A DNA stretch of 64,000 bases from Spirosoma fluviale. Its GTDB lineage: Bacteria > Bacteroidota > Bacteroidia > Cytophagales > Spirosomataceae. Both the position numbers and the translations under genes were made by a program. The notes under the pieces were generated by a model, which did no database searches, was not told the origin of the DNA, and saw only the letters and a list, made by a program, of their open reading frames with translations. The stretch covers positions 1 to 64,000 of the forward strand of contig CAMDRO010000008.1 in the NCBI GenBank assembly GCA_945906795.1, given 5' to 3'. Shown here one piece after another: positions 1 to 64,000 of this stretch (position 1 is its first letter; each line of letters begins with the position of its first letter).

Positions 1-132
1 GGAACCCATTCTGAAGTATTCACCAAACAAGTGGATGATGTGATTCACATTATCAATGGCATTGGGGGGAAAGGGATGACGACGAGTCCTGGATTTACTT
101 CTGAGTATATTCAAAAACTTTATCAGAAATAA
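1..132 (+). CDS. FAD-dependent oxidoreductase of phosphonate clusters, C-terminal end only
   Basis: An open frame runs in from the window edge and ends at TAA 130-132, leaving 43 residues. The segment GIGGKGMTTSPGF is typical of the C-terminus of glycine-oxidase/DAO-like flavoproteins, where a late GxGGxGxT segment contacts FAD. The closest family I recall is TIGR03364 (HpnW), which is found in phosphonate-degradation gene sets. The next co-directional genes, a PhnZ-type oxygenase and a DUF5690-like membrane protein, support that. The family is thought to oxidise the amine side of an aminophosphonate or its N-methyl derivative; the substrate here is unknown. The last 10 bases overlap the 3' end of the convergent acetyltransferase gene. 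Only the tail is visible, so the family call rests on one motif and on context. Confidence 0.6.
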   Translation, partial: GTHSEVFTKQVDDVIHIINGIGGKGMTTSPGFTSEYIQKLYQK

Positions 133-563
133 CAAGTGAATTTTTCATGAGAATTCTTGAAGCCCACAGCTTTATAAAATTCGTGTGCATTCACTCTGCG
201 TTTATTCGAAGTTACTTCTATGGATTTTATATCGAAAGGTTTTAATGCTTCTCGAACTTGGTTGATTAATAACTGGCCTATCCCCTTTCCTTGATACGTT
301 TGAGTGACTATTAATTCCTCAATCTCATACACTAATCCTTCGTGGTGTAATAATAATTGGCCCAAACAACTGATAAAACCAATGATTTCTTGTTGGCCAT
401 TTTCAGCAGCAAAAAATAGCGCATTTTCTCTAAGTAAGTAATGCTTGAAAATACGCTGAAAAACTAGGGGGTCTGAAATACGATTTTCTAGTTCATCCAA
501 TAAAGTTCGAATAGCATTTTCATCGGTTTCAATCACTTTTCGAATGTTGACTACTGCTTTCAT
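123..563 (-). CDS. phnO: PhnO-like aminoalkylphosphonate N-acetyltransferase (GNAT family)
   Basis: A 146-residue GNAT acetyltransferase. The acetyl-CoA pyrophosphate loop is Q91-G-K-G-I-G96, preceded by the beta-4 segment EIEELIV (80-86). The C-terminal half (VTSNKRRVNAHEFY, then GF..SHEKFT) closely follows what I recall of E. coli PhnO, including EIQELVV, STNVKRHDAHRFY and SHFRFT; the length also fits (144 residues). PhnO acetylates aminomethyl-, 1-aminoethyl- and 2-aminoethylphosphonate. The neighbouring phosphonate genes strengthen the call. It is convergent with the FAD oxidoreductase and divergent from the phnZ unit, so it is transcribed apart from them. The alternative is a GNAT of another substrate class. 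Confidence 0.68.
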   Translation of the reverse strand: MKAVVNIRKVIETDENAIRTLLDELENRISDPLVFQRIFKHYLLRENALFFAAENGQQEIIGFISCLGQLLLHHEGLVYEIEELIVTQTYQGKGIGQLLINQVREALKPFDIKSIEVTSNKRRVNAHEFYKAVGFKNSHEKFTCYF

Positions 564-573
564 TTTACGAAAT

Positions 574-590
574 TGTTAAGGACTCTTAAA
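574..590. promoter_or_regulatory. Candidate Pho-box-like element between phnO and phnZ
   Basis: The sequence TGTTAAGGACTCTTAAA shares its first nine bases with the reverse complement of the element at 7984-8000 (TGTTAAGGAATTGTTAA) and keeps the 11-base repeat period, although the second half-repeat is degenerate. It ends 76 bases before the phnZ ATG and begins 11 bases from the phnO ATG. The role is inferred from likeness to the other two sites and from the phosphorus context. Confidence 0.3.
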
Positions 591-666
591 CAATACTAAA
601 ATAAATCTTAGAACTCTTCTTTCCCAGACTAATGCTTGCTAATTTACAAGCAAAATTTTGAATAAT

Positions 667-1212
667 ATGTCTGAGATCATAGAAAAAGTAGTGCATTTGT
701 TTGAAAATCATGGGGATTCGCAGTACGGAGGAGAGGCCGTAAGCCAATTGGAACATGCGTTACAGGCAGCACATTTCGCTGATGAAGCAGGTGAAAAGAA
801 AAGCATTATCGTCGCAGGCATTTTACATGACATAGGTCACTTGTTGCATCATTTACCTGATGACGCCCCAGAGAATGGGATAGATGATTTACATGAGAAT
901 TTAGCCAATGACTTTCTCCAGCAATATTTTACGCCAGAAGTAGTAGAGCCCGTTCGATTGCATGTGGCGGCAAAAAGATATTTATGTACGGTGGAGCCGG
1001 AATATCTAGACATTTTAAGTGAGCCATCCATCATCAGTTTAGGTTTACAGGGAGGTCCTATGTCGGCCGATGAATGTAAAGAGTTTGAAAAGAATCCATA
1101 TTATGCAGATGCGGTTAAATTAAGGCGATTCGATGATCAAGCCAAAATAGCCAATTTACAAGTAAAAGAATTATCTTTTTACGTTCCTTATTTGGAGTCT
1201 TTTGTTAAATGA
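667..1212 (+). CDS. phnZ: PhnZ-type HD-domain mixed-valence diiron oxygenase (phosphonate degradation)
   Basis: A 181-residue HD-domain protein. PhnZ enzymes cleave the C-P bond of 2-amino-1-hydroxyethylphosphonate, giving glycine and phosphate. The metal and substrate positions are all present at the right spacing: Y20 and E23 in YGGEAVSQLEHAL, H30, H54-D55 with H58 (LHDIGH), H76, H99, K103 (HVAAKRY) and D156. YGGE is the gating/substrate signature of the phosphonate-associated family (TIGR03276). I chose ATG 667; an in-frame TTG at 658 would add three residues. The stop TGA 1210-1212 overlaps the ATG of the next gene, implying translational coupling. The product probably works with the upstream FAD oxidoreductase. 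Which aminophosphonate it accepts cannot be read from sequence. Confidence 0.82.
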   Translation: MSEIIEKVVHLFENHGDSQYGGEAVSQLEHALQAAHFADEAGEKKSIIVAGILHDIGHLLHHLPDDAPENGIDDLHENLANDFLQQYFTPEVVEPVRLHVAAKRYLCTVEPEYLDILSEPSIISLGLQGGPMSADECKEFEKNPYYADAVKLRRFDDQAKIANLQVKELSFYVPYLESFVK

Positions 1213-2471
1213 GTTCCATTAAAAATCGAATAAATTTTTCTGGCAAGCTAATATTTACCCATCCATTATGGTCCATGGTAGCGGCTTTTGGTTGTTATTT
1301 TTGCGTATATGGGTTTAGAAAGCCATTTACTGCGGGTTTATACACAGACCAATTTTGGATAGGAATTCCCTGGAAATCGATCTTAATTTCTTCTCAGATA
1401 GCCGGCTACATGTTATCCAAATGGTGTGGAATATTCATCGTTTCAGGCATTTCGTGGGAAAAGAGAACACGAGCTATTCTGATTAGTATTCTTATCGCAG
1501 AGCTTGCTTTGGTAGGATTTGGCTTAGTCCCAAGGCCCTACAGTATTCTATTTTTAGTAATCAATGGATTGCCATTGGGGATGATTTTTGGCTACATTCA
1601 AGGCTTTTTGGAGGGCAAAAAAAATACCGAATTGTTTATAGCGGCATTGGGAAGTAGCTTTATATTAGCGGATGGCGTTTCTAAAACAGTGGGCACCTGG
1701 CTATTAAATATATCCATCGCTGAACATTGGATGCCTTCGTTGGCGGGCTTGATCTATACATTACCCTTTGTGTTTTTTGTATGGATGTTGACAAAAATTC
1801 CAAGGCCCACCGAGCAGGACAAGGAAGACCGAGCGGAAAGAACAGCCATGACTCAGAAAGATCGCATCGCGCTGATCAAAGAGTTGTGGCCCGGAATTCT
1901 ATGCATTAGTTTGTTGTATTTATTTGCTTCACTTTTGAGGGGAATTCGCTCTGATTTTGCCCCTGAAATATGGAAATATTTAGGTTTTGTTGGCAACGCC
2001 TCCATTTATTCTCAAACGGAAATTTGGGTCACCGCGGGGATATTAATTATCAATGGTAGCCTTGTATTAATCAAGAAAAACCACATCGCATTTTTTATCA
2101 GTATGTCAGCGATCGCAACAGGCTACCTATTTTTACTTATCGCAGGATTATGGGGGGTGAATCACCTTGATCCATTCTGGTTAATTGTGTTAACAGGGTT
2201 TGGTATCTATTTGCCATATTTAACGATAACCACCTCGGTTTTTGAGCGAATGATTGCCATCACTAGACATAAGGCGAATATTGGTTTTTTAATGTATATC
2301 GTGGACTCTATCGGGTACTTAGGCTACAACGTGTTGTTAATTATCACCGGTTTTATATTGCCCAATTTAAATCTGCCGTCTTTATTCTTCACTTGGATTG
2401 TGATCCTGGGAATTGCGGGTCTTATGATCAGCAGTTTATCGAGCCTTTATTTTTACAGAAGATTGAAATAA
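1209..2471 (+). CDS. DUF5690/MFS-like membrane protein, putative phosphonate-related transporter
   Basis: A 420-residue polytopic membrane protein with about 12 hydrophobic segments spread over its whole length. The N-terminal YGFRKPFTAG motif and overall pattern match what I recall of the DUF5690 family, which resembles organophosphate:phosphate-type MFS carriers (GlpT/UhpT also carry RKPF-like motifs after TM1). The start codon overlaps the phnZ stop by ATGA, so the two are translated together. From this position I infer import of an aminophosphonate or a related organophosphorus compound, or export of a product. No substrate has been assigned to the family as far as I know, and receptor or structural roles are not excluded. 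Confidence 0.6.
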   Translation: MSSIKNRINFSGKLIFTHPLWSMVAAFGCYFCVYGFRKPFTAGLYTDQFWIGIPWKSILISSQIAGYMLSKWCGIFIVSGISWEKRTRAILISILIAELALVGFGLVPRPYSILFLVINGLPLGMIFGYIQGFLEGKKNTELFIAALGSSFILADGVSKTVGTWLLNISIAEHWMPSLAGLIYTLPFVFFVWMLTKIPRPTEQDKEDRAERTAMTQKDRIALIKELWPGILCISLLYLFASLLRGIRSDFAPEIWKYLGFVGNASIYSQTEIWVTAGILIINGSLVLIKKNHIAFFISMSAIATGYLFLLIAGLWGVNHLDPFWLIVLTGFGIYLPYLTITTSVFERMIAITRHKANIGFLMYIVDSIGYLGYNVLLIITGFILPNLNLPSLFFTWIVILGIAGLMISSLSSLYFYRRLK

Positions 2472-2591
2472 TATTAGTTTATTTATCTCTGGCGAATTTT
2501 ATGATCATGAAGTTGTCTGACGAAAGCTGAATTATTTTGAAATTATAGTAAATTAGAATTTGAATTAATTCCCAAGCAAATAAAAACAAGA

Positions 2592-2630
2592 AATGCCGAG
2601 AGGAAACCCCGCGGCATTATCTTTAATACA
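2592..2630 (-). terminator. Intrinsic terminator of the small lipoprotein gene
   Basis: Inverted repeat AATGCCG (2592-2598) and CGGCATT (2612-2618) with extra G-C pairing inside the loop. Read on the minus strand it is followed by a T-rich tract (TTGTTTTTATTT). It lies 26 bases beyond the stop of the lipoprotein gene. Confidence 0.6.
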
Positions 2631-2643
2631 CCAATATAAAATT

Positions 2644-3192
2644 TTAAAGGGCTCCAGTAGATACCCAAGTATTTTTCTTTTTATCGTAAGTCAAATATTT
2701 ATCCGGCCATTCGACGTAATGTTTCATTGGCATATATTCGTCTAAGTTTCCTTTCTTCACTAATTCTGTGAAAAGAAATGAGCCGCGTTCTTCTACTAAC
2801 TCCTCTGAAAAATGAGGTGTGTTGACCACCTCCTCAAAATTCTCAGGCATAAGGCTTCCATCTTTTAACCTAAACTTACCAACAACACCGCGGCGCAAAC
2901 TTTTTAAATTCGCCACTGGCCTACTCAATAAAAAATAACATTCTCCATTTTCCATTTTTGTCAATTTGACAAAGTGATATAATGGCAATCGGCTGACATA
3001 TTCAGCCCTAAATTTCTTTTGAAACCTGTTGTCAAGGTTTCCATAAGTTGCATTTTCCGAGACGAAGGTTATCACATTGGTTAACAACGTATCTCGCTCA
3101 GCATCAGAGAAATAATATTCTGCTTCATCTTTAGAATGACAAGCTGAAAATATAAACAAACTGATGAATATTGGTGCAAGTATTTTTTTCAT
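2644..3192 (-). CDS. Small lipoprotein of unknown function downstream of the beta-helix lipoprotein
   Basis: 182 residues with a lipoprotein signal peptide (hydrophobic stretch 4-17, lipobox FSAC, Cys18), so it is probably membrane-anchored. The mature part is soluble and mixed alpha/beta, with no repeat or enzymatic motif that I recognise. It follows the beta-helix lipoprotein gene on the same strand. A strong terminator hairpin (3205-3237) sits only 12 bases before its ATG, leaving no room for an independent promoter between them. Expression is therefore probably by read-through from the receptor/beta-helix unit. It may be an accessory subunit of that system, but its function is unknown. 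Confidence 0.7.
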   Translation of the reverse strand: MKKILAPIFISLFIFSACHSKDEAEYYFSDAERDTLLTNVITFVSENATYGNLDNRFQKKFRAEYVSRLPLYHFVKLTKMENGECYFLLSRPVANLKSLRRGVVGKFRLKDGSLMPENFEEVVNTPHFSEELVEERGSFLFTELVKKGNLDEYMPMKHYVEWPDKYLTYDKKKNTWVSTGAL

Positions 3193-3196
3193 TGGT

Positions 3197-3240
3197 GTAT
3201 AAAAAAAGGGGTCATCTGAATACCAGACGACCCCTTTGTG
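3197..3240 (-). terminator. Strong intrinsic terminator after the beta-helix lipoprotein gene
   Basis: A 9-bp stem AAAGGGGTC (3205-3213) / GACCCCTTT (3229-3237), extended inside by TCTG/CAGA. On the minus strand it is followed by an uninterrupted run of T. It lies 11-44 bases past the 586-residue lipoprotein stop and just before the next ATG, so it would act as an intercistronic attenuator. Confidence 0.8.
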
Positions 3241-3248
3241 TAAGCTTA

Positions 3249-5009
3249 CTATTTTAAATAAAGAACTGTGTTAGGCGCAAATTCAGCCCAAGTAGCAGTC
3301 CAATCTGTATCCTTGAAAGCACCTATATAATCCGTAGCAGTTGTACCAGTTAACGTTGGCAAAGCTGTACCAATTAATGACTCAGTTCCACCAGCAGCTA
3401 CTGTGAAAGTAGGACGGCCAGAAAGAGCCCAAAGATTAGACGATATACCTGTATTTGCAGTAGACGCTAAAATTTTATTTCCAGCTATCCCTTTAAACCA
3501 ATCAGTAGGAGTTTCTGTACCAATAAGAATAGAAACACTAGTAGCTGATTTTGCTAATTGCTCAACATTAGAAACAGCAACACCCAAACCGTAGATGTTT
3601 GTATTACCTCCAGCGAAACCTGTAGTTCCTCCATGAGAAGCAGTACCCGCAATCACCATGTTTTTAGTTACTAATTCACCATTTAAAGCATTTGCTTTAG
3701 CGTTACCTCTTTGGCTATCAATGTACAAACCTGTAGGATAACCCGTCATGAATGTATTGTAAATTTTGATCTTAGTGTTACGGCGCAATTGAGCTCCATT
3801 TTGGAAGTTCAAATCTACGAAAGATGTGTTATTAGCTCTTGGCCCTATGATAGATACATTAGCAAATATAGGTGCCGTAAATGGAGTATTTCCAGTTCCA
3901 TTACCATCATTATCTACCTCAAAACCATTTGAACCTGAACCATCTGCTAAGTTTCCATCACGGTATCCTAATGCAAATTGAACTGTACCTGTCCAACCGA
4001 AATCGCAATCGAAATCATCATCTGTACCTTTATAAGCGATTAAATATTTACCATTAACTGTTCCACCGAACCACTCAAATGAATCATCTAAACCATAAGA
4101 AGCTTGAACATATTCTATAACGGTACCAGAACCAACTGATCCCATCGTTAATGTGTTAATCTCAGCATTAGGAATGATTGGAACACCCGCATACTCAATA
4201 CGTACATACTTTAAAGTTCCTGAATTATCATTATTTATAGTTCCACCGTGGAAACCTTTGTATGCACCTTCTAATTCGATGTTAGTACCTTGATTATTTA
4301 TAGCCTTACCACAAATAACAACTCCACCCCAGTCACCTGGATTACGTGCACCCACAGCTTGACCTGAAGTAAATACGATTGGCGCAGTAGCTGTACCGAT
4401 GGCATTTATTTTAGATCCACGATGCACAACTAAAGTACCTTTTGTTACGATATCACCGATAATAGTAGTTCCAGCTTCGATCGTTAAATTACCTATTTTA
4501 GTAACATTACCTGCAACTAACTCTTCACCCACGCGAACAAAACCTTTCAAGCGATAGATTTTATTGGCAGTCCAAGTTACATTACCTTCGATAATACCTT
4601 CCACGTCAACAATCGATTTTGGAGGGATAGCAGAAACTGTAACGGGAATAGCCAAAAAGGAAGATACCTGATTTTTAGCATCGGTTACTTGCAGTGTAAA
4701 ATTCACCGTCGTACCAGCCGTGCCATCAATCACATAATCTTTAACATACTCATACGTTTTTTCGCCTGTTAATACTTTTGAATCAAAAGCCGCACCATTT
4801 TTCAATACCGTGATTGACTTAATACCTGCAGGAGCATTGACCGTAGCTTTTACTTGAACAGTAGCACCTATGATACCCGCTAATGTACCGGATGAACTAA
4901 CTGAAGGAGCAGGAAAAACCTCTTCTTCTTTTTGACATGCTGTTAAAGTGACCAAGAAAATGGCCAAAATAGAAAGCAATTTGAACATGTTAATCTGTAA
5001 TTTTTTCAT
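3249..5009 (-). CDS. Secreted beta-helix lipoprotein paired with a TonB-dependent receptor
   Basis: 586 residues. The signal peptide has lipobox LTAC (Cys25), followed by an acidic QKEEE stretch as in surface-exposed Bacteroidota lipoproteins. Residues about 35-125 look like Ig-like/cadherin-type folds. From about 140 on there are Gly/Asn-rich, Ile/Val-rich turns (e.g. GDIVTKGTLVVHRGSKI, GDWGGVVICGKA, DNDGNGTGNTPF) typical of right-handed parallel beta-helices. It is 38 bases downstream of the TonB receptor, where a SusD would sit in a glycan system; there is no SusD here. This two-gene arrangement is widespread in Bacteroidota, and I recall similar pairs responding to phosphate limitation. 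A surface substrate-capture role is inferred and the ligand is unknown. Confidence 0.7.
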   Translation of the reverse strand: MKKLQINMFKLLSILAIFLVTLTACQKEEEVFPAPSVSSSGTLAGIIGATVQVKATVNAPAGIKSITVLKNGAAFDSKVLTGEKTYEYVKDYVIDGTAGTTVNFTLQVTDAKNQVSSFLAIPVTVSAIPPKSIVDVEGIIEGNVTWTANKIYRLKGFVRVGEELVAGNVTKIGNLTIEAGTTIIGDIVTKGTLVVHRGSKINAIGTATAPIVFTSGQAVGARNPGDWGGVVICGKAINNQGTNIELEGAYKGFHGGTINNDNSGTLKYVRIEYAGVPIIPNAEINTLTMGSVGSGTVIEYVQASYGLDDSFEWFGGTVNGKYLIAYKGTDDDFDCDFGWTGTVQFALGYRDGNLADGSGSNGFEVDNDGNGTGNTPFTAPIFANVSIIGPRANNTSFVDLNFQNGAQLRRNTKIKIYNTFMTGYPTGLYIDSQRGNAKANALNGELVTKNMVIAGTASHGGTTGFAGGNTNIYGLGVAVSNVEQLAKSATSVSILIGTETPTDWFKGIAGNKILASTANTGISSNLWALSGRPTFTVAAGGTESLIGTALPTLTGTTATDYIGAFKDTDWTATWAEFAPNTVLYLK

Positions 5010-5047
5010 TGAAATTAATTGTTTAATTATTATTTATTTTGATAGAA

Positions 5048-7870
5048 CTATTTGTTAAATGGTGAAATCACCACACCTAAAGAAATTACTCTTCCTGGAA
5101 CATAAGACTGAATAATTTGATCTTTCCCTTTATCAAAATTATCATCTTGATTTCCGTCTTGTAATATATAATTGTCTTGATTTAATAAGTCCGTAACCCC
5201 TCCCTTAATCATAATCCATTTAGTAATTTCCTTCGAGAAATTTAAATCAACTACGTTTCTTGGCATTTCATACCAATCAGGATAAGGAGAACCAAAGTTA
5301 TTTCCTACAGCAAAGATTCGCTTGCCAATCACATTGTAATTAATATTTAATTGAAAGCCTTTTTTGGTGTCACTATAATTCAAACCTGCATTGATAATAT
5401 ACGGGGATTGTCCTTGCAAAGGACGATTATCCGACTGCGTCACAGCGATCGATGGGTCTAATTTGACACGGCTATAGATATAGGTGGCATTAAAAACTAC
5501 ACTTGTTTTTCCAAAAAATGAATTAGGGCGATCGGCTCCTAAGCTCTTCCTCATTTCCGCTTCTAGACCTGTTGAGAATGCCGATTGTGCATTCGCAAAA
5601 TTTAAAATTGGATTAGATCCAGCTTCGAAAATTACCTCGATTGGATTCGTAAAACTTTTGTAGAATGCCGCTATACTAAATAGTTCTGAAGGAGTAGGGT
5701 AATTCTCAAAACGAAAATCAAAGTTTTGTATATCTGCGTTTTTCAAAGTTGGATTACCCGAAATCGAACGATTATTTACGAAATCATAAAAAGAGAAAGG
5801 GGCTAATTCTCTGAATTCTGGTCTATTTAATGTCTTCCCATAAGCCAAACGAAGCAACGATTTCTCTGTAAAGTTATAGGTCAAGTTGACGGATGGCAAT
5901 AAATCTAACCGAGAGTTATCATAGTTGATGGCCTTCCCTAACTGGTCAAAAGAATTAAGCTTTTGTGCATTTTGCTCCCCTCGTAATCCAGCAATGACAT
6001 TAAGCTTTTTACCCAAAGCAAAATTGGCCGATGCATAGGCCGCAATCAAATTGTTTGTAGCCTTATAGGAGTCATTTGGATTCGTTTGCTCATCGATGCG
6101 AATACCTGTCACCGTATTAAAATTGGATGGATTGAACAGTTGATCAATTGGCAACGTAGTCTGGAATGATGGAGTAGATTTCACATACCCTAAATTCCTT
6201 GCTCCAAAATTTCTAGTTTTATCTTCATAAAATAAACCAGCCTTTAGCTCCAATTCATTTCCTGAATCTTTCGCGCCGACAGCCACTTTCTTAATTAAGT
6301 TTAAGGCTGCTGTTTGCGCATGCTCATCCAAATTAATAAAGGTTCTTCCTAAAACAGACGTTTGAGCCGCACCGTTCGGAATTAATAAACTTAAATTAGA
6401 ACCATCAGCATTGTAGCGGAAACGCTTGTAATCAGGCTGATTACGGAAGGCTGAATTGTAGCCTAACATCCAATCCATTTTTAAGGTACCCTCTTGGAAT
6501 TCATGACGGCCTGTCAACTGACCCGTATAAATACCTCTGAACACTTGGTCAAATGAACGAATATCCCAAATGGATCCATTGTCAAATCCATAGCGCTGAA
6601 TGTATTGCGTATTGGCTAATGAATTGTATAAATTTTTAAACTCAATGACAGATCCTCCTACAAATCTGGCTGACCAGTTGGTAGAAACCCCCACACGCAA
6701 TCCATTACTATATTGCTTGTCCTTGAAATTAAAGACATTGTCGGCTTTTCCCGTACGCTCAATTTGCGAATATCCATATTCATTACGATCCATCTGAAAG
6801 GTTGTCCGTGAATTTGAATAATTAACAGCCGTAATATTGCCAATCACCGTTTCTCCCAAATTGAATTTAAAACCACCCGATAAGGAAGCTCTCATATCTG
6901 GCAATGCACTTGCTTTATCTGCTACCCAAATATTTTTCAATGAAGCGCCCGCCACATCGCGAGCCGTTCCTGTCAAACTAATTAATTCCGAACGAGAAGC
7001 AGGGAAGAATTTAGGTAAGTTGAAATACCCTTGATCAAAACCTGACCAAGCCATATTAGAGTTTTTAGAGGCATAAAAATCAGCTCCTGTGGTCCCATCA
7101 CGATAAGAACTCGAAACATCTAAGGTTAAGAAATTATTTTCAGGAATCGATTTCGTGAAAATCTTCACTACTCCTCCAGCAAACTCGCCTGAGATTTCGG
7201 CCGAAGGTGATTTAAATACCAAAATACGATCTATCTGGCCAGCTGGAATAATGTCAAATGAAAAAGAACGTACATCCGTTTCCATGGATGGAGCGAAAGC
7301 ATTATTCAATTGAACCGTATTGTATCGCTCATTTAAACCACGGATATTGATGAAACGCTCTCCAAAAATAGTAACTCCAGGAACACGCTTAACAACCTCT
7401 GCCGCAGTACGATCTAAAGTCTTCGTGATTTGTGCGGCAGAAATTCCACTAACGACCAACTGAGCTACCTTAATTTCAGAAATAACGGAGACTTCTGTAT
7501 TGGTCAGTCGCTGAGCGACTACTTTAACTTCGGCTAACGTTGACGATTCTTCCGCAATGGTCAAATTCAAGTCAGTCACTTGGTCTGCCTCTACTTTCAC
7601 ATTTTCATAGATTTTTGATTGATATCCTACAAAAGAAATCTTTAATGAATAAGTGCCGACGGCTAATTTTCCAAAACTGAAAAAACCATTAATGTCTGTG
7701 GCAGCTCCTTTTGTAGAACCTTGTATTAATACAGTAGCTCCAATGATATCTTCTTTGGACTTTACATCTTTAATAGTTCCTCTAATAACCCCTGTTTGTT
7801 GGGCAAAAGATGCGATAGAAAGAAATAAGAAGACGAGTAAAAAGTAGACGCGTTGATTCAATAAAAACAT
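5048..7870 (-). CDS. TonB-dependent outer-membrane receptor with CarboxypepD-reg domain
   Basis: 940 residues from ATG 7870; a TTG-initiated extension to 7903 is less likely because the signal peptide (MFLLNQRVYFLLVFL..SFAQQ) starts at this ATG. Domains in order: signal peptide to about residue 24, CarboxypepD-reg-like beta-sandwich (about 27-105, GTIKDVKSKEDIIGATV to FVGYQSK), plug (about 130-240, with VPGVTIFGERFINIRGL), then a 22-strand barrel to the C-terminus. It should import a ligand across the outer membrane using TonB/ExbBD, with the adjacent lipoprotein as likely partner. It is not SusC-like in context because no SusD follows. Substrate is unknown. An upstream Pho-box-like element and nearby phosphonate genes suggest a phosphorus source. 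Confidence 0.88.
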   Translation of the reverse strand: MFLLNQRVYFLLVFLFLSIASFAQQTGVIRGTIKDVKSKEDIIGATVLIQGSTKGAATDINGFFSFGKLAVGTYSLKISFVGYQSKIYENVKVEADQVTDLNLTIAEESSTLAEVKVVAQRLTNTEVSVISEIKVAQLVVSGISAAQITKTLDRTAAEVVKRVPGVTIFGERFINIRGLNERYNTVQLNNAFAPSMETDVRSFSFDIIPAGQIDRILVFKSPSAEISGEFAGGVVKIFTKSIPENNFLTLDVSSSYRDGTTGADFYASKNSNMAWSGFDQGYFNLPKFFPASRSELISLTGTARDVAGASLKNIWVADKASALPDMRASLSGGFKFNLGETVIGNITAVNYSNSRTTFQMDRNEYGYSQIERTGKADNVFNFKDKQYSNGLRVGVSTNWSARFVGGSVIEFKNLYNSLANTQYIQRYGFDNGSIWDIRSFDQVFRGIYTGQLTGRHEFQEGTLKMDWMLGYNSAFRNQPDYKRFRYNADGSNLSLLIPNGAAQTSVLGRTFINLDEHAQTAALNLIKKVAVGAKDSGNELELKAGLFYEDKTRNFGARNLGYVKSTPSFQTTLPIDQLFNPSNFNTVTGIRIDEQTNPNDSYKATNNLIAAYASANFALGKKLNVIAGLRGEQNAQKLNSFDQLGKAINYDNSRLDLLPSVNLTYNFTEKSLLRLAYGKTLNRPEFRELAPFSFYDFVNNRSISGNPTLKNADIQNFDFRFENYPTPSELFSIAAFYKSFTNPIEVIFEAGSNPILNFANAQSAFSTGLEAEMRKSLGADRPNSFFGKTSVVFNATYIYSRVKLDPSIAVTQSDNRPLQGQSPYIINAGLNYSDTKKGFQLNINYNVIGKRIFAVGNNFGSPYPDWYEMPRNVVDLNFSKEITKWIMIKGGVTDLLNQDNYILQDGNQDDNFDKGKDQIIQSYVPGRVISLGVVISPFNK

Positions 7871-7900
7871 GTTTTTATAATATTGGTGAGAATTAATACA

Positions 7901-7908
7901 CAAAAATA
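7901..7908 (-). promoter_or_regulatory. -7 element for the TonB receptor gene, lacking a TTG -33 box
   Basis: On the minus strand the sequence is TATTTTTG, an exact TAnnTTTG. It would start transcription about 25 bases before ATG 7870. No TTG is found 18-21 bases upstream, which is what an activator-dependent promoter would look like. A degenerate TGTTAA-N5-TAAAAA repeat lies at 7920-7936, next to it. Confidence 0.42.
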
Positions 7909-7983
7909 ATTCACTCAGCTTTTTAAATGATTAACATAGCATTAGTCGTGCATTAATAAATCATTAAAAAAAACGACTTTTTG

Positions 7984-8000
7984 TTAACAATTCCTTAACA
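7984..8000. promoter_or_regulatory. Candidate Pho-box: TTAACA direct repeat with 11-base period
   Basis: TTAACA-ATTCC-TTAACA: two identical hexamers, one DNA turn apart, the geometry of PhoB/PhoP-type response-regulator sites. It is 113 bases upstream of the TonB receptor ATG. Fifteen bases (TTAACAATTCCTTAA) recur exactly upstream of the PiT phosphate transporter at 19344. Read towards the receptor it is TGTTAA-GGAAT-TGTTAA. Binding by a PhoB homologue is inferred. Confidence 0.42.
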
Positions 8001-8140
8001 TTAAAATCGTGCCAATGACCAAGGTCTCTTGAAGCTGTTATTAGCTAGAAATCAAAAATCCATTTTTTGTACAATTCAAAGAAATATAATTTTTTAAAGA
8101 GGAACTTTCTTGGAAAATTTAAATTTTATGCGGATTTAAC

Positions 8141-8169
8141 TTGTTGTTAATCCAAGAAGACTAGTTTTG
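8141..8169 (+). promoter_or_regulatory. Promoter of the small secreted protein gene
   Basis: TTG (8141-8143), an 18-base spacer, then TAGTTTTG (8162-8169), matching the Bacteroidota housekeeping consensus. Transcription would begin near 8175, giving a leader of about 45 bases containing a small hairpin CGGAA/TTCCG (8180-8193). In the rest of the 350-base gap 7871-8220 I see only the receptor-side elements listed separately. Confidence 0.6.
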
Positions 8170-8220
8170 ATTCAACAAACGGAAATAATTCCGCCTAAGT
8201 TTTTTTAAATAAATACGTTT

Positions 8221-8562
8221 ATGAAAAATTTCATCGCAGCTTTTATGTTTGCTGCTACCATGTCTGTCGCTTCTGTCGCCTCCGCTGCAGAATTAACCTC
8301 GCCTGTCAATATCGAACAAGTAGGTAAAATGAAATTCCTCGTTCGCACTGAACCTAAATCATCTCTCATTGTCATTATTTATGATGCAGAAAATAATATC
8401 CTTTATAATGAGCAAATTTCTAGCCAGAAATTATTTAGCTTCGCTGACCTTTCAGATGGAAAATATAGAATGGAAGTATTAGACTCTCGCAAGAAATTAG
8501 TTCAATCAAAATCTTTTAATATCCAAACAGAAGTGAAACGCGACTTAGTTGCGATCCAATAA
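8221..8562 (+). CDS. Small secreted protein, Ig-like/DUF3244-like
   Basis: 113 residues. The signal peptide (hydrophobic 5-18, then VASVASA-A) predicts export and cleavage near residue 22. The mature 90 residues read as a compact beta-sandwich: alternating strands (SSLIVIIYDAENNILYNEQI, then YRMEVLDSRKKLVQSKSFNI) resembling the small extracellular Ig-like domains of DUF3244-type and similar Bacteroidota proteins. No enzymatic motif is visible. It has its own consensus promoter (8141-8169) and a strong terminator, so it forms a monocistronic unit that may be well expressed. Function unknown. Confidence 0.75.
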   Translation: MKNFIAAFMFAATMSVASVASAAELTSPVNIEQVGKMKFLVRTEPKSSLIVIIYDAENNILYNEQISSQKLFSFADLSDGKYRMEVLDSRKKLVQSKSFNIQTEVKRDLVAIQ

Positions 8563-8586
8563 TATTTTGAAAAATTAAGGGTAAAG

Positions 8587-8612
8587 AGGCGCAGAGATTC
8601 TGCGCCTTTTTC
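8587..8612 (+). terminator. Intrinsic terminator of the small secreted protein gene
   Basis: Perfect 9-bp stem AGGCGCAGA / TCTGCGCCT with a 3-base loop, followed directly by TTTTT, 25 bases after the stop codon. Confidence 0.85.
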
Positions 8613-8653
8613 TGTATTTTCGTGGCCCAATTACACGCGATAAAAAAGAAAAT

Positions 8654-10930
8654 ATGGATTTTTTGGATGGCTTAAATGAGCCCCAACGACAAGCTGTTGA
8701 GTATATAGAAGGACCCCTCATGATTATCGCTGGCGCGGGGTCTGGCAAAACAAGAGTACTGACTTATCGGACCGCTTATTTAATCCAAAATGGAGTTGAC
8801 CCATTTTCTATTTTGCTTTTGACTTTTACCAATAAAGCAGCCGGTGAAATGCGCCATCGCATCGAAACGGTCATCGGCGGCCAAGCAAAAAATATTTGGA
8901 TGGGAACTTTCCACTCCGTATTTGCCAAAATATTGCGTTTCGAAGGAGGGAAATTAGGCTACACATCCAACTTCTCCATTTATGATACCGATGACTCAAA
9001 ATCCCTTATTCGGGCGCTCGTCAAAGAGCAAAATTTAGACGATAAAGTATATAAAGTTAACCTGGTTTTAAATCGAATTTCAAATGCGAAAAATCGGCTC
9101 ATCAGCCCCGAGCAATACCTAGCCTCCTCCATTGTAGAACAGGAGGATCGGTACGCTAAAATTCCGATGATGGGCACCTTATATAAATCCTATTGTTTGC
9201 GCTGCTTTCAAGCCAATGCCATGGATTTCGACGACCTATTATACCAAACCAACATCCTTTTTAGAGATCATTTAGATGTTTTGAACAAGTACCAACATAA
9301 ATTTAAACATGTGATGGTGGATGAGTTTCAAGACACCAATGTTTCCCAATATTTAATTACCAAAAAACTTGCCGCAGTCAACCGAAACATATGTGTGGTA
9401 GGCGACGATGCTCAAAGTATTTACGCATTTCGTGGGGCCGACATCCAAAATATTCTAAATTTTGAACGTGATTATTCCGATTTGAAAACCATCAAACTGG
9501 AAGAAAATTATCGGTCCACCAAAGCAATTGTCGCCGTAGCCAATTCCATCATTGCGCGAAATAAAAGCCAATTAAAAAAGGATGTGTTTACGTCCAATGA
9601 AGAAGGGGAACAAATAGAAATTATACGAGCAGGTTCTGATAATGATGAAGGCAGAATTATTGCTTCTACGATTTTTGAGGCAAGACAAAAAGATGGGCTC
9701 AAATGGTCAGATTTTGCCATTTTATATCGTACGAATGCCCAATCCCGCTCTTTTGAAGAATCTTTGCGCCGATTAAACATCAACTACCGAATCATAGGAG
9801 GCCTTTCTTTTTATCAAAGAAAAGAAATCAAAGATGTCTTAGCTTACCTTCGTTTTGTCGTGAATCAAAATGACGAAGAAGCTTTCAAGCGAATTATCAA
9901 CCTTCCCAAAAGAGGTATCGGCGATACTAGCATCGCAAAAATTTCAGTGACCGCAGCCGAACACAAAGTCTCTGTTTGGGAAGTGGTTAGCCACATCAAC
10001 CAATATCCAGGGGCAAGAGGGGGCGCATCGATTGAAAATTTTGCTGACCTCATAAAATCCTTTAAACTGCTAGTGGAAGTCGAACAAAAAGATGCCTATG
10101 AAGTGGCTTCCCATGTGGCTAAAGCCTCAGGTTTAGTTAGAGAATTGTATGAAGATAAAACGGTAGAAGGACTTGCCCGCTACCAAAACGTTCAAGAACT
10201 ACTCAATGCCATCAAGCAATTTGTCGACTCGGAAGAAAATGAAGACAAATCACTCAGTACTTTCCTGCAGTCTGTGTCCCTGTTGACGAACGCAGATACC
10301 AACGAAGACCCCAATGATCGCGATAAAGTAACCCTCATGACGGTGCACTCCGCCAAAGGCCTTGAATTTAAAAATGTATTTTTAGTTGGCCTAGAGGAAG
10401 ATTTATTCCCGAGCCAAATGATGCTTCAAAGTCAGGCCGACCTGGAAGAAGAACGAAGATTGTTTTATGTGGCCATCACTCGAGCAGAAAAAAAATTGAT
10501 GATTTCCTATGCGGAATCCAGGTATCAATTTGGCCGACTAAAAAGTTGTGAGCCCAGTAGGTTCTTAGATGAATTAGATTCTACCTACCTGAAAATGGCG
10601 AAGACATCAGGGAAAAAGGAGATCAGTTCTTTTAGACCCGTGCAAAAAACAGGATTTGTGGAAAAATCTACCTCTCCTTCTGCAGCACAGCTCATTCAAA
10701 AGCCCCAGCAAAACACGAATTACCAGCATGTTCCTTCCTCAGATTTCAAGCAAACTGATGCTTTACAGTTAAAGGAAGGCCAACGGGTGGAACATCAAAA
10801 ATTCGGATTTGGTAGTATTAAAAAACTAGAGATTAATGGCGCTGAAAGAAAAGCCCACATCGTTTTCGAAAAGGGGATAGGAGAAAAAGTACTCTTGCTT
10901 AGTTTCGCGAAACTGATGGTGATTGAATAA
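8654..10930 (+). CDS. uvrD: UvrD/PcrA-type superfamily I DNA helicase
   Basis: 758 residues. Motifs in order: Q motif LNEPQRQAV (7-15), Walker A AGAGSGKTR (26-34), motif Ia TFTNKAAGEM (58-66), Walker B VDEFQDT (222-228), GDDAQSIYAFRGA (motif III), EENYRST (motif IV), MTVHSAKGLEFKNVFLVGLEE (motif V) and VAITRAEKKL (motif VI). The C-terminal segment after about residue 705 (GQRVEHQKFGFG..) is the Tudor-like module of UvrD/PcrA that contacts RNA polymerase. The enzyme unwinds 3'-5' in excision repair and removes stalled complexes. It ends exactly where the convergent lipoprotein gene ends (10930/10931), with no terminator between them. Confidence 0.95.
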   Translation: MDFLDGLNEPQRQAVEYIEGPLMIIAGAGSGKTRVLTYRTAYLIQNGVDPFSILLLTFTNKAAGEMRHRIETVIGGQAKNIWMGTFHSVFAKILRFEGGKLGYTSNFSIYDTDDSKSLIRALVKEQNLDDKVYKVNLVLNRISNAKNRLISPEQYLASSIVEQEDRYAKIPMMGTLYKSYCLRCFQANAMDFDDLLYQTNILFRDHLDVLNKYQHKFKHVMVDEFQDTNVSQYLITKKLAAVNRNICVVGDDAQSIYAFRGADIQNILNFERDYSDLKTIKLEENYRSTKAIVAVANSIIARNKSQLKKDVFTSNEEGEQIEIIRAGSDNDEGRIIASTIFEARQKDGLKWSDFAILYRTNAQSRSFEESLRRLNINYRIIGGLSFYQRKEIKDVLAYLRFVVNQNDEEAFKRIINLPKRGIGDTSIAKISVTAAEHKVSVWEVVSHINQYPGARGGASIENFADLIKSFKLLVEVEQKDAYEVASHVAKASGLVRELYEDKTVEGLARYQNVQELLNAIKQFVDSEENEDKSLSTFLQSVSLLTNADTNEDPNDRDKVTLMTVHSAKGLEFKNVFLVGLEEDLFPSQMMLQSQADLEEERRLFYVAITRAEKKLMISYAESRYQFGRLKSCEPSRFLDELDSTYLKMAKTSGKKEISSFRPVQKTGFVEKSTSPSAAQLIQKPQQNTNYQHVPSSDFKQTDALQLKEGQRVEHQKFGFGSIKKLEINGAERKAHIVFEKGIGEKVLLLSFAKLMVIE

Positions 10931-11881
10931 CTATTTCTTCTTATAAAAGTATAATCGGACTGGATCCGATGATCCCAACTCAGATATCGTATAATACCCA
11001 TTTCCATCAGCAGCAAAAGCAATGCCTTCGCCTTGATCTTCCATTTTATAAGGAACGGTTTTAGGTGCACGTGAAAGGGCGTCAGAAATAGTTTCCCCCG
11101 TCTTTCTTTTCCAATAGTACACTTCATAATAGTTTTTAACTAAAATTTCTGAGTTGTCAGGGGAAATAGACCCGCCTGTAATATACGCTGCGGTTACAAA
11201 CTTAGAATCCGTAGAAATTGGTTTTGAAAAATCTAATTCACGAACAAATTCGGCTTTAGTAGTTCCACCTGCGACCACGCTGGAAGCAACAATTTTATAA
11301 AGTCGCTTATTGTTTTCTCTTTTACTGATGATAAAAATATCTTTGGTTTTTTGGTCGACCAATAAGCATTCCATATCCCTGGCTCCATCAGATAAGGTAA
11401 ATGTCAATTTACTAACCTGTGAAATTGTATTCGATAAAGGAGTATTTGCATCCACAACGGGCTCTTTACACCAGTACAAAGCGTATGAGGAGTAATTCGC
11501 ATTATTATCCCCAAAGTCGGCCAGATAAAGAGTCGCCGAGCCATCAGTCTCACTCACAATTCCCATATCCTCCCAATCTCGATTTTCTGCCCCTTGTAAT
11601 TTAAATTCCCGTTTTCCCTTGCCATAACTATCGATCAGAAAAATTCTATTTTCATCCCCAGAGTCATTATGAGCCCATAAAAATCCTGCATTTTTTCTGC
11701 TGGCCACTAGGCCTGAAACCTCCTTTAATGAGGAGTTTTCAATAAGTCCCCGGTCTTCATATTCAGCATAATTTGATTCAATATTGCTAACTCCTAGATC
11801 AGGTGTGGGTGTTTGACTAGGCTCACAAGCGGTCAGCAAAAAGCAAAAACTCAATAAAAAAAATACTTTATTTTTCATCAT
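10931..11881 (-). CDS. Lipoprotein with beta-propeller-like repeats, function unknown
   Basis: 316 residues, signal peptide with lipobox LTAC (Cys19). The mature part has blade-like motifs: SGLVASRKNAGFLWAHNDSG, IFLIDSYGKGKREFKL, GAENRDWEDMGI and GYYTISELGSS. The HNDSG plus RDWEDM combination is common in bacterial secreted propellers related to SMP-30/YncE or esterase-like phytase folds, often with calcium. The gene begins inside the end of gldE (14-base overlap from ATG 11881; ATG 11878 is an equal alternative), so it is probably co-transcribed with it. The usual partner after gldE is gldD, and this protein is not recognisably GldD. Function unknown. Confidence 0.65.
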   Translation of the reverse strand: MMKNKVFFLLSFCFLLTACEPSQTPTPDLGVSNIESNYAEYEDRGLIENSSLKEVSGLVASRKNAGFLWAHNDSGDENRIFLIDSYGKGKREFKLQGAENRDWEDMGIVSETDGSATLYLADFGDNNANYSSYALYWCKEPVVDANTPLSNTISQVSKLTFTLSDGARDMECLLVDQKTKDIFIISKRENNKRLYKIVASSVVAGGTTKAEFVRELDFSKPISTDSKFVTAAYITGGSISPDNSEILVKNYYEVYYWKRKTGETISDALSRAPKTVPYKMEDQGEGIAFAADGNGYYTISELGSSDPVRLYFYKKK

Positions 11882-13232
11882 TAAGATTATTCGGCTCAGT
11901 CAAAGGCTTATCTATTTTTATAGTCGCCTTGATCTTTTTAATTCTTCTCGTATCCACCGATTGCACTTTGAAGGTAAAAGGTTCAAAAACCAATTCTTCA
12001 TTGGCATGAGGAATTCGACCAAACAATTCAATCAAAAATCCACCAAGTGTTTCACTTTCTCCCTTCTTTTCTTCAAAATGGCTTACATCAAAATCAAATA
12101 TTTTTGAGAAATCATTTAAGGATGTTTTCGCCTCAAAGATGTAATTATGTTCATCTAATTTTTTGTAATCTACCTCATCATCGTCAAATTCATCATTAAT
12201 CTCACCTAAAATCTCTTCGATAATATCCTCCATGGTCACCAGACCTTCTGTTTCCCCATATTCATTAACAACGATTGCCATGTGAACCCGCTTTTCTTGG
12301 AAATCATATAATAAGTCGTCAATTTTTTTATTCTCTGGAACAAAAAACGGCTGATGCAATAATGAAACCCAATCAAAATTTTCATCTTGGTCTATATCCT
12401 TTAACAAATCTTTGATGTACAAAATCCCTTCGATTTTATCGATGGTCTCTGCATATACTGGAATTCTAGAATAGCCATTTTTGTTCACCTTGTCCATCAG
12501 TTCATGAAAATCCATTTCGGTATCCAAGGCCATGATATCCCTACGCGCTTTCATAACCGATTTTACAGACGTGTTTCCAAAATTTAAAATCCCTCTTAGA
12601 ATGTCCTTTTCCATTTCAGATGTATTTTCATCCGTGGTAATTTCCAAAGCCTGATTTAATTCATGAGTTGTCAGTGTATAGGACTTTCGCTTGATTTTTT
12701 TCTCAATCAGGCTTGACAAGCCCAACAAGACCTTGGATAAAGGGGAAAAAATGAACGTAAAAAAATGAATTAATGGGGCGGTATATCTGGCAAAATTCAG
12801 GTTGTTTTGTTGGGCCCATACTTTAGGAATTAGTTCCCCAAAAAAAGCAATGATAAAAGTAACCCCAAATAATAAAAACAACGTAACCAGTAATGTTCCC
12901 ATCGACTGAGGGCCCAAAACTAATTCGGTTAAGTAATTTGTCAATGTGATAAAAATGATATTGACAAAATTTATCGCAATCAATAAGGTGGCCAGAAGTT
13001 GCTGAGGACTTTCTAATAGATGACTCACGGCCTTTTCTGAGGCTCCTTCACTCTCTCTTAAACTAGTTCTTTGCTCTGCATTTAATGAAAAAAAGGCCAC
13101 TTCGGAGCCCGAAAGCAAGGCAGAAAGTAACAATAAAATGATTAAAATCCCCCCTATAAGAAAATAGGTGCTTGCATTAGCTGCTGGGTTAATCAATAAT
13201 AACAGGGGTATGGGATAGGGGTCGGGGTCCAT
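11868..13232 (-). CDS. gldE: Gliding-motility-associated protein GldE (CNNM/CBS/CorC domains)
   Basis: 454 residues. The N-terminus has about four membrane segments of the CNNM/DUF21 type (FLIGGILIILLLLSALLSGSEVAFFSL onward). A CBS pair follows at about 210-330 (MKARRDIMALD, YSRIPVYAETIDKIEGILYIKDLL, VNEYGETEGLVTMEDIIEEILGEI), then a CorC/HlyC domain at the C-terminus. The family resembles magnesium/cobalt efflux proteins. GldE is the Bacteroidota version, linked genetically to GldD in gliding and type IX secretion. The ssb-mutY neighbourhood is the usual one for gldE. A TAAATTTG -7 box at 13254-13261 just past the ssb terminator could give it its own promoter. A general CorC-type transporter is the alternative. 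Confidence 0.82.
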   Translation of the reverse strand: MDPDPYPIPLLLLINPAANASTYFLIGGILIILLLLSALLSGSEVAFFSLNAEQRTSLRESEGASEKAVSHLLESPQQLLATLLIAINFVNIIFITLTNYLTELVLGPQSMGTLLVTLFLLFGVTFIIAFFGELIPKVWAQQNNLNFARYTAPLIHFFTFIFSPLSKVLLGLSSLIEKKIKRKSYTLTTHELNQALEITTDENTSEMEKDILRGILNFGNTSVKSVMKARRDIMALDTEMDFHELMDKVNKNGYSRIPVYAETIDKIEGILYIKDLLKDIDQDENFDWVSLLHQPFFVPENKKIDDLLYDFQEKRVHMAIVVNEYGETEGLVTMEDIIEEILGEINDEFDDDEVDYKKLDEHNYIFEAKTSLNDFSKIFDFDVSHFEEKKGESETLGGFLIELFGRIPHANEELVFEPFTFKVQSVDTRRIKKIKATIKIDKPLTEPNNLNDEK

Positions 13233-13262
13233 ATTAATTAGGTACTATAAAAACAAATTTAC

Positions 13263-13299
13263 AAAAAAGGGAATATGTTTTGATCAGATTCCCTTTTTT
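13263..13299 (-). terminator. Terminator downstream of ssb
   Basis: A 12-bp stem AAAAAAGGGAAT (13263-13274) / ATTCCCTTTTTT (13288-13299), A/T-flanked on both sides so it could work in either direction. It sits 9 bases past the ssb stop. Confidence 0.7.
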
Positions 13300-13308
13300 A
13301 ATAGAAAT

Positions 13309-13767
13309 TTAAAATGGAAGATCGTCACCTTCTTCCATCATAGGAGGGAACGCATTTCCATTATTGGCCGATTCACCCAAAGAAACCGTTTCTGGCTTTG
13401 GCCTCGGTTCTGGAGAATCGCCTAACGGCCGATCATTTTTACTGCCAATTAAGTTCATGGATGTAGCCCGAATACGGTAACCTCTCATGGTGGCACCTGA
13501 TTTATCTTGCCATTCTTCAGAGCGAATTTTGCCTTCGATATACACTTGATTTCCTTTCTTAAGATATTGCTCAGCGATGGTGGCTAAATTATCCCATAAT
13601 TCCACTCGGTGCCATTCCGTCTGTTCCACTCGTTGGCCATCCTTACCCGTATAAGATTCCGAAGTAGCAATATTAATATTCGCCACTTTCACGCCACTAG
13701 GAAGCGCCCTTACTTCAGGATCTCCTCCTAAATTCCCTAGTATAATTACTTTGTTTACACCTGCCAT
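13309..13767 (-). CDS. ssb: Single-stranded DNA-binding protein
   Basis: 152 residues. The OB fold occupies about 4-110 ([49 protein letters not shown]). A Pro/Gly-rich linker and the acidic tip EEGDDLPF follow, the tail that recruits repair and replication partners. Length and tail are normal for the family. It lies between mutY and gldE in the order common in Bacteroidota, with a terminator downstream. Confidence 0.95.
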
Positions 13768-13833
13768 AATATTGATTTTTTTGAGTTAGGTAGACAAAAA
13801 ACCTTGTCCGCTATAAAGGTAATTTTGTTTAAG

Positions 13834-14913
13834 TTAAAACAAATTCTTCAATTCTAAATTATCAGTTATTAGATTTAAAAGCAATACTGGTTTTGCCAAA
13901 TTAGTAAAGTCCTGAGGCTCTATCCATCGAAACTGATCATTTTCTGGGGTCTCAAAATGATCATCAACTTGGACAAACCAGGCTTGGCAAAATATTTTTT
14001 GATGACTTAACAAATGTGTTGGCGGTGACACCAAGGACGTAATTAGGCTTTGCTTGCCTAAACCTGCAAGCACACTGTCCTTCCCTATTACTTCGTCTAA
14101 AGATTGAACATGGGGCAACTCGACCAAGTAAAACTCCCAAAGTCCCTGCCAAATGTCCTTAGATGCTCGTTGGCGCACTAAAATTTTCCCCTTTTTTTCA
14201 ATAATGAAATAAGCAAAAAACCGTTCCTTTTGGCTCTTTTTCTTGGATTTCACAGGCAATTCCTGAACTCGATTTTCTGAAAAAGCGACACAGCTAAATT
14301 GCAATGGGCAGGTGGAACAAGTAGGAGAAGGCGAACATTGCAGACTACCAAATTCCATAATGGCTTGGTTGAAAATGGCTGGCTGATCAATTGGAATCAA
14401 CTCCTCAGCCAAATCAGTGAACGTTTTTCTTGCGGATGAATGTAAAATATCTACCTGAATCCCAAAATACCGAGCAAGGATTCGAAAGACATTGCCATCG
14501 ACCACAGGCTTGGGTTCATTAAACGCAAAAGATGCAATAGCGGCAGCCGTATAAGGTCCTATTCCAGGTAATTTTATCAAGTCCGCATAGGTCGATGGAA
14601 ATTTGCCGCCCGCCTCTGCAATAATTTTTGCTGTTTTGTGCAAGTTTCTCGCCCGACTATAATACCCTAAGCCTTGCCAAAGTCTAAATAAATAATCTTC
14701 ATCGGCGTTTGCCAAATCTAAAACGCTTGGAAATGCATCTAATAGCCGATGAAAATAAGGCAATCCTTGAGCTACGCGTGTTTGTTGGAGTATTATCTCC
14801 GACAACCAAATCACATAAGGGTCTCTCGTTTGTCTCCATGGTAAATCTCGGGCATTTTGGGAATACCAAGTAATGATTGTTTCGGAAAAAGGATGTTGCA
14901 ATGGCTTTGACAT
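13834..14913 (-). CDS. mutY: A/G-specific adenine glycosylase MutY
   Basis: 359 residues. The HhH-GPD core has SEIILQQTRV (catalytic Glu39), the helix-hairpin-helix LPGIGPYTAAAI (115-126) and VDGNVFR with Asp139. The 4Fe-4S loop cysteines are C193, C199, C202 and C208, so the first spacing is five residues rather than the six of E. coli MutY. The C-terminal ~130 residues form the NUDIX-like domain that recognises 8-oxoguanine. The enzyme removes A mispaired with 8-oxoG. It heads the minus-strand unit mutY-ssb-gldE and is divergent from the HU gene. Confidence 0.93.
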   Translation of the reverse strand: MSKPLQHPFSETIITWYSQNARDLPWRQTRDPYVIWLSEIILQQTRVAQGLPYFHRLLDAFPSVLDLANADEDYLFRLWQGLGYYSRARNLHKTAKIIAEAGGKFPSTYADLIKLPGIGPYTAAAIASFAFNEPKPVVDGNVFRILARYFGIQVDILHSSARKTFTDLAEELIPIDQPAIFNQAIMEFGSLQCSPSPTCSTCPLQFSCVAFSENRVQELPVKSKKKSQKERFFAYFIIEKKGKILVRQRASKDIWQGLWEFYLVELPHVQSLDEVIGKDSVLAGLGKQSLITSLVSPPTHLLSHQKIFCQAWFVQVDDHFETPENDQFRWIEPQDFTNLAKPVLLLNLITDNLELKNLF

Positions 14914-14995
14914 GTAAAAATCAAAGATACAAGATTTCCTCCTTTTTGATATAATGTGGTCAGATCGAAAAAAATCATTTTATTACGGTAAACAC

Positions 14996-15026
14996 TTGCC
15001 TCTCTTAAAGAAAAGCATTACTTTTG
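14996..15026 (+). promoter_or_regulatory. Promoter of the HU-like gene
   Basis: TTG (14996-14998), a 20-base spacer, TACTTTTG (15019-15026): a full Bacteroidota consensus. Transcription would start near 15032, about 50 bases before the GTG start. Confidence 0.65.
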
Positions 15027-15081
15027 TGTCCCTTTTACAAGAGAAGGATTTATTATTTTTGAATTTAACGCATTAATTACC

Positions 15082-15375
15082 GTGACTAAGGCAGATGTAA
15101 TTGCTGAGATTTCCAGCAAAACAGGAATTGACAAAAAAGATGTTTCTGAAACGTTAGAAAATTTCTTCCAAGTAGTAAAAGATAATTTGGCCAACCAAGA
15201 AAACATTTATGTTCGTGGGTTTGGAAGTTTTATCAATAAAAAAAGGGCCAAGAAAATTGCTCGAAATATTTCAAAAAATACTTCGATCACGATTGAGGAA
15301 CATTATGTACCTAGCTTTAAACCAGCAAAGGTCTTTATAGAACAAATAAAAACGAGCACTGACCCGGCTAAATAA
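15082..15375 (+). CDS. HU/IHF-family DNA-binding protein
   Basis: 97 residues from a GTG start; TKADVIAEISSKTGIDKKDV is the canonical family N-terminus and no in-frame ATG lies nearby. The beta-arm region has GFGSFINKKRAKKIARNI, then IEEHYVPSFKPAK. It bends and compacts DNA as a dimer. The gene follows a consensus promoter and leads into a TPR protein 29 bases downstream. Whether it is best called HU or IHF cannot be decided from sequence. Confidence 0.92.
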   Translation: MTKADVIAEISSKTGIDKKDVSETLENFFQVVKDNLANQENIYVRGFGSFINKKRAKKIARNISKNTSITIEEHYVPSFKPAKVFIEQIKTSTDPAK

Positions 15376-15404
15376 AAAGATCACTCTTTTTAAGGTCTTT
15401 TAAA

Positions 15405-16256
15405 ATGAATAAAAAGCTTGCCATTATTTTATTTATTGGACTTGGGTTAGTTGCGCTAATTTCTCAATTACGGAAGGGAAATGTAACTGCAAAAACGGAA
15501 TCCACCGCGAATGGGGGTGCCAATCGAGACGCGAATGGTAAAAAATCGGAAATAGATTCGTCCAAAACGGAAGAAATGCATGCTGAGCCGTTGACCCCAG
15601 GCCAACAAAAACAGATTGCGACTTTAAAATCTTCCTTAAAGAGTGCATCAACTGAATCAAGCCAAGCGCTTGCATTAGAAAAATTGATGCGTGCTTTTAT
15701 GGAGTTTTCTAAATATGATAGTGCAGCTATTTATGCTGGCCAATTTTCGGATTCACATCCGGGAATCACTCATGTATTAAGAGCTGGACAAGCTTATTTT
15801 GAAGCTCAAGCCTACGCCATTAATCTTAAAAAAGCTAGCTTGATGGGGGAAAAGGCAAGATTTTATTTTGAAAAAGCATTGACGCAAGATCCAAATAACC
15901 TGTTGGTTAAAACAAATCTTGCCATGACCTATGTAGACACACCCACTCCTATGAAAGGCATAACGCTGCTTAGGGAGGTGATTGAACAAGAGCCCACATA
16001 CATTCCGGCCTTGTTTAATTTAGGAATTCTGTCGATCAAGTCAAATCAATTTGGCAAAGGCCAAGAAAGATTTGCACAGATATTGAAGCTGGATCCAAGC
16101 AATTACAAAGCCGCATTAAATCTCGGTTTTTGTTTGGCACAGTTAGATAAAAAAGAGGAGGCTAAAAAAGTTCTCAAAGAAGTTGTTACGAAAAGTAAGA
16201 ACCCTCAAGAAACAAAAGCCGCTAAAGAACTGCTAGCAGAAATGCAGCAAAAATAG
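15405..16256 (+). CDS. Membrane-anchored TPR protein
   Basis: 283 residues: one N-terminal membrane segment (5-20, AIILFIGLGLVALISQ), a low-complexity Ala/Gly/Asn/Lys linker, then TPR repeats from about 70 to 275 (e.g. AIYAGQFSDSHPGITHVLRAG, LFNLGILSIKSNQFGKG, ALNLGFCLAQLDKKEEA). It is probably a periplasmic scaffold anchored to the inner membrane. It lies between the HU gene and rng, a conserved neighbourhood in Cytophagales as far as I recall. No specific partner is known. Confidence 0.8.
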   Translation: MNKKLAIILFIGLGLVALISQLRKGNVTAKTESTANGGANRDANGKKSEIDSSKTEEMHAEPLTPGQQKQIATLKSSLKSASTESSQALALEKLMRAFMEFSKYDSAAIYAGQFSDSHPGITHVLRAGQAYFEAQAYAINLKKASLMGEKARFYFEKALTQDPNNLLVKTNLAMTYVDTPTPMKGITLLREVIEQEPTYIPALFNLGILSIKSNQFGKGQERFAQILKLDPSNYKAALNLGFCLAQLDKKEEAKKVLKEVVTKSKNPQETKAAKELLAEMQQK

Positions 16257-16337
16257 TATAGACAATATTTGTCTGAACAAAAAAATAAAGTTGAAAATCA
16301 GCTTTAAAAATTATTTAAACATTAAAAGCTAAAAGGT

Positions 16338-16427
16338 ATGCCTTGCGGAAAAAAAAGAAAACGTCATAAGATTTCAACTCACAAGAGAAAGAAACGTCTA
16401 CGTAAAAATCGTCACAAGAAGAAGTAG
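16338..16427 (+). CDS. Tiny basic protein of the COX24/AURKAIP1 type, probable ribosome-associated
   Basis: A 29-residue frame, ATG 16338 to TAG 16425-16427, too short for usual gene-calling cut-offs. The product starts MPCGKKRKRHK and ends KKRLRKNRHKKK, with about 18 Lys/Arg residues. MPCGKKRKRHKxxTHKRKKR is the pattern of the AURKAIP1/COX24 C-terminal domain proteins found in Bacteroidota next to the HU/rng genes. In mitochondria the same domain belongs to a small-subunit ribosomal protein (mS38). A ribosomal role here is inferred. It sits 81 bases after the TPR gene and just before a hairpin terminator. Confidence 0.78.
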   Translation: MPCGKKRKRHKISTHKRKKRLRKNRHKKK

Positions 16428-16475
16428 TGTATTGATTGCAATTTCCACTGGAAATGTAATTAGGTAGCGCAAGAA

Positions 16476-16510
16476 CAGGCCTTTTATCATCAGATAAAGA
16501 GCCTGCTTTT
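16476..16510 (+). terminator. Terminator of the HU-TPR-COX24 unit
   Basis: Hairpin CAGGCCTTTTATC / GATAAAGAGCCTG (one mismatch, one G-T pair) with loop ATCA, followed by CTTTT. It separates the small basic protein from rng. Confidence 0.6.
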
Positions 16511-16577
16511 GGCGTTAAATTTGTTGTATATTTTAAAGGGCTTATAGCTCTGACACACATTCTTCTTAAATAAACTT

Positions 16578-18134
16578 GTGAGTAATGAATTAATCATAAA
16601 TTCTACCCCAACGGGCGATAGAATTGCTCTTTTGCATGACAAAAGAATCGTAGAATACCATATTGAACAGTCTGAGCCCAAATTCTCCGTAGGAGATATC
16701 TATTTAGGCACAGTTAAAAAATTAGTTTCAGGGCTAAATGCCGCATTTATAGACATAGGCTATGAAAAAGATGCATTTTTGCACTATCATGACTTAGGCC
16801 CAAACTTAAATACCGTTCAAAAATTCACTCGGGATGTCTTAACTAAAAAAGGCAAAAATGTCCGAATTGAAAATTATAAGCTAGATGAGGAAATCGATAA
16901 GCTAGGTAAAATCGAAAAAGCCTTAACTAAGGGCCAACAGATTTTAGTGCAAGTCATCAAAGAACCTATTTCGACTAAAGGACCCAGGCTTTCCTGTGAT
17001 ATTTCGATTGCCGGACGTTTTTTAGTCTTAGTTCCCTTTGCGAATGGAGTTAATATATCGAAAAAAATCACATCTCGGTCTGAACGGAATCGACTTCAAA
17101 AACTGATGTCATCCGTAAAACCCAAAAATTTCGGGGTGATCGTTAGGACCGTAGCGGAAGGAAAAGCCATTGAGGAAATGGAGCGCGACTTAAAAGACTC
17201 GATCTCTAAATGGGAAGAGGGAATTACGAAATTGGCAGAAGCAAAATCGACCGACAGGATTATCGGCGAAATGAGTCGGGCCACTTCCATGTTGCGTGAT
17301 TTATTAAACAATGACTTTGATAATGTCATCGTAGACAACCCCGATTTATATAATGAGGCCAAAGAATATGTGCATACGGTAGCGCCTGAAAAGGAAAAAA
17401 TCGTAAAGCTTCATACAGGTAAAATTAAATTATTTGAACAAGTAGGCATCGAGAAGCAATTGAAAATGCTTTTTGGAAGATCTGTTTCCTTGCCAGGTGG
17501 TGGATATTTAATTGTCGAGCATACAGAGGCATTGCACGTGATCGATGTAAACTCAGGAAACAAGTCAAATGCAGAAGATGACCAAGAGGCCACGGCTTTG
17601 AGTGTGAATCGGGAGGCTGCGAAGGAAATTGCGCGCCAATTGCGTTTAAGGGACATGGGAGGCATTATCGTGATCGATTTTATCGACATGAAAAAAGCCG
17701 ATAATCGGAAAATGATTCAAGACATCATGCGTGATGAAATGAAAACAGATCGATCGAAATTCACGATTCTTCCTTTGACTAAATTTGGGTTGATGCAAAT
17801 AACGCGTCAGCGAGTTCGTCCGGAAATGAATGTGGCTACGCATGAAACTTGTCCTAGTTGCGGTGGTTCGGGTACCATCACAGCAAGTATTGCCGTTTCA
17901 GATACCATTGCACAGCATGTGGAACATTTAGTTTACAAGCAAAATGAGAAAAAGCTCACTTTGTTGGTACACCCATTTTTACATGCCTATTTTACCAAAG
18001 GATTTCCTTCTGTTCGTATGACCTGGTTTATGCAATACAAAACATGGATTTCGATTACAGAAGACTCCTCATTTGGAATAACGGAATTCAAATTCTTAAA
18101 CCAAAATGGAGATGAAATTGAAATATCATCTTAG
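16578..18134 (+). CDS. rng: Ribonuclease E/G family endoribonuclease
   Basis: 518 residues from GTG 16578; SNELIINST is the standard family N-terminus. The S1-like RNA-binding region spans about 38-145. Catalytic magnesium ligands are D323 (HVIDVNSGNK) and D367 (IIVIDFIDM). The zinc-link cysteines are C426 and C429 (CPSCGGSG). The length is RNase G-like, without the long RNase E degradosome tail. It processes rRNA ends and initiates mRNA decay. A TAAATTTG element at 16516-16523 may be its -7 box. The 3' end overlaps the following TPR gene by 29 bases. Confidence 0.92.
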   Translation: MSNELIINSTPTGDRIALLHDKRIVEYHIEQSEPKFSVGDIYLGTVKKLVSGLNAAFIDIGYEKDAFLHYHDLGPNLNTVQKFTRDVLTKKGKNVRIENYKLDEEIDKLGKIEKALTKGQQILVQVIKEPISTKGPRLSCDISIAGRFLVLVPFANGVNISKKITSRSERNRLQKLMSSVKPKNFGVIVRTVAEGKAIEEMERDLKDSISKWEEGITKLAEAKSTDRIIGEMSRATSMLRDLLNNDFDNVIVDNPDLYNEAKEYVHTVAPEKEKIVKLHTGKIKLFEQVGIEKQLKMLFGRSVSLPGGGYLIVEHTEALHVIDVNSGNKSNAEDDQEATALSVNREAAKEIARQLRLRDMGGIIVIDFIDMKKADNRKMIQDIMRDEMKTDRSKFTILPLTKFGLMQITRQRVRPEMNVATHETCPSCGGSGTITASIAVSDTIAQHVEHLVYKQNEKKLTLLVHPFLHAYFTKGFPSVRMTWFMQYKTWISITEDSSFGITEFKFLNQNGDEIEISS

Positions 18135-19338
18135 ACATCTTATTTTAATCAGTTTTTTTCTCCCATTGGCCTTCTCATCTCAAGGCCAATGGTGGAAAAA
18201 GACAGAGGAAGCGGAAAAAGAACGCTCCAAAGGAATGCTCCTTTTGACCTCAGAAGTGCAGATTGAGGCTACTCAAGCAATCAATCAAATGTATAATTTT
18301 AAATTTCCTGAAGCTGAAAGGGAGTTTAATTATTTAAAAGTCAAATACCCCAATCATCCACTTCCTGACTTTCTACTTGGATTAATGCAATGGTGGAAGA
18401 TTGTTCCAAATACTGGAAATGAAGTTTTTGATGATCGCCTTTTTGAATACATGGACAAGAGCATCGCAAAAGCAGAAAAAATTTGGGATGATTCTCAAAA
18501 CCCAGAAGCAGCGTTCTTTATGGCAGCGGCCTATGGTTTCAAAGGCAGGCTTCATGCGGAAAGAAAAAATTGGACTCGGGCAACCTTAGCGGCAAAAAAT
18601 GCCTTAAAATATTTAGAATATTCGCGTGAATTTGCCGATTTCAGTCCTGAGTTGATGTTTGGCGATGGTCTATACAATTATTACTATCATTTTATCAAGC
18701 AAAATTTTCCACTTTTAAGGCCCGTACTTTGGCTTTTTCCTAAGGCCAATAAACTCATGGGAATTCAGCAATTGGAAAAGGTCAGTTATCAGGCTTTTTA
18801 CACACGTACTGAAGCCCGCTATTTTCTACTTCAAATCTATGGGATGGAAAGTATGTCAGATAAAGCCTACGATTTGGCTAAGTACACCCATGAGAACTTT
18901 CCCGACAATCCATTTTTTCATCGATATTTAGCGAGGTCAGCCTTCATGATAGGCAAATTAGATCAGGCCATGGAATTGTCAAAAGATATTTTATTGAAAA
19001 TAGACCAACATCAAATTGGCTATGAAGCCACCTCCGGCAGATATGCCAGTTATATTTTGGGATATTACTACTTATATTTTTTTAAAAATCCAATCGACGC
19101 AAAAAAACATTTTAATGACTGCCTTTCATTTTCTAAACAAACGGATTCCATGGATTCCGGGTATTATTGGGCCTCCGTTTTAGGCTTGGCTAGAATTGCA
19201 TTCCAAGAATCAAATTACGACCAAGCGGTTGATTATTGTAAAGAAGTTTTGGATAAAGCAGATCGGAAATCATCCCAACATACCGAAGCAAAAAAGTTAT
19301 TGGCCGAGGCAAAAAAAGCAAGGAGAAAGCGAAAATAA
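18106..19338 (+). CDS. Secreted TPR protein
   Basis: 410 residues with a signal peptide (LRHLILISFFLPLAFSSQGQ). TPR-like helical pairs follow (INQMYNFKFPEAEREFNYLK, FFHRYLARSAFMIGKLDQAM, YDQAVDYCKEVLDKA) and the C-terminus is basic (KKARRKRK). It starts inside the end of rng (ATG 18106, or ATG 18112), so it is translated from the rng message. The periplasmic role is unknown. Confidence 0.75.
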   Translation: MEMKLKYHLRHLILISFFLPLAFSSQGQWWKKTEEAEKERSKGMLLLTSEVQIEATQAINQMYNFKFPEAEREFNYLKVKYPNHPLPDFLLGLMQWWKIVPNTGNEVFDDRLFEYMDKSIAKAEKIWDDSQNPEAAFFMAAAYGFKGRLHAERKNWTRATLAAKNALKYLEYSREFADFSPELMFGDGLYNYYYHFIKQNFPLLRPVLWLFPKANKLMGIQQLEKVSYQAFYTRTEARYFLLQIYGMESMSDKAYDLAKYTHENFPDNPFFHRYLARSAFMIGKLDQAMELSKDILLKIDQHQIGYEATSGRYASYILGYYYLYFFKNPIDAKKHFNDCLSFSKQTDSMDSGYYWASVLGLARIAFQESNYDQAVDYCKEVLDKADRKSSQHTEAKKLLAEAKKARRKRK

Positions 19339-19343
19339 AATAT

Positions 19344-19360
19344 TTAACAATTCCTTAATA
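19344..19360. promoter_or_regulatory. Candidate Pho-box upstream of the PiT phosphate transporter
   Basis: TTAACA-ATTCC-TTAATA, identical over 15 bases to the element at 7984-8000 and with the same 11-base repeat period. It ends 73 bases before the transporter ATG. Regulation by a PhoB-type activator is inferred from the repeat geometry and the gene it precedes. Confidence 0.42.
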
Positions 19361-19433
19361 CCTTTATAAAAACACTTACATTCATATTATCGATCTTTAT
19401 TAAGATTAACCAATACCTTAATTAATTTAACCC

Positions 19434-20891
19434 ATGTTTGGACTTGACCCCACCCTGTTTTTCCTCCTATTCTTTTGCTTATTTGCCGCTTGTGCTTTTG
19501 AATTTGTCAACGGATTTCACGACACAGCAAATGCCGTGGCCACTGTCATTTATACTCATTCGTTAAAGCCTACACAGGCGGTGGTTTGGTCAGGATTCAT
19601 GAATTTTCTTGGTTTATTGACCGGTGGCGTAGGGGTTACGATGAGCATTATTGGACTCCTCCCCACAGAACTCCTCATTGATTCTAATGTGTATCATTCC
19701 ATGGCCATGGCACTTGCTTTATTGCTTTCCGCCATATTATGGAATTTAGGAACTTGGTATTTAGGTATTCCAGCATCAAGTTCCCATACATTGATTGGTT
19801 CTATTATTGGAATTGGTTTAGGTCACGCACTCTTACCAGAAAATTCGAATAAAGATGTTTCGGCGGTCAACTGGGATAAGGTCATTGAGATAGGCCAAGC
19901 GCTATTCCTTTCCCCATTATTTGGTTTTTCTCTAGCAATTATATTGATGTATATATTAAAGAAGACCATTTCAAATAAGGATATCTTTAAAGAGCCCAAG
20001 AAAAACTCTCCTCCCCCCTTGTGGATAAGGTCTATCTTAATTTTTACGTGTACGATGGTTTCATTTTTCCATGGAAGAAACGACGGACAAAAAGGAATCG
20101 GCTTAGTGATGGTTATTCTAATCGCATTTCTACCCGGATATTTTGCCATTAATACCTCATTGGATTTAAATATTGTGCAAAACAGTTTGAACACAGTGCA
20201 AACGGTTTCAGCTAAAATTGATACCCTTCCACTGTCAGAAAAAGAATTAGATAGCTACCACAAATTAGTGGCATCTTCGGCAGGTTTAAAAGTTATTTTA
20301 GCTTCTAAGCCTGACATAACTCATCTAAGTACCACTCAAAAATTCGATATACGAAAGGCTGCGTTAACGATTAATAAGCATGCTAAAAAATTAATCGAGA
20401 GCGAGTCTGTTTCCCTTTCGGATGGAGATAAATCCGCGTTCAAAAAAGCAACTCAAGGGGATAAAGCACCCTTCTTTGCCTTTGGTGCTTCTTCTGCTAC
20501 AGGAATGGCGGGGGTGACCGATTTTGCTCCTGCTTGGGTTATGTGGATGATCGCACTTTCATTAGGTTTAGGAACGATGATTGGTTGGAAAAGAATTGTC
20601 ATTACCATCGGAGAAAAAATTGGCAAAGACCATTTAACGTACGCGCAAGGAGCCTCAGCAGAATTAATCGCTTCGATTACCATCGGATTAGCCACGGCCT
20701 ATAAATGGCCTGTAAGTACCACACACGTATTAAGTTCAGGTATTGCCGGTACTATGGTGGCGTCCAGAGGAATAAAAAATCTACAGGGAGGAACCGTAAA
20801 AAATATCGTGATGGCTTGGGTATTAACACTTCCCGTGACCATCATTTTATCAGCCTTGTTGTTCGTGTTTTTCCGTTGGATCATAGGCTAA
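19434..20891 (+). CDS. PiT-family inorganic phosphate transporter
   Basis: 485 residues, polytopic. The two inverted PiT signatures are present: FVNGFHDTANAVATVI near residue 25 and FFHGRNDGQKGIGLVM near residue 210, plus GIPASSSHTLIG and KWPVSTTHVLSSGIAG. A hydrophilic loop of about 90 residues separates the halves (about 245-345), as is common in Bacteroidota PiT proteins. It imports phosphate, probably as a metal-phosphate complex, with protons or sodium. It has no neighbouring PhoU-like gene. The Pho-box-like element upstream suggests phosphate control. Confidence 0.9.
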   Translation: MFGLDPTLFFLLFFCLFAACAFEFVNGFHDTANAVATVIYTHSLKPTQAVVWSGFMNFLGLLTGGVGVTMSIIGLLPTELLIDSNVYHSMAMALALLLSAILWNLGTWYLGIPASSSHTLIGSIIGIGLGHALLPENSNKDVSAVNWDKVIEIGQALFLSPLFGFSLAIILMYILKKTISNKDIFKEPKKNSPPPLWIRSILIFTCTMVSFFHGRNDGQKGIGLVMVILIAFLPGYFAINTSLDLNIVQNSLNTVQTVSAKIDTLPLSEKELDSYHKLVASSAGLKVILASKPDITHLSTTQKFDIRKAALTINKHAKKLIESESVSLSDGDKSAFKKATQGDKAPFFAFGASSATGMAGVTDFAPAWVMWMIALSLGLGTMIGWKRIVITIGEKIGKDHLTYAQGASAELIASITIGLATAYKWPVSTTHVLSSGIAGTMVASRGIKNLQGGTVKNIVMAWVLTLPVTIILSALLFVFFRWIIG

Positions 20892-20910
20892 TAAACCAAA
20901 GTCATTTTTG

Positions 20911-20918
20911 TATCTTTG
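20911..20918 (+). promoter_or_regulatory. -7 element for rsmG
   Basis: TATCTTTG, an exact TAnnTTTG, 15 bases before the rsmG ATG at 20934. No TTG lies at the usual distance upstream, so the promoter is only partly consensus. Confidence 0.4.
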
Positions 20919-20933
20919 TGTTTTACATGAAAT

Positions 20934-21560
20934 ATGAAGGCAGGGCTGATTAAACACTATTTTCCAGAAATTACAAAAAAGCAGCTAGAGCAATTTGAGC
21001 TGCTTTTTCCTTTGTACCAAGAATGGAATGAGAAAATAAATGTCGTTTCTAGAAAAGATATAGAGAACTTAATGATTCGCCATGTGTTGCATTCATTGGC
21101 CATTGCAAAGATTATCCCCTTCAGACATGGTACAGAAATTCTGGATGTAGGTACCGGTGGTGGGTTTCCAGGAATTCCCTTGGCTATTTTATTCCCAGAG
21201 GTAAAATTTACTTTGGTCGATAGCACAGGTAAAAAAATAAAAGTAGTCCAAGGCGTTTCAGAATCATTGGGCTTGACTAATGTGACAGCTGCCAACATGC
21301 GAGCTGAAGATGTCGATCAAGACTTTGAATTTATCATCAGTAGAGCCGTTACACGAATCACCCCCTTTTATTATTGGGTTAAAAACAAGGTGAGTCCTAA
21401 CCATTTTCATACATTAAGAAACGGACTCATTTGCTTAAAAGGAGGTGATTTAACGGAAGAATTAGTTGAGCTAGGTAAAAAACATAAAGTTTTTGAATTA
21501 TCTTCCCTCTTCAAAGAAGAATTCTTCGAATCAAAAAAAGTGGTGTATGTGCCCATGTAA
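20934..21560 (+). CDS. rsmG: 16S rRNA (guanine527-N7)-methyltransferase RsmG
   Basis: 208 residues. The SAM-binding motif I is ILDVGTGGGFPGIPLAI, followed by FTLVDSTGKKIKVVQ (motif II) and ISRAVTRI. NVVSRKDIENLMIRHVLHSLA is the conserved RsmG N-terminal helix. It methylates G527 of 16S rRNA, and its loss gives low-level streptomycin resistance in other bacteria. The downstream glycosyltransferase starts 10 bases later, so they may share a transcript. Confidence 0.93.
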   Translation: MKAGLIKHYFPEITKKQLEQFELLFPLYQEWNEKINVVSRKDIENLMIRHVLHSLAIAKIIPFRHGTEILDVGTGGGFPGIPLAILFPEVKFTLVDSTGKKIKVVQGVSESLGLTNVTAANMRAEDVDQDFEFIISRAVTRITPFYYWVKNKVSPNHFHTLRNGLICLKGGDLTEELVELGKKHKVFELSSLFKEEFFESKKVVYVPM

Positions 21561-21570
21561 AGCGTAAATT

Positions 21571-22557
21571 ATGTCAAAAATATCGGTCGCTCTTTGTACC
21601 TATAATGGAGAGAAATATTTGCAGCACCAACTAGAGTCCATCAAGAATCAAACGCATGGCATACATGAATTAATTGTTTGCGATGATGGCTCAAAAGACC
21701 AAACCCTTTCAATTTTAGAGGATTTCAAATCTCATGTGGACTTTAAAGTAGAGATTCATAAAAACTCCAATAACTTAGGATCTAGTAAAAATTTTGAGAA
21801 ATGTATCCAATTATGTACCGGTGATATTATATTCTTATGTGACCAAGATGACTGGTGGTACGAAGAGAAAGTGGAGAGGCAAATTGGTTTTTTCAAAGCT
21901 CAACCAGAAATTGATGCTGTATTTTCAAATGCTATTATGGTTGACCAAAAGGGTATCCCAACAGGCAATACCTCTTTTGACCAAATAGAGTTTTATCCTG
22001 AAATGCAGTCCAAATGGAATTTAGGACATGCGTTTGACATGTTATTAAAAGGATATGTAGTGACGGGGGCCACATTAGCGATCAGAAAAAAAATATGTGC
22101 TGAGGTATTTCCCGTTCCTGAAATAATTCCTGAATTAATTCATGATGGTTGGATTAGCTTGTACTTGTCGCGCCAACAAAAAATCGGATTTATCAGCGAC
22201 CCTTTAATCCAATATCGAGAGCATGCGAGTCAGCAAGTTGGCCTGCAAGGAAAAGAGCCTGTCATTACCCTAAAAGACCGCTTAATACGTTCGAGAGAAT
22301 ATAAATTGGCCCGCTTAAATAAGAAATTTGACGATGCAAAAGCATTGTTTGATTACTTTAGCGCTTTACCTTCACTAGACTCACCTACCATAGTAAAAAT
22401 ACAAGACCGCATGTTGCATTATCAAATGAGGTCCCAATTGCCTAGTAATCGGATTAAAAGATTTTTACCCATTCTTAGCCACGTAATCAATGGAGAATAT
22501 AAATTGCATGATGGTGGTAAATGGTGGAGACCCGCTTTAGGTGACTTAGTAGAATAA
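21571..22557 (+). CDS. Family 2 glycosyltransferase
   Basis: 328 residues, GT-A fold: ISVALCTYNGEKYL at the N-terminus, VCDDGSKDQT (nucleotide contact), NNLGSSKNFEKCI and FLCDQDDWW, the DXD-equivalent metal site. The C-terminal region from about 230 is helical, with no membrane segments, so it acts at the cytoplasmic face. Such enzymes add rhamnose or related sugars to O-antigen or exopolysaccharide. Acceptor and donor cannot be predicted. It is followed after one base by a DUF5672 gene. Confidence 0.85.
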   Translation: MSKISVALCTYNGEKYLQHQLESIKNQTHGIHELIVCDDGSKDQTLSILEDFKSHVDFKVEIHKNSNNLGSSKNFEKCIQLCTGDIIFLCDQDDWWYEEKVERQIGFFKAQPEIDAVFSNAIMVDQKGIPTGNTSFDQIEFYPEMQSKWNLGHAFDMLLKGYVVTGATLAIRKKICAEVFPVPEIIPELIHDGWISLYLSRQQKIGFISDPLIQYREHASQQVGLQGKEPVITLKDRLIRSREYKLARLNKKFDDAKALFDYFSALPSLDSPTIVKIQDRMLHYQMRSQLPSNRIKRFLPILSHVINGEYKLHDGGKWWRPALGDLVE

Positions 22558-22558
22558 A

Positions 22559-23269
22559 ATGATGTCTAAACGTGTAGCAATTGTCATACCGGTTTATAAA
22601 AATACCTTACGCGAAAATGAGGCTAAATCTCTTGCACAATGCAAAAAGGTATTACAGCATTACCCAATTATTTTTGTTGCTCCTGAAAGTTTACATGCAG
22701 ATTTTTTTACCAGTGAAGATCAGATTGAACGATTTGATGACGCTTACTTTAAAAGCCCAAAAACTTATAATAAATTACTGATCAACCCTTTATTTTATGA
22801 ACGGTTTATCGCGTATGAGTTTATGTTGATTCATCAATTAGACGCCTATGTATTTAAAGATGAATTAGAAAAATGGTGCGATAAAGGATATGATTATATA
22901 GGTGCCCCCAAACTAAAACTCAAATTTTTAAAGGAGAAAAATCCTTTTATCATGCCTATTTTTGAACCCATATTATTTAATGGCGGATTTTCACTAAGGC
23001 GAATTAAACCCATTATCCGGTTTTTAAAAGTTTATAATGCCTGTATTCCTGCTTGGCCTGCTAATGAGGATAGCTTATTCTCTGTATATCACAAAAGAGC
23101 ATTTCCACTAAGATTCATGTTAAAATTGCCTACTTGGAAAGAAGGCATGTCCTTTGCCTTTGAAAAAAATCCCCAAGTAAGCTTTAGCCTACAAGGGGAA
23201 ACTTTACCATTTGGTTGCCATGCTTGGGAAAAATACAATCCTTCGTTTTGGCAACAATTTATACATTAA
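22559..23269 (+). CDS. DUF5672 family glycan-associated protein
   Basis: 236 residues beginning MMSKRVAIVIPVYKN. Features match DUF5672: QLDAYVFKDELEKWCDKGYDYIGAPK, then FNGGFSLRRIKPI and PANEDSLFSVY. It resembles a glycosyltransferase fold (GGFSLR and EDxxF recall GT-A acceptor-site motifs). It sits directly after a family 2 glycosyltransferase, one base from its stop, so a role in the same surface-glycan step is inferred. Start ATG 22559 or 22562. Confidence 0.72.
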   Translation: MMSKRVAIVIPVYKNTLRENEAKSLAQCKKVLQHYPIIFVAPESLHADFFTSEDQIERFDDAYFKSPKTYNKLLINPLFYERFIAYEFMLIHQLDAYVFKDELEKWCDKGYDYIGAPKLKLKFLKEKNPFIMPIFEPILFNGGFSLRRIKPIIRFLKVYNACIPAWPANEDSLFSVYHKRAFPLRFMLKLPTWKEGMSFAFEKNPQVSFSLQGETLPFGCHAWEKYNPSFWQQFIH

Positions 23270-23286
23270 AAAAATTAGAACTAGGT

Positions 23287-23601
23287 TTAGGCTTGGAATT
23301 GCTCGCGCAATGGACGTACGTTTCTTCGAGATATGGAAATAACATCTCCATTTACTAATCGGATAGACTTTTGAGACTTAAAGTCGATGTGTTGAATAGA
23401 ATCTGGGTTAATTAAGGCCGACTTTGAGGGGCGAATAAATTGGTATTCAGCTAACATGGTAGCAAAATACTTTAAGGTCCTGCAAGACAAAATATGCCTC
23501 CCATCTTGAGTAAATATATTTGAATAGTTTCCTTCTCCTTTGATAAAAAGTATGTCTTTTACGGGAACCTTCACTGAACCTAGCGAAACGAAATCTATCA
23601 T
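23287..23601 (-). CDS. Stand-alone LytTR-type DNA-binding protein
   Basis: 104 residues, essentially one LytTR domain: VKDILFIKGEGNYSNIFTQDGRHIL, then FIRPSKSALINPDSIQHIDF and SISRRNVRPLREQ. There is no receiver or membrane segment, so its signal input is unclear. LytTR proteins bind paired direct repeats and bend DNA. It is convergent with the DUF5672 gene. TAnnTTTG-type boxes at 23630-23637 and 23653-23660 (minus strand) could drive it. Confidence 0.82.
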   Translation of the reverse strand: MIDFVSLGSVKVPVKDILFIKGEGNYSNIFTQDGRHILSCRTLKYFATMLAEYQFIRPSKSALINPDSIQHIDFKSQKSIRLVNGDVISISRRNVRPLREQFQA

Positions 23602-23747
23602 AAAATTATGTTTACACTTAATTTTGAAGCAAACTTATTGTAATTATTAAAACAAATATACTTTGAATAAATTTAAAAAATAAACGAATCGTGTTATTTG
23701 CGTTATTGACTATTATTTAGCTTTATTCATTTATTAAAAGGATTATA

Positions 23748-23756
23748 GGGGGGGGG
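23748..23756. repeat. G9 homopolymer in an AT-rich intergenic region
   Basis: Nine consecutive G inside the 293-base gap between the LytTR gene and the aldo/keto reductase gene, in otherwise strongly A/T DNA. The tract lies 147 bases from the LytTR ATG and 139 bases from the reductase ATG. Long G runs are prone to slipped-strand length change. Apart from possible -7 boxes I see nothing else in this gap. Confidence 0.6.
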
Positions 23757-23894
23757 TAATATTTATGTTTCAACATATATTTTATGATTCTAAACTTAAA
23801 ATGAGGCATTCAAACATCTAATTTTTATATTTTTTAGCTGAATTACTTGAGCCCAAAAAACATTATTTAAATTGCACCATAAAATATTTAACAT

Positions 23895-24866
23895 ATGAAA
23901 ACTAGAAGATTCGGTAAAACAAATTGGGCCATTAGTGAACTAGGGTATGGCATGTGGGGATTAGTCGATTGGTCTGGGTCTGATCAGAACGAGGTGGAAA
24001 AGTCATTAGAGATGTCCGTGGATTTAGGGTGTAATTTTTTTGATACTGCTTGGGGATACGGAGAAGGGAAAAGCGAGCAGATATTGGGAAAATTGCTACG
24101 CAGGCACTCCGATAAAAAATTGTATGCCGCCACTAAAATCCCACCCAAAAATTTCATTTGGCCATCCAAAGCAGGTTTTCAATTGAAGGATTGCTTCCCA
24201 GCTTCTCATATCATCGAATACACGGAAAAGAGTTTAAGAAATATGAATGTCGACCAAATAGACTTGCAACAGTTTCACGTTTGGGAAGATGCATGGGCAG
24301 ATCAAGACGAATGGAAGTCGGCCATTGAAAAATTAAGCAAAGAAGGTAAAGTGGCACATTGGGGAGTTTCGGTGAATCGTTGGGAGCCCAATAATTGCCT
24401 CAAAACAATCGAAACGGGGCTTATTTCATCGGTCCAAGTGATTTACAATATTTTTGATCAGAATCCAGAGGATCAACTTTTTCCTTTATGTAAAAAAATG
24501 GATGTGGGGATTATTGCACGTGTACCTTTCGACGAAGGAAGTTTGACCGGCTTGCTAACGTATGACACTATATTTCCTGATGATGACTGGCGATCTACCT
24601 ATTTTGTTCCCGAAAATTTAACGTCAAGTGTAGACCATGCAAATGCATTGAAACCTTTAATTCCGGAAGGAGTAAACATGCCGGAAATGGCTTTACGATT
24701 TATTTTATCTAATCCTGATGTCGGGACCATTATACCCGGGATGCGTAAGATTAAACATGTTCAAAGCAATATCTCATGCTCAGATGGTATGGGATTGCCC
24801 ACTGCTAAGCTTGAGGAATTAAGAAGTCACCGTTGGGAACGCCAACCTACCGAATGGTCCCAATAG
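23895..24866 (+). CDS. Aldo/keto reductase
   Basis: 323 residues with the AKR tetrad D50, Y55, K81 and H128 (NFFDTAWGYGEGKSE, ATKIP, LQQFHVWED). The NADPH-binding end is VGTIIPGMRKIKHVQSN. It reduces carbonyls on an unknown substrate. The closest subfamily by feel is the YdhF/Tas-like sugar-type reductases. The last 20 bases overlap the end of the convergent rhodanese-thioredoxin gene. Confidence 0.88.
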   Translation: MKTRRFGKTNWAISELGYGMWGLVDWSGSDQNEVEKSLEMSVDLGCNFFDTAWGYGEGKSEQILGKLLRRHSDKKLYAATKIPPKNFIWPSKAGFQLKDCFPASHIIEYTEKSLRNMNVDQIDLQQFHVWEDAWADQDEWKSAIEKLSKEGKVAHWGVSVNRWEPNNCLKTIETGLISSVQVIYNIFDQNPEDQLFPLCKKMDVGIIARVPFDEGSLTGLLTYDTIFPDDDWRSTYFVPENLTSSVDHANALKPLIPEGVNMPEMALRFILSNPDVGTIIPGMRKIKHVQSNISCSDGMGLPTAKLEELRSHRWERQPTEWSQ

Positions 24867-25569
24867 ATTGATCAAATAATTCTTTCAATTGCGCTTCTTC
24901 GCGAAATCCTGATGTTTTTTGTAGTAATTTCCCTTTCTGGAATACCAAAAAACTCGGGATTTCGTCTATCTCATATTTTTGTAAGACCGCTTGATTGCCA
25001 TCAGCCTCCACTTTCAATACGGTTACTTTGCCTTTATAGTCATTAGATAATTTATCGACCGTTGGCATCATTTTTAGACAAGGGGCACACCATTTAGCAT
25101 AAAAGTCCACCACCACAGCATTTTCTCCTTGAATTTGCTTTTCAAATGCACTCAAATCCCAAGCTTGATCATGGGAAACCGAGGGAACTCCTTCCAATGG
25201 TTTCAATTTGGTCGTCCATTTTAAATAGCCCCCTTGAAGCTCAGTTACTTGATATCCATTATTGCGTAAAATTTCTGCCGCCTGTGCCGATCGACCACCG
25301 GAAAGACAATACACAAAAACCGGCTTATCTTTAGGCAATTCCTTGATTTTATTAGCAAAATCGGGGGACCTGAAGTCGATATTAGTCGCCTTAGGCAAAT
25401 GGCCTCCGCCAAATTCACCGGCTGTCCTTACATCTAATAAAAAAGCATTAGAGGTTTCTAATAATTTCTTTTCAAAAGATTCAACAGAAAGATTTTGGGC
25501 AAATGCAGCAAAATTGAATGCTACAAATGATCCGACAAGAAAGAGTTTATTCAGCGAATATGATTTCAT
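24847..25569 (-). CDS. Exported rhodanese-thioredoxin fusion protein
   Basis: 240 residues: signal peptide (LFLVGSFVAFNFAAFAQ), a rhodanese domain about 28-122 with active-site Cys88 in CLSGGRS, then a thioredoxin domain about 138-236 with C161-A-P-C164 and the cis-proline segment EIPSF. Both catalytic centres look intact. Export places it in the periplasm, where it could handle sulfane sulfur or disulfides, with the thioredoxin half reducing the rhodanese persulfide. The fusion order is seen in other Bacteroidota proteins. Physiological substrate unknown. Confidence 0.85.
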   Translation of the reverse strand: MKSYSLNKLFLVGSFVAFNFAAFAQNLSVESFEKKLLETSNAFLLDVRTAGEFGGGHLPKATNIDFRSPDFANKIKELPKDKPVFVYCLSGGRSAQAAEILRNNGYQVTELQGGYLKWTTKLKPLEGVPSVSHDQAWDLSAFEKQIQGENAVVVDFYAKWCAPCLKMMPTVDKLSNDYKGKVTVLKVEADGNQAVLQKYEIDEIPSFLVFQKGKLLQKTSGFREEAQLKELFDQSIGTIR

Positions 25570-25594
25570 AAGGTGTTTATTTACAGATATTTAA

Positions 25595-26980
<1,386 letters not shown>

Positions 26981-26987
26981 TGAATAT

Positions 26988-27305
26988 ATGAATCTGATAA
27001 AAAAGCTTTTTTGGGGCAATTATCGATTTTACTCTATTTCTACGAGCGTATTATTTGTGTGGATGTTTTTTTTAGATACGAATGACTTGTCTGTTCAATA
27101 CCGATTATGGGATGAATTAAACAATATAAAATCTGAAAAGACCTATTTCCAAAAAAAATTAAAGGAGTTGGAAAAAGAACGCCGACTAGTGATCGGAAAC
27201 CCTGCTTTATTAGAAAAATATGCAAGAGAAAAGTACTTAATGAAAAAGCCCAAAGAAGATATCTTCGTGGTGGTTGACGAAAATAATCAGCCCATCGAAC
27301 GTTAA
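26988..27305 (+). CDS. Septum formation initiator, DivIC/FtsB family
   Basis: 105 residues: a single membrane segment (about 14-30, FYSISTSVLFVWMFFLD), a coiled coil (about 42-68), then the family C-terminal motif NPALLEKYAREKYLMKKPKEDIFVV. It works with FtsL and FtsQ/DivIB at the division site. Pairing with eno is common in many bacteria. The unit ends in the strong hairpin at 27327. Confidence 0.9.
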   Translation: MNLIKKLFWGNYRFYSISTSVLFVWMFFLDTNDLSVQYRLWDELNNIKSEKTYFQKKLKELEKERRLVIGNPALLEKYAREKYLMKKPKEDIFVVVDENNQPIER

Positions 27306-27326
27306 TTTTTTATTTAGTCTATTCAC

Positions 27327-27359
27327 AAAAAAGCCCTTTCCAATGAAAGGGCTTTTTTT
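27327..27359. terminator. Bidirectional terminator shared by eno-divIC and gpmI-acetyltransferase units
   Basis: Perfect 14-bp stem AAAAAAGCCCTTTC / GAAAGGGCTTTTTT with loop CAAT, with T-runs on both strands. The stop codon of the minus-strand acetyltransferase gene (27358-27360) overlaps the end of the stem. Confidence 0.88.
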
Positions 27360-28017
27360 ATATCTTAATGTTATTACTAGACAAACTTGATTTTTCAGCT
27401 GGATTTCCTTTCCAAATACTCCAAGGTTCCGTTTTTTGACGAGTTAAATTTGCTCCCATGGCAATTAAAGTCCCCTCTCCTAAAACTGATTTGTCTCGAA
27501 TCGTAGCGTTGACGCCAAAAAAACAATAATCCCCCACTTCACAGCGCCCAGAAAGCACGACATGCGAGGTAAAAAATACGTGATCCCCAATGATTCCATG
27601 GTGACCGATGTGGTTACCCGACCATAAAACGCAATTATTTCCAATCGTCACATAAGGTTGAATCGTATTGTCTTCTAAAATAAAACAATTCTCACCTATC
27701 TTATCTGTCAGAACCGTTGCATGAGAACTAATATATGAAATGTATGAGTAGCCCTTTTCTAAACCTTGTTCGTATACTCTTGCCCGAACTTGGTTCATGT
27801 TTTTCTCCGTTAATGGCGCAAAGAATTTAAACTCGGAAGGAGGATACGCTTTTTCAACCGTTTCAAAGGGGACTAAAGGCAAGCCGTGAAACTGCTGCTC
27901 TTCAATGAACTCTTCCTCTACCGTAAAAGCAACCACCTCATGTTCACTATCATTTTGCAAATAATAGAGTGCAAGTTCTGCCGTGAGCGTATTTCCAAAT
28001 ATGACAATTTTAGACAT
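27358..28017 (-). CDS. NeuD-like hexapeptide-repeat O-acyltransferase
   Basis: 219 residues. The N-terminal ~90 residues form a small Rossmann-like PglD/NeuD N-domain (KIVIFGNTLTAELALYYL). From about 95 there are left-handed beta-helix hexapeptide repeats (IGENCFILEDNTIQPYVTIGNNCVLW, HIGHHGIIGDHVFFTS with the catalytic-type His). The C-terminus has WKGNPAEKS. Relatives acetylate sialic acids or amino-sugar nucleotides for glycans. Here it sits 11 bases downstream of gpmI, so the transcript joins glycolysis with a glycan-type enzyme. The substrate is unknown. Confidence 0.8.
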   Translation of the reverse strand: MSKIVIFGNTLTAELALYYLQNDSEHEVVAFTVEEEFIEEQQFHGLPLVPFETVEKAYPPSEFKFFAPLTEKNMNQVRARVYEQGLEKGYSYISYISSHATVLTDKIGENCFILEDNTIQPYVTIGNNCVLWSGNHIGHHGIIGDHVFFTSHVVLSGRCEVGDYCFFGVNATIRDKSVLGEGTLIAMGANLTRQKTEPWSIWKGNPAEKSSLSSNNIKI

Positions 28018-28028
28018 AATAAAGCTAT

Positions 28029-29549
28029 TTAAAACAAGGCCACCCCTGTCATTTCCTTGGGTTGATCTACCCCCATTAATTTTAAAATAGTAGGCGAAAT
28101 ATCGCCCAATTTACCATTATTTAGCGTAGGGTGAAAATCATTATCGACCAAAATACAGGGTACCAAATTTGTTGAGTGAGCCGTATTGGGTGAACCATCT
28201 TCATTAATCATCACATCTGCATTTCCATGGTCAGCGATGATAATAAAAGAATATCCGTGCTTTAGCCCCACATTTACCACGGCTTCCGCACAAGAATCTA
28301 CGGTTTCCACGGCCTTTACTACCGCTTCAAAAACGCCTGTATGGCCAACCATATCCGGATTGGCAAAATTTAAGCACACAAAGTCAACTTCCTCTTTTTC
28401 TAATTCAGGGACCAATGCATCTCTTAATTCTGCTGCCGACATTTCTGGCTGCAAATCATAGGTGGCCACTTTCGGAGAATTTCGCATCAAGTTCGTTTGT
28501 CCCGTAAATAGCTTCTCTCTTCCTCCGGAAAAGAAAAAAGTAACATGTGGATATTTTTCGGTTTCGGCAATGCGAATTTGTTTTTTACCAGCTCCCTCTA
28601 AAACCTCCCCCATCGTCATCGGCAAATTAGAATCATTAAATATCACATGAACTCCTTTAAATTCTTTGTCATACTCAGTCATCGTCAAGTAATATAAATC
28701 CAAAGGTTTCATTCCTTGTTCAGGAAAATCTTTTTGGGTCAAAGCCTGTGTAATTTCTCTACCGCGATCCGTTCTAAAATTAAAACAAATGACCACGTCC
28801 CCCGATTCAATATTTCCTTTTGGGGTGCCATCAGCATTCGTCATAATGATGGGCTTAATAAATTCATCCGTTACCCCAACCACATAACTGGATGAAATAG
28901 AGGCTAAAACATCTTGGCTAGCGTCACCCGTTCCGTGAACCATCGCGTTATAGGCTAGGGCTACTCGCTCCCAGCGATTATCGCGGTCCATCGCAAAATA
29001 ACGACCTGTAACAGTCGCAATTTGCGTGTTCGTTTTTAGGGTATGTTGGTATAAATCAGTCAAAAAATGTAAGCCTGATTTAGGGTCGGTATCACGACCA
29101 TCTGTAAATGCGTGAACAAACACCTTTTTTAAACCCGCCTCCGAAGCGGAGGTCAATAAAGATTTTAAATGTTCGATGTGGGCGTGAACACCTCCATCAG
29201 ACACTAGGCCAATAAAATGTACTGATTTATTATTTTTAGAAGCATAATCAAAAGCCTTCGCCAGCTCCACTTCTTGGCCTAAGGTATTTTCTTTGACTGA
29301 TTTATTAATTCTGACTAAGTTTTGATAAACTACTCGGCCTGCGCCCAAATTCATGTGCCCCACTTCCGAATTGCCCATTTGGCCTTCAGGTAAACCCACA
29401 GCCAACCCAGATGCTTCTAATTTTGAATGTGGATATTTTTGATACAGGGAGTCAATAAAAGGAGTTTTAGCTGCGTCAATAGCCGAAACTTTTGGGTTGG
29501 TCGCAATGCCCCAACCATCTAAAATCATTAATACTACTTTTTTATTCAC
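28029..29549 (-). CDS. gpmI: 2,3-bisphosphoglycerate-independent phosphoglycerate mutase
   Basis: 506 residues, alkaline-phosphatase superfamily with two metal centres. The phosphorylated Ser61 is in MGNSEVGHMNLGAGRVVYQ, and metal sites include D11 (LDGWG), DGRDTDP, and ADHGNAD with the following NTAHSTN. It interconverts 3- and 2-phosphoglycerate, the step before enolase. The downstream hexapeptide transferase follows after 11 bases. Confidence 0.96.
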   Translation of the reverse strand: MNKKVVLMILDGWGIATNPKVSAIDAAKTPFIDSLYQKYPHSKLEASGLAVGLPEGQMGNSEVGHMNLGAGRVVYQNLVRINKSVKENTLGQEVELAKAFDYASKNNKSVHFIGLVSDGGVHAHIEHLKSLLTSASEAGLKKVFVHAFTDGRDTDPKSGLHFLTDLYQHTLKTNTQIATVTGRYFAMDRDNRWERVALAYNAMVHGTGDASQDVLASISSSYVVGVTDEFIKPIIMTNADGTPKGNIESGDVVICFNFRTDRGREITQALTQKDFPEQGMKPLDLYYLTMTEYDKEFKGVHVIFNDSNLPMTMGEVLEGAGKKQIRIAETEKYPHVTFFFSGGREKLFTGQTNLMRNSPKVATYDLQPEMSAAELRDALVPELEKEEVDFVCLNFANPDMVGHTGVFEAVVKAVETVDSCAEAVVNVGLKHGYSFIIIADHGNADVMINEDGSPNTAHSTNLVPCILVDNDFHPTLNNGKLGDISPTILKLMGVDQPKEMTGVALF

Positions 29550-29599
29550 AGAAATTTTTCTTACAATTTTATAAAATTAACCAAAATACAGATAAATGT

Positions 29600-30286
29600 C
29601 TAGGCACGTTCATTCATTTGTTGGGCCAAAGCCAAAATATCTTTAACTTCAATAATATTTGTATGATGGCCAAAAACCGCACACTCAATCATTGCCTTTC
29701 CTAATTCTGATAACCTAGATGTGTGATTGGGTATTATTACTTTGAAAAATGGATAAATCCAATCAATGTAATTATAGTATGAAAGTGTATTTTTCATGCC
29801 AACAGTCGGTTGTAAGTAGCCCGGTCGAAATGCATACGTATTTTTAAAGCCTAATTTAGCCAGGTCATTTTCCGTCCTTCCTTTAACACGCGCCCACATG
29901 ACAGATCCTTTTTCTGAAGAATCAGTGGCCGAACCCGATATGTAAGAGAAGGTCATGTTGGGGTTCGATTTTGCCAAAATGGTGGCAAAACCAATCGTCA
30001 ACGTATGTGTTTTCAATGTAAATTCATCTTCTTTCATGCCGATGGAAGAAACACCCAGGCAAAATAAGCAGGCATCATATTCCCGAACAAGATCAAGCAA
30101 CCCCTCTAGTTTATAAAAATCAACCATTTGATATTCTTTCAATTTCGGATGAATGTAACCCGTAGGCTTACGTCCGATCACTAAAACCTCCTCAATATAG
30201 ATTGAATTCAGCGCTTCATGTAGGACCCCTTCGCCCACCATTCCCGTAGCTCCCGTAATGATTATTTTGATTTTAACTTTTTCCAT
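29600..30286 (-). CDS. NAD(P)-binding Rossmann-fold protein, atypical SDR
   Basis: 228 residues. The dinucleotide-binding motif is ITGATGMVGEGVL (11-23). A family-typical SYISGSATDSSEKGSVMWARVKGRTEN segment carries a Ser-X-W-X-X-V-K-G arrangement in place of YxxxK. Related proteins are annotated as epimerase-like or HTATIP2-like. Role unknown. It stands alone between gpmI and the divergent Dabb-protein gene. Confidence 0.75.
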   Translation of the reverse strand: MEKVKIKIIITGATGMVGEGVLHEALNSIYIEEVLVIGRKPTGYIHPKLKEYQMVDFYKLEGLLDLVREYDACLFCLGVSSIGMKEDEFTLKTHTLTIGFATILAKSNPNMTFSYISGSATDSSEKGSVMWARVKGRTENDLAKLGFKNTYAFRPGYLQPTVGMKNTLSYYNYIDWIYPFFKVIIPNHTSRLSELGKAMIECAVFGHHTNIIEVKDILALAQQMNERA

Positions 30287-30326
30287 AGTAGAATTGAATA
30301 TATTTTAATTAAAAAACTTCCAAAAA

Positions 30327-30719
30327 ATGACTGACCGACGTACATTTATTCAACAATCTGGGCTGATGGCCGCGGGATTGTCAAATGGCTTAAACGCTCC
30401 TGCCTCTATGACTTTTATACATCACGTACTTTTTTGGGCCAAAAACCCTGAAAACCAATCCGAAAAAGATCAATTATTCAAAGCCTTAAAATCCTTAGGC
30501 AAATTACCTATGATTCAATCAGCTCATGTAGGAAAGCCTATCGTTACAGACTTTGATAAACCCGTTACAGAGGCAAGTTATACCTTTTCCGTGGTGTTAA
30601 TCTTTGATAGCGCTGAAAAAGAAAAGGAATATCTATATCATCCACTTCATAAAAAATTCATCGATGACAACAAGCATTTATGGGGAAAAGTTCAAGTTTT
30701 TGACTCCCAAATGATTTAG
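30327..30719 (+). CDS. Dabb-domain protein with Tat-like leader
   Basis: 130 residues: a twin-arginine-like start (DRRTFIQQSGLMAAG), then a stress-responsive alpha/beta-barrel (Dabb) domain (MTFIHHVLFWAKNP, then YTFSVVLIFDSAEKEKEYLYHPLHKKFI). Dabb proteins form dimeric barrels; some are decarboxylases or cyclases, most have no known function. Export by Tat is inferred from the RR-F motif and the short hydrophobic stretch. Confidence 0.75.
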   Translation: MTDRRTFIQQSGLMAAGLSNGLNAPASMTFIHHVLFWAKNPENQSEKDQLFKALKSLGKLPMIQSAHVGKPIVTDFDKPVTEASYTFSVVLIFDSAEKEKEYLYHPLHKKFIDDNKHLWGKVQVFDSQMI

Positions 30720-30752
30720 AAATTTATGATACCCTCCAATAAATTAATTCGT

Positions 30753-30793
30753 GCTCATTAAATTCTCAATGAATTTTAATGAGCATGTTTTTT
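30753..30793 (+). terminator. Terminator of the Dabb gene, overlapping the end of the TVP38-family gene
   Basis: Hairpin GCTCATTAAATTC (30753-30765) / GAATTTTAATGAGC (30771-30784) with one bulged A, followed by a seven-T run (30787-30793). The 3' arm includes the stop codon and last codons of the convergent TVP38-type gene. Confidence 0.68.
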
Positions 30794-31483
30794 TGCCAAA
30801 TAAAACATGCCGGCTCCCGATAAAACTAAAAGAGCGAAGCTTACAAAGTCTTGCCAATGAGCACTTTGTGGATTATTCCATAAATATTCGACGGATTTTG
30901 CCTGCATGCCCGTCCAAACGGCCAACAAGGTTCTGGGCAACATACCCAATGTCCCTGCGATAAAAAATTTCCTAACACTGACGCCTAAAAATGCCATGAT
31001 GGCATTCGTAATTGCAAAAGGAAAAACGGGGGATAGCCGGGCTAAAAATACCCAAGAAAATGAATTTGACTGAACATGGTCTAGAAATGATGCTGTTTTG
31101 AATTTTGATTTAATGAACGTTAAAATGGCCTCCCCTTTAACTAATTTAGCAACAAAAAAACCAAGCAATGAAGCGATTGAGTACGCAATAATTAAGGGTA
31201 TGATGCCATGTAAACCCCATATGTATCCCGTAAACAAGGCAAAAAAAGTGGTTGGGCTAAACGCGAGGCCCATGATAAAAATGGCTACACACCAAAAAAC
31301 AAATAGGTCGGCGCCCTGTAAAGATTGAAAAAAATCAGGATTAGAAATAGCATAATAGCCTAAAAGGCTGCTTGAAACTAAGGGCAATGCCCCCATCCAA
31401 ATAAGGTATAAAAATTCAATAATCATTTTGCGACTAAATGGCATGGGCTTGGGTTGGGCCAACAAAGATACATCAGTTTTCAT
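30776..31483 (-). CDS. TVP38/TMEM64-family (VTT-domain) membrane protein
   Basis: 235 residues from ATG 31483 (a GTG at 31513 would add ten residues with no family support). About five hydrophobic segments; the VTT core includes SPTTFFALFTGYIWGLHGIIPLIIAYSIAS and FLARLSPVFPFAITNAIMAFLGVS. DedA/TVP38 proteins act as lipid scramblases or affect membrane homeostasis and envelope integrity. It is divergent from hisH, with 55 bases between the starts. Confidence 0.82.
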   Translation of the reverse strand: MKTDVSLLAQPKPMPFSRKMIIEFLYLIWMGALPLVSSSLLGYYAISNPDFFQSLQGADLFVFWCVAIFIMGLAFSPTTFFALFTGYIWGLHGIIPLIIAYSIASLLGFFVAKLVKGEAILTFIKSKFKTASFLDHVQSNSFSWVFLARLSPVFPFAITNAIMAFLGVSVRKFFIAGTLGMLPRTLLAVWTGMQAKSVEYLWNNPQSAHWQDFVSFALLVLSGAGMFYLAKKHAH

Positions 31484-31501
31484 AATGCAAGCCCTTTTAC
31501 C

Positions 31502-31509
31502 TACCTTTG
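31502..31509 (+). promoter_or_regulatory. -7 element for the hisH-A-F-IE unit
   Basis: TACCTTTG fits TAnnTTTG, 29 bases before the hisH ATG. The -33 region has TTT rather than TTG. Leader of about 25 bases, with no attenuator-like His codon run. Confidence 0.42.
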
Positions 31510-31538
31510 CCACGCGTTTTGCGCATTAATTTCCTCCT

Positions 31539-32126
31539 ATGAACATTGCGATTATTAAATATAATGCGGGTAATGTGGCTTCAGTCATGTATGCTTTAGA
31601 TAGAATCGGGGCAAAATATACATGGACGGATGATGAAAAAGTAATTCAATCCGCTGATAAAGTGATCTTTCCTGGTGTGGGTGAAGCAAGTACCGCCATG
31701 GCCTATTTAAAGGAGAAGAAATTAGATCAATTGATTCCGACGCTTAAGCAACCGGTATTAGCGACGTGTATTGGGATGCAATTATTGTGTAAACATTCAG
31801 AGGAAAATAACACGGATTGTATGGGCGTTTTTGACGTAAACATTACCCGCTTTCAATCCAATACGTTGAAAATTCCTCATGTAGGTTGGAATTCTATCCA
31901 AGCCCATGGAGAAAACGACCTCATGAAAGGCTTACATGAAACCGAGTTTGTCTATTTTGTTCACTCGTTTTATGCTCCTGTTTATCAGGATACCTCCGCC
32001 ATTTGCGAGTATATACAGCCTTTTTCAGCGATGTTGCAAAAGGATAATTTTTTTGCGGCTCAATTTCACGCTGAAATCAGTGGGAAGGTAGGCCAAAAAA
32101 TCATACAAAACTTTTTAGCTTTATAA
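31539..32126 (+). CDS. hisH: Imidazole glycerol phosphate synthase glutaminase subunit HisH
   Basis: 195 residues, class I glutamine amidotransferase: oxyanion strand VIFPGVGEAS, nucleophile Cys77 in LATCIGMQLL, and the His/Glu pair in QFHAEISGKVGQ, where the usual Pro after His is Ala. It supplies ammonia to HisF. First gene of the visible his unit; hisG, D, C and B are not upstream. Confidence 0.94.
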   Translation: MNIAIIKYNAGNVASVMYALDRIGAKYTWTDDEKVIQSADKVIFPGVGEASTAMAYLKEKKLDQLIPTLKQPVLATCIGMQLLCKHSEENNTDCMGVFDVNITRFQSNTLKIPHVGWNSIQAHGENDLMKGLHETEFVYFVHSFYAPVYQDTSAICEYIQPFSAMLQKDNFFAAQFHAEISGKVGQKIIQNFLAL

Positions 32127-32134
32127 GTATCCCT

Positions 32135-32869
32135 ATGCTTCAAATCATTCCAGCCATAGATTTAATTGAAGGTCAATGTGTCCGATTGACACAGGGTGAT
32201 TATGCACAAAAAAAAGTGTACTCTTCGGATCCTTTAGAAATAGCCAAGGCGTTTGAGGGAGCGGGGATTAAGAGGTTGCACTTAGTGGATTTGGATGGAG
32301 CAAAGGCAAAAAAAATTATCAATCTCCATGTATTAGAAAAGATTGCTCAGGGGACATCTTTACACATTGATTTTGGCGGTGGGGTTCAATCTGACGAAAT
32401 GATCGACTTAGCCTTTTCGGCTGGAGCAGCTCAAATAACGGCAGGAAGTATTGCGGTTAGAAATAGGGACATGGTGATAGGCTGGTTCCAAAAATATGGC
32501 GCCGATAAAATCATTGTGGGTGCAGATGCGCATCATGAGCAAATCGCGGTATCGGGTTGGCAAGAAAATTCAAATATTTCCATATTTGACTTCTTGACTG
32601 ATTATGAAAATGCCGGAGCCCGTTACATTATTTCTACGGATGTGGCCAAAGATGGATTATTGCAAGGCCCCAGTTTTGAATTATATGAAAAAATACAAAC
32701 TCAGAATCCTAGTCTACACATCATAGCAAGTGGAGGGGTGGCTAGTATGGACGATTTGAATACATTAAAAGAAATGAATCTTTTTGGCGTCATTGTGGGA
32801 AAGGCTTTTTATGAAGGCAGGATCACTTTAAATGAATTGACTTCATTTGCAAATAATACGTCATGTTAA
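32135..32869 (+). CDS. hisA: Phosphoribosylformimino-5-aminoimidazole carboxamide ribotide isomerase HisA
   Basis: 244 residues, TIM barrel. Catalytic Asp9 is in [15 protein letters not shown], with FGGGVQSDE and the late phosphate loop [11 protein letters not shown]. It performs the Amadori rearrangement before HisF/H. It starts 8 bases after hisH and overlaps hisF by 7 bases. Confidence 0.95.
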
Positions 32870-33618
32870 CAAAGAGAATTATCCCCTGTCTTGATATTAA
32901 AGAAGGTCGAACGGTCAAGGGGACTAATTTTGTCGACTTGCGTGATGCAGGGGATCCAGTCGAGTTAGGTGCATTTTATGCCGAAAATGGGGCGGATGAA
33001 TTGGTTTTTTTAGATATCACGGCGACCATTGATAACCGTAAAACCTTGGTAGAATTAGTCAAGCAAGTCGCTCGACAAGTGAACATTCCATTTACCGTTG
33101 GCGGAGGAATCGGATCCATTGAAGACGTTTCGGCCTTATTAAATGCGGGAGCGGATAAAGTTTCGATTAATTCCTCTGTAGTTCGCCGACCGGGATTAAT
33201 TGACGAGTTAGCGTTACAATTTGGCTCACAATGCATTATTGTAGCCATAGATACACGATTTGTGGATGGGGCCGATTGGGTGCACACGCACGGAGGAAGA
33301 AATATAACAGCTCTCAAAACGCTTGAATGGGCAAAGGAAGTCGAGCAAAGAGGTGCAGGAGAAATTCTATTAACCTCCATGGATACGGATGGAACAAAAG
33401 CGGGATTTACCAATACATTAACGGCTGAAATATCTACCCATGCATCTATTCCTATCATTGCCTCAGGTGGCGCGGGAACGATGGAAGATTTTTTTGACGT
33501 ATTTACGTTGGGAAAAGCAGATGCAGGATTAGCCGCCAGTATCTTTCACTTTAAAGAGATTGAAATTAATGCCTTAAAGAATTATTTGGCCGAGAAAGGA
33601 ATTCCGATGCGGATTTAA
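32863..33618 (+). CDS. hisF: Imidazole glycerol phosphate synthase cyclase subunit HisF
   Basis: 251 residues. Catalytic D11 ([15 protein letters not shown]) and D130 ([12 protein letters not shown]) sit at the canonical positions; phosphate loops are TVGGGIGS and [11 protein letters not shown]. It forms IGP and AICAR using ammonia from HisH. Start ATG overlaps the hisA end by 7 bases. Confidence 0.97.
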
Positions 33619-33641
33619 TAAATTCACAGATTATTAACGTT

Positions 33642-34238
33642 ATGAACCAACAACCTGATTTTTCTAAGGGCCTGATTCCAGCCATCATTCAAGATGCCAA
33701 AACACAAAAAGTGTTGATGCTAGGCTACATGAATGAGGAGGCTTATCTTAAAACAATTGCGGAGAATAGGGTCACTTTTTTTTCCCGATCAAAAAATCGC
33801 TTGTGGACCAAAGGGGAAACTTCAGAAAATTATTTACAGGTCGTTAACATCCTCGTGGATTGTGACCAAGACACGATTTTGATCCAAGCAAATCCGGAGG
33901 GGCCAACCTGCCACACGGGAACAGATACTTGCTTTAATGAGTCCAATAAAGATAATGCGGCATGGTTAGACTACCTAAAACATGTCATTCGGTCTAGGAA
34001 AAATGAGACTGCAGAGAAATCGTATACGGCATCTTTGTTTCAAAAAGGTACGCATAAAATTGCCCAAAAAGTGGGAGAAGAAGCCGTTGAATTAGTGATA
34101 GAGGCTTTAATGAAAAATGACGACTTGTTCAAAGGAGAGGCGGCTGATTTACTATTTCACTTATTAGTCTTGTTGGAAGACCGGGGAATAGGTTTGGAGG
34201 AAGTCATCAAATTGCTACAAGAAAGACATCAAAAATAA
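33642..34238 (+). CDS. hisIE: Bifunctional phosphoribosyl-AMP cyclohydrolase / phosphoribosyl-ATP pyrophosphatase
   Basis: 198 residues. HisI domain about 5-105: VLMLGYMNEEAYLKT, FFSRSKNRLWTKGETS, VDCDQDTILI and zinc ligands in CHTGTDTCF. HisE domain about 110-195: HKIAQKVGEEAVELVIEAL with the acidic metal site, and EAADLLFHLLVLLEDRG. These are steps 2 and 3 of histidine synthesis. Last recognised his gene of the unit. Confidence 0.96.
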   Translation: MNQQPDFSKGLIPAIIQDAKTQKVLMLGYMNEEAYLKTIAENRVTFFSRSKNRLWTKGETSENYLQVVNILVDCDQDTILIQANPEGPTCHTGTDTCFNESNKDNAAWLDYLKHVIRSRKNETAEKSYTASLFQKGTHKIAQKVGEEAVELVIEALMKNDDLFKGEAADLLFHLLVLLEDRGIGLEEVIKLLQERHQK

Positions 34239-34239
34239 T

Positions 34240-34578
34240 ATGATCGGATTCGTTATACGCTACATCGTGATCGCCATCGTCGTGATGGTTGTCCCCAGAT
34301 ACCTCAAAGGGATCACGGTGGATGGATTTACAGTAGCACTTTGGGTGGCCTTAGCCATGGGATTTTTAAATTCTTTTGTCAAACCCCTACTTAAAATCAT
34401 CAGTTTCCCGATCACATTTATCACCTTGGGTTTGTTCTCCTTAGTCATCAATGTGGGACTTGTGTATTTAGTCGCACATTATATTACAGGATTTCATGTG
34501 ACAGGATTTATTGCTCCCCTAATTTTCAGCTTTATTCTTGGAATCACGAACAGTCTTGTGGGCTTATTTACCAAATAG
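34240..34578 (+). CDS. Small 4-TM membrane protein of the mycobacterial-holin-like (PF04020) family
   Basis: 112 residues with four hydrophobic segments (IRYIVIAIVVMVVP, FTVALWVALAMGFLNSFV, FPITFITLGLFSLVINVGLVYLV, APLIFSFILGITNSLVGLF). The pattern NSFVKPLLKIISFPITFITLGLF is the core of the PF04020 family. Despite the 'phage holin' name it is widespread in non-phage settings. It begins one base after the hisIE stop, so it is probably on the same transcript. Function unknown. Confidence 0.82.
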   Translation: MIGFVIRYIVIAIVVMVVPRYLKGITVDGFTVALWVALAMGFLNSFVKPLLKIISFPITFITLGLFSLVINVGLVYLVAHYITGFHVTGFIAPLIFSFILGITNSLVGLFTK

Positions 34579-34598
34579 CTTCCAATCCATTCACCGCA

Positions 34599-34982
34599 TC
34601 AATCAGGCAACCCGTTTTGAAAGGTGATTTCGGTCGCTAGGCCAATTGCAGAAAATCGGAAAGCCATAGTTTTTGCTTGAGAAGGATTGGTAATTTTGAC
34701 ACATTGTGCACCCCTTTCTAGAAAATAAATATAATATTCTTGATTGCGATCGGCTAATTGCTGGATATCGGGTTTCCCTAAAATATCCTCCACATCGTTA
34801 GAGCTGACCGCTTTCCAAGTCATCTTATTGGCCTTTAGCCATGCCATTTGCTGCAGTCGATCATCTTTACAAGCGCCACGATCATTTTTAAATAATGCCA
34901 CATCTAAGCCATTTAAATCCGGTTTATGGGTACAAGAGGCCAACAAGAAAATAATAAAAAGAGAGAGGAATGCGGCTTTCAT
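34599..34982 (-). CDS. Small lipoprotein, possibly SmpA/BamE-like
   Basis: 127 residues with lipobox LASC (Cys17). The mature part has DVEDILGKPD, then a strand pair (EYYIYFLERGAQC, MAFRFSAIGLATEITFQNG). That is the layout of the SmpA/OmlA-like fold, where a LGxPD helix precedes two strands, but the match is loose. A minus-strand TACTTTTG at 35000-35007 is a likely -7 box 18 bases before the ATG. Confidence 0.6.
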   Translation of the reverse strand: MKAAFLSLFIIFLLASCTHKPDLNGLDVALFKNDRGACKDDRLQQMAWLKANKMTWKAVSSNDVEDILGKPDIQQLADRNQEYYIYFLERGAQCVKITNPSQAKTMAFRFSAIGLATEITFQNGLPD

Positions 34983-34999
34983 AAATATTTTGTCGAATA

Positions 35000-35007
35000 C
35001 AAAAGTA
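35000..35007 (-). promoter_or_regulatory. -7 element for the small lipoprotein gene at 34982
   Basis: Minus-strand TACTTTTG (exact TAnnTTTG) with a predicted leader of about a dozen bases. No TTG at the expected -33 position. Confidence 0.38.
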
Positions 35008-35044
35008 AAGAATTGTACGTAAATTGGAGCATCATTTCGATTAT

Positions 35045-36169
35045 ATGAACATTCTAATTTGCCCAGATAAGTTTAAAGATTCCCTCACGGCCCAACAAGT
35101 TTGCGAAGCATTAGAACTAGGCATAAAAAGGCGAAGACCCAAATCCGTTATTCAGTTGATGCCCTTAGCAGATGGAGGAGAAGGCACATTAGAAGTCATT
35201 AAAACCATTCATGGGGGCGAATGGATTCAAAAAAAAGTCAATGATCCTTTATTTAGACCCATTGAGGCCAATTATCTATGGCTAGCTGATCAAAAAATAG
35301 CCTACATTGAAATGTCAAGAGCTTCCGGGATAGAGCTTTTAAAAACCAAAGAAAGAAACCCATTATTAACTAGCACTTTTGGAACGGGAGAATTAATTTT
35401 GGATGCCATCGAAAAAGGGGCCATTGAAATAATTTTAACAATAGGCGGATCGGCCACCAATGATGCCGGAATCGGTATGGCAGCTGCATTAGGATTTAAA
35501 TTTTTAAATAAAGACCAAGAAGAACTAAAAGCAATAGGCGAAAGTTTGCCCCTCATCGACTCCATTATTCCTAGCCCATTGCTGAGTAAAATCCATTCAA
35601 TAAATTTTAAAGTAATCACCGACGTCCAAAATCCGCTAGCCGGAAAAGAAGGCGCCGCTCATGTATTTGCTAAACAAAAAGGAGCAAATGCAGAGATGAT
35701 TAAATATTTAGACAAAGGTCTAATTAATTTACAAAAGCTATTCGGAAAAACAAAAAACGGTTTAATTGGAGAGATTCAGGGGGCGGGAGCCGCTGGCGGA
35801 TTAGGCGCGGGAGCCCTGTATTTTTTACAGGCGGAAATTGCCCTAGGAGCTGAATGGTTATTAAATAAAATTCATTTTGAAAGGGCCGTTAAAAAGGCCG
35901 ATTACATCATTACCGGTGAGGGGAAAATTGATGGGCAAACCTGGGGAGGTAAATTAATTTCGCAGGTAATCAATCGTTGTGATAAACAATTCAAACAAAC
36001 CATTCTCGTTTGTGGTGTTTTTGAAGATCCAGAAAAATTACCCGTATTTTTTGATTCGCAGGAGGTTTATTCGGTGCTATCAAAAGCAAAAAATGCGAAG
36101 GATTCGATGGAGAATGCGGCTGTTTACTTAGAAAAAATGGGGGAAGAAATAGCCCTAAAATATTTATAA
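35045..36169 (+). CDS. Glycerate kinase (type I, GlxK/GarK family)
   Basis: 374 residues from ATG 35045 (NILICPDKFKDSLTA is the family start; a TTG at 35024 adds seven unlikely residues). Motifs: PLADGGEGTLEV, IGGSATNDAGIGMAAALGF, QGAGAAGGLGAGALYFL and ITGEGKIDGQTWGGK, the conserved family blocks. It phosphorylates D-glycerate to 2- or 3-phosphoglycerate, feeding the gpmI/eno steps. Its last 6 bases overlap the convergent aminotransferase gene. Confidence 0.92.
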   Translation: MNILICPDKFKDSLTAQQVCEALELGIKRRRPKSVIQLMPLADGGEGTLEVIKTIHGGEWIQKKVNDPLFRPIEANYLWLADQKIAYIEMSRASGIELLKTKERNPLLTSTFGTGELILDAIEKGAIEIILTIGGSATNDAGIGMAAALGFKFLNKDQEELKAIGESLPLIDSIIPSPLLSKIHSINFKVITDVQNPLAGKEGAAHVFAKQKGANAEMIKYLDKGLINLQKLFGKTKNGLIGEIQGAGAAGGLGAGALYFLQAEIALGAEWLLNKIHFERAVKKADYIITGEGKIDGQTWGGKLISQVINRCDKQFKQTILVCGVFEDPEKLPVFFDSQEVYSVLSKAKNAKDSMENAAVYLEKMGEEIALKYL

Positions 36170-37309
36170 GGCGGCTAATTTCCGAGCGGCTTCTTCGAGC
36201 ATTGCATCATCTTTAGCAAAACAAAATCGCAATATTTTATCTTCAGGAGGGTTTTCGTAAAAAACAGACACGGGGATGGAAGCGACTTTTAATTCTTTGG
36301 TATATCGGTCGGCTAGGTCAACATCATTTTCATCAGTTATCGCGCTGTAATCTAAACATTGAAAAAAGCTTCCGTGGCTTGGTAAAATTTTCCATTTAGA
36401 ATTAACGAAAAAACTTGCAAACAAATCCCGCTTTTTTTGGTAAAATGAACTTAGTGGCAGGTAATTATTGGGGTCTTTTAAGTACTCTGCCAGCGCATAT
36501 TGCAAAGGTGTGGCACTCGAAAATGTAACCCATTGGTGTAATTTTCGAAACTCCGCCGTTAAAAAAGGAGGCGCTAAGCAATATCCCATTTTCCAGCCAG
36601 TCACATGAAATGTTTTACCAAAAGAACCACAAACAAAACTTCTTTTCCTTAATTCAGGGTGTAACAAAACACTCGCATGCGAGGCGCCGTCAAAAACGAT
36701 ATGCTCATATACTTCGTCTGAAACAATTAAAATTTGGGTTCCTTTAATTATTTCGGCAAAAGCAATTAAATCCGACGGATCCCAAATCGAGCCTGTGGGA
36801 TTATGTGGCGAATTAACCATAATGGCCTTTGTTTTGGGCGTAATAGTGCGAGCTAATTCATCCCAATCGATGCGATAACCATTGGATGCCTTTAATGAAA
36901 TATGTATAGGAATTCCACCCGCTAATCGGACAATCGGGTCATAAGCATCATACGAAGGGTCGAACATAATAACCTCGTCCCCCGGGAAAACACAGCAATG
37001 AATAGAGGCAAAAATAGCCTCTGTGGCTCCAGAAACCACGGTCACTTCCGTATTGGCATCTAAGGAAATACCATAAAATGACTCCGTTTTAGCAGCGATA
37101 CTACTTTTTAGCGCCGGAACACCAGCCATGGGCGCATATTGATTGTGCCCTTTAGCATAAAATTTAACCAATTCTTGTAATGCATCTGAGCAGTCGAAAC
37201 TCGGAAATCCTTGAGCCAAATTTAAGGCCCCTTCATCTGAGGCCATTTGAGACATTTTGGTAAAAATAGTCGTTGCGACAAAAGGTTGCTTAGATGGGAA
37301 TGTAATCAT
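36164..37309 (-). CDS. PLP-dependent aminotransferase, methionine (YbdL-like) type
   Basis: 381 residues, fold type I class I/II: NLAQGFPSF near the N-terminus, NQYAPMAGVPALK, NSPHNPTGSIW, VSDEVYEHIVFDG and the PLP lysine in GSFGKTFHVTGWKMGYC. NLAQGFP plus FPGDEVIMFDPSYDAY is typical of methionine aminotransferases/kynurenine transaminase-like enzymes. It follows nagA by 4 bases, ending a three-gene unit with ggt. Confidence 0.88.
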   Translation of the reverse strand: MITFPSKQPFVATTIFTKMSQMASDEGALNLAQGFPSFDCSDALQELVKFYAKGHNQYAPMAGVPALKSSIAAKTESFYGISLDANTEVTVVSGATEAIFASIHCCVFPGDEVIMFDPSYDAYDPIVRLAGGIPIHISLKASNGYRIDWDELARTITPKTKAIMVNSPHNPTGSIWDPSDLIAFAEIIKGTQILIVSDEVYEHIVFDGASHASVLLHPELRKRSFVCGSFGKTFHVTGWKMGYCLAPPFLTAEFRKLHQWVTFSSATPLQYALAEYLKDPNNYLPLSSFYQKKRDLFASFFVNSKWKILPSHGSFFQCLDYSAITDENDVDLADRYTKELKVASIPVSVFYENPPEDKILRFCFAKDDAMLEEAARKLAAL

Positions 37310-37313
37310 ATGA

Positions 37314-38399
37314 CTAATTTAAACAGGGTTCACCATCATACCAAACTTGTTGGATCGCCAGGTCATCAGAGAAATGAATAAAACAAGCACGCTTGCCCAC
37401 CTCTATTGTTCCTAAATCATGGTCTAAATTGGCCACTTTTGCCGGATACATAGTGGCCATGCGAATAGCTTCATCCAAGGGAATATGTACTTTTTCTACG
37501 CAGTTTTTAACCGCTTGTTGCATCGTTAAGCTAGACCCCGATAATATGCCGGCATCATTGGTAAATCGACCATCTTTTTGGAAGAAAAAATAAGGGCCCG
37601 ACACATCGTTGGTCACGGCATCGGTAATTAAAAACAAGCGATCTCCTTTGAGTTTTTTGGCTAATTTAACCGATTCGAAATCGCAATGCAGGCCGTCTAC
37701 AATAATGCTTGTCCAAGCATCAGTAGAAAAACTTGCTCCTACAATACCTAATGCCCTACTTTGCCATTGAGACATGGCATTAAATAAATGTGTAATCCTA
37801 GGAATACCCTTATTAATTGCCTGGCTTGCTTGTTCAAAATTCGCATCAGAATGTCCTATGGAAACCATGATTGGGCTATCCATTAATCGCTCCAAATCAA
37901 CCGATTCAAACATTTCTGGGGCAATGGTCATATAGGTAGGAAAGCCGTCGGTCTCCGAAATTAGCGACTCAATAAAGGCTAGGTCTGGCTTTTGAACGAA
38001 TTCTTTATGGTGCGCACCCCGACGAACAGGATTAAAAAAAGGCCCTTCTAAATGCAAGCCTATAAGCCCTTTTCCTTGGTAATTTTTACAAGCTTGGATT
38101 GCTTGTGACATGGTATTTTTGAGCGAACAGTTTAATGTGATTTGAAAAGCAACCGTTCCTGTTTTAATGTGTTCCTCAAAAGTTGACGTAATACATTCGG
38201 TGGTCGCTTGGTTTGAAAATAATTTTCCGCCTCCTCCATATAACTGAAGGTCTATAAATCCAGCGCACAAAAAGCCATTTTTAGCCCCCCCGCCATCGCC
38301 AGGAGCAATCTTTGCAATCCTTCCGTCCTCGATGACAATAGACTTATCTCGAATCCATTCTGAACCGGTAAAAATTTTATCAAATCTGATTTCTTGCAT
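37314..38399 (-). CDS. nagA: N-acetylglucosamine-6-phosphate deacetylase
   Basis: 361 residues of the amidohydrolase superfamily: GFIDLQLYGGGG, metal Glu in GLHLEGPFFNP, SIGHSDAN, THLFNAMSQ, VDGLHCD and catalytic Asp in FLITDAV. It converts GlcNAc-6-P to GlcN-6-P in amino-sugar and wall recycling. No nagB or kinase gene is adjacent; instead it sits between ggt (6 bases) and an aminotransferase (4 bases). Confidence 0.92.
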   Translation of the reverse strand: MQEIRFDKIFTGSEWIRDKSIVIEDGRIAKIAPGDGGGAKNGFLCAGFIDLQLYGGGGKLFSNQATTECITSTFEEHIKTGTVAFQITLNCSLKNTMSQAIQACKNYQGKGLIGLHLEGPFFNPVRRGAHHKEFVQKPDLAFIESLISETDGFPTYMTIAPEMFESVDLERLMDSPIMVSIGHSDANFEQASQAINKGIPRITHLFNAMSQWQSRALGIVGASFSTDAWTSIIVDGLHCDFESVKLAKKLKGDRLFLITDAVTNDVSGPYFFFQKDGRFTNDAGILSGSSLTMQQAVKNCVEKVHIPLDEAIRMATMYPAKVANLDHDLGTIEVGKRACFIHFSDDLAIQQVWYDGEPCLN

Positions 38400-38405
38400 A
38401 AAAAT

Positions 38406-40094
38406 TTAATATCCAGCGGCCTGTCCATCTTTCCTAGATTCTGTTCCGCCAAAATATACTTTTCGGATTGGGTCATAGCGAATACATTGGTATCCCCCAT
38501 AACCACCGGCAATATAACCTACTTGGTGTCCTTTCTGCAAAAGCTCACGAATTACTTCATAAGAATAGCCACTTTCAAGTGTAATGGTCCCACCCGTGGG
38601 CTCCATAACCTCTCCCGTAGGTTCTGAAGAACCTTCATGATTAATTCTTGGATAGTCCCCCGCCTCTTGTACATTCATGCCAAAATCCACCACATTCATT
38701 ACAATTTGCGTATGACCCATCGGCTGATAAGCTCCCCCCATCACACCAAATGACATGATTGGCTGTCCATCTTTGGTCATAAAAGCAGGGATAATCGTAT
38801 GGAATGGTCTTTTACCTGGAGCATAGGTATTGTTCTCCCCTTCTTTCAAACTATACATTTCTCCTCGATCTTGGAACATAAATCCTAAACCATCTGGCAT
38901 CATTCCTGATCCAAAACCTCTATAATTACTTTGAATTAAGGAGACCATGTTTCCATCTTTGTCGGCCACGGTCAAGTAAATAGTATCCCCATCTTTTAAA
39001 GCAGGGTTTCCAGCGTCTAAGTGTTTTGATGCGCGATTTGGGTTGATCAACTTCCGTCTTTCCGCCGCATATTCTTTAGAAATTAAACTTTTTACGGGGA
39101 TTTTGGCAAAGTCCATATCCGCATAATACTTGGCTCTATCTTCAAAAACCAATTTTTTTGCCTCGGTAAATAGGTGAATGTGTTCGGCACTTCCCAACTT
39201 AATTTTAGAAAAATCATATCCTTCTAAAATATTCAACATTTGCAAGGCTGCAATTCCTTGGCCATTGGGTGGTAATTCCCACACATCATAACCGCGATAA
39301 TTAACTGAAACCGGATCAATCCAAGTAGAAGTATGAGAAGCTAAGTCATCATAACTTAAAAATCCGCCATTTTTTTTCATGAAAGCATCCATGGTTTTGG
39401 CCATATCTCCTTTGTAAAATACATCTCTGCCTTCCTTGCCTAGACGTTCAAGGGTATTGGCTAAATTAGGATTCTTGAATATATCTCCTTCTCCGGCCAC
39501 CTTGCCATTCGGATAATAATGATTGGCCACGTTGGGATATTTTCCATAGTTGGCCTGTACCCTAGCAAGACCAGAAGCCAATTCCCCATGCACTGGAAAG
39601 CCATTTCTTGCATAAGAAACCGCCTTTTCGAGTACCTTATTCATCGGCATAGATCCAAACTTTTTATGTAATTCAAACCAAGCATCCACGCAACCGGGAA
39701 CGCTGACTGGCAATGGACCCGTGGAAGGAATATACGTTAGGCCACGCTTTTTAAATTCGGCTAAGGTCAACGATTTAGGTGATCTACCAGAGCCATTTAG
39801 CCCATATAGTTTTTTTGATTTAGCATCCCAAACAATGGCAAATAAATCTCCTCCAATTCCATTGACATGTGGCTCCACAACACCTTCCATCGCATTTGCA
39901 GCGATCGCAGCATCGATGGCATTCCCACCAGCCTTCAAAACATCGAGCGCCACTTGGGTTGATAAGGGGTGTGAAGTTGCCGCCATTCCATTCTGAGCAA
40001 TCACTTGAGACCTCGTCGCCCATAATTTTCCATAAGGTCTATCCTGTGAAAAAAGTGCGAATGGCAATAAGAAAAATAGTAAATAGTACTTCAT
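38406..40094 (-). CDS. ggt: Gamma-glutamyltransferase
   Basis: 562 residues with signal peptide (YYLLFFLLPFALFSQ). Ntn-hydrolase precursor: ALDVLKAGGNAIDAAIAAN near the N-terminus, GVVEPHVNGIGGDLFA, and the autoprocessing threonine in DGDTIYLTVADKDGNMVS that starts the small subunit. The GGxYQPMGHTQ segment lies late, as in the family. It cleaves gamma-glutamyl bonds of glutathione or peptides in the periplasm. It heads the ggt-nagA-aminotransferase unit. Confidence 0.92.
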   Translation of the reverse strand: MKYYLLFFLLPFALFSQDRPYGKLWATRSQVIAQNGMAATSHPLSTQVALDVLKAGGNAIDAAIAANAMEGVVEPHVNGIGGDLFAIVWDAKSKKLYGLNGSGRSPKSLTLAEFKKRGLTYIPSTGPLPVSVPGCVDAWFELHKKFGSMPMNKVLEKAVSYARNGFPVHGELASGLARVQANYGKYPNVANHYYPNGKVAGEGDIFKNPNLANTLERLGKEGRDVFYKGDMAKTMDAFMKKNGGFLSYDDLASHTSTWIDPVSVNYRGYDVWELPPNGQGIAALQMLNILEGYDFSKIKLGSAEHIHLFTEAKKLVFEDRAKYYADMDFAKIPVKSLISKEYAAERRKLINPNRASKHLDAGNPALKDGDTIYLTVADKDGNMVSLIQSNYRGFGSGMMPDGLGFMFQDRGEMYSLKEGENNTYAPGKRPFHTIIPAFMTKDGQPIMSFGVMGGAYQPMGHTQIVMNVVDFGMNVQEAGDYPRINHEGSSEPTGEVMEPTGGTITLESGYSYEVIRELLQKGHQVGYIAGGYGGYQCIRYDPIRKVYFGGTESRKDGQAAGY

Positions 40095-40217
40095 AGCATA
40101 TCAGTTTTTATACCCCTAAGATAATTTAAATTCCCAAGCTTTACCAATTGGTAAACCTTAAAACCATAAAATGAGTCAGAACGAATTTAACCGAAAATAA
40201 CTTCCCGCTTTAAATAA

Positions 40218-40249
40218 AAAATCCCACACAAATATTTGTGCAGGATTTT
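40218..40249 (-). terminator. Terminator of the RND efflux operon
   Basis: Stem AAAATCC (40218-40224) / GGATTTT (40243-40249) enclosing the inner palindrome CACAAATATTTGTG (40227-40240). The minus strand continues into TTTTTTATTT. It lies 20 bases past the permease stop. Confidence 0.7.
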
Positions 40250-40268
40250 ACATTTGAACTCAAATAAA

Positions 40269-43200
40269 TTAATTAACCCATTTTTGTTTAATCCGTTCAG
40301 AAATATAATACATACAAGGAACGAGGATCAAAGTCAAGATGGTTGAAAATGTTAATCCAAAAATGATCGTCCAAGCAAGAATCCCCCAAAAAACAGCGGA
40401 ATCAGAACCGATGAAAATATGAGGATCTAGTTCAGTAAACAAGGTGGTAAAATTGATACTTAAGCCTAAAGCCAATGGAATCAAACCTAAAACCGCAGCT
40501 GAGGCGGTCAATAAAACAGGGGTCAAACGGATACCGCCGCCCTCGATAATAGCTTCTTTTAAATCGTACCCACGTTTTAGCCTAAGTTCTTCAATAAATT
40601 CAATGAGCAAAATTCCATTTTTAACCACGATACCGGCTAAGGCGATAACACCTACGCCCGACATGATGATGGAAAAGGTCATGCCGAATGCCATAAAACC
40701 TAATAGCACGCCGATCAAAGACAGTAAAATTGTTGCAAAAATAATGAGTGGCTTAACGGCAGAATTAAATTGTGTAGCTAGAATTAAATAGATCAAAATA
40801 AGTGCCGCTAAGAAGGCCATACCCAAGAATGAACCCGCTTCTTTTTGATCTTCTTGTTCACCCCCCATTCTAATTTTATAGCCTTGGGGAACATCTAAGG
40901 TCTCAAATAAAGTGGTCAATTCCCCAACAATTTCATTGGCATTATATCCTTGGACCACATCAGAACCTAGGGTAATAACTCGTTCCTGATTTTTCCTGTT
41001 GATCTGACTAAACGACGTCGCATAATGGATATCGGCAATGGAGTTCAGAGGAACTTGGCGTAAAGACCCTCCCATATTCATATCGCGGTAGGTAATATTC
41101 ATCGAGAGTAACTTCTCAATTTGATTTCTAGAATCCCCTTTTAACCTTAATTGGATTGGATACTCATCCTTTAAGTCACGGAACTTAGAAATTTCAGAAC
41201 CAAACAAACCTGTGCGAACTGCCATAGCAACCTGTGCGGAAGAAATTCCTTCTCGAGAAGCTTTTTCACGATTCACGTCAATGATGATTTCAGGTTTATT
41301 GGTCACTAAGTCCGACTTCAGCTCTTGAATTCCCTGAACACCAGCTTTAATTATCGTTTGACGTACTTTCTTTTCTAAACTTTGAAGAATCGTAAAATCA
41401 TCTCCGGCAATTTCGATCGAAATAGGCTTGCCCGTAGGCGGCCCATTACTTTCCCGTTCGATCGCCATTTCAACTCCCGGAATGGGATTGTTAAAAAATT
41501 CCTTTTGAATTTTATTTAAAACTTCCCCTGTTTTGATTCCATCACGCAATTGTAATTTCTCAAAGGCGATCGTTACTTTACTCTTGTGAGGCGTAGCGCC
41601 ACGATCAGGGTTCATCGGATCTCCTGCATTTTTACCTACGTTGGAAATCACAGAATTAACGATTTTTGCGTAGCCCTCTTTTTTGATGAATGTAAACACC
41701 CGATTTTCAATCACTTTCGTTACTGAGTCCGTGACCACCGCATCCGTACCTATTGGGTTTTTAGAATATATGTAAATATAATCTGGGTCGCCGGAAGGGA
41801 AAAAGACCACTTTAGGTTTCACAATGCCCATCAGGACAAAGGTAAATACCAATAATAAAAAGGCCGCCAGAGTGACAAAAATAGACCTTTTCCCAGTTAA
41901 GACCCAAGAAATCAATCGGCGATAATTATTTTTAAAATTAGGCAACACCGTTTCTTGGAATGGCACTACCCACTTAGGCGTAATCACAAAATGATTGAAA
42001 ATGTACAGTAAAAGAGCAAAAACAAAGAAATTACCAAAGCCAAAATGACCCAGTCCAAATCCAATCACATAGCCAAAAATAGCCAGGCTCAATAGGATAA
42101 ATACCGTCCTACGAATGTTAGCAAATTTTGGCGATTTCACATCGTTTGCCTCCTCATCATGACGTTTCATAAAGGATACCGCAAAAACAGGGTTCATCAC
42201 ATACGCCACAAATAGTGAGGCAAATAAGGTGATAATCAAGGTTATAGGCAGGTATTTCATAAATTCCCCCACGATACCTGGCCAGAAAAGCAAAGGTAAA
42301 AATGGAGAAATCGTTGTCAAAGTACCTGTCAAAACAGGAACAAAAACTTCCGAAGCGGCTAATTTAACGGCCTCGACAATGGTCAATTTCTTGAAATTAT
42401 TGAACAACCTATGTGCATTTTCAATGACCACAATGGCATCATCCACCACAATTCCTAGACCTAATAAAAACCCGAACAGTACAATGGTGTTTAGAGTAAA
42501 GTCTAAACTAGGCATAAATAGGAAAGTCAACAAAGCGGAAAGTGGGACCGAAAGTCCTACAAACACCGCATCACAAACACCCATGAAGAACATCAATACA
42601 ATCACCACAAACAAGAATCCAAGGATTACGGTGTTGATCAAATCCGCTAAGTCGCCACGCGTTCTTTCGGAAGAATCTGCCGTAACAGTCACCACTAAAC
42701 CGCTCGGAAATCGAGTCTTTTTAAATTCTTCAATCGTCTTTTCAATGCGATCCGCGGCTTCAATTAAATTAGCCCCACCCCTTTTAATCACATTCAGCGT
42801 AATCACTGATTTGTTGTTCAATCGAGCAAAATCCTGCTTTTCTTCATAACTATCCACCACCTCGGCCACATCTTTCAACCTTACTCGGGCACCCGTGGAA
42901 GACCCTACGATCAAATTGGCTAATTGGTCCACCGACTTTAATTCCCCGGTAACCCGAAGGGAACGGCGAACGCCATTGACCGCTAAATCGCCCCCTGAAA
43001 TGTTAACATTTTCTCCTTGAACCGCGTTTTGGATATCATAAAAAGTCAAGCCATAACTCTGCATTTTATAGAGGTCTAAGTTGACCTGAATCTCCCTTTT
43101 TAAAGCCCCCAAAATATCTACCCGGTTGATTTCAGGCATGCCCTCAATCTCATCCTGTAAATCTTCCGCATACTTCTTCAACTTATCTAATGGATAATCC

Positions 43201-43688
43201 CCCGCTATATTTACATTCATAATAGGGAACTCTGAAAAATTAACTTCAGCGACAGAAGGCTCGCGAGTTAAATCTTTCGGCAGATCACTGATGGCTTTAT
43301 CCACGGCATCTTGCGTTCTCTGCTTGGCAATGGGAACCGAGACATCTGTATTAAATTCCACTATAATCACAGAAATATCTTGAAGTGCATTCGACTTTAC
43401 TCGCTTTACTCCAGTAATCGATTTGATTTGTTTTTCAATCGGCTTATTAATTACATTTTCAATATCAGAAGGTGTCGTTCCTGCATATACGGTCTGAATG
43501 ACCATTTGAGGTACAACAATATCGGGAAATTGCTCTTTAGGAAGACTGGAATAAATGCCAATCCCAGCCACAAAAATGATGAATGTAAAAATGTAAACGG
43601 TGGTACGATTTTGAGCTAACCAGCCCACCATATTATATATAAAGCCTTTGCCTTCAGGCAATAGCTCATTTTTTGAATTTTTTTCCAT
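40269..43688 (-). CDS. RND-family multidrug efflux permease (AcrB-like)
   Basis: 1139 residues: one N-terminal membrane segment, two large periplasmic loops and two groups of membrane helices. Typical segments include TTPSDIENVINKPIEKQIKSI, ALLTFLFMPSLDFTLNTIVLFGFLLGLGIVVDDAIVVIENAHR (TM4 with the proton-relay Asp pair) and KNGILLIEFIEELR in the second half. An insertion after about residue 520, with extra hydrophobic helices, makes it longer than AcrB. It pumps lipophilic compounds with the adaptor and TolC partner from the next two genes. Substrate unknown. Confidence 0.92.
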   Translation of the reverse strand: MEKNSKNELLPEGKGFIYNMVGWLAQNRTTVYIFTFIIFVAGIGIYSSLPKEQFPDIVVPQMVIQTVYAGTTPSDIENVINKPIEKQIKSITGVKRVKSNALQDISVIIVEFNTDVSVPIAKQRTQDAVDKAISDLPKDLTREPSVAEVNFSEFPIMNVNIAGDYPLDKLKKYAEDLQDEIEGMPEINRVDILGALKREIQVNLDLYKMQSYGLTFYDIQNAVQGENVNISGGDLAVNGVRRSLRVTGELKSVDQLANLIVGSSTGARVRLKDVAEVVDSYEEKQDFARLNNKSVITLNVIKRGGANLIEAADRIEKTIEEFKKTRFPSGLVVTVTADSSERTRGDLADLINTVILGFLFVVIVLMFFMGVCDAVFVGLSVPLSALLTFLFMPSLDFTLNTIVLFGFLLGLGIVVDDAIVVIENAHRLFNNFKKLTIVEAVKLAASEVFVPVLTGTLTTISPFLPLLFWPGIVGEFMKYLPITLIITLFASLFVAYVMNPVFAVSFMKRHDEEANDVKSPKFANIRRTVFILLSLAIFGYVIGFGLGHFGFGNFFVFALLLYIFNHFVITPKWVVPFQETVLPNFKNNYRRLISWVLTGKRSIFVTLAAFLLLVFTFVLMGIVKPKVVFFPSGDPDYIYIYSKNPIGTDAVVTDSVTKVIENRVFTFIKKEGYAKIVNSVISNVGKNAGDPMNPDRGATPHKSKVTIAFEKLQLRDGIKTGEVLNKIQKEFFNNPIPGVEMAIERESNGPPTGKPISIEIAGDDFTILQSLEKKVRQTIIKAGVQGIQELKSDLVTNKPEIIIDVNREKASREGISSAQVAMAVRTGLFGSEISKFRDLKDEYPIQLRLKGDSRNQIEKLLSMNITYRDMNMGGSLRQVPLNSIADIHYATSFSQINRKNQERVITLGSDVVQGYNANEIVGELTTLFETLDVPQGYKIRMGGEQEDQKEAGSFLGMAFLAALILIYLILATQFNSAVKPLIIFATILLSLIGVLLGFMAFGMTFSIIMSGVGVIALAGIVVKNGILLIEFIEELRLKRGYDLKEAIIEGGGIRLTPVLLTASAAVLGLIPLALGLSINFTTLFTELDPHIFIGSDSAVFWGILAWTIIFGLTFSTILTLILVPCMYYISERIKQKWVN

Positions 43689-43706
43689 GTGAAGAATTAT
43701 TTGGAA

Positions 43707-44816
43707 TTAAAATGAAATTGATTGGCCATCCACTAATTCTTGGAATCCTTGAGTAATCACTAAATCGCCAGCTTGAAGTCCTGTCAGGATTTCTGCTTGT
43801 CCATTAAAGGTCAAGCCAATCGTTACTGGGCGTGCTTTCGCTATTTTCTTTCCATTTTCGTCAATAGCCACGTAAATCAAATTACCTTTCTCGGTTTTTT
43901 GGATAATGTTCTCACTGACCACTAATGCATTTGATTTGGATGAGTCGTTGATGTTGATGACGGCCAACTGGTTTGGTTTTAAATCCCCAGCGTTTGGAAT
44001 TTTAGCTTCCACGTCAAAAGTCCTTGTCAATGGGTTAACCACTTTAGAAACCAAAGAAATTCGAGCTGAAACCTCCTTATTAATATCTGGAAATTTAATG
44101 ACAATAGGATCGCCTATTTTGACCGTTCCTACATACGAATCTGCGATTTTAACCATCACTTTCAAATTGCCTAAATTAACGATTTGTACAATGGGCAAAC
44201 CTGGAGCTGCCATCTCACCCGCTTTTTGCCTAACTAATTCGATCGTTCCTGAAATGGGTGCCACGACTTTCGACAAACCTAATTGGGCTTGCAGCGTAAC
44301 TACTCTTTTTTCCAAAGATTCCTTATTTGATTTTGCACTAATAAATTGGACTTCCGTTCCAATTTGCTGATCCCAAAGTGTTTTTTGCTTGTCAAATAGG
44401 GTTTTTGCTAGGGCCAGCTGGTGTTTCACTTCTTCCATGGACTCTTTCAAAATATTATTATCTAGGGTGGCAATCAGTTGCCCCTTACTAATATTTTGAC
44501 CTACCACCACCGGCAATGAAAGAATCATGCCACCCGTCTGAGGGCTTACTAAAACCGTATTTTCAGCGATTACATTTCCTTGGGCTTCCACAAAATGCTT
44601 GAAAGTTTGAGGACTTACTGGGCTAACAGACACCGCTATAATTTTCGAGTTTTCGCCGCTTTCCACTGTACCCATCGCTTTTTCAAGGACAGCAATTTTG
44701 GCATTAATTTCTTTAGCCTGATTTTTCAAATCGGCTAATTCTTGTTTTTTGTCAACGGATTTGTTGCACGCAGCAACAATTAAAATTCCACTTAGGAGGA
44801 TGATTAATTTTTTCAT
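43707..44816 (-). CDS. RND efflux periplasmic adaptor (membrane fusion protein)
   Basis: 369 residues, lipoprotein signal peptide (Cys17 in VAACNKS). A short coiled coil precedes the lipoyl halves (ENTVLVSPQTGGMILSLPVVVGQNISKGQLIATLD ... LSKVVAPISGTIELV), then a long alpha hairpin, beta-barrel and membrane-proximal domains. It bridges the inner-membrane RND pump and the outer-membrane channel. It is 18 bases upstream of the permease gene. Confidence 0.9.
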   Translation of the reverse strand: MKKLIILLSGILIVAACNKSVDKKQELADLKNQAKEINAKIAVLEKAMGTVESGENSKIIAVSVSPVSPQTFKHFVEAQGNVIAENTVLVSPQTGGMILSLPVVVGQNISKGQLIATLDNNILKESMEEVKHQLALAKTLFDKQKTLWDQQIGTEVQFISAKSNKESLEKRVVTLQAQLGLSKVVAPISGTIELVRQKAGEMAAPGLPIVQIVNLGNLKVMVKIADSYVGTVKIGDPIVIKFPDINKEVSARISLVSKVVNPLTRTFDVEAKIPNAGDLKPNQLAVININDSSKSNALVVSENIIQKTEKGNLIYVAIDENGKKIAKARPVTIGLTFNGQAEILTGLQAGDLVITQGFQELVDGQSISF

Positions 44817-44837
44817 GAGTATTTGTTAAAATTCTTA

Positions 44838-46178
44838 TTAGTCAATATATAAAGTACCGTTTGCCTTTTCTAGCTCAACTTTAGCGATGAGAGCATTGTA
44901 CAAAGAAGTAAAATAATTAGCTTGAGATTCTTTAATGGAAGATTCTGCATTCAGAACTTCTAGATTTGAACCGACCCCTTGTTGGTATTTCACTCGAGTT
45001 ACGCGCGAAATTTCGTTTGCCAACATCAAATTCGACTTTTGTTGTTTAAGCGATTCCAACGAGTTTTTTAAAGTAATCACTGACTGAGACCTTTGGAAAT
45101 CAATCGAAGACTTCAACAAATCAAAGCTTTGTCGAACTTTCTGAAGGTTATTGGCTGATTGGACCGCTTTGTACTTTTTCGAATTCCCGTCAAAAATCGG
45201 TATTTGTAGGGATACCGAGATGGCTGCATTATCAAACCATTGCTTCTTTAATAAATCACCAAAAGCATTCGCACCCGCATTATATCCATAATTAGCATTT
45301 AATAACAGACGGGGAAGATAGCCTGCCTTAATTAATTTCAAATCTAATTCTGCTAAATTTTCCTGCGTTTTTAAAATTGAGTATTCGATTCGATTGGCAT
45401 AGTTGAAAGGTCCAGCTAAATCGTTCAAATTATTTTGCAATTCGACTTGCTCTAAGGTGACACTTAAGCGAATCGCTTCCTCCATCGGATAGCCCATTTG
45501 GAATTTCAACAGCGAGTAGGACATTTCTTGAAGGCGATACACATTTTCTAATTCCGTCTTCAGGTTATTTGCTTGGACATCCAATCTCTGAACATCTATT
45601 TTCTCTACAAATCCTTGAGCGTTCAAGGCTCTTGTTTCTTTTAAAAGAGAATCCAATCTGCTTACATTCAGCTGTAACAATTGCATGCGTTTGTCATTAA
45701 CCAAAATGCCATAATAAGCTTTAGTCACATTTTCGGCCACTTGCTGCTTGGATTGAGTTACCCCCTTAACGGAAAGTTGCTTATATATTTGCGACCCTTT
45801 TAAACCCAAAATATACGTGCCATCAAAAACGAGTTGGCTCATCGTTACATTGGCAAACCCAGAATTTTCAACTCCAAATTTAGCTGCAATCAATTCTCCT
45901 TCAGCGGCAGCGGGGTTAAAAATTCTTGCTGGAATAAACACCCGTTGTAAAATTAGATTATTCACCATTTGAAGTCCGCCATTAACTTGGGGCAAACCCA
46001 TGGCTTTAATTTCATTAATTTTAGCCCCTGCATTTTGCAAATCAATTTGGCTATTCTTCACCTGCACATGGTGAGTGATGGCATAATCTATCGCTTCTTT
46101 TAGGCTAAAGGACTGCGCCATGCTTCCAAAAGAAATTAAAAAAGAAAAGCCGACAAAAATATTTCTTAGGCGGATCAT
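44838..46178 (-). CDS. TolC-family outer-membrane efflux channel
   Basis: 446 residues with signal peptide (FVGFSFLISFGSMAQ). TolC-type duplicated OEP helices: SLKEAIDYAITHHVQVKNSQIDLQNA, then VKYQQGVGSNLEVLNAESSIKESQANYFTSLYNALIAKVELEKANG. It forms the trimeric exit duct for the RND pump. Its first codons overlap the tetR stop by 4 bases, so translation is coupled to the regulator. Confidence 0.92.
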   Translation of the reverse strand: MIRLRNIFVGFSFLISFGSMAQSFSLKEAIDYAITHHVQVKNSQIDLQNAGAKINEIKAMGLPQVNGGLQMVNNLILQRVFIPARIFNPAAAEGELIAAKFGVENSGFANVTMSQLVFDGTYILGLKGSQIYKQLSVKGVTQSKQQVAENVTKAYYGILVNDKRMQLLQLNVSRLDSLLKETRALNAQGFVEKIDVQRLDVQANNLKTELENVYRLQEMSYSLLKFQMGYPMEEAIRLSVTLEQVELQNNLNDLAGPFNYANRIEYSILKTQENLAELDLKLIKAGYLPRLLLNANYGYNAGANAFGDLLKKQWFDNAAISVSLQIPIFDGNSKKYKAVQSANNLQKVRQSFDLLKSSIDFQRSQSVITLKNSLESLKQQKSNLMLANEISRVTRVKYQQGVGSNLEVLNAESSIKESQANYFTSLYNALIAKVELEKANGTLYID

Positions 46179-46780
46179 AAGGGTAAATTGTTTTGGTAAG
46201 ATGTATATAGTGTTAAACCTTTTTCGGTCAAAATCCCACGCATGAAAATGTCCAACAACACGAGTTGGGTTTCAAACAAGGGTAATTTGTTGTTTGGATA
46301 AAAATCTGGATTAAAAGCCAAATTAACTTCGGCCATCCGCAAGCGCGCTAATAATTCGAAATCAATATCATTTCTGAAATACCCAAATTGTGCGCCTTTT
46401 TTAAAGTCAGCAATCAGATTTTCGTTAATACATTTTTCTCCGTGTTCTGCAAAAAGCTGATACGCCTTCGGGAAGTACTTTTGAATCTCGTATAAAAGCC
46501 TAGGATTCATTTGAGTAAACAAATCCTTGGTCATTTCGAAGGACTTGAATATCTTTTCGATCACGTTCGGATATAGTCTATCTAGCTCGTCCCATTTCGC
46601 ATTATCCTGTTCAATGAAGGTATTAACGACATCAAACACCATGGTGTCTTTGTCCGGAAAATGTTGATATATCGTTTTTTTAGAAATCCCTAAATCCGTT
46701 GCAATGTCATCCATCGTGACGGTCTTTACTCCGTAACGAAAGAATAATTGAGCTCCTTTATGTAGAATACGCGATTTCAT
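46175..46780 (-). CDS. TetR/AcrR-family regulator of the efflux operon
   Basis: 201 residues. N-terminal HTH: TVTMDDIATDLGISKKTIYQHFPDKDTMVFDVV (about 20-52); the remaining helical domain would bind the inducer. It is the first gene of the operon and its promoter contains an inverted repeat over the -33 box (46820-46844), as expected for autorepression. Ligand unknown, presumably a pump substrate. Confidence 0.9.
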   Translation of the reverse strand: MKSRILHKGAQLFFRYGVKTVTMDDIATDLGISKKTIYQHFPDKDTMVFDVVNTFIEQDNAKWDELDRLYPNVIEKIFKSFEMTKDLFTQMNPRLLYEIQKYFPKAYQLFAEHGEKCINENLIADFKKGAQFGYFRNDIDFELLARLRMAEVNLAFNPDFYPNNKLPLFETQLVLLDIFMRGILTEKGLTLYTSYQNNLPL

Positions 46781-46808
46781 TTGCTAAACTCGATGGGTAA
46801 TTGAGCTG

Positions 46809-46838
46809 CAAAACTATGGAAACTTTTGTATACTACAA
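46809..46838 (-). promoter_or_regulatory. Promoter of the tetR-tolC-adaptor-RND operon
   Basis: On the minus strand, TTG (46836-46838), a 19-base spacer, TAGTTTTG (46809-46816): full consensus, with predicted start near 46803 and a leader of about 23 bases. Confidence 0.7.
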
Positions 46839-46844
46839 AGTTTT
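46820..46844. promoter_or_regulatory. Candidate TetR operator
   Basis: Interrupted palindrome AAA-CT-TTTGTA-TAC-TACAAA-GT-TTT: a perfect 6-bp inverted repeat (46825-46830 / 46834-46839) with a 3-base centre, plus three more complementary pairs outside. It covers the TTG box of the operon promoter, so a bound dimer would block RNA polymerase. Confidence 0.58.
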
Positions 46845-46882
46845 CTTGTATTATATTTAGATTAACAAAAGGTTAATTTTGA

Positions 46883-47398
46883 CTAGCGGCCAAAATCATC
46901 TTGCAAACGGACGATATCTGATTCGTCGGAGGGTTGGCTTGCATCCGTATGTTGCCATATTTCTGCAACGACACCCCAATCATTCAAACCGATTAATCGA
47001 TGCCTTTCGCCTTGTTGGAGTTTAATAAAATCCCCAGAAACATAGGATCCCACGGGGCCTTGTTCGTCTGTATCTGAGATGGCGATGCCCACGGGCCCAG
47101 AAATGACCGTCCAGATTTCCGCTCTCCTAACATGGTATTGCCATGAAAGGCGTTTTGCAGGAGCGACAATTAGAAATTTGGGACTTAGTTTGTTGGTAAT
47201 TTGGATATCATCTAGGCTCAGATTAGGGAAAAATTGGGCTGCAAACTTGGCTGCCTGCGATTCGTCTAACACAAAAAAACCTCCCCATGGCCTAGAAAAA
47301 TCTTCAGAAATCACTTGATATCCTAATTCAGCAATATAGGTTTCTACGTTCGCAAAAACTTCTTGTGCAGATAAATTACTTTCAAATGTTGGCAGCAT
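46883..47398 (-). CDS. Cupin-domain protein, phosphomannose-isomerase-like
   Basis: 171 residues. RPWGGFFVLDE at about 41-51 recalls type II mannose-6-phosphate isomerase/GDP-mannose pyrophosphorylase C-termini, which share a cupin core. The barrel has RLSWQYHVRRAEIWTVISGPVGIAI and GDFIKLQQGERHRLIGL, where the usual first metal motif (H-x-H) is partly replaced by WQYHVRRAE. A sugar-phosphate isomerase or sugar-binding role is inferred. It stands alone between tetR and the oxidoreductase gene. Confidence 0.68.
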   Translation of the reverse strand: MLPTFESNLSAQEVFANVETYIAELGYQVISEDFSRPWGGFFVLDESQAAKFAAQFFPNLSLDDIQITNKLSPKFLIVAPAKRLSWQYHVRRAEIWTVISGPVGIAISDTDEQGPVGSYVSGDFIKLQQGERHRLIGLNDWGVVAEIWQHTDASQPSDESDIVRLQDDFGR

Positions 47399-47422
47399 GT
47401 CCTATTAATTTTTACAAAAATA

Positions 47423-47450
47423 AAAAGACGGGAAAAGATTCCCGCCTTTT
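47423..47450 (-). terminator. Terminator of the Gfo/Idh/MocA oxidoreductase gene
   Basis: Stem AAAAGACGGGAA / TTCCCGCCTTTT (one mismatch) with a 4-base loop. On the minus strand it leads into TTTTTATTTTT, 26 bases past the stop codon. Confidence 0.7.
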
Positions 47451-47475
47451 AAATAAAATAAAATGTTATAATGTA

Positions 47476-48924
47476 TTATTTCTTCTCGTCAAGCTTCCAA
47501 CCTGCACGATATTCGCGCTTCACAAATTGGTTTGCTGCTTCGAAATTGGTAATCCTCATATTCGCAGCATCCCAGTTGAGCTGCTGACGACCTATATAAT
47601 TGGCCGTTCTGCCATCTCCTTCACGAAGCATGTAAGTACGAATAGCTATATTTCCCATCAAAACGGATTCTGTAAAAGGTCCTGAATAATCAAAACCAGA
47701 ACTAACTTCCATTTTACCAAACCCTGCTTTACAAGCTTCCACCCATTGAGTCTGGTGACCTGCAGGTCCATTAGTCACGCGCGCGTAGGTAATTTTACTT
47801 GGCAATTCCGCTTCTGGAACTTGCTTTCCATTTTTGAAAACCTTGGGATACATTCCATAAGTACCGCAAGTCATGATGCCTTTGGTACCGATTAAAATTA
47901 CGCCATTCGTTCCATCTGGATCGCCAATCACCTCACTCGCTGGAATTCCTTCTGGATGTGGGGCACGAAGACCTCCGTCAAACCAAGTCAACGTAACCGC
48001 CGATTTATTTCTAGCTGAAGCTGCATAGCGTAAAGTGGTTATCGATGATGGTGGACATCCTTCTGGAATCCACTCAGGCACCCAATCTTGCAAGAAAACT
48101 GATCCTACTGAACACTCAACCGTTAAGGCATCGCGAATTCCCAACACTTTAAATGGAGGATCTAATAAGTGACAACCCATATCTCCTAACGCACCGGTGC
48201 CATAATCCCACCAACCTCTCCACTTAAATGGCAATAGGGCTGGATTGTATTCTCTATATTTAGCAGGTCCTAACCAAAGGTCCCAATCTAACTCTTGGGG
48301 TGCTGGTGATCCCGCCGCTGGATAGGTGATTCCTTGAGGCCAAACGGGTCTGTTGGTCCAAACTTGTACCGAATGAACTTTGCCAATTACCCCTGCGTCA
48401 AACCACTCCATCATTTGGCGAACTCCGTCTCCTGAAGAACCTTGATTTCCCATTTGGGTTACGAGCTTCATCTCACGCGCTTTTTCAGTCATCATTCTGG
48501 CCTCAAAAATATCGTGCGTCAAAGGCTTTTGAACGTATACGTGTTTCCCACGATTCATCGCAGCCATAGCTATAGTCGTATGGGTATGGTCAGGAGTAGA
48601 TACAATAACGGCATCTACATTATTTCCCTCGGCCTCTAAAGCTTTGCGGAAATCTTTGTAATATTTAGCGTTTGGAAGCTCCTTGCGGGCTTTTGCTGAT
48701 TGGCGATCATCGACATCCACTAAGGCTACGATATTTTCTGCTCCTTTATTGAAAGAGCTCATGATGTCGCTATACCCTTTACCGCCGGCACCAATTCCCA
48801 TGATGTTTAATTTATCGGAAGGAGCTGTAAAACCTTTGCCCAACACGTGACGAGGGACAATGTAAAAACTTGCGGCGGCTACTGAAGCATTTTTGATGAA
48901 GTTTCGCCTTGAATCATTACTCAT
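47476..48924 (-). CDS. Gfo/Idh/MocA-family oxidoreductase with Tat signal
   Basis: 482 residues. A twin-arginine signal (DSRRNFIKNASVAAASF) predicts folded export to the periplasm. The Rossmann motif is IMGIGAGGKGYSDI; the family EKP-like motif appears as HVYVQKPLTHDI, followed by QMGNQGSSGDGVRQMMEWFDAGVIGKV. The second half has WWDYGTGALGDMGCHLLD, common in Bacteroidota periplasmic glycan oxidoreductases of this type. Substrate is probably a sugar or inositol derivative. It forms a single-gene unit with a possible -7 box TATATTTG at 48975-48982 and its own terminator. Confidence 0.87.
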   Translation of the reverse strand: MSNDSRRNFIKNASVAAASFYIVPRHVLGKGFTAPSDKLNIMGIGAGGKGYSDIMSSFNKGAENIVALVDVDDRQSAKARKELPNAKYYKDFRKALEAEGNNVDAVIVSTPDHTHTTIAMAAMNRGKHVYVQKPLTHDIFEARMMTEKAREMKLVTQMGNQGSSGDGVRQMMEWFDAGVIGKVHSVQVWTNRPVWPQGITYPAAGSPAPQELDWDLWLGPAKYREYNPALLPFKWRGWWDYGTGALGDMGCHLLDPPFKVLGIRDALTVECSVGSVFLQDWVPEWIPEGCPPSSITTLRYAASARNKSAVTLTWFDGGLRAPHPEGIPASEVIGDPDGTNGVILIGTKGIMTCGTYGMYPKVFKNGKQVPEAELPSKITYARVTNGPAGHQTQWVEACKAGFGKMEVSSGFDYSGPFTESVLMGNIAIRTYMLREGDGRTANYIGRQQLNWDAANMRITNFEAANQFVKREYRAGWKLDEKK

Positions 48925-49087
48925 AATAATCGTTATTTAGGTTAGTTAAATCAGATAAGATGATTTTATTGATCCAAATATAGCAGATAAACAAAAACAC
49001 ATGATTTAGTAAAATTGAAAAAAAATTGGCAAAAAGCAAACCGAATTAGATTTAATTTATTTTGGTCTGCCGCATACGAACATAAAA

Positions 49088-49113
49088 AAAGGGGACGCTT
49101 TCGCATCCCCTTT
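49088..49113 (-). terminator. Terminator of rpsA
   Basis: On the minus strand AAAGGGGATGC-GAAA-GCGTCCCCTTT: an 11-bp stem (one G-T pair) closed by a GNRA tetraloop, followed by TTTT. It lies 20 bases past the rpsA stop. Confidence 0.85.
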
Positions 49114-49133
49114 CCCTAAAATATGATTGAAAA

Positions 49134-50975
49134 TTACTCAGCTTTCTTAGATTTTTTCTCTAATTTTTTAATCGCTTGAGCTCTTTCAGCGCCTTCCATT
49201 TGCTCTTTTAAAGCAGATAAAGCACCGATATCCCCCATAGTCGATTTCTCAGCTGTAGACGCAGCTGGTTTATCAGCTGCCGCTTTAGTCGTTTTCTTTT
49301 TCTCTGCTGGCTTGGCCGTAGCTGCTGCTACTTCTTCAGCGGTAGCTTCGGTAAACGTTCTAGTGTGAGAAAGAATAATCTTACGATCTTCTTTTTGGAA
49401 TTCAATCACGACGAAATCCAAAGCCTCTCCTACTTCAGCCACAGATTCATCAGCCTTAACTAATTGCTTCAATGGAGCTAAACCTTCAATACCGTAGGGC
49501 AATTCTAATACAGCCATTTTATCTGTCTTAGAGATAATGGTGGCTTTTTGAATTGATCCTAAATTAAATACGCTTTCAAAAGTATCCCAAGGATTTTCTT
49601 CTAATTGCTTATGCCCTAAAGCTAGGCGACGATTTTCAGCATCTAACTCAATCACGACTACACCCAAAGAATCTCCTACTTTGACAAACTCCGATGGATG
49701 CTTGATTTTCTTGGTCCAAGATAAATCAGACACGTGAACTAATCCGTCAATACCTTCTTCTAATTCAAGGAATAGACCAAAGTTGGTTAGATTACGAACT
49801 GTTCCCTTATGCTTAGTACCAATCGCATATTTAGCTAATAAATCGGTCTTGTTCCAAGGATCTTCTGTTAATTGCTTAACGCCTAATGACATTTTGCGCT
49901 CAGTACGATCTAAAGTCAACACAACAGCTTCCATTTCATCGCCTACTTTCAAGAAATCCTGTGGATTACGTAAATGTTGAGACCATGACATTTCAGACAC
50001 GTGAATTAAACCTTCCACGCCAGGAAGAACTTCTAAGAATGCACCGTAATCGGCCACATTAACAATCTTACCTTTTACTTTCGAACCTACTTCAGTTTCC
50101 GCAACTAAAGCCTCCCAAGGGTGCGCTTGTAATTGCTTCATACCTAAAGAGATACGTTTTTTGTTTTCATCGAAATCCAACACAACCACTTGGATTTTTT
50201 GATCCAATTTCAACACTTCTTGTGGATGGTTTATGCGGCCCCATGAAATATCAGTAATATGAAGTAAACCATCAACACCCCCTAAATCGATGAACACACC
50301 GAAATTAGTCATGTTTTTAATCACTCCTTCTAATACTTGACCCTTATCTAAATTCGTCAAAATAGTCTGACGTTGGGCTTCAAGATCTTTTTCAATTAAT
50401 ACTTTATGAGAAACAACTACGTTGTCATTCGTATGATTAATCTTAACGACCTTAACCTCCATATTTTTACCTACAAAAATATCAAAGTCACGGATAGGCT
50501 TAACGTCAATTTGAGAACCTGGCAAGAACGCCTCAATTCCAAAAATGTCAACAATTAAACCTCCTTTAGTACGGCGTTTAACAAAACCATTGATGATAAT
50601 ATCTTCTTCCAAAGCTTTCTCAATGTTCGTCCAAGCACTCATCACCTTAGCCAATTTGCGAGACAATGTTAATTGGCCATTCGCATCTTCTTGGTTTTCA
50701 ATGTATACTTCCACTTCATCACCAGGCTTTAAATCTGGCATATCACGGAATTCAGAAGCAGATACTAATCCATCTGATTTAAATCCAATGTTGATGATTA
50801 CTTCACGGTCTGTTTTACTTACCACGATCCCTTTCACCACCTCTTTTTCAGTCACCGAATTTAAGGTTGCCTCAATAGCAGCCTCCATTTTTTCTTTAAC
50901 ATCAGCTGCATAACTGCCACCGAATCCTTTACCTTCAACTAAATCCCAGTCGAAATCTTTTGGTTGTTTTGACAT
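49134..50975 (-). CDS. rpsA: 30S ribosomal protein S1
   Basis: 613 residues with six S1 motifs at about 47-110, 131-197, 212-282, 300-370, 388-457 and 472-540. Domains 3-5 have the classic GVFIDLGGVDGLLHITDISW form; 1, 2 and 6 are more divergent, as usual. The C-terminal ~70 residues are Ala/Lys-rich and probably disordered. S1 delivers mRNA to the 30S subunit, which matters in a lineage that hardly uses Shine-Dalgarno pairing. The gene is monocistronic, with a full promoter 80 bases upstream, a leader of about 75 bases and a strong terminator. Confidence 0.95.
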   Translation of the reverse strand: MSKQPKDFDWDLVEGKGFGGSYAADVKEKMEAAIEATLNSVTEKEVVKGIVVSKTDREVIINIGFKSDGLVSASEFRDMPDLKPGDEVEVYIENQEDANGQLTLSRKLAKVMSAWTNIEKALEEDIIINGFVKRRTKGGLIVDIFGIEAFLPGSQIDVKPIRDFDIFVGKNMEVKVVKINHTNDNVVVSHKVLIEKDLEAQRQTILTNLDKGQVLEGVIKNMTNFGVFIDLGGVDGLLHITDISWGRINHPQEVLKLDQKIQVVVLDFDENKKRISLGMKQLQAHPWEALVAETEVGSKVKGKIVNVADYGAFLEVLPGVEGLIHVSEMSWSQHLRNPQDFLKVGDEMEAVVLTLDRTERKMSLGVKQLTEDPWNKTDLLAKYAIGTKHKGTVRNLTNFGLFLELEEGIDGLVHVSDLSWTKKIKHPSEFVKVGDSLGVVVIELDAENRRLALGHKQLEENPWDTFESVFNLGSIQKATIISKTDKMAVLELPYGIEGLAPLKQLVKADESVAEVGEALDFVVIEFQKEDRKIILSHTRTFTEATAEEVAAATAKPAEKKKTTKAAADKPAASTAEKSTMGDIGALSALKEQMEGAERAQAIKKLEKKSKKAE

Positions 50976-51055
50976 AAATTTTTTGCCCTGGATACATCAA
51001 CACGTCGGGCTAACATGCTGAACTTAAGTGTATAATTAAATTTTAAATCGGGGTG

Positions 51056-51085
51056 CAAAGATAAATAAAAATATTTCATATTCAA
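51056..51085 (-). promoter_or_regulatory. Promoter of rpsA with long leader
   Basis: Minus strand TTG (51083-51085), 19-base spacer, TATCTTTG (51056-51063), the full consensus. Transcription should begin near 51050, leaving an unusually long leader of about 75 bases before the ATG at 50975. A weak hairpin (50998-51004 with 51014-51020) lies in it. Confidence 0.7.
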
Positions 51086-51124
51086 TGAATTTCTTTAAAT
51101 TCGAATTCTCAAGACCTATCAAAC

Positions 51125-52276
51125 ATGAAAAAAATTAATCTTTTGGGCTTACTAATGGCCTTCATTCATTTTTCTTTCCTTAGTTTTTCACAAAATCCAA
51201 ACAAACCTATGGCTTTGCTTTCTTCCAAACCTTTTGGACAAACCCCTTCAGGGGAATCTGTAACTCTATTTACCTTAAGAAATACTTCTGGAATGGAAGT
51301 TCAAATCATGAATTATGGAGGTATCATCACCAAAATTTTAACTCCTGATAAAAATGGTACAGTCGAAGATGTGGTATTAGGTTTTGAAACGTTAGATGAA
51401 TACATCAAAGACAACCCGTTTTTTGGCGCCTCTGTGGGCCGTTATGGAAATAGAATTGCCAAGGGGAAATTTACGCTCGATGGTGTTGGATACCAAATGG
51501 CCCTAAACAATAATGGAAATGCACTACACGGAGGCCTAAAAGGTTTTGACAAAAAAGTTTGGCAAGTGATATCCGCGAGCGAAACAGCTGAAGGCCCAAA
51601 AATTGTTTTGAAATACATTTCTAAAGATATGGAAGAGGGTTTTCCAGGAAATCTGACTGTTCATTTATCCTATATATTAACGGCTAAAAATGAATTGTCG
51701 ATTGAATTTTCTGCAACGACAGACAAAGCAACGGTGATCAACCTGTGCAATCACAGCTATTTTAATTTAAGTGGGAATGGTAAGCAGAATGTGTTGGCTC
51801 ACACCTTGCAATTAAATGCCCCTAAACTCGTAGCTGTGGATAATAAATTAATCCCAACAGGTGATTTAATCCCAGTAGCAGGAACGCCCTTCGACTTTTT
51901 AAGTCCCCAGGTGATTGGCAGCAGAATTGATCAAACAGAAAATGAGCAAATAAAACGTGGGGGTGGATATGACCATTGTTTTGCATTTGACAAGCCATTG
52001 GGCCAATTTGCCGTGGTAGCCATCGCACATGATCCAATTTCTGGGCGTACACTAGAGGCGTCTACCACCGAACCTGGAGTTCAGTTTTATACGGGTAATT
52101 TTCTTGACGGACACCTTAAAGGAAAAAATGGAGCTATATATGGCAAAAGGTCAGGTTTTTGTCTTGAGACCCAGCACTATCCAGATTCTCCTAACCGACC
52201 CGATTTCCCAAGTACCGTTTTGAGGCCAGGAAATCATTATACGACTAAAACCAATTACAAGTTTTTCGTTCAGTAA
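51125..52276 (+). CDS. galM: Exported aldose 1-epimerase (galactose mutarotase)
   Basis: 383 residues with a signal peptide (LLGLLMAFIHFSFLSFSQ), so this mutarotase is periplasmic. Motifs: MNYGGIITKILTPDKNG, FFGASVGRYGNRIAKGKF, LHGGLKGFDKKVWQ, catalytic His in INLCNHSYFNLSG, GGGYDHCFAF and the catalytic Glu in GFCLETQHYPDSPN. It interconverts alpha and beta aldose anomers. It is divergent from rpsA. Confidence 0.93.
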   Translation: MKKINLLGLLMAFIHFSFLSFSQNPNKPMALLSSKPFGQTPSGESVTLFTLRNTSGMEVQIMNYGGIITKILTPDKNGTVEDVVLGFETLDEYIKDNPFFGASVGRYGNRIAKGKFTLDGVGYQMALNNNGNALHGGLKGFDKKVWQVISASETAEGPKIVLKYISKDMEEGFPGNLTVHLSYILTAKNELSIEFSATTDKATVINLCNHSYFNLSGNGKQNVLAHTLQLNAPKLVAVDNKLIPTGDLIPVAGTPFDFLSPQVIGSRIDQTENEQIKRGGGYDHCFAFDKPLGQFAVVAIAHDPISGRTLEASTTEPGVQFYTGNFLDGHLKGKNGAIYGKRSGFCLETQHYPDSPNRPDFPSTVLRPGNHYTTKTNYKFFVQ

Positions 52277-52463
52277 AAATCAAAGAGGTTTGCTCGTCTT
52301 CATGATTCGATTGCGAGCGATTCTAAATTGGATCAATTTTACGATTAGAAGTTTCTGAATGGAATTTTGTTCGATGAAAGCACGCCCTTGTGCTGGACTA
52401 TTTGCTGCTCGTTTTATAGAATTCGTTTTAAATGTTACCATGTCTGGCCAATCAAAACTCTGA

Positions 52464-52730
52464 TTAAGGAAAAGTTTTATAGATATCCTTGCGGCGTTCG
52501 AAGACGACAAAGTTGACAATATCATTTTCTAATTTAAGCCCGATTCTATAATCACCGACTCTTATTCGATAATACACTTCGAAACCTGCTAACTTTTTAA
52601 TGTTTTTTATATCTGAAATAGATTCAGCTAACTCTACTTGAATAATGCAATTGTAAATTGAATTTTTGAGAGACTTATTTTTGAGTTTTTCAAGCTCTTT
52701 CAAAAAAGTCTTTTTAAAATCAACCTTCAT
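52464..52730 (-). CDS. RelE/ParE-superfamily toxin
   Basis: 88 residues with the RelE/ParE layout: KTFLKELEKLKNKSLKNSI (helices), IKKLAGFEVYYRIRVGDYRIGLKLENDIVNFVVFERRKDIYK. The YRIRVGDYRIG and late RRKDIYK blocks are the beta-sheet core and the basic C-terminal residues of ribosome-dependent mRNA interferases. It overlaps the antitoxin stop by 4 bases. Whether it cleaves mRNA or targets gyrase cannot be told from sequence. Confidence 0.85.
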   Translation of the reverse strand: MKVDFKKTFLKELEKLKNKSLKNSIYNCIIQVELAESISDIKNIKKLAGFEVYYRIRVGDYRIGLKLENDIVNFVVFERRKDIYKTFP

Positions 52731-52924
52731 TTACCTAAAGCTTTCATGACTTCACTGCGACTGACATTCGGGGTTTTCATACCTACTTCGATTTTTTGAG
52801 CAAATCGCCAATCTTCTATTTCAGCGCTTGTTAAAGCTTTGGCTGACATTCCTAGTTTCTTTGCTAGACCAATTAGAAAAGCAATGTCGGACTTCTTTTC
52901 CACGTTAATAAGTACGGCTTCCAT
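52727..52924 (-). CDS. Antitoxin partner of the RelE-type toxin
   Basis: 65 residues. The pattern LIGLAKKLGMSAKALTSAEIEDW, then I.VGMKTPNVSRSEVMKALGK, is that of small Bacteroidota antitoxins encoded directly before RelE/ParE toxins. The N-terminal half is probably a dimer/DNA-binding part and the C-terminal tail wraps the toxin. No clear HTH is visible. The 4-base overlap with the toxin supports a coupled type II module. Confidence 0.78.
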   Translation of the reverse strand: MEAVLINVEKKSDIAFLIGLAKKLGMSAKALTSAEIEDWRFAQKIEVGMKTPNVSRSEVMKALGK

Positions 52925-52943
52925 GACACATTTATTTGAACTT

Positions 52944-52974
52944 CAAACTTACAAATTATTTCTGAAGAAGTCAA
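52944..52974 (-). promoter_or_regulatory. Promoter of the toxin-antitoxin pair
   Basis: Minus strand TTG (52972-52974), 20-base spacer, TAAGTTTG (52944-52951), the full consensus. The leader is about 14 bases. Confidence 0.62.
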
Positions 52975-53161
52975 AGCAATGTTGGATTTGAAACAGGGCA
53001 AACCGGGATGTCGGCGACCAGCTAGCTAACCAAAAAGGGTGATACTTTTCTGCATTTGACGTGTCTTAAAATTCGGTCCCTTATTCCTATTCTAGCCCTA
53101 AAACAAAAAACTTCTCACACAAGGTGGTTTCTGTGGGCCCACTAGAAAATTTTAAAATCTC

Positions 53162-53950
53162 TTATAATTTTTTTGCTTCCTCCCAATACACATCCATTTC
53201 AGCTAAGGTCATTTCCGACAAAGCTTTTCCCATTTCGGCCGCCCTATTCTCCAGGTGCTGAAATCGTTTAATAAATTTTCGATTGGTTCGCTCAACCGCT
53301 GTTTCGGGATTTAAGTCAATAAACCGGGCAAAATTGACCAGGCTAAAAATAAGATCGCCCAGTTCCCCTTCCGCTTCGTTTCGATCAGCTTCGGTTAAAT
53401 CTTTGCCCACAAACGTTTCCTTGAATTCACCTAATTCCTCCTCCACTTTTTCCCAGACCTGCTCCTTTACCTCCCAATCAAAACCTGCACCCCGAGCTTT
53501 TTCCTGAATGCGCATGGCCTTAACTAAGGCCGGCAGGGAATTTGGCACACCGCCTAAAACTGACTTATTCCCCTCCTTTAATTTTAACGTTTCCCAATTG
53601 GCCTTCACTTCTTCCTCCGTCTCAGCCACCACATCTCCATAAATATGAGGATGACGGGAAATTAACTTTTCACACAAGCCATTCAACGAATCTGTCACGT
53701 CAAAAGCACCCGTCTCCGAGCCGATTTTTGCATAAAAAACCAAATGTAAAAATAAGTCACCCACCTCTTTCTTGACTTCATTTAGGTCCCCTTGAAGTAC
53801 CGCTTCGGATAATTCATAGGTTTCCTCGATCGTCAAATGACGCAGAGAATCCATCGTTTGTTTTCGATCCCAAGGACATTTTTCCCTCAAATCATCCATC
53901 ATACAAAGTAATCGATCAAAGGCTTCAGCTGCCTGCGGATATCGCATCAT
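53162..53950 (-). CDS. mazG: MazG nucleoside triphosphate pyrophosphohydrolase
   Basis: 262 residues with two MazG domains: first CPWDRKQTMDSLRHLTIEETYELSEAV with EVGDLFLHLVFYAKIG, second VEEELGEFKE with ELGDLIFSLVNFARF. The paired E-E-x-x-E and E-x-x-D magnesium motifs are intact in both. It hydrolyses NTPs to NMP and pyrophosphate, thus removing aberrant nucleotides or lowering ppGpp. Start ATG 53950 abuts the GH16 stop codon (53951-53953) with no gap. Among its closest neighbours is a RelE pair, but it is a housekeeping MazG and not an antitoxin. Confidence 0.93.
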   Translation of the reverse strand: MMRYPQAAEAFDRLLCMMDDLREKCPWDRKQTMDSLRHLTIEETYELSEAVLQGDLNEVKKEVGDLFLHLVFYAKIGSETGAFDVTDSLNGLCEKLISRHPHIYGDVVAETEEEVKANWETLKLKEGNKSVLGGVPNSLPALVKAMRIQEKARGAGFDWEVKEQVWEKVEEELGEFKETFVGKDLTEADRNEAEGELGDLIFSLVNFARFIDLNPETAVERTNRKFIKRFQHLENRAAEMGKALSEMTLAEMDVYWEEAKKL

Positions 53951-54820
53951 TTATGGATTTAAGCCGTAAACACGTACATAATCAATGGTAAATTTATTGG
54001 GAAATATCGAATCATCAACCCCCTTTTGGCCCCCCCAATTTCCTCCAACAGCTAAGTTTATCAAAAGGTGTTGCTTTTTGTCAAACGGCCATTCTTCCCA
54101 ACCTTTCCCCGAATTTTCAAAATAAAAGTATTGTTTCCCATCGATATATGCCTGTATCGTTTTGGGAGTCCACTCGATGGAATAAATATGGAATGCCGTG
54201 TCAAAATCATCTACCTTGGTCGTTGACGTTTTCTGCGTTCCAATCACATGATTAAACGCTTTGGTATGCACTGAAAAATGCATGACGGTTGGGTCAAAAC
54301 CCACATGTTCTAAAATATCTATTTCCCCATTATCGGGCCAATATTGTGTGCCATAATCCGACTGGCTTGCTAAGGTCCAAATAGCAGGCCAATTTCCTCG
54401 ACCTACCGGAACTTTCGCCCGCACTTCCACTTTGCCATATAAAAAATCTTTCTTGCCTTTGGAAACGATACGTGCAGAGGTATAATTTTTACCGCCAAAA
54501 TTTTCTTTTTTGGCTTCAATCGTTAACAAGCCATTTTCGATATGCACATTGTTTAAATTAGCCTCCGTATAATATTGCAATTCATTATTACCCCAACCAG
54601 AACCCCCCACATCATAAGACCAAATTTTGGCATCTGGCAATCCCGGTGTGTCAAATTCATCAGCCCAAATAGGCGTTGCCGTAAAAGTATACACCTTAGG
54701 CACCGAAACTACGGGAGTCTGTATGGCTTGTTGGGCTAGCGGAAGCTTCTCTTCAGCAGAGCTGCAAGCCAAAGAAATGGAAATTAAAATCCCGGCCGTC
54801 AGTAAAAATCGTTTTTGCAT
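53951..54820 (-). CDS. Glycoside hydrolase family 16 lipoprotein (beta-1,3-glucanase-like)
   Basis: 289 residues, lipobox SLAC (Cys19). The GH16 catalytic motif is GEIDILEH with E166, D168 and E171; supporting segments are WGNNELQYYTEANLNN, GRGNWPAIWTL and HLLINLAVGGNWGG. The EIDIxE form without an inserted residue is typical of laminarinases and lichenases. Surface or periplasmic breakdown of beta-1,3-glucan, for example algal laminarin, is inferred. There is no SusCD pair nearby. Minus-strand TAACTTTG at 54854-54861 is a likely -7 box. Confidence 0.9.
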   Translation of the reverse strand: MQKRFLLTAGILISISLACSSAEEKLPLAQQAIQTPVVSVPKVYTFTATPIWADEFDTPGLPDAKIWSYDVGGSGWGNNELQYYTEANLNNVHIENGLLTIEAKKENFGGKNYTSARIVSKGKKDFLYGKVEVRAKVPVGRGNWPAIWTLASQSDYGTQYWPDNGEIDILEHVGFDPTVMHFSVHTKAFNHVIGTQKTSTTKVDDFDTAFHIYSIEWTPKTIQAYIDGKQYFYFENSGKGWEEWPFDKKQHLLINLAVGGNWGGQKGVDDSIFPNKFTIDYVRVYGLNP

Positions 54821-54913
54821 CTTGATTTATTTTGCATCAAAAATAGATAGAATCAAAGTTATTCCCTATCCCAACAAATTTTAATTCCGTAATTTAACGT
54901 CAAATATTTTTCT

Positions 54914-56935
54914 ATGGATTTCAAACTCACCTCCGCGTATAGTCCTACGGGCGATCAACCCACCGCCATACGCCAATTAGTAGAAGGGATTGCCAAAGAA
55001 GAACAGGCGCAAACATTGTTAGGCGTCACGGGTTCAGGGAAAACATTTACGATTGCCAATGTGATTCAGCAAATCAACAGGCCTACATTAATTTTAAGCC
55101 ATAATAAAACCTTGGCGGCCCAATTATATGGAGAATTCAAGTCCTTTTTTCCTGAAAATGCGGTGGAATATTTTATCTCTTATTACGACTATTACCAACC
55201 CGAAGCATTTATTGCCTCGACAGGGACATACATTGAAAAAGACTTATCGATCAATCAAGAAATAGAGAAATTAAGGCTCGCCACCACTTCCTCGTTGATG
55301 TCTGGCCGAAGAGACATTATCGTAGTCGCCTCTGTCTCTTGTATTTATGGGATGGGAAATCCCGATGAATACCGAAATTCCATTTTACGCATAGGCGTGG
55401 GGGAAGTGATTTCCAGAAATCAGTTTTTGTTTCGCTTAGTGGAGATTTTGTATGCACGCACAGAAGGGGAGTTTTTAAGAGGAACTTTTAGGGTCAAAGG
55501 TGACACCGTAGATATATTTTTAGCGTATGCAGATTTTGGATATCGGATCATATTTTTTGGCGATGAGATTGAGCAAATCCATCGGATAGATCCTTGGACG
55601 GGAAAGAAAATTTCCACCGAAACCTTAATTGCTATTTTCCCGGCTAATTTATTTGTGACCGGTCGGGAGACCTTGAATCAAGCCATTTCATTTATCCAAG
55701 AAGATTTGGTCAAACAGATTTCCTATTTTGGAAAAGAGGGCCGATTAACCGAAGCGGAACGGATTAAACAGCGGACGGAGTTTGATTTAGAGATGATGCG
55801 AGAACTAGGTTATTGCTCAGGCATTGAAAATTATTCCCGTTATTTTGATCAAAGAAAACCGGGCCAAAGACCCTTTTGTTTATTGGACTTTTTCCCCGAT
55901 GATTTCCTGATGGTCGTGGACGAAAGCCATGCCACAATGCCGCAAATCAGAGCTATGTGGGGTGGAGACCGGTCGAGGAAAGAATCCTTGGTCGAATATG
56001 GATTTAGGTTGCCGTCCGCGATGGACAATCGGCCCTTAACTTTTCAGGAATTTGAAGATGTCATTGGCCAAACTATTTTTGTCTCTGCGACGCCCTCTGA
56101 TTATGAATTAAGGCGTTCGGAAGGGGTGGTGGTGGAGCAAGTGATTAGGCCAACAGGCCTTTTGGATCCTTTGATCGAGGTAAGGCCAACGAAAAATCAA
56201 ATCGACGATTTATTAGATGAAATTCATGGTCGGATAAAAAGTGAGGAGCGGGTGTTGATTACCACCTTAACCAAACGAATGGCGGAGGAATTGTCCAAAT
56301 ATTTAGATCGCGTCGGCATCAAATGCCGCTATATACATTCAGAAATCAAATCGCTTGAGCGCGTGGAGATTTTACGTGAACTGAGATTGGGTGTATTTGA
56401 CGTATTAGTGGGAGTCAATTTACTTCGCGAGGGCCTAGATTTACCGGAAGTTTCGTTGGTCGCCATCATGGATGCCGACAAAGAAGGATTCTTACGTGAC
56501 ATAAGATCTTTGATTCAGACCATCGGTCGGGCCGCTAGAAATGAAAACGGAAAAGTCCTCATGTACGCCGACCGGATGACCGGCTCGATGACCAATGCCA
56601 TTTCGGAAACCAATCGGAGAAGAGCCATTCAAATGGCCTATAATGAAGAACATGGAATTACTCCAAAAACCATTTGGCGCAGTCATGAGGAAATTATGGA
56701 GCAAACTTCCATAGCCGATCGGCTGACCAGGCCTACAAAAACGTATCAGATCCCTGGGGAAGATCGCTTGCAAGTGGCGGATCCACTACTTCAATACATG
56801 TCGAAAAAAGAATTAGGAAAGCAATTGGAAACGGTCCGTAAGGAAATGGAAAAAGCCGCTAGAGAGTTAGATTTCCCGTTGGCCGCTAAATTAAGAGACG
56901 AAATGAAGGCCATCGAAAAAATGGCTTTAAAATAA
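54914..56935 (+). CDS. uvrB: Excinuclease ABC subunit B
   Basis: 673 residues. Walker A GVTGSGKT (37-44), the beta-hairpin [11 protein letters not shown] that clamps damaged DNA, Walker [12 protein letters not shown], helicase motifs V-VI ([26 protein letters not shown]), and a C-terminal UVR motif [11 protein letters not shown] for UvrC contact. Length is normal. It is divergent from the GH16 gene. Confidence 0.97.
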
Positions 56936-56937
56936 AA

Positions 56938-56963
56938 TGGGTTAAGATTTTAGCCTTAACCCA
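56938..56963 (-). terminator. Terminator between uvrB and pdhA
   Basis: Perfect 9-bp stem TGGGTTAAG / CTTAACCCA with an 8-base loop. The minus strand continues as TTTTATTTT, so it fits the pdhA transcript best, 11 bases past its stop. Confidence 0.68.
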
Positions 56964-56973
56964 CGTATACTTT

Positions 56974-57999
56974 CTACTCCTCAATAAAAGGATAATTCTC
57001 TTCTACGTAAACGTCCTTATAAGCCTCTGATTTATCAGGGAAAGGAGACGCTTCTGCAAAGTCCACAGACTCTTGGACGCGTACCTTAATTTTTTCGTCA
57101 ATTTTATCTAAATCCGCTTGGGATAAAATATTGTTTGTCAAGATCGTATGCTTCACTTGCTCGATGGGATCGCGATCTTTATAGGCTTCCACCTCGTCTT
57201 TAGAACGGTATTTTTGAGGATCCGACATCGAATGTCCACGGTAACGGTAGGTTCTAAACTCTAAAAAAGTGGGCCCTTCACCGGCACGTGCGCGGGCAGC
57301 TGCTCTTGACACCGCTTCATGAACTAATTCCACATTCATGGCATCCACAGGTTCAGATGGCATGTCGTATGCTTCTCCAATGGTATACAAATCGGTTACA
57401 TTTGAAGTTCTGGAAACGGAAGTTCCCATCGCATATCCGTTATTTTCAACCACAAATATCACAGGCAATTTCCATAGCATGGCCATGTTGAACGTCTCAT
57501 GCAAAGCACCTTGACGTACCGCACCGTCCCCAAAATAACAAACCGAAAGGTTACCTGTTTTTTTATATTTTTCCGCAAAGGCTAATCCGGCTCCTAAGGG
57601 TATTTGGGCCCCTACAATTCCATGACCTCCAACAAACCCAACACTTTTATCAAAAATATGCATCGAGCCTCCTTTGCCTTTTGAGGCTCCGGTGATTTTA
57701 CCATAAAGTTCAGCCATAATGACGTTAGGAGAAGTGCCTAAAGCCAATGGAATACCGTGATCACGGTAAGCTGTAATGTACTTGTCGCCTTCTTTTAAAG
57801 CTGATTTCGCCCCTGAAGAACAAGCTTCTTGGCCTATATATAAGTGACAAAAACCTTTAATTTTTTGCATTCCATACAATTGGCCGCATTTTTCTTCAAA
57901 CTTGCGTTGTAACTGCATTGACTCGTACCAATAGGTATAGGTCTCTTTGGAGTACTTAGGTGCTTGTGTATCTTTCTTTGCCATCGAATGTTTATTCAT
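56974..57999 (-). CDS. pdhA: Pyruvate dehydrogenase E1 component, alpha subunit
   Basis: 341 residues. The thiamine diphosphate motif runs GDGAVRQGALHETFNMA to VVENN; phosphorylatable-loop region YRYRGHSMSDP is conserved. FCHLYIGQEA near the N-terminus is typical of PdhA. It decarboxylates pyruvate with the E1 beta subunit, which is not adjacent. Start ATG 57999 or ATG 57984 (MAKKDTQAPKY). Monocistronic as far as visible. Confidence 0.93.
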   Translation of the reverse strand: MNKHSMAKKDTQAPKYSKETYTYWYESMQLQRKFEEKCGQLYGMQKIKGFCHLYIGQEACSSGAKSALKEGDKYITAYRDHGIPLALGTSPNVIMAELYGKITGASKGKGGSMHIFDKSVGFVGGHGIVGAQIPLGAGLAFAEKYKKTGNLSVCYFGDGAVRQGALHETFNMAMLWKLPVIFVVENNGYAMGTSVSRTSNVTDLYTIGEAYDMPSEPVDAMNVELVHEAVSRAAARARAGEGPTFLEFRTYRYRGHSMSDPQKYRSKDEVEAYKDRDPIEQVKHTILTNNILSQADLDKIDEKIKVRVQESVDFAEASPFPDKSEAYKDVYVEENYPFIEE

Positions 58000-58159
58000 T
58001 TAAGATAGGGCCGTGGGAAAATACCTAGACCTATTCATCATGCGAAATTAAAACAAAACAACGTAGCTGCCAAAAATTGCTTCAAATTCCCTTGATTCCT
58101 TCAAAAAAATCACATTAAATTCTTTATTTTTACATGATTAAGCCATTTTATCCTCATTC

Positions 58160-59263
58160 ATGTACCTAAAATCTTTGCAGGTCAAACAATTTAAATCGTT
58201 TGGGGAGGCTCAATTTGACTTCATTCCTGAAATAAACTGCATTGTGGGCGAAAATGGAATTGGGAAAACCAATCTAATGGACGCCATCCATTTTTTGTCG
58301 ATGACCAAGAGTGCCCGTGGAATCGCGGATCCACTTTGCATTCAACATGAACAAGACTTTTTTATGGTTCAGGGTAGCTTTGTCTACCAAAAACATATTG
58401 AATCTGGAATTCCTGAGAGTGAAACGCAAATCACTTGTGCCGTACAACGGGGACATAAAAAATCAATGCTGCGGGACCAAAAACCTTATCCAAGATTAGC
58501 GGATCATATTGGCAATTTTCCTATCGTATTAATGGATCCGCACGATACCGATTTAGTTCGGGAAGGGAGTGAGGAGAGGCGAAGGTTTTTTGACGGCATG
58601 ATGTCTCAATTAGATCGAGGATTTTTAGAAAATTTATTGAAGTATAATCGGGTGGTGCAGCAGCGGAATATTTTATTAAAACAATTTGCCGAGAGAGGCC
58701 AAGTGGACCATTTGCAATTAGCCATTTACCATGAGCCCATGGTTTTATTGGGTGAGCAAATTCATCAAGCGCGAATTGAATTTTTGGCTATATTTTTGCC
58801 TCAATTCCAAATGCATTATTCAGCTTTATCCGATGATCGGGAACAAGTTAATATCACGTTGGAATCAACTTTTATTTCTGGCGAATTTGATGCCACAATG
58901 AAAGCTGCAGAGCAACAAGATTTAGCTGCGCAGCGAAGTACCATCGGAATTCATCGGGATGATTTTGCGTTTGAAATTAATGGATTTCCTGTTAAAAAAT
59001 TTGGTTCGCAGGGCCAACAAAAAAGCTTTGTGGTGGCGATGAAATTAGCTCAATTTGATTCTCTGGTCGCTGCAAAACCAAGAAAACCTTTGTTATTATT
59101 AGATGATATTTTTGACAAATTGGATGACCGAAGGATTCAGAGGTTGATTGAGATGATGGCACAGGATCATTTTGGCCAAGTATTTATCACAGATGCGCGG
59201 CCAGAGCGCACTAAAAATCTTTTAAAAAGCTTGCAAAATCATATCCAATACATTCCCCTCTAG
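58160..59263 (+). CDS. recF: DNA replication and repair protein RecF
   Basis: 367 residues. ABC-type ATPase head: Walker A GENGIGKT (30-37), signature FGSQGQQKSFVVAMKLAQ, Walker B LLLLDDIFDKLDDRRIQ. It loads RecA at gaps with RecO/R. No dnaA/dnaN gene is adjacent, so this is not the classic origin arrangement. Its last 4 bases overlap the end of the convergent glycosyltransferase gene. Confidence 0.94.
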   Translation: MYLKSLQVKQFKSFGEAQFDFIPEINCIVGENGIGKTNLMDAIHFLSMTKSARGIADPLCIQHEQDFFMVQGSFVYQKHIESGIPESETQITCAVQRGHKKSMLRDQKPYPRLADHIGNFPIVLMDPHDTDLVREGSEERRRFFDGMMSQLDRGFLENLLKYNRVVQQRNILLKQFAERGQVDHLQLAIYHEPMVLLGEQIHQARIEFLAIFLPQFQMHYSALSDDREQVNITLESTFISGEFDATMKAAEQQDLAAQRSTIGIHRDDFAFEINGFPVKKFGSQGQQKSFVVAMKLAQFDSLVAAKPRKPLLLLDDIFDKLDDRRIQRLIEMMAQDHFGQVFITDARPERTKNLLKSLQNHIQYIPL

Positions 59264-60438
59264 CGAATGGCGTGGTCGATGGTCGACAAAAAAGAAGTTA
59301 ATGAATTTTCTTCCCCGACCTGTTTTAAATGATCATCAGAATAAGAAATTCCGTTTTCAATCACCTGAGTTAATTCGCCAGCTACTTCGCTGATGGATGT
59401 GGCATCTACAGTAATTCCCAAATTATTTCTAGAAACTAGTTCCCCAATCATCCCGGTATGGGTCGCAAAAGAAGGCTTATTTGACATTGCGGCTCGAATT
59501 AGTACCGAGCTCATATTAAGAAAATCCTGATATAAAATAAGTACCACGTCACTTAATTCAAAACAAATTTGGACTTCACGCGCAGGCAAATATGCATAGC
59601 AACGAATGACTTCAAGCTCAGGGACCTGGGCTAGTTTGGCCTCTATTATTTTCTCGTAATATTCAGGCACGGGGCCGGCGAGCAACAAACAAATTTTAGC
59701 AAGCTTCTTTTTGGGTAGGGTCGCACATGCGCCGATAAAAACCTCCATTCCTTTCCGGTCATCCAAGTATCCAAAGTTTAAAAATATCTTTTTATCTGTC
59801 GGGATTTTGAATTTATTTTTAAACTCGGTAATCTCAGGGGTTGAGACTTGAAACTGTTTTACTGGGTCGCAAATGGGAATAATATTTGTCTGAGTTTTTA
59901 GCTCATTCAAATAGGGAATTAGTGAATGAACTAAACAGAATAAGTTTTGAATTTGGCCACTTTTTAATAATTGGGCGATCATCCATTTCTTTATTTGAGG
60001 ATAAATTCCTCGATCATTTTCAGTAAAGTTGGGCCGAAAATAAATGGCTGAAACGGGACATGGTGCTTTTTTGCCCATTAAAATACCGAGCTGATAATAA
60101 TCGAAATACATCAACAAAGCATGGCTTGCATTGATTTTCTTAGCCATGTCAACCAGCATATTCCATTCAATGAATGAACGCAAATAAATGGGTTTTGAAT
60201 GGATGGCGTTTATTTTATCGGTTGGGATGCCGAGAAATATTACATTTTCTCCCCATTGATTATCCTCCGCCTTTTGCCTTGCGTCAAATTGCGATTTGAA
60301 ACTTTCGCCCGTTGCCACATATACTTCAACATCCTTATTCCCGCTATAAAATCCAATTAAATGAATTAAATAATCAGGGTGATGCCCGTCCGTAATCGTA
60401 TCAAAAAGAAGGATGCGGTTTAGGGACATGTTAAACAA
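59260..60438 (-). CDS. GT-B fold glycosyltransferase
   Basis: 392 residues (ATG 60438 or 60429). The C-terminal half has GT4-like features: KKIFLNFGYLDDRKGMEVFIGA, then VIRCYAYLPAREVQICFELSDVVLILY and the Ser/Asn-rich donor-site region MSNKPSFATHTGMIGELVSRNNLGI. It probably transfers a sugar in surface-glycan or glycoprotein synthesis. It follows the large membrane protein gene by 57 bases on the same strand. Confidence 0.78.
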   Translation of the reverse strand: MFNMSLNRILLFDTITDGHHPDYLIHLIGFYSGNKDVEVYVATGESFKSQFDARQKAEDNQWGENVIFLGIPTDKINAIHSKPIYLRSFIEWNMLVDMAKKINASHALLMYFDYYQLGILMGKKAPCPVSAIYFRPNFTENDRGIYPQIKKWMIAQLLKSGQIQNLFCLVHSLIPYLNELKTQTNIIPICDPVKQFQVSTPEITEFKNKFKIPTDKKIFLNFGYLDDRKGMEVFIGACATLPKKKLAKICLLLAGPVPEYYEKIIEAKLAQVPELEVIRCYAYLPAREVQICFELSDVVLILYQDFLNMSSVLIRAAMSNKPSFATHTGMIGELVSRNNLGITVDATSISEVAGELTQVIENGISYSDDHLKQVGEENSLTSFLSTIDHAIR

Positions 60439-60495
60439 TTTGATCTTTCATTTTCCAAAAACTATAAAAATTCTATTTAGTCTGAAATAAAACAT

Positions 60496-62556
60496 TTAAT
60501 ATTTAACCTCAAATTCGTTTTTATTTTCAATAATAATTATGTCTTTGGGACTTGGAGGGAATTGATTTCTAGAATGAAATTTAAAATTAAATTTAGCGTG
60601 TCCAATTTTAAAATTACTTCCAAATTTTTTTCTTGCGATTACCCAAATTGGGTATTCATAAGAGTCTCCCCTAATTTCTAAAGATATTCTATTTCTATTT
60701 CTTGGAATAGAATCAAATAATTCGCTATATGTATGAAATAAGTAAGGCTGATTTATAAAATAATTTTCATTTCTGGACTTCATGAAAATAGAAATTTTTT
60801 GCTCTTTAAAAAAGTTTAATGAATCTTGAATAGCAAATAATTTTAAATTATTTTCGTTCGAAAGGATTTTAATTAGATACACATTGTCTTTAAACGAATA
60901 ATATTTTAAAAATTCATTTTGAATAGCCGTTGTTTGATGATCAAATTGAGTTTTTGGCAGCATCCCTAGTGGCTTTTTCAAAATATCCCTTAAAAAATAT
61001 AAATTAACTATTGGTTTATTCTTATTTAAATAGACCGTCGGCAAACAATATAATATCAATAAAATAAAGACAAGATGTGAAAAAAATGGAGATTTAACCA
61101 TGTATTTATATCCACTGATAGAAATTCCTAAAATCGCTAAAATAAATAATGGTAACAATAGCCTATTCCCCCATCCCCAGGGCTGCCATTTAAACACAAA
61201 AGAATACGTCAAAAAACTAATAATCAAACAGCTAAAATAAATTACAATAAGGTATTTATGAATACCCCTACCTTTTATTAAAAATAAGAGGAAGGTTAAA
61301 GTAACCATTACTAGGTGAATTGCACTACCTGCACTATCTTCAGCAAAGACAAATTTTACACCATAAGGACTTGAAAGATAATTAGTTTCAGGAGAATTAA
61401 TTTGAGTTCCTAATAAATCATGTAATCGGCAATTCATTTGAAATAAAAAGACATTAAAATAATCCCATGGGATTGCCATACAATCAGCAACATTTTTAGC
61501 TGCATTCCCGAACATTTTAAATAGATTAGGGTCCTTAACACCCATAGAATTTAATATTTCGGGCTCACCTGTTATGTTTCCGTAATAAATAAAATTTCTG
61601 AATAAAAAAGGTACAAATACAATAGCTGAAATAAGAATTCCTATTAAAATATACTGAATAACAGATTTCAAGCTTGATTTTTTTAAAATAAAAAAAAAGA
61701 GTATAATCAAGAAAGGAGCCGAAAACACTAAAACGGTATATTTAACCAATCCACCAAGAAATAGGCTAGCGGAAAGTAAAATTATATCATTAAATGAAAT
61801 GACAGCAGACTTCAAAATTTTAAAAATGAAATAAACCACTCCAATGAAAAAAAATGATGCTGTTAAATCTGTTTGTGTTGAAGTTGATTGGAATATCACC
61901 ATTGGGATAGCCAGTATTAACAAAATAGTTAAAAACTGAGCTTTAAAATTTAAATCAAACAGTTTAACAAATAATGACCCCAACGATAATGTTCCAATCA
62001 AAGAAACAAATTGTATCAGATTTGCAAAATAGTCTGACTGACTTAATATTTGGAAGTTTAATATAATATATTCCGCAAGTGGTGGAACATTAACTTGTCT
62101 TAAATTACTAGTGGGAAATGGATAAACATTTAGATTCTGCCTCCATTCTTCGACTCTTGTCATGTGATAAGTCATAGAATCCCAGTTATTGGGAGGGATT
62201 ACCACGCATAAAATAAACAGAGGAATTAAAATTAAAACAAAAGTAAAGCCTATGTATATGACATATATTTGTGGTATAAAAATACCTAATCCTCCCCATG
62301 TGCATTTTATTTTATACCCCATTCTAGCAAATACAAAAAAAACGATTGCCCAGGCAATTGACAGATTAGTCTTATTTAAAGAATTATTTATAGATAATAT
62401 CTCACAAAAAAAATATGCTAAAAATGCACAAATAATAAGTGAATATATGAGCCCAATCCTTATTGACGTAAATATTCCCACTTGATTTTTATACTCATTT
62501 AAAAAAAAGTAAAGAAATACGCTAGCAATTGCACTAAATAAGATAATTACAGACAT
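60496..62556 (-). CDS. Polytopic membrane protein, GT-C glycosyltransferase-like
   Basis: 686 residues with about 12 membrane segments in the first ~500 residues and a soluble C-terminal ~150. The first luminal loop has PPNNWDSMTYHMTRVEEW, then NLRQVNVPPLAEY. The Asp near the start of this loop and the aromatic-rich context recall the catalytic loop of GT-C enzymes (GT39/ArnT-like), which use lipid-linked sugars. The gene is distinctly richer in A/T and Asn/Ile/Lys than its neighbours, and may be horizontally acquired with the adjacent glycosyltransferase. Exact activity unknown. Confidence 0.68.
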   Translation of the reverse strand: MSVIILFSAIASVFLYFFLNEYKNQVGIFTSIRIGLIYSLIICAFLAYFFCEILSINNSLNKTNLSIAWAIVFFVFARMGYKIKCTWGGLGIFIPQIYVIYIGFTFVLILIPLFILCVVIPPNNWDSMTYHMTRVEEWRQNLNVYPFPTSNLRQVNVPPLAEYIILNFQILSQSDYFANLIQFVSLIGTLSLGSLFVKLFDLNFKAQFLTILLILAIPMVIFQSTSTQTDLTASFFFIGVVYFIFKILKSAVISFNDIILLSASLFLGGLVKYTVLVFSAPFLIILFFFILKKSSLKSVIQYILIGILISAIVFVPFLFRNFIYYGNITGEPEILNSMGVKDPNLFKMFGNAAKNVADCMAIPWDYFNVFLFQMNCRLHDLLGTQINSPETNYLSSPYGVKFVFAEDSAGSAIHLVMVTLTFLLFLIKGRGIHKYLIVIYFSCLIISFLTYSFVFKWQPWGWGNRLLLPLFILAILGISISGYKYMVKSPFFSHLVFILLILYCLPTVYLNKNKPIVNLYFLRDILKKPLGMLPKTQFDHQTTAIQNEFLKYYSFKDNVYLIKILSNENNLKLFAIQDSLNFFKEQKISIFMKSRNENYFINQPYLFHTYSELFDSIPRNRNRISLEIRGDSYEYPIWVIARKKFGSNFKIGHAKFNFKFHSRNQFPPSPKDIIIIENKNEFEVKY

Positions 62557-62773
62557 AAAATATTAAATCTATGGTTTCAAGTCTTTAAAATGTTTAAAAG
62601 AAAGGTAACTTATCCCCTAAGAAAAAAAGATTGGAATTAAATACCTTATTCATACAAAGAGTCTAGGCCAAATGGCGCATAATAAACAACAAAATAGGAA
62701 ATTGAAGACCAGTAAAGCAAATAAGTGCGAGATAATTTATATTGTTTTAATATATTTATGTTAAGGTTGGAAT

Positions 62774-62788
62774 ATCTAGAACCTAGAT
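62774..62788. promoter_or_regulatory. Short inverted repeat upstream of the esterase gene
   Basis: ATCTAG-AAC-CTAGAT, a perfect 6-bp inverted repeat with a 3-base centre, 35 bases before the ATG at 62824. Possible operator; no regulator gene is adjacent. In the rest of the 267-base gap (62557-62823) I see nothing else. Confidence 0.3.
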
Positions 62789-62823
62789 TGAAACTTTGCT
62801 ATACTTAAACTTATTATTACTTT

Positions 62824-64000
62824 ATGAAAAAAAATTACCTATTACTCATTCTTATTTTTATCTCCTTTTCTAGCTTTAGCCAAGGCCAAAAACGTTATAA
62901 AAATATAGTGTTTGAATCCATCGACACTCTGATGAACATTCCATATGGTCAATCGACCAACATAAAAAATGAAATTGAGAAGCACTCCCTGGATGTCTAC
63001 TCTCCTAAAAATGATACACTGAAAAAACGTCCATTAGTCGTTTTTGTCCATGGGGGCGGTTTTGTGAATGGCGATAAACGAACTGGCTATTCTAGAGTCG
63101 TTTCGGAAAACTTAAGTCAAAGAGGTTTTGTGGTGGGGTCTATTAATTACCGATTGGGAATTGCAGAGCCTAAATCAGATGTGTCCTATTTTGAGGCCAT
63201 GATTCGCGCGGTTCAAGATGCAAAAGCAGCGATTCGTTTTTTTAGAAAAAATGCGGAAAACTATGGCATCGATACAAGTAAAATTTACATTGCGGGAGGA
63301 TCTGCCGGTGCGATGACCGCATTGCATTTGGCCTATTTGGACCAAAAAGAGGTTCCCGCTTACATCGATTTGGCAAAAAATGGCAGCATGGAAGGGACTT
63401 CGGGCAACGAAGGGTTTTCGTCTAAAATACATGGAGTGGTCAATTTCTGGGGGGCAATGGTCAATATTAATTGGCTTAATAGTGGAGATCTTCCCGTATT
63501 TAATGTGCATGGCACGGCCGATAAAACAGTTCCTTTTGATTCCTCTTTTGCCTACCATAATTTTAAATATGGGAGCCAAATTATTTTTGAAAGAGCCTTA
63601 AACCAGGGGGTACCTACGGGCGTCAAGTTATCTGAAAATTTAGGTCACACCTTAGATAACAATAAGCCCGCCATAATTGCCTCGCTACAGGAAGTTGGCG
63701 AATGGCTATATGCCCTCATCAATCGAACTAAAACAACGCCAAATATCACTCGATTTGAAAAAGAGATAAAAGCACATGAATTGGAAGATTCAAAAACGAA
63801 TTACTCATCCAATGCGATATTATTTACGGGCAGCTCTTTCATCCGATTATGGAAAACCATTAAAAAAGACTTGGCCCCAGCTGAAATTATTCACCATGGA
63901 TTTGGGGGATCAAACATCAGCGAAATGGCTTATTACATTCCTAGGATCGCTTTTAATCATTCCTTAAAGGCGATTTATATGTACTCAGGATCTAATGATT
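62824..64000 (+). CDS. Secreted alpha/beta-hydrolase fused to an SGNH/GDSL hydrolase domain (3' end outside window)
   Basis: The open frame runs from ATG 62824 to the window end, 392 codons visible. Signal peptide LLLILIFISFSSFSQ. The first domain is an esterase-type alpha/beta hydrolase: oxyanion loop HGGG (76-79), nucleophile S160 in GGSAG, acid D233 (NVHGTADKTV), base H275 (ENLGHTLD). From about residue 330 a second, SGNH-type domain starts: FTGSSFIRLW (block I, Ser337), HHGFGGSNISE (block II), YSGSND (block III), then the window ends. Two esterase folds in one secreted chain suggest de-esterification of a plant or algal polysaccharide. The fusion seems real because the frame is continuous. 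Confidence 0.82.
   Translation, partial: MKKNYLLLILIFISFSSFSQGQKRYKNIVFESIDTLMNIPYGQSTNIKNEIEKHSLDVYSPKNDTLKKRPLVVFVHGGGFVNGDKRTGYSRVVSENLSQRGFVVGSINYRLGIAEPKSDVSYFEAMIRAVQDAKAAIRFFRKNAENYGIDTSKIYIAGGSAGAMTALHLAYLDQKEVPAYIDLAKNGSMEGTSGNEGFSSKIHGVVNFWGAMVNINWLNSGDLPVFNVHGTADKTVPFDSSFAYHNFKYGSQIIFERALNQGVPTGVKLSENLGHTLDNNKPAIIASLQEVGEWLYALINRTKTTPNITRFEKEIKAHELEDSKTNYSSNAILFTGSSFIRLWKTIKKDLAPAEIIHHGFGGSNISEMAYYIPRIAFNHSLKAIYMYSGSND

Follow-up and report, generated by a model that had tools for sequence, protein, structure and literature searches.

PHO boxes, the operator sites of PhoB/PhoP in E. coli, B. subtilis and S. coelicolor, consist of 11-nt direct repeats, at least two of which stand in tandem before phosphate genes, with unit cores reading CTGTCAT in E. 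coli and GTTCACC in S. coelicolor (according to the part of PMC4415409 dealing with these boxes). In Bacteroidota, the PhoP protein of Riemerella anatipestifer binds sites whose most conserved nucleotides are TTTAACA at 583 peaks in vitro, including its own promoter and a TonB-receptor promoter; the available sections of that report describe one motif at these peaks, and no 11-nt register, -7 phasing or PiT target (PMC9603813). In F. johnsoniae, a TonB receptor and a pectin-lyase-fold lipoprotein encoded beside phoBR (Fjoh_0543-0546) rise by 8.02 and 9.91 (column FC) upon phosphate depletion, in a paper whose main text mentions neither 'Pho box' nor 'promoter' (PMC8115612). The Pho box is mentioned for B. 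fragilis PhoB, in a passage giving no sequence (PMC3547664). Within the accessible portions of the Bacteroidota Pho-box literature we found no description of an array of the kind reported below, the closest being PMC9603813.

The window (the whole analysed stretch of 64,000 nt), from a freshwater bacterium, exhibits a related element before a PiT phosphate transporter gene and before a TonB receptor/lipoprotein operon. Like the PHO boxes of PMC4415409, it is made of two or more tandem 11-nt direct units upstream of phosphate genes, but the unit core is TTAACAT. We would class it as a variant of the known PHO-box type, set apart by the locking of the units in register with the Bacteroidota -7 box TAnnTTTG (a consensus described in the relevant part of PMC9723704) and by an inverted box added at one promoter. 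With the Riemerella sites it shares the phylum, the TTTAACA nucleotides and, presumably, the regulator's own promoter and a TonB-receptor promoter as targets. The F. johnsoniae locus is similar in combining phoBR with a TonB receptor and a lipoprotein, and in a related genome (G005) a PhoB-like gene likewise lies divergent from the receptor; this comparison holds at the domain level only, Fjoh_0545 being assigned to pf14905 in PMC8115612 and the window receptor to PF00593.

The initial annotation had drawn attention to a 15-mer shared by the two upstream regions, and TTAACAATTCCTTAA is indeed found exactly at 7984-7998 and 19344-19358. Its description of the geometry is also accurate: two TTAACA-type halves follow each other with an 11-nt period (TTAACA-N5-TTAACA at 7984, with TTAATA as the second half at 19344), 113 nt separate the 7984 site from the receptor ATG (7870), and the two sites are oppositely oriented relative to their genes. 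The match had been rated uncommon but not negligible, which agrees with our counts: allowing up to two mismatches, the window contains 4 matches to the 15-mer where 0.90 would be expected, and a single shuffle out of 100 attained 4. In the own genome (a 2.63 Mb draft, 94.67% complete), the exact TTAACA-N5-TTAACA occurs twice, at 7984 and inside an ORF. Two near matches in the window were rejected as promoter boxes: the one at 565 (-) ends 1 nt ahead of a GNAT gene's start codon, and the one at 63953 sits inside a 508-aa ORF. Since it is conserved across relatives, the 15-mer is judged to be non-random and under selection, the match in the window alone being just mildly unusual.

The receptor promoter has the exact -7 box that had been reported for it (TATTTTTG, 7901..7908, read from 7908 to 7901 on the minus strand), matching TAnnTTTG. 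In front of it, at 7924..7967 (-), four tandem 11-nt units (TTAATGATTTA, TTAATGCACGA, CTAATGCTATG and TTAATCATTTA) stand at distances of 59, 48, 37 and 26 nt from it. This array had been overlooked. The 7984 box, taken earlier for the receptor element, is real, but it is an extra inverted box; as far as register and conservation indicate, the array is the main element of the receptor promoter and the main operator of the operon. Among the promoters of the genus (Aquirufa in all our counts, as inferred from named relatives), 21 were usable, nine of 30 loci having been dropped for contig edges, partial sequence or a misplaced start (L339, L340, L349, L354, L355, L360-L363). With the units used as a guide to the -7 box, all 21 keep three or more of the four units intact: nTAA stands at -59, -37 and -26 in every promoter and at -48 in 15 of them. 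The 21 usable receptor promoters of other genera likewise all have three or more units, and six have the full four; seven of these 28 promoters were dropped because they had no exact -7 box with units or a misplaced start. A phase count in which the last TAnnTTTG was taken as the -7 box irrespective of the units (L345 being counted from a wrong -7 box) placed TAAY almost exclusively in one of 11 phases, with 0.69 per site in the genus receptors (21 promoters), 0.71 in those of other genera (22 of 28 promoters), and at most 0.04 in other phases of both sets. The four-unit pattern with its -7 box occurs once in the own genome without mismatch; the three further matches have 3 mismatches each, and the reversed control yields 4 matches with up to 3 mismatches. 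Only one of the 91 TAnnTTTG sites in the window has four phased units.

The PiT gene (19434..20891, +; PF01384, E-value = 3.1e-88) is preceded by a two-unit element, TTAACAATTCC followed by TTAATA, at 19344..19360 (+); this 17-mer is identical in the window and its closest relatives (L270-L277). PiT relatives are found in 100 of 101 family genomes, and many of their upstream regions contain TTTAACAATTCCTTAACATTG or a near form. In a separately fetched set of named taxa (Aquirufa, Sandaracinomonas, Flectobacillus, Arcicella, Pseudarcicella, Dyadobacter, Rudanella, MAGs and a few distant loci), TTAAYA-N6-TAAYA lies within 250 nt upstream of PiT in the same orientation in 53 of 66 loci and in the opposite orientation in none, three of 69 loci with too little upstream DNA being left out. 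The box is missing by pattern in 13 of the 66, four of which show near matches (L283, L296, L299, L316). An exact TAnnTTTG is present in 22 of 29 family PiT promoters, all 22 having TAAY at -25 and 21 having it also at -36. The preferred phase holds 2.05 TAAY per promoter (22 of 29 promoters, those without an exact TAnnTTTG and also L060 being dropped) and the other phases at most 0.09. The claimed PiT box thus stands as a conserved two-unit box, with the amendment that in the clade to which the window belongs its second half is altered and no exact -7 box stands at the usual distance. A candidate shifted -7 box, TACCTTTA (19359..19366, +), starts 15 nt after the box start, overlapping the second half of the box. 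Because it stands where L279, L282 and L298 have TATATTTG, also 15 nt after the box start, a displacement of the PiT promoter by two repeat lengths is possible in this clade; in many other PiT loci TAnnTTTG stands at 37 nt. Two PiT matches per genome were observed in G040, G045, G069, G080 and G099, in tandem in the first three.

Whether such boxes cluster before phosphate-type genes, a check suggested in the initial annotation, was examined by pattern scans, and PiT emerged as the biggest group. In 101 family genomes, TTAACAN6TAACATTG gave 113 matches against 15 for the reversed control. Thirty-eight lie before PiT at less than 500 bp and point the same way as the gene, with no oppositely oriented match there; nine precede a receptor (one of them in opposite orientation), five a PhoB-like regulator, three OprO/P porins (one recognized by Pfam, two by similarity) and one a second PiT-family gene. 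The other 57 have no assignment to phosphate-type genes, only some clusters having been identified among the 66 matches outside PiT and receptor. A class-wide scan of 198 genomes for box plus -7 box returned 41 matches against 3 for the reversed control, and 29 loci besides the own genome were looked at from these. Sixteen of the 29 stand before PiT, OprO/P, Na/Pi-cotransporter or PhoB-like genes: 11 with a PiT homologue, 3 with OprO/P, 1 with a Na/Pi-cotransporter and 1 with a PhoB-like gene; one further locus has a TonB receptor and 12 are mixed. Matches in related genomes are not independent, and the 11 PiT loci represent 5 families. In these loci a DUF47/PhoU_div-type gene precedes PiT, as tested by Pfam in one and judged by eye from similar start sequences in the others. 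The genus scan gave 49 matches against 7 in the control, with a spacing of 27 nt in 31 and 37 nt in 15. In the own genome, the PiT box pattern with up to 3 mismatches is at background (13 matches against 9 in the control), except for the 7984 box and the regulator box. The second-best match to this pattern there, TTAACAATTTTTTAATATTA (G000:C23:12279-12298, L161), has 2 mismatches and precedes an 83-aa ORF.

In 11 genomes (L098, L106, L108, L112, L126, L142, L150, L151, L154, L156, L158), the box precedes a protein of about 115 aa with a weak TonB_C match, and some of these loci, such as L112, carry longer 11-nt arrays; the protein is possibly a further regulon member, or its box another regulator's site. 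The Pst system was rejected as a further target, no box pattern being present in L210-L230 (21 PF12849 loci scanned of 30). The own genome has a single PF12849 match (C28), located behind a TonB-like gene, and the 3.5 kb covered there contain no Pst gene; because the assembly is 94.67% complete, we do not claim the absence of Pst.

A box before the gene of the phosphate regulator itself is a typical PHO feature. The own draft genome contains three OmpR-family regulators, and within the fetched flanks (about 1.5 kb on each side; at L398 the preceding kinase gene is covered except for its start) only that at C17:9582-10274 has a box. This box is the sole own-genome match of the genus scan; TATATTTG follows 27 nt after its start, and the -7 box ends 35 nt before the ATG. 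The protein combines a receiver domain (PF00072) with an OmpR-type winged helix (PF00486). Its best NCBIfam matches are PhoB TIGR02154 (202.7 against a cut-off of 296.2) and Bacteroidota PhoB NF053854 (192.6 against 270 bits); being below both cut-offs, it is called PhoB-like only. No histidine kinase adjoins it, and a pair recognized by eye as LytTR-type regulator and kinase is encoded at a distance of 1.2-2.9 kb. Among closer genera, 17 of 21 promoters contain such a box before the regulator gene, and by eye L194 is the only one of 10 more distant loci to show it; the phase count for regulators left out these 10 of 31 promoters as well as the 4 of 21 without an exact TAnnTTTG. A second PhoB-like regulator (L205, 5583-6278, -; G005:C10), 57% identical to the G052 query regulator, is divergent from the receptor operon, and copies of such a second regulator also occur on the receptor contig in several other genomes.

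It is very likely that the shared element is a phosphate-starvation control site and not a chance repeat. We further consider it probable that the element is the Pho box of a Bacteroidota lineage (Aquirufa), and that the C17 regulator drives PiT, the receptor operon and its own gene under phosphate shortage. Three features expected of a PHO box were found here: at least two direct 11-nt units (two at PiT, four at the receptor), a position upstream of phosphate genes across genomes (PiT, OprO/P, Na/Pi-cotransporter), and a box before the C17 regulator gene. The boxes have a common sequence and register, are conserved, and are associated with phosphate-type genes across family and class, in support of the Pho-box reading that had been put forward; from these observations we infer the identity of the regulator, activation and the phosphate signal. 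Each unit, of the type nTAACATTnnn and arranged as 11-nt direct repeats, would accommodate a single DNA-binding domain of a response regulator of the OmpR/PhoB family, for which the orphan protein at C17:9582-10274 is the most likely candidate. At low phosphate, this regulator, once phosphorylated, would line up head-to-tail on the units and bring RNA polymerase to the TAnnTTTG -7 box in a fixed register, so that the PiT importer, the TonB receptor/lipoprotein operon and the regulator gene would all be raised. With such a system, Bacteroidota would have a concrete Pho box, locked in register, for which one genome after another can be searched, and a widespread TonB receptor/lipoprotein operon would find its place in a likely phosphate response.

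Two other explanations of the shared element deserve consideration. That it reflects a chance match between two AT-rich intergenic stretches might be entertained from the window alone, where one shuffle in 100 also reached 4 matches, but the conservation, the register and the reversed-pattern controls contradict this and reduce its probability to nearly nothing. The binder could also be an OmpR-family regulator answering a broader envelope or nutrient signal, with phosphate genes being just part of its targets. A TTTAACA-binding regulator need not be phosphate-specific, because Riemerella PhoP has 583 binding peaks (as given in the relevant section of PMC9603813); about half of the family matches (57/113) are without a phosphate-type assignment, and the C17 regulator scores under both PhoB cut-offs and lacks a neighbouring kinase. 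Against such a broad role, the biggest single group class-wide is that of PiT operons (11/29, 5 families), followed by OprO/P (3) and the Na/Pi-cotransporter, and PiT is also the biggest group in the family scan (38/113). We regard the broader signal as unlikely, and retain a phosphate-responsive Pho box as the preferred reading.

A similar choice arises for the inverted box at 7984..8000 (+), which consists of two exact units, TTAACAATTCC and TTAACA, inverted with respect to the receptor and 75 nt from its -7 box. With the units again guiding the choice of the -7 box, 20 of 21 genus promoters have an inverted box 74-75 nt away that matches 9 or more of the 11 fixed letters, against none of 21 from other genera; at a threshold of 8 letters, it is found in all 21 genus promoters (8 letters in L005) and in one of the 21 others (8 in L021). 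The sequence separating the two boxes is variable. The inverted box points toward the divergent 8221 gene, which is kept in all 21 loci, and could serve that gene instead of the receptor; its distances to the divergent -7 box, where found (20 of 21 loci), are 124, 146, 155-156, 166 and 177-179 nt, near whole 10.5-bp turns, which is a weak argument. The divergent distance nevertheless varies by 55 nt (124-179 nt), whereas the gap to the receptor -7 box is fixed at 74-75 nt in 21/21, and a TAnnTTTG within 90 nt on the plus side accompanies just 2 of 16 listed boxes (L348, L357). Because of this fixed gap and variable divergent distance, we take the 7984 box as probably belonging to the receptor operator, and consider service to the 8221 gene rather improbable, if somewhat less so than the broader signal discussed above. 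The receptor operator would then combine the four direct units with the inverted pair of units, placed 74-75 nt ahead of the -7 box. More tentatively, and with somewhat less than even confidence, we suggest that the Aquirufa receptor promoter is a two-sided operator, in which the four direct Pho units in -7 register are faced by the inverted box and the regulator forms one nucleoprotein complex of two oppositely oriented filaments. Such an arrangement might serve, for example, as an all-or-none starvation switch or in the coordination of two divergent operons; searches of the Pho-box literature, not aimed at inverted boxes, found none of this kind. The fixed inverted box together with the four-unit array offers a clean test case for regulator assembly on TAnnTTTG promoters.

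The operon controlled by this promoter begins with the TonB-dependent receptor (5051..7870, -; CarbopepD_reg_2, Plug and beta-barrel domains; probable start ATG 7870), relatives of which (E-values up to 1e-60) are present in 99 of 101 family genomes. The next gene (3249..5009, -) encodes a strand-rich lipoprotein and is found downstream of the receptor in 54 of 58 loci (L013 and L205 being the same place), the four misses ending at contig ends. Its AF2 model has a mean pLDDT of 72.4, with 10-residue blocks at 80-97 over residues 31-350. In a fold search the N-terminal part resembles Ig/FN3-like modules and the remainder weakly resembles beta-helix enzymes (GH87 glucanase, K1 capsule lyase; TM at most 0.27). 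The protein probably has an Ig/FN3-like domain followed by a beta-helix; because the beta-helix matches are weak, we propose no substrate. A 182-aa lipoprotein-like protein (2644..3192, -) has no Pfam or NCBIfam match; in G005 the lipoprotein gene is followed by one for a 184-aa protein that looks similar by eye. On the other side, the divergent 113-aa gene (8221..8562, +), probably secreted as judged by eye, is kept beside the receptor in the genus, being found by tblastn in 21 of 21 loci examined including the window; it has a DUF3244 match below cut-off. An Rfam scan of the window at gathering thresholds gave no match. The leader of the 8221 gene contains a conserved hairpin-like stretch, CGGAAATAATTCCGCCTAAG (8180-8201), similar across the aligned genus loci. 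In each of the 8 genus genomes in the family sample, some 2.5-12.5 kb separate the receptor from PiT (5051-7870 and 19434-20891 in the window), which makes the two units neighbours as well.
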